This document shows, piece by piece, positions 1-27,759 of a DNA stretch of 27,759 bases. The translations under genes and the position numbers were made by a program. The DNA lies in IMG/VR virus record IMGVR_UViG_3300017748_000098, positions 1 to 27,759 of that record; one strand, 5' to 3'. Within the stretch, counting starts at the first letter, position 1, and each line of letters begins with the position of its first letter. Origin of the DNA: a virus. The notes under the pieces were generated by a model that ran no database searches, was not told where the DNA came from, and saw nothing but the letters and a program-made list of their open reading frames with translations.

Positions 1-1092
1 CTTTGTTCTTTCTGTTATTTCTAATTGAGCATCTGTTCTAACGTCAGACAACGCTTGTTTCATACCTTCTTCTGCTTCTTGAAAAATTGGATTAGCTAAT
101 ACGTTAGCAACTTTATCATTTCTGTCAGAGTCAAACTTGCTTAGTTCTTTATAGTATTGTTCATCACCTATTAGAGAACCCTCTTTTGAAAATATATTAG
201 GATATTTTTTTATCTCATCTTCCGTGGGTTTGTAATCTGCTTTAAATACTTCAAACTTGTTAACCATAGGTCTTGTAGTACCTGGCACTGAAACCACTTC
301 TTCTCTAGTTTCAAAAAGCTTGTCATTTATAAAGTTTATTTCATCATCATTTTGTTCAGCTTCTTTTTCTAGTCTTCTATAATTATCGTAACTAACACCT
401 TTTGAAGCAAAGTATTTATTAGCAAATGTATTTAAACCAATATCTTTTTCAGCCTCTGCTTCTATTTCTTCTATAGACATGTTTTGTAAATCATCAATAG
501 ACTTTACTTCTTCATATAGAGATTCTTTTGAAAAAGTAGGAACTTCATCTAGAAAAACATCTGAAGATTCTCTATTGTTATATATAAAAGATTTTAAACC
601 TTCTATACCCTCCATGTCTACTAGTCCTGTTAAAAAGCTACCAACACTAAATTCTTGAGATTGAATATTATCAGGATCAGTTGTACTAACTGTTATATAA
701 TCACCAGCTCCAGACTCTTCAAATAAAAATCCCCATTTAGAAAAGTTTTCCGTTAAGTCTTTTTGCAAACGCTCCTCTATACTTCCACCTGATAATTTAC
801 CGATATTACCTTTATCAAAGTATTTAAAATCTTTTTCAAATTGACTTTCGTTTCTTTTAGCCTCTTCTTCTAATGATGCCGAACCAGCTTCTGCCGAGGG
901 AGAATCCCCATTTTCTGCTGCTTCTCTCTTCACCGTTACAGGTGCAGCACCCGTTGCAACGGCTTTCGGCTTTTCCACTTCGCCACTTGCTTTAACAGGG
1001 CTAAAACCTGGAATTAAAATTTCTTCTTTTTCGTCTTTTTCCACTAGAGACTCCGGCACTAGTGAAAATCCTGGTATTAAATTTTCAGCCAT
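1..1092 (-). CDS. Hypothetical phage protein, N-terminal part (3' end outside window)
   Basis: Open frame of 364 codons from an ATG at 1092 to the window edge with no stop, so only the N-terminal part is present. The first 31 residues hold two copies of a short motif, LIPGFS at about residues 5-10 and again at 26-31, separated by an acidic linker. Next comes a low-complexity Ala/Glu/Pro region to about residue 75, then a mostly helical, acidic domain. There is no signal peptide, membrane segment or enzyme motif. It starts 3 bases after the stop of the 449-aa gene, so it is in the same operon. Its place after the tail and internal-protein genes suggests a virion-associated protein, possibly the start of a very large one. 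That is inference from position, and I do not recognise the family. Confidence 0.75.
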   Translation of the reverse strand, partial: MAENLIPGFSLVPESLVEKDEKEEILIPGFSPVKASGEVEKPKAVATGAAPVTVKREAAENGDSPSAEAGSASLEEEAKRNESQFEKDFKYFDKGNIGKLSGGSIEERLQKDLTENFSKWGFLFEESGAGDYITVSTTDPDNIQSQEFSVGSFLTGLVDMEGIEGLKSFIYNNRESSDVFLDEVPTFSKESLYEEVKSIDDLQNMSIEEIEAEAEKDIGLNTFANKYFASKGVSYDNYRRLEKEAEQNDDEINFINDKLFETREEVVSVPGTTRPMVNKFEVFKADYKPTEDEIKKYPNIFSKEGSLIGDEQYYKELSKFDSDRNDKVANVLANPIFQEAEEGMKQALSDVRTDAQLEITERTK

Positions 1093-1095
1093 AAA

Positions 1096-2445
1096 TTATG
1101 CGTCTTTTATAAATGTTTGTTGCTTACCGTATATAGTTACACTAACAGCCTCACCAGGTGAAGCGTTTTTAACTTTTTCTTGATCTTCTACACTCATATC
1201 TGCTTTCTTGAAAAACTCATTTAGTTTATTCTCATACTCTTTAGATTTACCTTTAGATTTACCAGTTCCATATCGCTCATTATATTTTTCTTTATTTTGA
1301 TTCTCTCTTTGTATATCTGTAGCATTATTTTGTATAGCAACTGTTGCTAAATAATCTAGTAATGGCTCTTTATATGTTCTGTAAAATTCATCAAAACGAG
1401 GTTCTCCAAAAACAGGCACTTCTTCAGGCCACTGTAACTTATTAGTTAAGCCATCAGGCATCATGTCTTCCCAAATGCTTTCGGCGTGTTGTTTGTACAT
1501 CTCTTTAAAAACACCACCATCACGATATTTTGTAGGTACTCCACCATCTTTAGTAAAGTCAGTCTGAAAAGCACCCATCATTGACTCTTTTAGTTTTATC
1601 TCTTGATCGTTACTCATTATTCTGGTTGCCTCGGGATTGTTAGGATCTTGTCCAGGAGCTGGTTTAGTAAAAGTGTTTTGCATAGCACCTTTATTATCTT
1701 TGTTAAAAGCATTGTATGCAACCTCCATACCTTTACTTAGATCAGGTACTAGTTTTAAGTAAGGGTTTTCTTTGGAATTCATAGCCTTATTAAACTCTCT
1801 TATGTTTAATTCTGCACCAGTGGTAGTATCTGCTAAAACTATAGTATCACCCTCATATCTAATATCTATTTGTTCACCAGAAGGTCCACCACTAGATATT
1901 TTTTTTATGATCGCTAATTGCTCCGCCGGTGCTCCAACAACACTAAGGGTTCCAGCTGCGCCTAAGCCTTGTTCACCTGCTATTTTAGCGGCTTGATCGA
2001 TTTCTGAAGCCATAGCTAAAACTTTAGGTATTGCAGTTCCATATTGATCTACTATATTTTTTATGCTTGCTAAGTCTTTTTGACCTAAGGTTATATCTTT
2101 TAAAGTTCCATTATTTAAATGTGTTTTAATAGTATTATATTTTTCTATTAAGTTACCAAAAAACTCCTCTGATTTACCATTAAACCCCTCATACTCTGTA
2201 ACAAAGCTACCTACTTTGTCGTATATTCTTTGATCCTCTCTTAAAACAGCTTTATTTAATTGGTTTAAATCTTTCTTTTTTTGAGTAATTAAATTAATAC
2301 CGCCTTGAACTAGTGAAGATATATTAACAGCTCCAGTGTTATCTGCAGCAGAAGCAGCTCTAGCTGCATCTCTCTCTTTAACTGTTCTAGCCATAGAAGC
2401 TGACATGGGGTTATTTTGTAATATTTTTTGATCTTTATAACTCAT
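1096..2445 (-). CDS. Helical protein, candidate internal virion (cargo) protein, 449 aa
   Basis: Complete frame with an ATG at 2445. The protein is hydrophilic and mainly helical, without signal peptide, membrane span or recognisable catalytic motif. Residues 1-100 are rich in Ala, Lys, Asn and Gln, as in coiled-coil proteins. A Gly/Ala stretch lies near 155-175, and the C-terminal 70 residues are strongly charged. It lies 12 bases after the 190-aa internal-protein-like gene and 3 bases before the next gene, so these three are probably co-transcribed and co-translated. In podoviruses the genes after the tail nozzle commonly encode proteins packaged in the head and ejected with DNA. Assignment to that class rests on position and composition only. 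Confidence 0.6.
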   Translation of the reverse strand: MSYKDQKILQNNPMSASMARTVKERDAARAASAADNTGAVNISSLVQGGINLITQKKKDLNQLNKAVLREDQRIYDKVGSFVTEYEGFNGKSEEFFGNLIEKYNTIKTHLNNGTLKDITLGQKDLASIKNIVDQYGTAIPKVLAMASEIDQAAKIAGEQGLGAAGTLSVVGAPAEQLAIIKKISSGGPSGEQIDIRYEGDTIVLADTTTGAELNIREFNKAMNSKENPYLKLVPDLSKGMEVAYNAFNKDNKGAMQNTFTKPAPGQDPNNPEATRIMSNDQEIKLKESMMGAFQTDFTKDGGVPTKYRDGGVFKEMYKQHAESIWEDMMPDGLTNKLQWPEEVPVFGEPRFDEFYRTYKEPLLDYLATVAIQNNATDIQRENQNKEKYNERYGTGKSKGKSKEYENKLNEFFKKADMSVEDQEKVKNASPGEAVSVTIYGKQQTFIKDA

Positions 2446-2457
2446 ATTTTGTTATCT

Positions 2458-3030
2458 TTATAAATCAGTGTTACCTAAATCAATCTCTAATAAAGCAGCG
2501 TTAGCTGCATCAACTCTAGCATTTTGATTGTCTAATTCTTTAGAAGCTCTATTTAAATCTGCAACATTTCTTTGTTCTTCTATAGAGAATTTATATTTCT
2601 CACCTTCAGCTTTAGCTTTGGCTACATTAGCAGCACCTTGTGCGGCCTTGTCTTGATTAGCTTTCTCTTGTTGCTGTATATTAGCAGATATACCTCTTTT
2701 ACTTTTTAAAGCAGCTTGAGCTAATGCTGTAGCACCACCTGCACCAGCTCCTGAAGCTTGCATAGCGTCTAGTGTATTAGCCAATGCTATATCAGTTTCT
2801 TCAGCTTGAAACTCAGCTGCCTGTGTTGCTACCCCTAAGTTTGCAAATTCGTTACTTAAATTTTCGTATGGATTAAATGCAGCTTTCCTTGCGTCTTTAA
2901 CAGCTTGAAGAGCTGCTTCTTTATCAGCAACTTTATTAGCCATACTATCTCTTAAAGCAGCTACTTTAGCTCTTTCAGCTTCTTGTGCTTTTTGTAATGT
3001 TTCACTAGCGTTGTCTCCTCCTGATCCCAT
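2458..3030 (-). CDS. Ala/Gln-rich helical internal virion protein-like, 190 aa
   Basis: The protein is almost entirely helical, with Ala-, Lys- and Gln-rich heptad-like segments at about residues 8-50 and 115-185. Between them, around 53-125, it carries an NPYENL motif, then a Gly/Ala-rich hinge (about 92-103), then a Gln-rich segment. From memory, this NPY...ATQAAEF...ANT...GG..ALAQA pattern recurs in marine phage proteins encoded next to tail genes and is reminiscent of small internal or ejected virion proteins. No signal peptide or cysteine is present. The start codon at 3030 is 2 bases from the stop of the GNAT-like gene, so translation is probably coupled. The role as an ejected protein is inference. 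Confidence 0.6.
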   Translation of the reverse strand: MGSGGDNASETLQKAQEAERAKVAALRDSMANKVADKEAALQAVKDARKAAFNPYENLSNEFANLGVATQAAEFQAEETDIALANTLDAMQASGAGAGGATALAQAALKSKRGISANIQQQEKANQDKAAQGAANVAKAKAEGEKYKFSIEEQRNVADLNRASKELDNQNARVDAANAALLEIDLGNTDL

Positions 3031-3032
3031 TT

Positions 3033-3440
3033 TTATATTCTTTTTATTAAATGACTATAGTCTTTATCACCCTCTACAAATCCAAGCTCCTCTAAAGTAT
3101 TGTTATATTTTTTATTATTTCCCCAATAAAATAAAAACTTGCCACCATGTTTTTTACATACGTTTTCACAAGCCATGTTTAATAACACCATGGCTTCTTT
3201 TCTATCTTTTTGTTTATAATTTTTATCAGACAAAGTCCAACCTAAAGCACATACACCAGAATTAGTTGTATATATAAAAATTGATGCTATAGGTATGTTT
3301 TCTTTTTCTACGATTAAACCACCTGTACCATTGTCAGGTAAAAATTCTTTAGCTGGAACAAAATTAAAATCCCACTGTTTCCACCAAGATACTAAAGTTT
3401 CCCAATCATTATCTGTAAGTCTTCTTACTGTTAATTTCAT
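3033..3440 (-). CDS. GNAT-family N-acetyltransferase-like protein, 135 aa
   Basis: The length (135 aa) and order of elements match a compact GNAT fold: an N-terminal RRLTDNDW strand-helix, a central pair of strands at about residues 41-70 with an acidic turn, a helix at 78-96, and a C-terminal GFVEGDKDYSHLIKRI segment of the usual GNAT final-strand type. The FLPDNGTGG motif at about 33-41 is one I associate with acetyltransferase-like genes of marine phages. The canonical Q/RxxGxG/A acetyl-CoA loop is not clear, so activity is uncertain. It sits between the muzzle-like tail gene and the internal-protein-like genes, an odd place for an enzyme. A substrate cannot be read from the sequence. Confidence 0.65.
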   Translation of the reverse strand: MKLTVRRLTDNDWETLVSWWKQWDFNFVPAKEFLPDNGTGGLIVEKENIPIASIFIYTTNSGVCALGWTLSDKNYKQKDRKEAMVLLNMACENVCKKHGGKFLFYWGNNKKYNNTLEELGFVEGDKDYSHLIKRI

Positions 3441-3460
3441 TTAATTATATTTAATTTTAT

Positions 3461-5182
3461 TTAAAAAGACGATGTTACGAAATTGCTTCCTGCAGACCAT
3501 AATTCTTTAGGTCCTCCAGGTTGAGTTGTTTCATCTGTTTCTATCTTAACTGTAGCGAAATAACCTTTAATACCACTCATTTGAGCTCCAAATAATATTT
3601 CACCAGCGGTAGCAGCTGAATTGTTTCTTAGATTAGCCACGTACCTATTTTCTTTTCTATTAAAACCAGCTCTTAAAGTATATCCAGTATTAGCGTCTAC
3701 ATAAGCTCCTTCGTCATAGCTTTTAATTGACAATATATCGTCATTGTTCTGCACATAAGTCGCTGTACCATCTGGATTAGGATCTTGACCTGTAAATCCA
3801 GATACAAAGCTTTCAACTTCCCAACCATTACTACCCTCATAAGAAATAGTGTTAAAGTTTTTCACTACGTCTGGTTGTGGGTTAAAAACAAAAGTAACAC
3901 TAGATGGTTTTCTAACACCGTAAAAAACTCCTCTAGTCAACGGATCAGGATTAACAAAGAAATATTGTTGATAAAGTTGTGTACTATTAATGCTTGTTGA
4001 AGACCCTATAGTATAATATTTGTTTCTTAAACTAAACATTTGACTAGGCTTGTACGTAAAGAAACTAACCCATCCATTAATCTCTTCATCAAAAGCTAAA
4101 GTTTTGTAAGACTCTTCATCTTGGGTAACTCTAATAGGTGTTTTCTGCATAGATATTACGTAATTCTTATTATGTATATCCCAACCACCCTTTATTTTAC
4201 CTTTAGTTGCATACCTAAATATAACATCTTCTCTAGTTTGGTATTGAGTTGTAAAACCTTTAGAGTAATAAACGTAAGTGCCATTACTGGTAACATTTAC
4301 CAATGTAACATAACCACCTTGTTCAGTAGATATTTCCATGCCAGGTGTTATATATTGTCCAGTTGGAATACTATCGGTATCTATTATTAATAAAGTGTCA
4401 CCAAGAGTAGCACCTGCCCCGGCTTCAGCTACAAATGAATGGTAAGTATTTGTTATATCTATTTCAGCTAATTTGTCCCTAAAATAATCACGCATACCAT
4501 ACATACTTACTTCGGTTAACCCATCATTAGAAAGCCTCATTATGGCATTACGATTTTTATCAGCAAAATACTTCCTATAGTTATATATTGCAAAAGATTC
4601 TGGATTTTTACTTATTCCATATTCTCCTTTGTATTGTACAAATTGTCCTATAACAGCTCTACCGGCTTGCGTTTGTGTACCACTTTCAGTTGTATATATG
4701 GTATCTTTATCTATTAAGGCCCTGTGTATACGATCTTCCTGAAACACAATTAAGTTTGTTTCTTCTGCGTAAGTCTTCTGTATTGATCCATAGACTGGAT
4801 CTAAGGACTTGGTGATTGCGTCTCCAACAGAAAACACATTAGTTTGATTTATACCTGTTCTAGAGTTATAAACACCAGAATAAATTAATGTACTAATTCT
4901 TCTTTGTTGTAATGGAAACTCTTCATCTAAATAAGCTTTAACTCCTTGATCAGTTGAAACATTATTATAACCACCTCTAATTCTTGACTCTTCAAAATAC
5001 CAGTTTCTATTAGCGTCTCCACTTGGAGAAAAAACTTGAGCTATATCTACTTCCGGAGCTATAGCAGCCCATGAAAAAAAATAATCATTACTATAATCAG
5101 TATCATAATAATTAGTTGCTAATGTTCTTCTAACTATGTATGTGTTGAAAAAATCTACCTCTATCGTTGCGCCTGTTGCCAT
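3461..5182 (-). CDS. crAss-like muzzle/tail nozzle protein, C-terminal part (573 aa)
   Basis: The protein resembles the C-terminal half of the large tail 'muzzle' (P22 gp10-like stabilisation) proteins of crAss-like phages. Recognisable stretches are NLIVFQEDR at about 143-151, the GQF.QYKGEYGISKNPESFA region at 179-198, NYRKYFADKNRNAI at 201-214, and FDEEINGWVSFFTYKPSQM at about 364-382. A beta-rich insert with Gly/Thr repeats lies near 250-325. It starts 14 bases after the 987-aa gene ends, and that protein carries the N-terminal half of the same family. The two together (1560 aa) approximate one full muzzle protein. The protein would form part of the tail nozzle below the adaptor. Family assignment is from memory. 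Confidence 0.75.
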   Translation of the reverse strand: MATGATIEVDFFNTYIVRRTLATNYYDTDYSNDYFFSWAAIAPEVDIAQVFSPSGDANRNWYFEESRIRGGYNNVSTDQGVKAYLDEEFPLQQRRISTLIYSGVYNSRTGINQTNVFSVGDAITKSLDPVYGSIQKTYAEETNLIVFQEDRIHRALIDKDTIYTTESGTQTQAGRAVIGQFVQYKGEYGISKNPESFAIYNYRKYFADKNRNAIMRLSNDGLTEVSMYGMRDYFRDKLAEIDITNTYHSFVAEAGAGATLGDTLLIIDTDSIPTGQYITPGMEISTEQGGYVTLVNVTSNGTYVYYSKGFTTQYQTREDVIFRYATKGKIKGGWDIHNKNYVISMQKTPIRVTQDEESYKTLAFDEEINGWVSFFTYKPSQMFSLRNKYYTIGSSTSINSTQLYQQYFFVNPDPLTRGVFYGVRKPSSVTFVFNPQPDVVKNFNTISYEGSNGWEVESFVSGFTGQDPNPDGTATYVQNNDDILSIKSYDEGAYVDANTGYTLRAGFNRKENRYVANLRNNSAATAGEILFGAQMSGIKGYFATVKIETDETTQPGGPKELWSAGSNFVTSSF

Positions 5183-5196
5183 GTTTTTAATTTATT

Positions 5197-8160
5197 TTAA
5201 AATGTTACTGGTTCTGATGGATTAGTGGGGTTGTCCGGCAATATTGGATCAACAGTAGAACCCGTAGCTATTTGTTCATTTAATTCTGACACTAAACCAG
5301 CTGTAGATGTTTCCCAATATATCTCTAACCTTGAAACAGGTGGTTCAATTTCTACAACTGAGAATATTGGAAATTTAAAAGTAGTACCTGAATCTGGTTG
5401 AGTTACGCCGTAAGTTTCATTATTAGAACCTTGCGTTATTATACTAGGTGGATTACTACCACTTGCAAACAAACCGGCAGTAGCCGGAACAGTGTCAGAA
5501 GTAGATAAACCTAAATCTAAAACTTTACCGTATCCACTTATTCCAGCTGTAGATGTACCAAAATAAAACTGGTGTGGATATTCTTTATCATTATCTCCAC
5601 CTATTAATATATTAAGCCTTTTATCACTTGTTCCAAATTGATTTTGTTCAGGAGCTACAGTGCCTAAGTCTGCTGGAATTTTGTTTACATTGTCAGATAT
5701 TAAAGTAGTAGCAAAAGTATTAGGAAATCTATTCTGTCCTGTTACCGCAGGCGCTTGTATTTTAGCATTCTCTAATATAGTTGTAAATCCACCTAAAAAA
5801 GCATTATAATACTCTTCAGCAAGTTGTTTTACTACTATTTTATAGCTATACCAACCAAGTTTATTTTCAGGTCCATATATTGTTATAACACTACCAACAG
5901 CAATTGTGTAATCGTTGTTTACTGTTATGTCATTAGTACTGGTATCTATTGATTTTATACTATCAACAAAAGCACCAGTGTTAGTATCTATACCAGTTAC
6001 TATATTGCCTACGGCTATATTTGGATCCAACGAAGTTAATGAAATTATTGAACTAGCAGTGGTAGCAGCGTTAAGTGTACCTGTATACTTTCCGCTTTTG
6101 TATAAACCAGGATAACCTTCGTTTGTGCTTGTTTCTGGAATACCTCCACCAGAAAATAAAACTTTTAAAGAATTACCTAACCAATCTTCAGGTTGAATAT
6201 ACCCACTTATACTAGAAGAGATTCTTCCTTTACTATAAGGAGCATAGACAGTTGACCCGTCAAAAACAGTTGTACCACCATCTGGTGATTGTTGAAAGTC
6301 AGTTATAGAAGATAGTATTACATCAGATTGTCTACCATATTTATCCGCTAAAACTATACCTACTTGGTAAGTCCTGTTCTGTTTAACCGTGTGTATAGGA
6401 TAAGCCATTGAACAGTTAGAACTATAATTACTACTTGTTCCAACTTTTAAACTATTTGCAGGTTCTGCTCTATATTTTTCTGAAACAGCTACAGAGTAAG
6501 TTAAGTTAACAGGCGGTGAATGTTTGTCTATAAAATTACCATAAATGACTCTATTACCTACCACTGATTGACTTAAAGCTCTTATTGGAACTTTATCATA
6601 AACCCTTAAAGTCTCTCTTTCAGGTAAAACTCTAAATGGCCTTCTTGATTGATAGTTATATACATAATACTCTGAGGTATCTGTGGAATCAAAATCAGCA
6701 GCTTTAACCTCTTCTAATATCTGTATTGCTAAACCGTCCGATTCTTTATAAAGTATTTGTATTTCTGAAACCTTAAGTTTATCTTCTAATTCATTTTGAG
6801 CATAAGGTAAAGGTATTTTAATTTTAACTTGCTGAACTTTATTTTCAAAAAAAGCTAAAATAGTGCTATTTGCAATAGCTCCTAGCGCGTCAAAGACAAC
6901 TGGGTCACCACCAGTAACTGTTGTTGTAGGTGAACCCTCTGGTATAGTAGTAGGTATATAACCATTATTATTAGGTATAAAAGCAGGCTGCGTAAAAGGT
7001 GATATAACGGAGTACTCACCGTCGTCATATTTAAATCTATAAGCAAATCTAACGAACTTATCACTTAAGTAATCTTCGTCACCAGGCCAAGAACTAACAT
7101 AATTTGGGTTAGGCCAAGCTATTGTTACTAAGGCTCCATCTGGAAATTGCGAGGAGTTAAAAGAAGGACTAAGTGTAAGCTCCCTGTCTGAACCAACCGT
7201 GGTAACGTTTGTTATTGTTCTAACCGCTCCTGTTCCTGGACAAGTTATTTGCATATTGTCTAATATCTCGCTTGATGGGTTGTATACTGGAAGCAAGGTG
7301 GAGGTTTGAGTATCATCTGTAACTCTTGTAAATATACTAGGTGTTAAATACTCTTGTGTTACGTCTTTTGAAGATGTTTCTATAAAACAAGCAGAGGTTA
7401 CTCCACTACCCAAATCTCTAGATCTAGTTAATGTAAAACTATAAGGAGAAGTTGTTTTAACAAACTTTATATAAGTATTTGAAAATCCCGCTAAAGCCAT
7501 ACCAGCCCTTAAATCTTTAGTATCATCTGTAGTTACAAAAGTGGTACTACTACCTGTTGTAGTTATATTACTTATACAAACTTCTTCCCACAATTGTGGT
7601 GCTTTATAAGGGTAGTATTTAGCTACAGATATTTGATCTTCGTTCGTATAATATGAGATATTTTCAATAGCTTTTTCAACATTTATTTTTCTAGGTTGAT
7701 TACGATTATCGGTCCAAAACAATAAATCTTCTATTAAATTTATACCATAAATTGGATGTGTTATAGAAAAATTTAAAAAACTACCTTGTACTATTATCTT
7801 ATATTTTAAAGAACCTTGGAGTTTGTTGTCAAAAAGAAGTATGTAACAAGAGGCGCCATAAGGCGCTGGATAATCTATTTCACTACCAGATACATCAGAG
7901 TAATTAGTAGCTAAAAAATAAGCTCTTTCCTTAGCTTGATCTACTACATAACCTATAATTTCTAAATTAGATATAGAACCTAAACCCCAATCGTTTAAAT
8001 AATTATTACCTAAAATGTTTTCTAATGCTCCAACGTCTTCACCTTCAGATCTACTTATTTGTACGTTTTTAGCGTTTCTATATTCTCCTTTAGACAATAA
8101 TCTATCGTCTAAGTCTTTATTCATTTTTGACTTTACAAAAGTATTCCTAATTTCTGCCAT
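5197..8160 (-). CDS. crAss-like muzzle/tail nozzle protein, N-terminal part (987 aa)
   Basis: The N-terminus reads FVKSKMNKDLDDRLLSKGEY followed by RNAKNVQISRSEGEDVGALE (about residues 8-47), the hallmark opening of crAss-like tail stabilisation/muzzle proteins. LLFWTDNRNQPRKINVEKA (146-164) is a second typical motif. The body is beta-rich with several Thr/Ser/Gly-rich modules, clearest at about 195-262, 300-350 and 693-764, that look inserted into the core fold. The family's C-terminal half is missing here and appears in the next gene. Predicted role: the nozzle of a short tail, docked on the adaptor/ring proteins encoded just upstream (gap 2 bases). No enzymatic motif or transmembrane segment is seen. 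Confidence 0.8.
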   Translation of the reverse strand: MAEIRNTFVKSKMNKDLDDRLLSKGEYRNAKNVQISRSEGEDVGALENILGNNYLNDWGLGSISNLEIIGYVVDQAKERAYFLATNYSDVSGSEIDYPAPYGASCYILLFDNKLQGSLKYKIIVQGSFLNFSITHPIYGINLIEDLLFWTDNRNQPRKINVEKAIENISYYTNEDQISVAKYYPYKAPQLWEEVCISNITTTGSSTTFVTTDDTKDLRAGMALAGFSNTYIKFVKTTSPYSFTLTRSRDLGSGVTSACFIETSSKDVTQEYLTPSIFTRVTDDTQTSTLLPVYNPSSEILDNMQITCPGTGAVRTITNVTTVGSDRELTLSPSFNSSQFPDGALVTIAWPNPNYVSSWPGDEDYLSDKFVRFAYRFKYDDGEYSVISPFTQPAFIPNNNGYIPTTIPEGSPTTTVTGGDPVVFDALGAIANSTILAFFENKVQQVKIKIPLPYAQNELEDKLKVSEIQILYKESDGLAIQILEEVKAADFDSTDTSEYYVYNYQSRRPFRVLPERETLRVYDKVPIRALSQSVVGNRVIYGNFIDKHSPPVNLTYSVAVSEKYRAEPANSLKVGTSSNYSSNCSMAYPIHTVKQNRTYQVGIVLADKYGRQSDVILSSITDFQQSPDGGTTVFDGSTVYAPYSKGRISSSISGYIQPEDWLGNSLKVLFSGGGIPETSTNEGYPGLYKSGKYTGTLNAATTASSIISLTSLDPNIAVGNIVTGIDTNTGAFVDSIKSIDTSTNDITVNNDYTIAVGSVITIYGPENKLGWYSYKIVVKQLAEEYYNAFLGGFTTILENAKIQAPAVTGQNRFPNTFATTLISDNVNKIPADLGTVAPEQNQFGTSDKRLNILIGGDNDKEYPHQFYFGTSTAGISGYGKVLDLGLSTSDTVPATAGLFASGSNPPSIITQGSNNETYGVTQPDSGTTFKFPIFSVVEIEPPVSRLEIYWETSTAGLVSELNEQIATGSTVDPILPDNPTNPSEPVTF

Positions 8161-8162
8161 AG

Positions 8163-9659
8163 TTAAAATTTAAGCCACTTAGATTTACCTCTAAACACTT
8201 GAACTATTTCATCTAGTTTTAAGTTAGATAATCTTATTTTAGCGTTTCTTAGTTTTGCTGACCTATCTCTTTTATATCTTTGAACAATGAATTCTTGTGT
8301 GTTTGCTTTTGTAGATAGTATAGAATAGTTAATATGTGAATATAACGCGTCCTCGGCCATCTTAGGCACCTTAGAATCAATATCATAGGCTAATCCATCT
8401 GATATATATTCTAAAACAATAAGTTGATTTGCTAATTCACTAGAAAAACTAAAAGTACCTGTTCTATCATTTATTTGAAACCAACCATTACTTTGTGAGA
8501 CTTGTGGATCAAGTCCATATCTTTGACCGAACGCTAGTTTCCACCAAGCCCAGTCATACACGTTAGTGTTTTCTTCATCTAAATAACCAGTTATATTATT
8601 AGGGTTATCACGACTCCATCTTTGTTCTGTTTTAGATTGTTCTGCGTAATTATTTGATCCAAAAGAGTTTTGGGTTGGGACACCGTTAGAGTCTTGTATT
8701 GGCAATTGGTTAGGAGATGTAGTTAAGTTATTAACAGGATATATTATTCTTTTAACACCATCATTATCAATTCTAGAAACCTGTACGTAATTTACATAAT
8801 CTTGAGGTATAGGTATAGATAAGCTTGGCGGTATAGTTAATTCTTGAGAATTTATAGATTTTAAAGTATCGTAAGAAAACTCTTGCAAACCTCTTTTAGC
8901 ATGAAATATAACTTCAGATCTTTTCACTCTAGGTATTAACTTGTCCATACCTACATAAGCCATCATGAAGTTATTGACTATATCCTTAATACTTATATAT
9001 TCATAATTACCTAAATTAGCATTAATAGCGGGTTGTTTTAATTGTATATAAACGCTTCCAGTATAGTTAACAGGTGGATTTGGCGATACTCCATCACCAG
9101 ATCTTAGCGTAATAATGTTGTTTTCAGGATCAGAAATGTAAGACCAGGACTCGTCTTGAGCTACGTTATTTATATATATAGTATAATTAGATATAGCAGA
9201 AGATGTTTGAACTACTGTACTATCATAAGTACTATTTAAACTAGGTACGCTAACAATTTGAAACTGAGCAACACCAGCACCTGGAGGTGTATGTTGAAGG
9301 TTAACAGTGTCTCCAACGGCATATCCGGAACCTTCTTGAACAACTGTCCAAGTAAGAGGAACTCCCGAACCCCCACCATTCAAAACTGGTGTGACTGTAT
9401 CTATTCGTACTATCATACCTGAACCACTACCTCCTTGAGCATTATGAAAAGCCCCTGGAAAATAACTATTACCACCATCGTTTGATAGATTTATTTCTGT
9501 TTGTATAACAGAAGCTACTTGAATACCTGTGCTATTATAAGCACTAACAACGTTAGTATTAAAAGTGCAATTAAACGTAGGGTTAGTTGCGCTTGATAAA
9601 TCGGGAAATACTTGTTGACCTGAATAGTACTGTGCGTTTGTTTCGTTTATTAGTCCCAT
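8163..9659 (-). CDS. Head-tail adaptor/ring protein with beta-rich N-terminal extension (498 aa)
   Basis: The C-terminal half, from about residue 221, resembles crAss-like ring/adaptor proteins related to P22 gp4 and T7 gp11. It opens with ISIKDIVNNFMMAYVGMDK (223-240 region), then KRSEVIFHAKRGLQEFSYD (246-264) and a proline-bracketed PPSLSIPIPQDYVNYVQV segment (277-294). The first 220 residues are unlike that fold: they are Gly/Ser/Thr/Val-rich, with a GSGYAVGDTVNL turn at 110-121 typical of beta-sandwich modules in phage tail proteins. The likely role is to bind the portal or ring above and the muzzle below. It sits 2 bases upstream of the muzzle gene and 6 bases downstream of the 249-aa connector gene. 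Confidence 0.75.
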   Translation of the reverse strand: MGLINETNAQYYSGQQVFPDLSSATNPTFNCTFNTNVVSAYNSTGIQVASVIQTEINLSNDGGNSYFPGAFHNAQGGSGSGMIVRIDTVTPVLNGGGSGVPLTWTVVQEGSGYAVGDTVNLQHTPPGAGVAQFQIVSVPSLNSTYDSTVVQTSSAISNYTIYINNVAQDESWSYISDPENNIITLRSGDGVSPNPPVNYTGSVYIQLKQPAINANLGNYEYISIKDIVNNFMMAYVGMDKLIPRVKRSEVIFHAKRGLQEFSYDTLKSINSQELTIPPSLSIPIPQDYVNYVQVSRIDNDGVKRIIYPVNNLTTSPNQLPIQDSNGVPTQNSFGSNNYAEQSKTEQRWSRDNPNNITGYLDEENTNVYDWAWWKLAFGQRYGLDPQVSQSNGWFQINDRTGTFSFSSELANQLIVLEYISDGLAYDIDSKVPKMAEDALYSHINYSILSTKANTQEFIVQRYKRDRSAKLRNAKIRLSNLKLDEIVQVFRGKSKWLKF

Positions 9660-9665
9660 ATTTTA

Positions 9666-10415
9666 TTATCTTTTAGTGTTTGCCTCATTAACGGCTGAAA
9701 GCTGTGAAGCTGATTGAACTATTTGCGGATCTCTTATTATGACTCCAGCATACTTTAATATTTCTATTATAACCTCTGATTGTTGGCTGTCACTTATTTC
9801 AAAATCAACTGAACCACTAGCAGGAATCGAAGGTGTTGGCGCGCCGCTAGTGCCACTCCATATAAACGCACCTGTCGTTGGATCTACACCGTAAGCCCAG
9901 ACAACATCAGCTGGTTTTCTAATGTAATTAAAAGTAACATCTGTATTAGCGAAAGTTGTTGGACTTGGAAATACTATTAACTTGTTGTCTTTATATTTAG
10001 CAACAGGAAAGTCATTTGTGGGTTGAGTCAGTGGGGATAATTTTAGTTCGTTATAATCTCTATTACTGACTATCTCTATAGGTGGTGAGTTTTTGCCTTT
10101 GTTCCAACTTGCTGAACCGAATCTGTGTAGATCAGTTGGTTGGTGGTAGACATTAGTTGTTGGAGTGTTTGAAGCAATATCACTTTTTTCAAATACTTGA
10201 AACTCTTCCATTATGTGGTCCATACGTGAGGCGAACTCTACATTTGTTTTAGGCATACGTATATATTGGTTATAATCCTCAAAGAACTTTTCAAATATCT
10301 CTAACTGAACTTGAGTAGCTAATTGGTTAAATTCAAAAGGTGTTAAGTAACCTCTTTGCTCTTTATTTAGTATACTCAGTACTGTGGTATATACCGTATT
10401 TACGTTTATTGCCAT
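9666..10415 (-). CDS. Head-tail connector/ring protein, crAss-like (249 aa)
   Basis: The N-terminal domain, about residues 5-75, is helical with VNTVYTTVLSILNKEQRGYL and PFEFNQLATQVQLEIFEKFF. This resembles the small conserved neck/ring protein that precedes the adaptor in crAss-like phages. A beta-rich middle follows, including a YIRKPADVVWAYG segment near 164-176 and a Ser/Pro-rich loop. A C-terminal helix ends in a polar tail. The start at 10415 lies just downstream of an intrinsic-terminator-like hairpin, so this gene begins the neck-tail transcription segment (249, 498, 987, 573 aa). Which ring of the neck it forms cannot be told from sequence alone. Confidence 0.65.
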   Translation of the reverse strand: MAINVNTVYTTVLSILNKEQRGYLTPFEFNQLATQVQLEIFEKFFEDYNQYIRMPKTNVEFASRMDHIMEEFQVFEKSDIASNTPTTNVYHQPTDLHRFGSASWNKGKNSPPIEIVSNRDYNELKLSPLTQPTNDFPVAKYKDNKLIVFPSPTTFANTDVTFNYIRKPADVVWAYGVDPTTGAFIWSGTSGAPTPSIPASGSVDFEISDSQQSEVIIEILKYAGVIIRDPQIVQSASQLSAVNEANTKR

Positions 10416-10431
10416 TTTAATATTTTTATAA

Positions 10432-10460
10432 ATAAAAAAGGCGGCCGCATAACCGCCTTA
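10432..10460 (-). terminator. Intrinsic terminator after the 260-aa gene
   Basis: Read on the minus strand, AAGGCGG and CCGCCTT form a 7-bp stem around an 8-base loop, followed directly by six T residues (10434-10439). This is a classic rho-independent terminator shape, 15 bases after the stop of the 260-aa gene and before the connector gene. Part of the stem and loop creates a GCGGCCGC palindrome at 10441-10448, which is unusually GC-rich for this AT-rich genome. Confidence 0.8.
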
Positions 10461-10474
10461 TATATAATCACTTG

Positions 10475-11257
10475 TTATTTAAGTTTTTTCTCTATTGACT
10501 TAAAAACTTCTAATCCTTCGTCAGTTTTAAACCAAGCGGCCATAGCTGAATATGGATTCTCATCAAAAGGAACACTCATTAACTTACGGCCATTGCTAGC
10601 CCAAGTAAATGTTCTGTTGTCTCCTGATAATTTAATTATGTTGTTTTCTGTAGCTACAATTGCAAAATTTCTAAGTTGAACATTTTCATCATTAGCGAGT
10701 TCTATAAATAATTGAGGATTTCTTCTTGCAAAAAGAAGCATATCTCTTTTTAATTCTTTAGTACTCATCTTGCTTACTGAAGATCCTACTTCTACTCTCA
10801 TTATAGCTTCCATGAAGTCTACATCCATTTGTAGGGCTGCATTCATTGCTAAAACTTCTAACTCTAAATCTTCAACCTCATCTTTAGCAATTTCTACAGA
10901 ATCATATTCTCCGTATATTAAATTCTTATGAGGATGCTTATCTAAAAACTCTTGTAAGTTTCTTTTTTCTTTTGGAACTAATAAATGGCCCATGTTAAAA
11001 ACAACGTGTTTAAGGGTTGATGGACCTTTTTGTTCATCTACAAAAATTGACTTTTGATTAGTAGCGTATCTTAATTCTCTTTCATATCCTTTATCTGGAT
11101 CAAACCAAACTAATGGATATTTACCAGTATGCTTACTAGGTAAGGTATAAGTTAAAGGATTTTTATTATTTAATAAATAATAATTTCTATCTTTATATTC
11201 CCAAGTATCTTTTTTAACCTCTTGCTTGGGAGCAGGAGCTTTCTTTGTTGTTGCCAT
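10475..11257 (-). CDS. Uncharacterised structural-region protein, 260 aa
   Basis: I do not recognise the family. The N-terminus has a Lys/Ala/Pro tail (residues 1-15), then a compact beta-rich domain to about residue 90 with WFDPDKGYERELRY and a RNLQEFLDKHP motif. An acidic helical region follows at about 115-145, then a long helical part with MSTKELKRDMLLFARRNP (about 174-191) and IELANDENVQLRN. There is no signal peptide or membrane span. The gene lies between the capsid and neck genes and is bracketed by hairpin terminators on both sides, so its expression is set apart from its neighbours. Its position suggests a head-completion, auxiliary capsid or connector protein. That is inference. 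Confidence 0.6.
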   Translation of the reverse strand: MATTKKAPAPKQEVKKDTWEYKDRNYYLLNNKNPLTYTLPSKHTGKYPLVWFDPDKGYERELRYATNQKSIFVDEQKGPSTLKHVVFNMGHLLVPKEKRNLQEFLDKHPHKNLIYGEYDSVEIAKDEVEDLELEVLAMNAALQMDVDFMEAIMRVEVGSSVSKMSTKELKRDMLLFARRNPQLFIELANDENVQLRNFAIVATENNIIKLSGDNRTFTWASNGRKLMSVPFDENPYSAMAAWFKTDEGLEVFKSIEKKLK

Positions 11258-11279
11258 AATATAATATAATATAATAATT
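11258..11279 (-). promoter_or_regulatory. TATTA/ATT-repeat leader before the 260-aa gene
   Basis: On the minus strand the bases immediately before the ATG read AATTATTATATTATATTAT, an imperfect TATAT/TTATA repeat running into the start codon. It begins right at the U-tract of the upstream hairpin. There is no Shine-Dalgarno sequence. An almost identical element precedes the scaffold-like gene at 14250-14270. It could be a translation-enhancing leader of the Bacteroidota type or a promoter giving a very short leader. The sequence alone does not decide. Confidence 0.4.
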
Positions 11280-11306
11280 AAAAAGACCCCGCCGAAGCGG
11301 GATCTT
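11280..11306 (-). terminator. UUCG-loop hairpin terminator after the capsid/86-aa genes
   Basis: Minus-strand AAGATCCCGC and GCGGGGTCTT pair as a 10-bp stem with one G-U wobble, closed by a UUCG tetraloop. The run of five T residues at 11280-11284 includes the last two stem bases. It lies 11 bases after the stop of the 86-aa gene and only about 22 bases before the next start codon. The hairpin would end or attenuate the capsid transcript, or protect its 3' end. The U-tract is short, so partial read-through is plausible. Confidence 0.8.
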
Positions 11307-11317
11307 ATTATTGTTTT

Positions 11318-11578
11318 TTAAGATACAGTTGTTCCTGTAACTTTTTGACTTAAAGCAGCTGGAGCAATAGATGGTCCAGAAGCACCATTTATTAAATCAA
11401 CAGCATCTAAAATTTTAGCAACATCAGCTTGTTCAAAAGCTGAACTAGCAGCAATAGTAACTGTTCCCGAAGGTACATAACTTACTATTAAGTTTGGTGT
11501 TGTGAATTTTAAAGCGCCTATGTTCTCAGCTGGTAGTAAATCATATCCACTAGCTTTTGGTAATTTTACATATCCCAT
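11318..11578 (-). CDS. Small capsid-adjacent protein, 86 aa (possible head decoration)
   Basis: Complete small frame 29 bases downstream of the capsid gene. The protein is Ala/Ser/Val/Thr-rich: a beta-type N-terminal half (residues 1-47), one predicted helix with FEQADVAKILDAVDLINGA (about 48-66) and a flexible C-terminal tail. It has no cysteine, signal peptide or membrane segment. It shares the capsid transcript and ends just before a strong hairpin, so it is probably made in high amounts, as capsid decoration or auxiliary proteins are. The decoration role is inferred from size and position; I do not recognise a family. Confidence 0.6.
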   Translation of the reverse strand: MGYVKLPKASGYDLLPAENIGALKFTTPNLIVSYVPSGTVTIAASSAFEQADVAKILDAVDLINGASGPSIAPAALSQKVTGTTVS

Positions 11579-11607
11579 TTTTTATCTTTTAAAATGTTAA
11601 ACAATTA

Positions 11608-13119
11608 TTAAGCTCCTTTAAATAACACGAAGTTATTTGCAGCTTGTGTAACTAAACATCTTTCAGACAAGAAGTGTACTTGCATAGCGTCTAAAGAAGA
11701 AGTATAAGCTCCACCTACTGAACCAGTAATCCAGTTTTTGAATCTTCTATCTTCAGTTTCAGAAGCTCTATATCTTACGTGTAAGAAAGGACGTCTGATG
11801 TTTGAACCTAACATTTGATCGTATACTGTTGAAGTTCCAGCAGGAACTAAAACACCATCAATAGCTTTGTCCATACCTCTAGTTGACGCATCATTTAAGT
11901 ATTTCCAATCAGTTTTGTAGAAGTCATAAGAACCTCTTCTAAAACCTGAAAATCCAAAGTTAAGTGCCATTTCAGCTTCATTATCGAATAAACCGTAAGA
12001 AGCAGAAGCAGTAGAAGCATAACCTCCACCTGCCATAGCAGCGATCATATCGTCAAAATCAAGAGCAGTAGCTCTAGATAAGAATAACATGTTTTCTTCA
12101 ATAGCACCTTGCTTATCTAAGTTTTTAAGTATTTCATCAAAATCACCTAATGCACCGTTACCTGGGGCAGCAGCTCCAGCAAAACCAGAGTATACATTAC
12201 CTCTTGCTTCAATAGCAGCAAACATACCTTCTGTACCTAAAATATCTGAAGTACTTAAGTTAGTAGCAGTACCAGTTGATGTCTTAGCATCTTCACCTTC
12301 AACCATTGCCATTTCAAGATAATCTTCAAAACGTAATCTAGTTTCTGATTCAGCTTTTAAATACCATAAGTATCCAGATGTTCCGTCTTCAGTAGCAACT
12401 TCAACCCACCCAATTTGAGCAGTATCAGAACCATTGATTTCATACTTATCTTTGATAATTATAGGTCTATTAGAAAACTGAGTAAATTGTGGCTCAATAG
12501 AACCTTGCATACCGTCAGTACCTTTTTTAAATTCAGCACCGTACACAAATAAATTTACTCCAGTTGTACCAGATAAACCATTAGGAATATCGTCAGTTCC
12601 GTAAGGAAGACAATTAAAAGCAACAGCATCAGCTGCCCCATCACCTACTACATTACCGGATGAATCAACAACATTAGTAACATGTACTTTTAAAGTTATT
12701 AATCCAGTCGCTTCGTCAGACAACAATACTGTTTGTCCTTTTCTAACAGCCATATTAGTAGCAGCAGAATTATTAGGACCAGCATTAGATATGTCAGGTC
12801 TTACAAATATTTGTTTAGTAGTTGTGTCTTTATCAAGAGCTTCTGCTAAACCTTTATATGCAATATGTAGTCTATTTTGTTCAGACCAAATAACTTGATC
12901 AGAAGTCATAGGCATTTCAGCACCTACCATTCTCAAGAAACCAGATAATGTTCTGTTTCCGTATCGTTCTACTTCCGCCTCATAAAGCTCAGGTAGATAT
13001 TGTTGAGCAAAGTCCTTACCGGAACCGGTATTGAACTCTAAAAAATTAGTACTCAACGCCATTCTCTTTTGAGCAGGGACGATTGACGCGGGAAAACTCC
13101 CGCCTTGTATTAAACCCAT
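11608..13119 (-). CDS. Major capsid protein, 503 aa
   Basis: Assigned as the HK97-fold major capsid protein from position and length. It follows portal and scaffold-like genes, precedes a small decoration-like gene and a terminator, and has the size expected of crAss-like and T7/P22-like capsid proteins. Features include a long helical stretch after the N-terminus with QQYLPELYEAEVERYGNRTL (spine-helix type), several Gly/Ala-rich loops, and a C-terminal domain containing RRPFLHVRYRASETEDRRF. No Ig-like C-terminal extension or protease motif is visible, so the N-terminus is probably not cleaved from a fused scaffold. The leader has no Shine-Dalgarno sequence but a run of A residues. The fold itself cannot be proved by eye. 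Confidence 0.8.
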   Translation of the reverse strand: MGLIQGGSFPASIVPAQKRMALSTNFLEFNTGSGKDFAQQYLPELYEAEVERYGNRTLSGFLRMVGAEMPMTSDQVIWSEQNRLHIAYKGLAEALDKDTTTKQIFVRPDISNAGPNNSAATNMAVRKGQTVLLSDEATGLITLKVHVTNVVDSSGNVVGDGAADAVAFNCLPYGTDDIPNGLSGTTGVNLFVYGAEFKKGTDGMQGSIEPQFTQFSNRPIIIKDKYEINGSDTAQIGWVEVATEDGTSGYLWYLKAESETRLRFEDYLEMAMVEGEDAKTSTGTATNLSTSDILGTEGMFAAIEARGNVYSGFAGAAAPGNGALGDFDEILKNLDKQGAIEENMLFLSRATALDFDDMIAAMAGGGYASTASASYGLFDNEAEMALNFGFSGFRRGSYDFYKTDWKYLNDASTRGMDKAIDGVLVPAGTSTVYDQMLGSNIRRPFLHVRYRASETEDRRFKNWITGSVGGAYTSSLDAMQVHFLSERCLVTQAANNFVLFKGA

Positions 13120-13136
13120 TTTTTTTAGTTTTTAGT

Positions 13137-14249
13137 TTATTTTTTATTTTTTTGTATTTTCAGTTTAGAACTATCAACACCGTTAACCGCTTTTACTCTC
13201 AATCCATTAATATATATAGCTTCGTTGTTTTGTGGACGTGAAGCAGTTTCTATATTCTTAGACTCATTAACTATATTTTTAATTCCATCGGCTTTACCTT
13301 GTTCATAAAAATGTCTAGCTATTGTATCAGAGTTTTGGGCAGCAAACAAAGCTTTGTGGTAACCTTTTAAATCATCAACATTTCCATCTTCATTTAAGAA
13401 CTTCTTAATAACGGACTGTAATTCTGATTGTTTTGAAGCAACCTCTTGAGTATTATTAATGTTATAATTGAATGTTTTTTCTCCAACGTTAAACTCAAAA
13501 CCTTTGAAATCGTTAGAAAAATATTCTTTAGTATTATTAATAAAGTCTTCTTTTTGCTTATTTAAGTGTATTTGTTTGTCACTGTATCTATTGAAAAAGT
13601 CTAGAGCTTTTTGTTGATCCTCATTTACTTTAGGTTTCAACTTGATTTCCTCATAGTATTTATTTTTAGTCTCTTCTAAAAAGTTTCTAGCCTTTGCAAT
13701 TTCTTCTTTCTTCGCGAGCTTCTTTTTCTTAATGTCGCGATCTTCATCCACTTCTTCATCGTAGTTAAAATTGTCTTCCATTATAAAGTCAACTTCTTCT
13801 GAATTTAGATGTGGTTTAGTATTTTTGTAATATTCTCTAAGTAGACTTGTTTCATCTATTTGAGAATAATCTTGGTTTAATCTAACGTAATCCTGTAAAG
13901 ATCCACCAGTTTCTTCCATAAAATCTACAACCTTTTTTAAATCAGTAGGTAATTCTACTATTCTTTCTTTTTTAGGTTCTTCTTTTATTTCTTCTTTAAT
14001 ATCTTCAACCTTTTTATCTTCTTGATCTTCTACTTTTACTTCAGATATAGGATTGTCTTGTAATTCTTTATCTTCATTTTTAGTTTCTTCAACATTAACA
14101 ATAGTTTTTTCTTCTTCTTTATTAGCTTGAGATATATCTACTTTTGCTATTGGTTGATCTTGATTGATTAATTTTCTTGGTTTCTTTTTTATTTTAAATT
14201 CCCCTTGAGTTAATTCACCGCCGGCTGTTTCTTTTATTTCTTCTGACAT
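13137..14249 (-). CDS. Scaffold-like protein, acidic coiled coil (370 aa)
   Basis: Located between portal and capsid genes, the usual place for a scaffolding protein. Residues 1-100 are a disordered Glu/Lys-rich tract. Residues about 100-162 form a small domain with SLQDYVRLNQDYSQIDETSL and REYYKNTKPHLNSEEVDFIM, a pattern common in scaffolding proteins of T7-like and marine podoviruses. From about 170 to 300 it is a highly charged coiled coil, and the C-terminus is basic (SSKLKIQKNKK), as expected for a scaffold tail that binds the inner face of the capsid. There are no cysteines, membrane segments or protease motifs. The assignment is by position and architecture. Confidence 0.7.
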   Translation of the reverse strand: MSEEIKETAGGELTQGEFKIKKKPRKLINQDQPIAKVDISQANKEEEKTIVNVEETKNEDKELQDNPISEVKVEDQEDKKVEDIKEEIKEEPKKERIVELPTDLKKVVDFMEETGGSLQDYVRLNQDYSQIDETSLLREYYKNTKPHLNSEEVDFIMEDNFNYDEEVDEDRDIKKKKLAKKEEIAKARNFLEETKNKYYEEIKLKPKVNEDQQKALDFFNRYSDKQIHLNKQKEDFINNTKEYFSNDFKGFEFNVGEKTFNYNINNTQEVASKQSELQSVIKKFLNEDGNVDDLKGYHKALFAAQNSDTIARHFYEQGKADGIKNIVNESKNIETASRPQNNEAIYINGLRVKAVNGVDSSKLKIQKNKK

Positions 14250-14273
14250 AATATAATATAATAGTTAATAATT
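14250..14273 (-). promoter_or_regulatory. TATTA/ATT-repeat leader before the scaffold-like gene
   Basis: On the minus strand AATTATTAACTATTATATTATATTATG runs into the ATG at 14249, giving a close copy of the leader of the 260-aa gene at 11258-11279. There is no Shine-Dalgarno sequence. The element occupies the whole gap between the portal stop and this start. Its function, translational or as a promoter, is unproven. Confidence 0.35.
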
Positions 14274-14274
14274 G

Positions 14275-16683
14275 TTATTCAAACTGGCTTAATCCAAAGC
14301 CATTTAAATTCTGTGATTCTGGTGCCTTAAAGTCTGTTGGTGTTAAATCGTTTGCTCTTTGATTCATTAATGTACTTTGTTGAGTAGCTTCTTGTTTACT
14401 TCTCTCATCTTTACGGTCTTCAATTAGTTCTTCTTTCCTAACCATTCTATCCACCTCTAACTGCTTTAGTTCTAAATCAAACTTATGTTGCATCTCCATT
14501 AACTGTCTTTTTATAACAGCTTCTTGTTCAATCTTTTTAATAGCGAAATTATTTTTACCTTGCTCTATTTGAAGCTCGGTCTCTGCTATTGCTTGTCTTT
14601 TTTGAACCTCTGCCATGGCAGTTCTTTCTGCAGTTTCAGCTTGCGCATTTGATTGAGCTTGTATTTGCGCCATTTGATTTTGTTTATCTGCAGCTGCTTT
14701 TTGTTTTCTTTTAAATTTTAATACTTGATTAGCTAGTTTAAGATTTTTAATTTCTCTTAATTCTATAGCATCTTCTAAATCTATACTACCTTGTTGTATT
14801 GATGCTTGAATATTTTGCTCTAACATCTGTTTTTCTTCATCATCAGGTGTAAGATCTAGGTATATACCAAACTCGTATAAGTTTAAGTTATACATTTCTT
14901 CTAATGTACCTACGTTAAAAGAGCTTAAACTATTTTTTAAAGCTTCTCTAGTTAAAGGATATTCTAAAGCATCTGATATTCTAAATGAAATATTCTCACA
15001 TGTTCTAGCTGATAAATATAAACCGGCTTGAACTATATGTTTCGTCGCGGTATTTGAATTAGCTGCAGCAAGTTTTTGCAAACCTACAAGTGATTTTTCA
15101 TTTGGCATACTACCGTCTCTAGCTTCGTTTAGCCCAGTTACATCTCTCATCATTTGCAAGTAATATTGATAAGTTTGTATTAAACTTTGCATTTTCGCTC
15201 CTCCGCTTGAGCTTTGTAATTCCTGTATAGGAACTTTACCAGGGTTAGCACCACCTTCTTGAGTCATTGACCTACCTAGTATACTACCAGTTTGAAAATA
15301 CATATTCAACGCTTCTGCAGGATTATAATTTGTACCATTACCTAAGTCAACTTCTGCTAAACCATCTACATCTAAAAATACACCATCAGGAACTGTTCTA
15401 GCTAATACTTGTTGTAGCTTTAAATGTGTTAGCTGTATCATATCAGCAAAACCTGTCATTCGACCTACTAAAGACTCTATACGGCCTTTATACATTTTAG
15501 GTGCGCAAATATTATAATTCATATTTACTTTAACTAAATTAGAATCTGGTCTAACCATGTTTTTAGATAGCTCCCACTTTAACATCATTTCGTGACCTAA
15601 TATTTTAGCACCATGATATAATACTTCTATAGATCTTGTTACTCTATTAAAGTTATCGCTCTCTGGTGGGTTAAAAGTATCAGGTTTTTCTAATGCTTTT
15701 TCTAGACCTGTTGCTCCTTGTTTTATTTTAAACACTTGATCGTGATAAGTTTTGTATTCAAAATATAATATAGCTATACTATTACCATCTCTTCTACCAT
15801 TAAACTGGTAATTGTAACTTTCACTTCCAGGATACTTTTGTATGGTATCTAATTCTTCATCTGTTAATTGAGGAAACTCTTTTTTTATTTCAGCTAAACT
15901 TATATATTTTACTTCTCCTACATACCATATGTCTTGAAAATTAGGATCTGTTGTATAAGAATAAACTAAGTTTGCAGGGTCTACATAGTCTACAGTAACA
16001 CCTTCTGATAAATTAAAAGATGTTTTTACAGCTCCAATACCTAGTATAACTAAATCTTCAGCTATTCTACGTCTGGTTAACTCATATCTATTAAAAGCTA
16101 AAGTATTGTTTATAGCTTCTTCTTCAGCTATCTCTATAGACTGCTTGTAGTTTAACTGCATATGAACATCTAACTCTTCTTTGTTTTGAGGTAGCTCTTC
16201 TGGATTAGCAGTTGAGTACATGTTCATTCCTGACACTTGTTGGATTTGATCAATTAATTCTTTTGCATTTATGTCTCTTAATAAAGCTTCTGCATATTCA
16301 GTCCTCTCTTGCATCGACTGCGGGTCTTGAGCATAAGCCTTAACATCGTAAAGCTTTGTGTCCATACCGTTAACTACTATATCAACAAACTTAGGTATAA
16401 TTGGAACTGGTTTCCAGTCTAAATTTAAATAACTTAAATCTCCGTTAATAGCTAGCTCATCTTTATATTTTTGTACTGATTGTTCAGCTCTAGCATATAG
16501 TCTTAAATTTCTAAAAGTGTTATAATTAGTATTAAACCTACCCGAAACTCCAGATCTAGTACCACTAAACCAGTCACCTTCAATAGCTCTACCTACTTGT
16601 CTACCATACTCGATACTTGCTTTTACCTCCGCAGGTACCACCTGATCAGGAAATGAACTACCGTTATAAGTTTGTATTTGCAT
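14275..16683 (-). CDS. Portal protein, crAss-like (802 aa)
   Basis: The gene directly follows TerL (adjacent bases 16684/16683) and precedes the scaffold-like and capsid genes. The 802-aa length and domain order fit crAss-like and P22-like portals. An N-terminal helical region and wing include IPKFVDIVVNGMDTKLYDVK, the usual portal stem-wing entry. The mid region holds VDYVDPANLVYSYTTDP and a receptor-proximal IEVLYHGAKILGH strand pair. A conserved MQSLIQTYQYYLQMMRDVTG stretch leads to GLNEARDG, the typical portal 'tunnel' motif. The C-terminal 150 residues are a Gln/Glu/Ala-rich coiled coil that would make an extended barrel. The portal forms the dodecameric DNA channel at one capsid vertex. 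Confidence 0.85.
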   Translation of the reverse strand: MQIQTYNGSSFPDQVVPAEVKASIEYGRQVGRAIEGDWFSGTRSGVSGRFNTNYNTFRNLRLYARAEQSVQKYKDELAINGDLSYLNLDWKPVPIIPKFVDIVVNGMDTKLYDVKAYAQDPQSMQERTEYAEALLRDINAKELIDQIQQVSGMNMYSTANPEELPQNKEELDVHMQLNYKQSIEIAEEEAINNTLAFNRYELTRRRIAEDLVILGIGAVKTSFNLSEGVTVDYVDPANLVYSYTTDPNFQDIWYVGEVKYISLAEIKKEFPQLTDEELDTIQKYPGSESYNYQFNGRRDGNSIAILYFEYKTYHDQVFKIKQGATGLEKALEKPDTFNPPESDNFNRVTRSIEVLYHGAKILGHEMMLKWELSKNMVRPDSNLVKVNMNYNICAPKMYKGRIESLVGRMTGFADMIQLTHLKLQQVLARTVPDGVFLDVDGLAEVDLGNGTNYNPAEALNMYFQTGSILGRSMTQEGGANPGKVPIQELQSSSGGAKMQSLIQTYQYYLQMMRDVTGLNEARDGSMPNEKSLVGLQKLAAANSNTATKHIVQAGLYLSARTCENISFRISDALEYPLTREALKNSLSSFNVGTLEEMYNLNLYEFGIYLDLTPDDEEKQMLEQNIQASIQQGSIDLEDAIELREIKNLKLANQVLKFKRKQKAAADKQNQMAQIQAQSNAQAETAERTAMAEVQKRQAIAETELQIEQGKNNFAIKKIEQEAVIKRQLMEMQHKFDLELKQLEVDRMVRKEELIEDRKDERSKQEATQQSTLMNQRANDLTPTDFKAPESQNLNGFGLSQFE

Positions 16684-18909
16684 TTATTTTATTATTTGTG
16701 ATAAATTTCCATCGTTGTTATACTTTTTAATACCAAAGCTAACGTGTTTTTTAATTCTTTCAGCAACAGGTCTATATTTATTTTTATTACAAGCCATTAT
16801 AGCTAGTCCAGAGCTTATGGTTGCATCATGTTTAGTTCTTCTGTTTATGTCGAATTGAGACCAATCTTCTAATGTTTTTTGAAAATACATATCTCCATAG
16901 CCTTCTTCTCTTTCTCCAACGTTTTCTTCTATGTAACTTTCTATAGCAGCCGCGTGAGCTTGCTTAATATCTTCACTTGAGTTTGGTATACCACCTATTT
17001 CTCTTTCAGTAGTAGATAGCTTGTTCCAAATTTTATCAGGACGATTCATTGAAAAACCTCTATAACCTCTACGTTTTAAATAATACAATAATCTAGGTTT
17101 ATTATTTTCACATAGCAAAGGCATACCGTAAAAAATTAAAGCCATTAAAACATCTTCAAAAAATATTTCAGCTGTTTGTGGTCGTGATATATATTCTAAA
17201 AAGAAATGATTTGGAGGTGCATCCTCCATGCTAAACTTTGTTAATCCGTGTAATGATCCGTTAGAACCCTTATCGTCAACAGTACCACTAATGTCATAAC
17301 TATCACATCCAAATGCTCCAATATGTTCGTTTCCTGGATATTTAATACCATTTTTTATAATTACTTGATTTTGTAGATTTTTAGGTGGAACCCAAGATAT
17401 TAAAAACCTACCATCGTTGTTAGGTACAAAAACAACAGAGGTATCTTTAACACCGTTGCTCCACATAAAGCTACCTCTTGTAGTAGCTGATATATTGTTT
17501 ACTTCTTCGTTGTAATCTATTTGTTGATATATTCTAGTAAGATTAAATAAACTATTTTTAGTTTCGTCTCTAAAAGCATGTTGCTCAGTTCTTGGAAACT
17601 GTCTATAGTATTCGTTTAAACTATCTTGATCGTTTTTTAAACCATCAACTTCATTTTCCCAATGTTCAATTACTCCGATTGCAATTTCAACGCCATCTCT
17701 TCCGATTGTTTTATTTTTTGGCGTAAGAAATACAGGTGATCCAAAAGTATCCATGAATCCTTCGTAGTTCCACTCCATAGGGATGAAAAGAGAATAGAGT
17801 CCGCTAGATGTTTGTCCGTTTTTATTTCTTTTTGTAACGTCTGAATTGTAGTATAGTTTTTTAAAATTGTTTCCACCTTTATCTAAAGCATTTGATGTTG
17901 AACCCATCATACATTTACCTACGATTCTACGTCCTAGTCTTAATGTAGTTTTTGTAACTCTCCAGTTATTTAATATGTTATCAGGCCTTTCCCATTTACC
18001 ACTTTCATCATGAGCTAATATTTTTAACTTTTCACCATCATAAGAGTTGTCTCCTGTATTTTTCCAATCTATAGTTGTGTCTAAACCATCTAATTCTTTT
18101 AGCTTAACATTATCATCTAGTTTACGTCTAGTAAGTTTTGAAGCTGGGACTCTATAAGCGAGCTCGGTTTTAGGGCGATCCATACCGTCTTGGATTGGTT
18201 TAAAGAAAAACGGATAGTTAACGGATATTGGTACAACTTTATCCGTGAACATTTTTTTAGCATCTGCTCCAGTTTTAGATAATATACCGAATCTAGAGTC
18301 TGAAGATATTGTGGCTTGATTAACAAGCTCTGCTGATGACATAAAGGAAAACCCAGATCGTCTATTTTTAAGGTAGCACATTCCATAGCATCTGCTGTCT
18401 GCTTTACATGCTTCCCAAAATATAAAGAAGAGTCTATTTGCTTCTCTATAATCGGGTGCTCCAACGTCAATTTTTGACCATTGCAAGTACATGTAATGAG
18501 TACCAGTAATATATACAGGACTGCCACTACTGTAGAAGTTAAAACCTTCTTCTCTACGCTTAAATTCTTCATCGATATATTCATACCACTTTTCCTTAAA
18601 GTCAACTGGATAGTCTTCCCAGTCAAACCTTGTTTTTATTTTTTGTAATTGCTTTGGGTATTCAAACCTTTCCCAGTACTGTTCCTCTTTCTTATTGCTT
18701 CGTTTATACGGTTCATCGACTGCTGGTAAAGCAATCCTGAGATTTTGTATTTCAATGATTTTTCCAATTTTGCCTGTTTTACTAATTACTACAAAGTCAT
18801 AATCAGTGTTATAACCATACTCCCATTTTTTATACCTATTATTTTTAGATAATATTTTAGGATTTATATAATCTTTTAGTTCTTGAAATAAAGTTTGATT
18901 ATAAATCAT
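16684..18909 (-). CDS. terL: Terminase large subunit, crAss-like (741 aa)
   Basis: ATPase-nuclease motor that cuts and pumps DNA through the portal. The ATPase has a divergent P-loop, LKNRRSGFSFMS (180-191), of the RxxGFS type seen in crAss-like terminases instead of GxGKS/T. The Walker B motif is LKILAHDES (295-303; D301, E302), with a coupling motif near GKCMMGSTSN (331-340). The RNase H-like nuclease has acidic candidates D536 (AFGCDSYD), E601 (PLLCENNK) and D695 (RTKHDATIS). An N-terminal extension with YSSGSPVYITGTHYMYLQWS (126-145) is also crAss-like. The start overlaps the TerS-like stop as ATGA. A GGGAGGAG sequence sits 3 bases before the start, unusual in this window. Confidence 0.92.
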   Translation of the reverse strand: MIYNQTLFQELKDYINPKILSKNNRYKKWEYGYNTDYDFVVISKTGKIGKIIEIQNLRIALPAVDEPYKRSNKKEEQYWERFEYPKQLQKIKTRFDWEDYPVDFKEKWYEYIDEEFKRREEGFNFYSSGSPVYITGTHYMYLQWSKIDVGAPDYREANRLFFIFWEACKADSRCYGMCYLKNRRSGFSFMSSAELVNQATISSDSRFGILSKTGADAKKMFTDKVVPISVNYPFFFKPIQDGMDRPKTELAYRVPASKLTRRKLDDNVKLKELDGLDTTIDWKNTGDNSYDGEKLKILAHDESGKWERPDNILNNWRVTKTTLRLGRRIVGKCMMGSTSNALDKGGNNFKKLYYNSDVTKRNKNGQTSSGLYSLFIPMEWNYEGFMDTFGSPVFLTPKNKTIGRDGVEIAIGVIEHWENEVDGLKNDQDSLNEYYRQFPRTEQHAFRDETKNSLFNLTRIYQQIDYNEEVNNISATTRGSFMWSNGVKDTSVVFVPNNDGRFLISWVPPKNLQNQVIIKNGIKYPGNEHIGAFGCDSYDISGTVDDKGSNGSLHGLTKFSMEDAPPNHFFLEYISRPQTAEIFFEDVLMALIFYGMPLLCENNKPRLLYYLKRRGYRGFSMNRPDKIWNKLSTTEREIGGIPNSSEDIKQAHAAAIESYIEENVGEREEGYGDMYFQKTLEDWSQFDINRRTKHDATISSGLAIMACNKNKYRPVAERIKKHVSFGIKKYNNDGNLSQIIK

Positions 18910-19178
18910 TTGCTCCTCCCTTCGGCAAATTTAAAAACTCTTTCTTCTTTTTTTTCTTTTGGCTTTTCGCTTAGCTTTTCTTCTTCTTCTTGTATTCTAG
19001 TAAGTATTTCAAAAGCATCAAATATAGCTAACTTCTTAGTGGCAGCAGCGTTTTTTAATCTGTCAGCGCTTACGTCATCGTCTGAGTCAACAATCTTTTC
19101 TTTCGCTACTTTAATAAGTTCTTCAACTGCTTTTTGCCCAGCTTGGATTATTTTCTTCTTCGTTTCCTTCGTATTCAT
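18906..19178 (-). CDS. Putative small terminase-like protein, 90 aa
   Basis: Small, highly charged helical protein encoded immediately before TerL, overlapping it by 4 bases (ATGA), the usual place of a small terminase subunit. Residues 8-30 form a helix (KKIIQAGQKAVEELIKVAKE), and a conserved-looking ADRLKNAAATKKLAIFDAFE segment (38-57) follows. The Glu/Lys-rich tail is probably disordered. From memory, similar AADRLKNAAATKKLAI proteins precede TerL in other marine phages. The start at 19178 is the only ATG, so the 56-base overlap with the GroES-like gene is real. It lacks a clear helix-turn-helix, so the DNA-recognition role is inferred from position. Confidence 0.6.
   Translation of the reverse strand: MNTKETKKKIIQAGQKAVEELIKVAKEKIVDSDDDVSADRLKNAAATKKLAIFDAFEILTRIQEEEEKLSEKPKEKKEERVFKFAEGRSK
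18913..18920 (-). promoter_or_regulatory. Shine-Dalgarno-like site for TerL
   Basis: Minus-strand GGGAGGAG lies 3 bases before the ATG at 18909 (core GGAGG about 6 bases away). It stands out because almost no other start here has one. It also encodes Gly-Arg-Ser near the end of the TerS-like protein, so it may be a coding coincidence. Confidence 0.4.
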
Positions 19179-19716
19179 GTGTTAAGGCTATATCATTAGA
19201 TTTCATACAATAAAGGCGTTCACCTTCTATAATAAACTCAAACTCTGAGTTAGGAGTAAATATAACAAGATCACCAGGTTTCAATCCTACGGCTTCTAAG
19301 GAACTATTAGAATATTTTAATATACCAAAGTATTCTTTTTCTTTTAATGTATTAAAATCATTTACACGTTTAATAGGTTTTACAAAACAATAGTTCAAAT
19401 TACATTTATAGTTATACATATATATCTGATCCATTGAACAAAAATATAAATCATCTTTAAAGTATGTAGCGCTATTTCTTTCTTTACCCTTTTGGTCATA
19501 CCATCTTCTAAATATATTGTGATGTATATATACTATATCTTTAGGCTTTATATTCGTGTTAAATGCTATAGGTGTTGAAACTACAATTGCTTTTTTACTT
19601 ATAAATTTATGATCTTCTATACTAGTGTTAACTATTAGCTCTTTGCCATTTATCGATTTTTTATTGTCATATCTTTCTTGATAAGGCTTTACAATAAACT
19701 GGTATAAACTATTCAT
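19123..19716 (-). CDS. Tandem GroES-like co-chaperonin (197 aa)
   Basis: Two GroES-type beta-barrel halves can be traced. The first spans about residues 43-101: AIVVSTPIAFNTNIKPKD, a 'kxGDxV' strand (IVYIHHNIF), a variable loop, and FCSMDQIYMY as the closing strand. The second is at about 110-178: FVKPIKR, GILKYSN, LKPGDLVIFTPNSEFEF, then EGERLYCMKSNDI, matching the GroES 'dGeeyyilre.dI' end. Marine phages commonly carry such distant GroES relatives, with T4 gp31 as precedent for a phage co-chaperonin that helps fold capsid protein. Here it lies in the packaging operon just before TerS/TerL. The charged C-terminal 18 residues are a tail. It would act with the host GroEL. This is pattern recognition without a search. 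Confidence 0.7.
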   Translation of the reverse strand: MNSLYQFIVKPYQERYDNKKSINGKELIVNTSIEDHKFISKKAIVVSTPIAFNTNIKPKDIVYIHHNIFRRWYDQKGKERNSATYFKDDLYFCSMDQIYMYNYKCNLNYCFVKPIKRVNDFNTLKEKEYFGILKYSNSSLEAVGLKPGDLVIFTPNSEFEFIIEGERLYCMKSNDIALTHEYEGNEEENNPSWAKSS

Positions 19717-19940
19717 TAATATTTTAAATCAAACTCTACGGCTATAGCCATATTACTATTAAACCTTTTCCATGGTAATACTTCATTATTTTTTTTAATA
19801 TATATTGAGTATTCTCCACTTAATTCGTTACTTAGTATATCGCATATTATATGACCACCATAAACTTCTTGACCTATAGAATAATGCATTGCTTCGTTTT
19901 TATAATCAGAACCTATGCTTATTTTTCTAATATTAGACAT
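19716..19940 (-). CDS. Conserved small phage protein, 74 aa
   Basis: Small beta-rich protein that starts with ISIGSDYKNEAMHYSIGQEV (about 7-26), continues with an YIKKNNEVLPWKRF motif (about 46-60) and ends in VEFDLKY. From memory, proteins with the same ISIG.DYK.AMHY and IYIKKNNEV..WK.F motifs are frequent in marine phages, often directly before the GroES-like gene, as here. Its stop and the next start overlap by one base (TAATG), implying coupled translation. Its function is unknown. It has no signal peptide, membrane span or catalytic motif. The stable pairing suggests an accessory to the co-chaperonin or a regulator, which is speculation. Confidence 0.65.
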   Translation of the reverse strand: MSNIRKISIGSDYKNEAMHYSIGQEVYGGHIICDILSNELSGEYSIYIKKNNEVLPWKRFNSNMAIAVEFDLKY

Positions 19941-20169
19941 CTTCTTTTTTTATTTCTTCGTAAGAACCGTCTTCAAGATTTATATTTACTTGTCCGTATT
20001 GTTTTTCTAAAACTTTTTTAAAATCTTCAATTTCTTTATTTATGCCAGCCATATCACCCATCATAATATGCTTTCTGGCTTCTAATAAACCAACATCGTT
20101 TAAAACTTTGTTTAATTTAGTTTGTTGTTCTATTATTTTTTCTAATTCTTCAGTTTTTATTTTATTCAT
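19933..20169 (-). CDS. Small coiled-coil protein, 78 aa
   Basis: Almost entirely a charged helix: residues about 5-60 have heptad-like Leu/Ile spacing (LEKIIEQQTKLNKVLNDVG, then GINKEIEDFKKVLEKQYG), followed by a short strand VNINLEDGSY and an acidic-basic tail. From memory, such proteins accompany the 74-aa and GroES-like genes in other marine phages. Its stop overlaps the next start by 8 bases. The hydrophobic GLLEARKHIMMGDMAGI stretch in the middle is too polar for a membrane span. Its role is unknown. A small oligomerising regulator or assembly factor would fit. Confidence 0.6.
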   Translation of the reverse strand: MNKIKTEELEKIIEQQTKLNKVLNDVGLLEARKHIMMGDMAGINKEIEDFKKVLEKQYGQVNINLEDGSYEEIKKEDV

Positions 20170-20195
20170 TTTATTTAATTTAATTGTTTTTGTTT

Positions 20196-21122
20196 TTATT
20201 TTGGTGGGGGTATACCCGGTGATTGCTTTGCGTTTTCAGATAAATTACCTTCAGTAGGAGGAGCATTATCTATTGCAGAGCTTAAATTTTTTGTATTGTC
20301 ATCTAAATCTACAGCGTTTTTCATAGTCCAAAAACCTGTTTTTGTAGGATCAGTATTAGGTGTAAATTCTGCATTTTCACCCATTCTGTACCACGCGACT
20401 AGATTATGATTATTATCTTGGCTCCATTTTTCTAAATTACCGTTTTGATTCCAATTAAATAAAGCATCAGCCTCTCCAAATCCCACTAAACGTTGATCCC
20501 AAATACCAACTTCATCAATGCTTCCATCAAACTCTAAATTTCCTAAAGGTGATGTGTTTCCTATGCAAAAAGTGTTAACTGATCCTGAGTAAGCTATAGG
20601 ACCAGTAAGTGGTTGTTTAAAACTATCTAAATCTACACCAACTCCTTTTAACTGAATTCTACACACGTTTTGATTTTGAGTACCACTAGCAGGATTAAGA
20701 AAAGTACAGAATATTAAAAATGCTTTACTAGAGTTAATTCCACTTATATTATCAATTCTTATTTGAGCTCTTCCATTTGTATTATCAGTAGTTCCTTTAC
20801 CTACTTGAAACCTAAGCAAAGCATTACCACTATTTGTACGACTTACATATAGAGAATAGCCTTGCGAAAAGTTTGCATTAGCTTGATCTATAATCATAAA
20901 GTTTTTAGGTCCTGCTCCTGGTCCAGCAAGTATTAAATCCCCAAAAGTTACCCAGCAAGATATTGTGAATTCTTCAGTAAATCTATAATTATTAAAAGCA
21001 ACTGATTTTAAAAAACCATCGTCTCCGTCAAATACAAACCTGTCGTTACTTTCAAATCCCCTATTGTTTTGACCGGGTAAATTAACAATACTAGGTATTG
21101 TATTTATATTACCTATAAACAT
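20196..21122 (-). CDS. LamG-like (concanavalin-type) domain protein, 308 aa
   Basis: Residues about 25-215 follow the laminin G/concanavalin-like pattern: FDGDDGFLKS near the start, FTEEFTISCWVTFGD (48-62), a central YSLYVSR strand, and then the hallmark IGNTSPLGNLEFDGSIDEVG with IWDQRLV (187-213). Residues 217-308 contain WNQNGNL and LVAWYRMGEN, typical of phage LamG proteins, plus a disordered Pro/Ser-rich tail. Such domains bind glycans and occur in phage tail and head-surface proteins. No signal peptide is present, so it is most likely a virion protein for receptor or surface polysaccharide binding. It is encoded directly after a spike-base-like protein (1-base gap). Confidence 0.7.
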   Translation of the reverse strand: MFIGNINTIPSIVNLPGQNNRGFESNDRFVFDGDDGFLKSVAFNNYRFTEEFTISCWVTFGDLILAGPGAGPKNFMIIDQANANFSQGYSLYVSRTNSGNALLRFQVGKGTTDNTNGRAQIRIDNISGINSSKAFLIFCTFLNPASGTQNQNVCRIQLKGVGVDLDSFKQPLTGPIAYSGSVNTFCIGNTSPLGNLEFDGSIDEVGIWDQRLVGFGEADALFNWNQNGNLEKWSQDNNHNLVAWYRMGENAEFTPNTDPTKTGFWTMKNAVDLDDNTKNLSSAIDNAPPTEGNLSENAKQSPGIPPPK

Positions 21123-21123
21123 T

Positions 21124-21513
21124 TTAGAATAATGCTATAATGTCAGTAGCTGTAGTACCGTCAGTTTGTAAAGGATCTGTAAGGTTGGTCCCGTAAACTT
21201 TCAAAACTTGTATAGGTAAAAATGATCCGCTTGCTACATTATAAAATGTTACAATAGAAAAATCTTCCATTTGAACTTTTACGTTTCCACCATTACCTAC
21301 ATAGAGACAAGCACCTCTTTGCAATGTGTTTATTTTATCACCATCTTCCGCTGGATTACTTGGATCTGTTGGTGACGTAAAATTCAATACACCAACCGGG
21401 ACAGTAGAGCCTGTAGGTATATTTAAAGGTCTAGCACTGTGGGCAAAAACTCTAGGCTGCGCTTGCATGTTACCCTCAAGACTTGATATATCTATTTCGT
21501 TATAAGTTGCCAT
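21124..21513 (-). CDS. Small beta-rich structural protein, spike-base-like (129 aa)
   Basis: Compact beta protein. The motif RGACLYVGNGGNVKVQMED (67-85 region) and the C-terminal ASGSFLPIQVLKVYGTN plus GTTATDIIALF resemble small phage structural proteins of the spike-base (RCAP_Rcc01079) type, where GxLYVGxxGxVxV and TxATxIxAL recur. The N-terminal 45 residues are polar and may be an anchoring arm. It is encoded between the holin-like and LamG-like genes, with single-base gaps, so it may form a fibre or decoration with the LamG protein. The assignment is by motif recall, and the exact virion location is unknown. Confidence 0.55.
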   Translation of the reverse strand: MATYNEIDISSLEGNMQAQPRVFAHSARPLNIPTGSTVPVGVLNFTSPTDPSNPAEDGDKINTLQRGACLYVGNGGNVKVQMEDFSIVTFYNVASGSFLPIQVLKVYGTNLTDPLQTDGTTATDIIALF

Positions 21514-21514
21514 T

Positions 21515-21964
21515 TTATTTATTTATTTTTGTTATTTTTTCAGCACCACGACTTCCGAAGTATGCTACGTAAACTGTTACTAGTAATGTTTTTAATAAGT
21601 TTATCCAAGACTCATCTACATCAAATTGTAAATGAAAAGAATCTACAGCCATCATAATTACGGCTGATGCGGTTAAGAAAACAAGAGCTAATGGGCGTGT
21701 ATTTTTTGAAAGCCACGAATCACTTTTCATGTCTGCTCTCCACCTACTAGATACTTCTTTCATTTCTTGTATATCAAGCTCTAATAATTTCATAGCTTTT
21801 TCTTTGTCTTCTGGTCCTATAGTATCATCACTTGATATGAGATTTTTTACTAAGCCAAAGCCTCCTTGGTCTGGTAATATATTACCAATACCATCTAAAA
21901 TAGCAGGAGCCTTATCTTTCAAAAAAGCTCCTATTTTAGTATCTTTAAATTTTTTTTTAGCCAC
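21515..21964 (-). CDS. Holin-like protein, 3TM-holin family type (149 aa, GTG start)
   Basis: The first 60 residues are soluble and helical with Lys-rich ends, then MKEVSSRWRADMKSDSWLSK (68-87) leads into a hydrophobic span PLALVFLTASAVIMMAVD (91-108) and a second span INLLKTLLVTVYVAYFG (121-137). The W-R-A-D-M..D-S-W-L-S-x-N-x-R-P-L motif is the signature of the 'holin of 3TMs' family (PF11351) known from phages and gene transfer agents. Only two spans are obvious here. The start is GTG at 21964, since the base triplet on the plus strand is cac, and overlaps the preceding stop by 8 bases. The holin would permeabilise the inner membrane for the amidase encoded 4 kb upstream. Confidence 0.75.
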   Translation of the reverse strand: MAKKKFKDTKIGAFLKDKAPAILDGIGNILPDQGGFGLVKNLISSDDTIGPEDKEKAMKLLELDIQEMKEVSSRWRADMKSDSWLSKNTRPLALVFLTASAVIMMAVDSFHLQFDVDESWINLLKTLLVTVYVAYFGSRGAEKITKINK

Positions 21965-22316
21965 GTTTTATTATATAAATTTCTTGTTTATTATCATTTG
22001 TAAAGGCTTTAACTTTTTTAGAAAAATAATTACAATATGCGTAATCTAATTCTATACCTTCAAAAGCATCAAGCCAGTCATTTGGTATAAGTACAAATAT
22101 TTTTAAATCATCTTTAGTAAACACATAGTTATAAGTGTTTTCTCTTGACTCATATAAAATTGTATGAGGTTTTTTTACATAACCCTCTTGTTTTAAAAAT
22201 AATTCCAGTTTGTTTATATTTTTATAATATTCTTTATAAAATTCTTTACTGTGTATTTCTTGACTAGTTACGTTTATAGATAGTATAGTTGTTATTATTA
22301 AGATTATTTTTTTCAT
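21957..22316 (-). CDS. Small exported protein with signal peptide, 119 aa
   Basis: The N-terminus MKKIILIITTILSINVTSQ is a clear Sec-type signal peptide (KK, hydrophobic core, Ser/Thr near the predicted cleavage). No Cys follows, so it is not a lipoprotein. The mature part is about 100 aa, rich in Tyr, Lys and Asn, and lacks catalytic motifs. I do not recognise the family. It overlaps the holin-like gene by 8 bases and follows a 60-base gap, so it may have its own promoter. A periplasmic or outer-membrane role is likely; possibilities are lysis accessory, receptor masking or superinfection exclusion. Confidence 0.55.
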   Translation of the reverse strand: MKKIILIITTILSINVTSQEIHSKEFYKEYYKNINKLELFLKQEGYVKKPHTILYESRENTYNYVFTKDDLKIFVLIPNDWLDAFEGIELDYAYCNYFSKKVKAFTNDNKQEIYIIKRG

Positions 22317-22376
22317 AGGTATTTGGTTTTAATTAATATCTATATATATAATCACGTTGAGTTGCAAATATTTACA

Positions 22377-23525
22377 TTAAGCTATTGCTTTATCTCTTAT
22401 ACCTTTTTGTGTGAAATTTTTAACTTTTGAAGTTTTTGGGTTTCCTTTTCCTAGTTTTTTATTAGCTTTTTTGCTAAGTTTTCTCATTTTATCTTCAGAT
22501 ACTAACTTAACGTCTACAACTGATCTTTTATTTTTACCACCTATCTTACCTGCTTTAAACAAAGCTTTATTGTCTTGAGCTCTAGATGCTTCTGTAGTAT
22601 ACTTTTTAGTCTTACTTCCACCAATTGCTCTCTTTTTAGTAACAGTCATATCATAAGGAGTAGTTTGTGTTGTTCTTTTACCATCCTCATAGTCATAAGC
22701 TCTTTTAACTTTTACCTTAGCTTTGCCTCTATTATTTTTTCTAGTTTTTATCGTCTCTTTTTCTGTTCTTTGATATTCGGGTCTACTAATATATTCAGAA
22801 GCTCTTTCGCCTATATCACCACTAAATATATTAGTTCTTTTTACTTCTTTCTTAAAATCACTAACAGATTTACCATCACTACTCCTCCAACCGGTATCTC
22901 TTCCTTGAGAATCCATTTGACCTACAGAAACTTCCATTGCTGGATCTTTCATCATAGTAGTATGGTTTTCAACTTCTAAAGTACCTCTACTTCTTTTCTG
23001 TTTACTCTTGTCTTTAAATTTTGGTTTTTTTGTTTTTTTGCTAAAAGCATCGCACTCGTCACCGCCGCCGGGACCACACATTTCAGCAGAAGCTCCATCT
23101 TGAATACCTATAAGTTTTCTATCTGATAATGCTTTAAATGCTTTGTTGTTTCCTCTATAACCTTTGAGTTCAAATTTATTTCTCATGTCTTTATTTTTAC
23201 CGTTTAATATACCGTTGCTAGCTTTATAAGCTTCTTTTTCCCATGGTAAATCTTCATTGTGTTCGTTTAAATTTTCTCTTGAATAAGTCTTGCCTTTCCA
23301 ATAAAAATTATTTTTATCATAATCTAATTCACCATCACGTTGTTGATGTTGATGAACAGTTTCGTGAGCAACAACAGCTTTTTCCATATTAGCGTCAACA
23401 TCTTTATCAACTATTATACCAGTATGATTAGACTTACCGGCAGAACCATCTTTAAGATCTCTGCGATAGACAGCAATGTTCATATCGTCCTTATTATAAG
23501 GTGCGCCGTTAAGTTTAAAACTCAT
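22377..23525 (-). CDS. HExxH zincin-like protein with basic C-terminal region (382 aa)
   Basis: Residues 50-60 read AVVAHETVHQH, an exact HExxH zinc-binding signature (H54, E55, H58) with hydrophobic residues before it. LPWEKEAYKAS at 93-103 offers E98 as the third ligand, giving a gluzincin-like layout. The N-terminal approximately 110 residues therefore form a plausible small metallopeptidase-like domain. From residue 155 to the end the protein is Lys/Arg/Thr-rich with low complexity and many turns, probably disordered and nucleic-acid binding, apart from a GPGGGDECDAF Cys pair near 151-161. Its substrate is unknown. It heads the basic-protein series that follows the amidase/spanin block. 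Confidence 0.55.
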   Translation of the reverse strand: MSFKLNGAPYNKDDMNIAVYRRDLKDGSAGKSNHTGIIVDKDVDANMEKAVVAHETVHQHQQRDGELDYDKNNFYWKGKTYSRENLNEHNEDLPWEKEAYKASNGILNGKNKDMRNKFELKGYRGNNKAFKALSDRKLIGIQDGASAEMCGPGGGDECDAFSKKTKKPKFKDKSKQKRSRGTLEVENHTTMMKDPAMEVSVGQMDSQGRDTGWRSSDGKSVSDFKKEVKRTNIFSGDIGERASEYISRPEYQRTEKETIKTRKNNRGKAKVKVKRAYDYEDGKRTTQTTPYDMTVTKKRAIGGSKTKKYTTEASRAQDNKALFKAGKIGGKNKRSVVDVKLVSEDKMRKLSKKANKKLGKGNPKTSKVKNFTQKGIRDKAIA

Positions 23526-23527
23526 AT

Positions 23528-24175
23528 TTATTTTTTTCTAAGTCTTTGTTTATTTACCCTACCTTTTTGTATACCGTATTTAGCATTTTTAGGTTTTTTG
23601 TATTTAACCTTAACTTTAGCAGTTTTAGTATTTTTTGTTGGTTTAGTGTTTGTTTTAGGATTTGACTTTGCTATTTTTCTTTGTTCTTTTCTAACTCTTT
23701 TTTTAGTAGTAGTTACTCCTGTAGTTCCTCCTTTTTCGTTTTCATAAGTGTAACTAACATAATCGTTTCTATCTTTAATTTTTTCAATAGCTCTTCCTAA
23801 TCCTTTTTTAGTAGTTGTATTATCACCCATTGCTTCATCTTGAGCAGCTTTTCTTCTTTGAGCCGCGGTAGTAGGTTTTGGATTTTTACTTACAGAAGCA
23901 CCCATAATGGTATCTGCAAATTTACCTTTTATCTTACCGTCAGCCACAGCTTTCTTTAATTTAGGATTAAAACTAGAACCATCTTTTTTAGTTTTACAAC
24001 CAAAGTTGTTAGCGTAGTTAGCCATCTTAACCACAGCTGGAGAATACTTTTTAGTACGAGATCTCATAATCTTACTAGCAGCTTTACAAGTATCCATACC
24101 ACCCATATTCTTTTCTACCCATGCAGTAAACTTACCTTCGTTTTTTTCTTTTATTTCTGGAAATTTCTTAGCCAT
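23528..24175 (-). CDS. Very basic small protein with Cys residues (215 aa)
   Basis: Strongly Lys/Arg-rich protein. Residues 1-90 are the most ordered part: a MAKKFPEIKEKNEGKFTAWV helix, then MGGMDTCKAASKIMRSR, a KYSPAVVKMANYANNFGCK segment and MGASV. The remainder is low complexity with TTKKGLGRAIEKIKDR near 117-132 and repeated KNPK/NTK units to the C-terminus. The GLGRAIEK phrase is also seen in the 49-aa protein encoded just before it (GLGDSIEK). Such composition suggests DNA or RNA binding, for example packaging inside the virion or DNA compaction. No specific family is recognised. It is joined to the 382-aa gene by a 2-base gap. Confidence 0.5.
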   Translation of the reverse strand: MAKKFPEIKEKNEGKFTAWVEKNMGGMDTCKAASKIMRSRTKKYSPAVVKMANYANNFGCKTKKDGSSFNPKLKKAVADGKIKGKFADTIMGASVSKNPKPTTAAQRRKAAQDEAMGDNTTTKKGLGRAIEKIKDRNDYVSYTYENEKGGTTGVTTTKKRVRKEQRKIAKSNPKTNTKPTKNTKTAKVKVKYKKPKNAKYGIQKGRVNKQRLRKK

Positions 24176-24181
24176 TTTGTT

Positions 24182-24331
24182 TTATTTATTCATGTTATAC
24201 GGAAAATTTTTATTGAACCATTGCTTGCGATCATCACAACCGCAGCCACCTGGTATCATATCTGCAACTCTTTTTATACCTGTTGCCTTTGTAAACTTTT
24301 CTATGCTATCGCCTAAACCTCTTGATTTCAT
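24182..24331 (-). CDS. Small Cys-containing protein, 49 aa
   Basis: Short frame that begins with ATG at 24331 and ends with TAA at 24182. It fills nearly the whole space between the 214-aa and 215-aa genes (gaps of 10 and 6 bases). The protein reads as a helix, GLGDSIEKFTKATGIKRVAD (residues 5-24), then a GGCGCDDRK dicysteine turn, then QWFNKNFPY. From memory, near-identical 'SRGLGD.IEK.TKATGIK' small proteins ending in CGC..RK occur in many marine phages, so it is unlikely to be spurious. Function unknown; the CxC motif could bind metal or redox-couple. Confidence 0.65.
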   Translation of the reverse strand: MKSRGLGDSIEKFTKATGIKRVADMIPGGCGCDDRKQWFNKNFPYNMNK

Positions 24332-24341
24332 AATATTTGTA

Positions 24342-24986
24342 TTAACAGTTCCACCTACGTCTTGCTGCTTTACCTCTTTTACTGTTCCAACTCTTTGATC
24401 TAGAGCAAAACGATTTTCTTTTATTCCAAGCTTTACTACCTTTTTTTAATTTTGACGGTGGAGTAGTTACAGCTGTCGTAAGCTTACTATCGGGATTTTT
24501 TCTTTTATACTCATCAACGCCTTTTTGTGTCATACCACCGCCAGCATCAGCACCAGTACCTGTAGGATTAGCTTTATTAAAGTTTTTACCTCTACCAATA
24601 GTTCTTCGAGGTTCTGCAGCACTAGGTCCACTTGCTTTTTCACAACTACCTTTTGCACCTTGAACAGTTCCTGGTACTCTTCTGTAACCTGGCCAACAAG
24701 GTGTTTTTTTCATTGAAGCACCACCACTTCTATTTCTTTTTTTAGAACCACAAGGTTCGCCTGTGGCAACATTGATCCAGTTTTCTTTTTCAAACCAGTC
24801 CCTAAGTGTAGCACCTTTTTTACGAGCGCCTTTAACATTTGAAGAGCTTGATCTTTTGTATTTACCTTGAGAAGCAGCGGAACGCTTGGCATTAACAACT
24901 TTGTTTCTCTCGGCTTGACTCATCGATCTTACCTTACTAGCAGGTAGGCAAACTTTTTTAGTACCTCCACCTTTAACCTTGCTCAT
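24342..24986 (-). CDS. DUF5872-like basic Cys-rich protein, 214 aa
   Basis: Highly basic, with conserved-looking blocks in order: KKVCLPASKVRSMSQAERN (10-28), LRDWFEKENWINVATGEPCG (61-80), TPCWPGYRRVPGTVQGAKG (95-113), and a C-terminal KAWNKRKSFCSRSKSWNSKR leading to ARRRWNC (185-214). The blocks resemble the DUF5872 family and the C-terminal FCxR...RRWNC motif, both widespread in marine phages and large DNA viruses of algae (from memory). The Cys and Trp spacing (C79, C97, C115, C194, C214) could bind zinc. A virion-packaged nucleic-acid-binding protein is the simplest guess. It overlaps the 68-aa gene by one base (TAATG). Confidence 0.65.
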   Translation of the reverse strand: MSKVKGGGTKKVCLPASKVRSMSQAERNKVVNAKRSAASQGKYKRSSSSNVKGARKKGATLRDWFEKENWINVATGEPCGSKKRNRSGGASMKKTPCWPGYRRVPGTVQGAKGSCEKASGPSAAEPRRTIGRGKNFNKANPTGTGADAGGGMTQKGVDEYKRKNPDSKLTTAVTTPPSKLKKGSKAWNKRKSFCSRSKSWNSKRGKAARRRWNC

Positions 24987-25192
24987 TACTTCTTTTTTGA
25001 ATCTTTTATTTGTTTATCAGTTAATGGAACATCAGCATCGGTAGATGGTCGTAACTTTATTGTACCACCATCGCAATAAAACTCTCTTCTTTCTCTAGCA
25101 GCTTCTTCTTTACCACCTTCTTTTTTAGCATAACCAGCCTCCCACTTTTTCCAAGCTTTAGCACATTTATTGTTTTTTCCTCTAGGTCTCAT
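24986..25192 (-). CDS. Small basic protein, 68 aa
   Basis: Short frame, mostly charged: KCAKAWKKWEAGYAKKEGG (9-27), then a helix KEEAARERREFYCDGG with one Cys, a central GTIKLRPSTDADVPLTDKQ strand-loop and a Lys tail. CAKAWKKWEAGY and YCDGG are features I recognise only as part of the same marine basic-protein set. It is coupled to the 214-aa gene by a one-base stop/start overlap and starts 3 bases after the 183-aa gene. No function can be assigned. Confidence 0.55.
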   Translation of the reverse strand: MRPRGKNNKCAKAWKKWEAGYAKKEGGKEEAARERREFYCDGGTIKLRPSTDADVPLTDKQIKDSKKK

Positions 25193-25195
25193 AAT

Positions 25196-25747
25196 TTAGT
25201 ACATCTTTTTAGCTTTAGATATTATTCTATTAGCTTTAGCGTATTTTTTAGATACTTTGTTTCTATTTTTAGCCGTTTGTTTTAAATCTTTTATTTCTTG
25301 TTTTCTAATTTCATTTCCTTTACCTTCAAAAAAAGGATCATTTTTAAAACCTTGCCTAGCTTCTTTACCTCTATATCCTTTAATATTAGATTTAGCTTCT
25401 TCTTTTCTATATTGTCTTTTCTTTCTCTGCACTAATCTTGTATTGGATAATGCGTTAGTTTTATCAGATTGATACCCATGTTCTCTTCCAAAGTCATCTA
25501 TAATATTTCCACCTCCTAGAACATTAGCGCCTTTTCTTATTTTTTTCTTTGCTGCTTTTATATCTGGGTCTTTTAACGAAGCGCCATCTTTACTTTTACC
25601 CATTTTACCAGGTCCACCTGCCTTAGTACATCTTACACCCCAACCAGAAGCATAAGCACTAGGCCAAACTTTAAATTTCTTTTTAGCTGCAGCTTTGCAC
25701 GCTGCTGATATTTTAGTTCTTTTTATATTACCTCTTTTTGTTGCCAT
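25196..25747 (-). CDS. Basic protein with KVWPSAYASG motif, 183 aa
   Basis: The N-terminal 45 residues carry CKAAAKKKFKVWPSAYASGW then GVRC, a motif that recurs in marine phage genes of the DUF5872-like class (from memory). The C-terminal part is low complexity, Lys/Arg/Gly/Asn-rich, with a predicted helix QKARQ-type stretch near 125-180. No signal peptide or membrane span. Its start overlaps the preceding gene's stop by one base (TAATG), so it is translationally coupled to the spanin-like gene. Proposed role: nucleic-acid or virion-associated basic protein; unproven. Confidence 0.6.
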   Translation of the reverse strand: MATKRGNIKRTKISAACKAAAKKKFKVWPSAYASGWGVRCTKAGGPGKMGKSKDGASLKDPDIKAAKKKIRKGANVLGGGNIIDDFGREHGYQSDKTNALSNTRLVQRKKRQYRKEEAKSNIKGYRGKEARQGFKNDPFFEGKGNEIRKQEIKDLKQTAKNRNKVSKKYAKANRIISKAKKMY

Positions 25748-26157
25748 TATCTACGTCCTTTTTTATCTACTTGAATTTCTTTAACTATAACAGTTGTTTT
25801 AGGTTTTTGATTTTTAATTTCTTCTAGTTGTCTATTTAACTCTTCTAGCTTACCATCATTTTCAGTTCCGTCTTTTACTAGCGTACCTATTACTTGTATT
25901 TCTTCAAATACAACATCGTCTACTTGCTCAAGCATTTCTACTCTTTCTTTCAACTGTATGATCATTTTTTCGTTCCACTCTTCTTTTAATTCATACTCTA
26001 AACGAGTAACTTCTATAGGTGGCAGCTCTTTAGCTTCTTCAATATCTGCTTGCAATGTATAATACATACCTACAAAAGATGCTGTTACCATTATTATTGC
26101 TATTACAGTTTTTAGGTCAAGTTGTATATTAGTGTTCTCAGAGATTTTTGTACTCAT
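25747..26157 (-). CDS. Single-TM coiled-coil protein, i-spanin-like candidate (136 aa)
   Basis: The best start is ATG at 26157, giving MSTKISENTN. The upstream in-frame ATG at 26199 lies deeper inside the amidase gene and would place a His-rich tail at the N-terminus. A hydrophobic segment LKTVIAIIMVTASFVGMYYT (15-34) is followed by a charged coiled coil of about 75 residues with regular Leu/Val/Ile spacing and a basic tail. An N-terminal anchor plus periplasmic coiled coil overlapping the amidase gene is the layout of an inner-membrane spanin (Rz-like). No outer-membrane partner lipoprotein is visible. Alternatives are an amidase-associated regulator or a membrane-anchored assembly protein. 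Confidence 0.55.
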   Translation of the reverse strand: MSTKISENTNIQLDLKTVIAIIMVTASFVGMYYTLQADIEEAKELPPIEVTRLEYELKEEWNEKMIIQLKERVEMLEQVDDVVFEEIQVIGTLVKDGTENDGKLEELNRQLEEIKNQKPKTTVIVKEIQVDKKGRR

Positions 26158-26551
26158 TAGTCGCGTTGAATGATGGGCATGCTTTATTAGCAAACTCATT
26201 GTGTGAATATATAATAGCAGTTGGATACATTGCTTTTAATGTTTTAAGCACATGTAACAAACCCTCTTTTTGTTCTTGTGTTCTAGTATCCTTCGGAGTC
26301 TTACCATCTGCCTCAACGCCACCACAATAGCAGATACCTATTGAATTACGATTGTGCCCTTTGCAATGAGCTCCGATTTTGGCTATATCTCTACCTTTTT
26401 GTATTTCACCATTTATATCAATGTAGAAATGATAGCCTATGTCTGACCAACCACGACCTTCTGTATGCCACTTCTTAATTGTGTCCACACTTATATCTTG
26501 ACCTTCTCTAGTGGCTGAACAGTGAATTATAATTTCAGTTATTTGCCTCAT
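26138..26551 (-). CDS. N-acetylmuramoyl-L-alanine amidase, T7-lysozyme type (137 aa)
   Basis: Endolysin that cleaves the amide bond between muramic acid and L-alanine in peptidoglycan. It aligns by eye over its length with T7 lysozyme (Amidase_2 fold): HCSATREG (10-17), GWSDIGYHFYID (34-45), KGHNRNSIGICYCGG (64-78) and SHNEFANKACPSF (116-128). The zinc ligands are H10, H117 and C125, with Y40 and K123 matching the T7 catalytic Tyr46 and Lys128. There is no signal peptide, so it needs a holin to reach the cell wall. It ends 20 bases inside the spanin-like gene. T7 lysozyme also binds T7 RNA polymerase, and no such polymerase gene is in this window. Confidence 0.92.
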   Translation of the reverse strand: MRQITEIIIHCSATREGQDISVDTIKKWHTEGRGWSDIGYHFYIDINGEIQKGRDIAKIGAHCKGHNRNSIGICYCGGVEADGKTPKDTRTQEQKEGLLHVLKTLKAMYPTAIIYSHNEFANKACPSFNATNEYKNL

Positions 26552-26554
26552 GAC

Positions 26555-27466
26555 TTAATTTTTGTTTTTGAAGTTTTTAGCTGGCTTTAGCTTTTCCATT
26601 TTTTTGCTATAGGCCATTTTACCAGCATTAGCAATACCTTCAGCAGCACCTTCAGCAATCATACTTTGAGATAAGTTTTTAAAATATGAAGGAAATTTTG
26701 TTTGATTTGAAAAAACCTTAGTACCATCACGTTTCATTGTTTTAGCTTTTGGAGGATCTATATGCATGGAACCACCAAACTCTACAGCTTTATCTCCACT
26801 TTTCTCATCTTGAGCTTTATCATCAAATGATTGAGATCTTTTAGCGTCTTTAACTAATTCTTTTCTAGCTTTACCTCTAATACCTTTTTTATCAGCATAA
26901 GCTTTAGCTTTAGCTTTAGCCACTTGTTTAGGTTTAGCTGCCATCATAGCTCCCATATCCATATTCATTATAGCTGAGTTAGCTGCGTTAACTGCGTCAT
27001 CATTTGAACCCTCTGGAATGCTTCCTGGTGTAGTAGTCATTGGGTCAGCAGGTGGCATACCTGCAGTTTGCTGACTTGCCATTTTGGTAAAATCTGACTG
27101 AGGATTATTACCTGGGTTATTACTTTGTACTGCTTTTAAAACTTCGCTTAACTTTTGACTATTTTCTTTAAGTTTTTCATTAGCACCTCTTCCAAACTGC
27201 AACATTTTTCTTTGACCACTCATTACGCTACTTATATCATTTTGAGTGCTTTCTTCAAAGTTGGGTCTAGCATCGCCAGTACCATTAGAAAATACTTGAC
27301 CAAGCTTCTCTTGGACTTTAGCACCTACTTTTTCTTTTAGCTTGTTTAAGAAACTTGGGCCATCATTCATGTCTTTAATATGTTTCTCTATAGTCTTAGC
27401 TTGTTTCCCATGAGCAACTACAGCACCTTTAAGTTGTGTTACTACCTTTTTTAAGTCTTTTGCCAT
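26555..27466 (-). CDS. Ala/Lys-rich helical protein, 303 aa
   Basis: The protein is hydrophilic and helical. Residues 1-55 form a Lys-rich coiled coil (VVTQLKGAVVAHGKQAKTIE at about 8-27), a second helical region covers 90-115, and a Pro/Met/Thr-rich linker with PPADPMTTTPGSIPEG spans about 137-153. After that come NMDMGAMMAAKPK and an AKAKAKAYADKKGIRGKARK basic block. The C-terminal 60 residues are again helical with a Lys/Asn tail. No membrane segment or enzyme motif is evident, and I do not recognise the family. It may be a packaged virion protein. It lies 3 bases before the amidase gene. Confidence 0.5.
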   Translation of the reverse strand: MAKDLKKVVTQLKGAVVAHGKQAKTIEKHIKDMNDGPSFLNKLKEKVGAKVQEKLGQVFSNGTGDARPNFEESTQNDISSVMSGQRKMLQFGRGANEKLKENSQKLSEVLKAVQSNNPGNNPQSDFTKMASQQTAGMPPADPMTTTPGSIPEGSNDDAVNAANSAIMNMDMGAMMAAKPKQVAKAKAKAYADKKGIRGKARKELVKDAKRSQSFDDKAQDEKSGDKAVEFGGSMHIDPPKAKTMKRDGTKVFSNQTKFPSYFKNLSQSMIAEGAAEGIANAGKMAYSKKMEKLKPAKNFKNKN

Positions 27467-27472
27467 AATTAT

Positions 27473-27625
27473 TTATTTTTTTTTCATTATCCACCATTTA
27501 TGAGCAGTGTAGCCTATAGTAACAAATAGTAGTATTATCTTTAAAGCTGGTTCTAGCCAATCCATACTTGCAACTGTAAAAGAAGTTATGTTTAAACAAT
27601 AAAGTTTTAAATCGTCAGTACCCAT
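27473..27625 (-). CDS. Small membrane protein with one TM segment, 50 aa
   Basis: Short frame from ATG at 27625 to TAA at 27473. The first 20 residues are polar, then MDWLEPALKIILLFVTIGYTAH holds one membrane span (about 25-40), followed by a short Trp-rich basic end (KWWIMKKK). The overlapping TAATG with the preceding gene supports it as a real coupled gene. The layout, one span with a positive C-terminus, fits small phage lysis-associated membrane proteins such as pinholins. It lies about 0.9 kb before the amidase gene. The function is uncertain. Confidence 0.6.
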   Translation of the reverse strand: MGTDDLKLYCLNITSFTVASMDWLEPALKIILLFVTIGYTAHKWWIMKKK

Positions 27626-27759
27626 TATTTCTGAGCGTTAAGAACAGCATTACCTTTATACACACAATTATCTACACTTAATGAAGATTTAATTGTGGAG
27701 TTTCTAGATTCCATTGTTCTTTTTCCTAGTGGCTTCATAGCTGGGCTTATATCTTTTCC
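27625..27759 (-). CDS. C-terminal 44 residues of an uncharacterised gene (5' end outside window)
   Basis: Open frame that runs in from the right edge and stops at TAA (27625-27627), overlapping the next ATG by one base. The visible tail is polar: MKPLGKRTMESRNSTIKSS, then SVDNCVYKGNAVLNAQK. There is too little sequence to name it. The one-base overlap shows it belongs to the same transcription unit. Confidence 0.55.
   Translation of the reverse strand, partial: GKDISPAMKPLGKRTMESRNSTIKSSLSVDNCVYKGNAVLNAQK

Follow-up and report, generated by a model that had tools for sequence, protein, structure and literature searches.

What is encoded by a run of small, strongly basic, cysteine-containing proteins among the late genes of a marine phage? 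The question is raised by the window, i.e. the whole 27,759-base virus record analysed here, in which five such genes lie side by side. An earlier note on this DNA proposed a packaged nucleoprotein or histone-like system, an ejected set acting on the host, or a set of zinc-binding modules. In this study, the gene block was dissected into its component modules, their distribution and genomic context in other phages were analysed, and their relatives were traced to proteins of published virion proteomes.

The basic gene block and its modules

The head genes of the window are arranged on the minus strand in the order terminase, portal, capsid-type and tail-type proteins (PHROGs). The cluster of five coupled genes described in the earlier note was confirmed, with products of 183, 68, 214, 49 and 215 aa (P1 to P5), all encoded on the minus strand. 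Spacing between the genes ranges from −1 to 10 bases, so that they abut or overlap, with TAATG overlaps at the junction of a 150-aa gene with P1 and at that of P2 with P3. The noted richness in Lys and Arg also holds (20–29% Lys + Arg, pI 9.6–11.1), with pI values of 10.5 for P1, 9.8 for P2, 11.1 for P3, 9.6 for P4 and 10.4 for P5. P6, directly downstream of P5, has a pI of 9.8 as well, and the remaining late genes in the window are mostly acidic or neutral. Seven of the 28 window genes have a pI of at least 9.6 and six of these are consecutive; under random placement of seven such genes, a run of at least six is expected with p of about 4e-4. Every motif quoted in the earlier note is present in P1–P5, and the set is wider than five genes, since P6 and the N-terminus of a 303-aa gene also match recurrent modules.

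P1 (25196..25747, minus strand, as are all genes and modules of this paragraph) consists of module A at residues ~12–50 (KISxxCKxAAKxKFxVWPSAYASGWGVRCTxAGGP, 25598..25714) and a basic tail. P2 (24986..25192) carries two cysteines (KC...YC) and has relatives at 13 loci. P3 (24342..24986) is a fusion of modules B, C and D. Module B (KVCLPASKVRSMS...GATLRDWFEKENWINVATGEPCG, 24747..24980) recurs at 75–91% identity in many phage contigs, usually as a separate protein of ~90 aa. Module C (PCWPGYRRV...GSCEK, 24636..24701) is known from relatives and was placed by inspection at P3 residues 96–117; the window holds a degenerate form of CWxGYxKxGxKxKGGKMVxNC. Module D (GMTxKGVxEYKRxNPGSKLxTAVT...KSFCARSxxWxxxRGxAARRRWxC, 24345..24539) forms the C-terminus of P3. 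P4 (24182..24331) is module E (GLGDSIEKFTKATGIK...GCGCDDRKxWxNxxFPY). P5 (23528..24175) comprises module F (PEIKEKNxGKFTAWVxKNxxGxxTCxAAS...KYSxxVVKMANYANNFGCKxK, 23984..24160), with three predicted helices, and then a basic tail, mostly disordered. P6 (382 aa, 22377..23525) has an N-terminal HExxH (metallopeptidase-like) domain of ~100 aa, termed G, and a basic tail, and often adjoins modules E and F. The 303-aa protein (pI 9.8, 26555..27466) begins with module H, which in other phages is a separate protein of ~41 aa adjoining module A. The flanking genes encode an endolysin (amidase, 26138..26551), a spanin-like protein with an N-terminal membrane segment and a coiled-coil-like region by inspection (25747..26199), and a holin (21515..21964).

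Two side observations concern these genes. Relatives of the HExxH domain at the start of P6 (VVAHETVHQHQQ) weakly match metallopeptidase families, and in crAss-like cr50_1 a HELGH peptidase adjoins module F. Next to the holin, positions 21957–22316 encode a 119-aa protein that appears to have a signal peptide and is without family match.

Distribution, order and fusion of the modules

Virus contigs were searched with P3, module A and module F, which gave 196, at least 541 and at least 261 confirmed stretches, respectively; 80 loci were kept from each search. In the kept loci, the parts of P1–P5 are mostly separate small proteins of 45–100 aa (about 51 aa for A and for E, about 91 for B, about 88 for D and about 66 for F). 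Judged by their sequences, P1–P5 are proteins assembled from exchangeable mini-modules. Common orders are A-B, A-B=D-E-F-G, A-H-B and F-E-G. Among the 80 F loci, E is present in 76 and domain G in 54. Tandem rows of six or seven such proteins occur in some contigs, and up to eight different ones are found in one island. Stand-alone forms have a median pI of 9.8–11.3 and a net charge of +6 to +23. For module A, 54 distinct DNA sequences correspond to nine protein sequences, and codon differences amount to 39% at third positions versus 6% at first and second positions; therefore, module A is under strong purifying selection. The association with marine phages made in the earlier note was borne out, as the modules recur across marine phages. 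The host of the marine phage carrying the block is probably a Bacteroidota bacterium. Modules E, A, B and G are encoded on a contig binned to a Saprospiraceae genome (L090, 5794–7009), which fits Bacteroidota hosts, although this may be a virus contig placed in the bin.

The modules are also fused to enzymes. In L244, a cytidylyltransferase is joined to B-type, A and D modules, and in L249 (232–3960), on a 328-kb virus contig, a protein of 1,242 aa unites A and B-type modules with GNAT and deaminase domains and is possibly a packaged effector. Between A and B lie other families of small, basic and mostly two-cysteine proteins (L043, 7047–7839; L028, 7182–7968), with zero matches in Pfam, PHROGs and NCBIfam. 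The two halves of module B (CLPxxK..SM..AER and LxxWF...PCG) appear in reversed order in cyanophage proteins when the window (24747–24980) is compared with L088 (3200–4093) and L085 (4460–5845), a possible circular permutation.

Direct searches returned little. The whole of P1 found nothing in phages by tblastn, and module A alone gave weak cyanophage matches. Module B alone found no relative over its full length in 50,697 phage records; in bacterial genome bins, it was matched by two contigs only.

Protein families and structure models

No function was returned for P1–P5 by Pfam, PHROGs or NCBIfam, and histone or HU-like profiles of these collections gave no match. The FCxR...RRWNC element belongs to Pfam DUF6321 (PF19846), which matches the P3 C-terminus at 31.6 bits against a gathering score of 28.5; P3 additionally fuses this domain to modules B and C. 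The LRDWFEKENW element had been called DUF5872-like and has no match to that family; the label belongs to module A, with its KVWPSAYASG motif. P1 itself has no match to DUF5872 (PF19197) above the gathering score, and the stand-alone module A of L043 reaches 17.5 against the cutoff of 27.5, whereas a cysteine-free sister form of A (L211) is a clear member at 48.2 bits. Of the 116 profile positions, P1 has only the first ~40, and it carries an extra cysteine pair. On these profile scores, P1 and module A are related to DUF5872 and are not members by the cutoff. The suggested link to algal DNA viruses stands via DUF5872 only, a family that has sister forms of A among its matches and turns up in a single paper, on a phycodnavirus genome.

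The AlphaFold models have a mean pLDDT of 65 for P3 and 60 for P5, where the helices of F alone are confident. Neither model matched a solved structure, and a viral structure library returned relatives of F only. Studies of these proteins were not found, and DUF6321 was never named, in the literature covered, which excluded most subscription journals.

Pairing of cysteines

An even number of cysteines was counted in 309/310 distinct stand-alone A, B, D, E and F proteins, which are related sequences and hence not independent. Stand-alone A has zero or two cysteines in 88 of 89 distinct proteins, and the odd one is probably a form cut by a contig end. Two cysteines are present in all 60 stand-alone B and all 75 stand-alone E proteins; D has two, four or six (n = 24), and F has two or none (n = 62). 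The pair of module A occurs as C5 + C28, as C5 with a cysteine at the extreme C-terminus, as C2 + C29, or not at all. Module F retains both cysteines in 67 distinct sequences and neither in two, and among the listed sequences of the P2 family both are present in nine and neither in four. These shifts in register and joint losses are separate events and favour cysteines that act as a pair, most simply as a disulfide. The pattern favours disulfide-type pairing over four-ligand zinc sites, as far as sequence can tell. For module D, it is not obvious from the predicted helices that its two cysteines would come close to each other.

In 25 loci (e.g. L043, 6435–6845; L069, 8853–9221), a small thioredoxin-like protein with an apparent signal peptide accompanies the modules. 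This exported neighbour was considered as a disulfide catalyst and rejected, because the sequences shown are without a CxxC site.

Position among lysis genes

A spanin-like gene and a holin bracket all 139 modules in the 31 loci that have both flanks (31/31). Lysis genes (two endolysin types) or a holin lie near 64/80 and 50/80 of the loci with mostly stand-alone modules, and near long fusion forms in 2/34. Module D is close to an M15 endolysin in pelagiphage HTVC028P. The island thus shares its lysis-cluster position with spanins and with disruptins, which are cationic phage peptides that disrupt the outer membrane. This position may reflect late expression only.

Module relatives in phage virions

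Virion evidence comes from module-bearing relatives in phages that are not close to that of the window. Synechococcus phage S-CREM2 has exactly two ORFs with matches to the module profiles: ORF160, with B-type, C and A, and ORF137, with D. Both are in the mass spectrometry list of CsCl-purified virions, with seven and four unique peptides, respectively (PMC10665884, Table 3). In S-SZBM1, scanned up to the last 7.8 kb of its genome, SSZBM1_139 (module C) and SSZBM1_192 (module D) were matched; Table 1 of PMC9146016 has the former among the proteins detected in virions and does not list the latter. Three of the four module-bearing proteins in the two cyanophage proteomes are therefore virion-detected, and at least three detections against backgrounds of 52/221 and 30/218 have p of about 0.02 in this small sample. 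Cytidylyltransferases are present among the virion proteins of both cyanophages. In Cellulophaga phage phi13:1, a module-E protein is encoded among structural genes proven by mass spectrometry, yet was not itself detected. The T4-like cyanophage proteins (S-CREM2 ORF160 and ORF137, S-SZBM1_139, P-SSM4_156 and P-SSM4_160) likewise carry A, B-type, C and D modules, but the modules are contained in proteins of 297–490 aa, the genes lie among head or replication genes, and the sub-parts of B are in reverse order.

Module F leads to Crassvirales cargo protein 1, gp45 of crAss001. This protein is virion cargo by mass spectrometry and was partly placed in head and tail by cryo-EM (PMC10172136). In a profile search of all PDB sequences, gp45 was the sole match of the smaller profile, A2, which holds a crAss-like sequence (gp45 residues 377–419, E 0.09), and was missed by the larger profile, A6; thus, the link relies on intermediates. 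With the cr50_1 form, tblastn found module F in 73 phage records, including crAss001 relatives, there within the gp45 gene. A protein at or near the gp45 gene position contains F in DAC15, 'Rudgehvirus jaberico', cr108_1 and cr127_1. The position of F within these proteins varies, being N-terminal in cr127_1 and occupied by two copies in DAC15_59, so that F is a mobile or duplicated insert in gp45-position proteins of three Crassvirales families. In a set of seven sequences, an F profile matched four of six gp45-type proteins with E of 8e-23 to 2e-8 and was weak for crAss001 itself. In cr50_1, F is encoded by a gene of its own, located between those for the portal and the capsid.

The likeness of gp45 to P5 lies in module F, at gp45 residues ~377–421. 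Crassvirales F often lacks the cysteine pair of the marine form, and gp45 is an 842-aa protein with a membrane segment and a portal-bound domain, whereas P5 is a basic 215-aa protein of the lysis region. The match is limited to P5 residues ~6–64, without a full-length relation. By sequence comparison, P5 has a single module in common with gp45 and is not its orthologue. Since F is one part of a large protein in crAss001, F alone need not be packaged. The packaged or ejected set suggested in the earlier note gains partial and indirect support from relatives, with A–D in cyanophage virion proteins and F in a Crassvirales cargo protein, and would extend to the proteins of the window by analogy.

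Interpretation

The reading that we prefer, to which we give about an even chance, is that genes of the P1–P6 type encode small basic proteins of cysteine-paired mini-domains that are made late, associate with DNA, are packed into the particle as internal cargo and are ejected with the genome. Under this reading, the proteins would be made late in infection, and each module would adopt a very small helical fold that a disulfide or a similar cysteine pair holds together. The positive charge suggests that a module, or an enzyme fused to it, may be held on the packaged DNA; the proteins would then be packed into the particle as internal cargo and would leave with the genome at infection. The reading is based on the module relatives in S-CREM2 and S-SZBM1 virions and F in gp45, the cr50_1 F gene between portal and capsid genes, the fusion of modules to enzymes (cytidylyltransferase; GNAT/deaminase), and the high pI and charge, the paired cysteines and the purifying selection on A. 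The T4 internal proteins (IPI–III, Alt) are alike in idea, as small basic or enzymatic proteins that are packed with DNA and ejected, but no sequence relation to them was found. Several findings count against internal cargo. SSZBM1_192 and the phi13:1 module-E protein were undetected in virions, and the stand-alone genes lie among lysis genes, unlike the cyanophage and crAss cases. The T4-type N-terminal capsid-targeting sequence, where the prohead protease cuts, is also absent from the N-termini of P1–P5 by inspection.

The main rival is a function in lysis, in which the stand-alone proteins would be cationic, cysteine-paired peptides that, alongside the endolysin, holin and spanin-like protein, attack the outer membrane or peptidoglycan when infection ends. 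Its main support is the placement of all modules between the spanin-like gene and the holin in 31 loci, to which the endolysin or holin genes near most stand-alone-module loci, the disruptin precedent and the exported thioredoxin-fold protein in 25 loci can be added. We nevertheless consider a lysis function unlikely: P1–P5 are without a signal peptide, long fusions are rarely near lysis genes, and the up to eight different small proteins of one island are more than any lysis cassette is known to have. In cyanophages and Crassvirales cargo protein 1, moreover, the modules are far from lysis genes and are virion components. Effectors carried in the particle that, once ejected, act on host DNA, RNA or the ribosome by binding, in the service of host takeover instead of packaging or condensing, would be the same as internal cargo up to the ejection step. 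The high charge, the strong conservation of A and B across phages and the enzyme fusions (e.g. with GNAT and deaminase domains) would suit such effectors, but modules A–F have no catalytic motif, and this alternative is rated as rather unlikely.

Cytoplasmic late proteins outside the virion (chaperones, assembly or nucleic-acid regulators), occasionally fused to virion proteins, would explain why one module-D and one module-E protein were not found in virions. However, the virion detection of three of four module-bearing cyanophage proteins and the occurrence of F in a proven cargo protein make this improbable. A set of zinc-binding modules, as suggested in the earlier note, is highly improbable. 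Cysteines occur in every module and module E has CGC, but there are two cysteines per module, without a conserved extra ligand set; the pairs are lost together and shifted in register, and no zinc-finger profile matched the modules. The zinc-finger reading was accordingly rejected on cysteine count and pairing, and two-cysteine zinc sites split between two chains are possible.

A broader version of the cargo reading, which we consider quite unlikely, is that the modules are a general, exchangeable cargo-retention kit of tailed phages. Disulfide-stapled cationic tags would keep a fused protein on the DNA until the reducing host cytoplasm frees it, with free microproteins in flavobacterial-type marine phages, enzyme fusions in cyanophages and a cysteine-free copy in the gut Crassvirales cargo protein.

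Public virus contigs hold hundreds of stretches that code for relatives of these modules, whose families are without known function. Their occurrence in three unrelated groups of phages, in proven virion and cargo proteins, turns these orphan microproteins into a testable virion-cargo hypothesis, and the strict cysteine pairing makes a redox role testable. The results suggest that phages may share a route for loading proteins into heads besides the T4 capsid-targeting sequence, and the modules probably represent packaged helper proteins of a kind not studied before.
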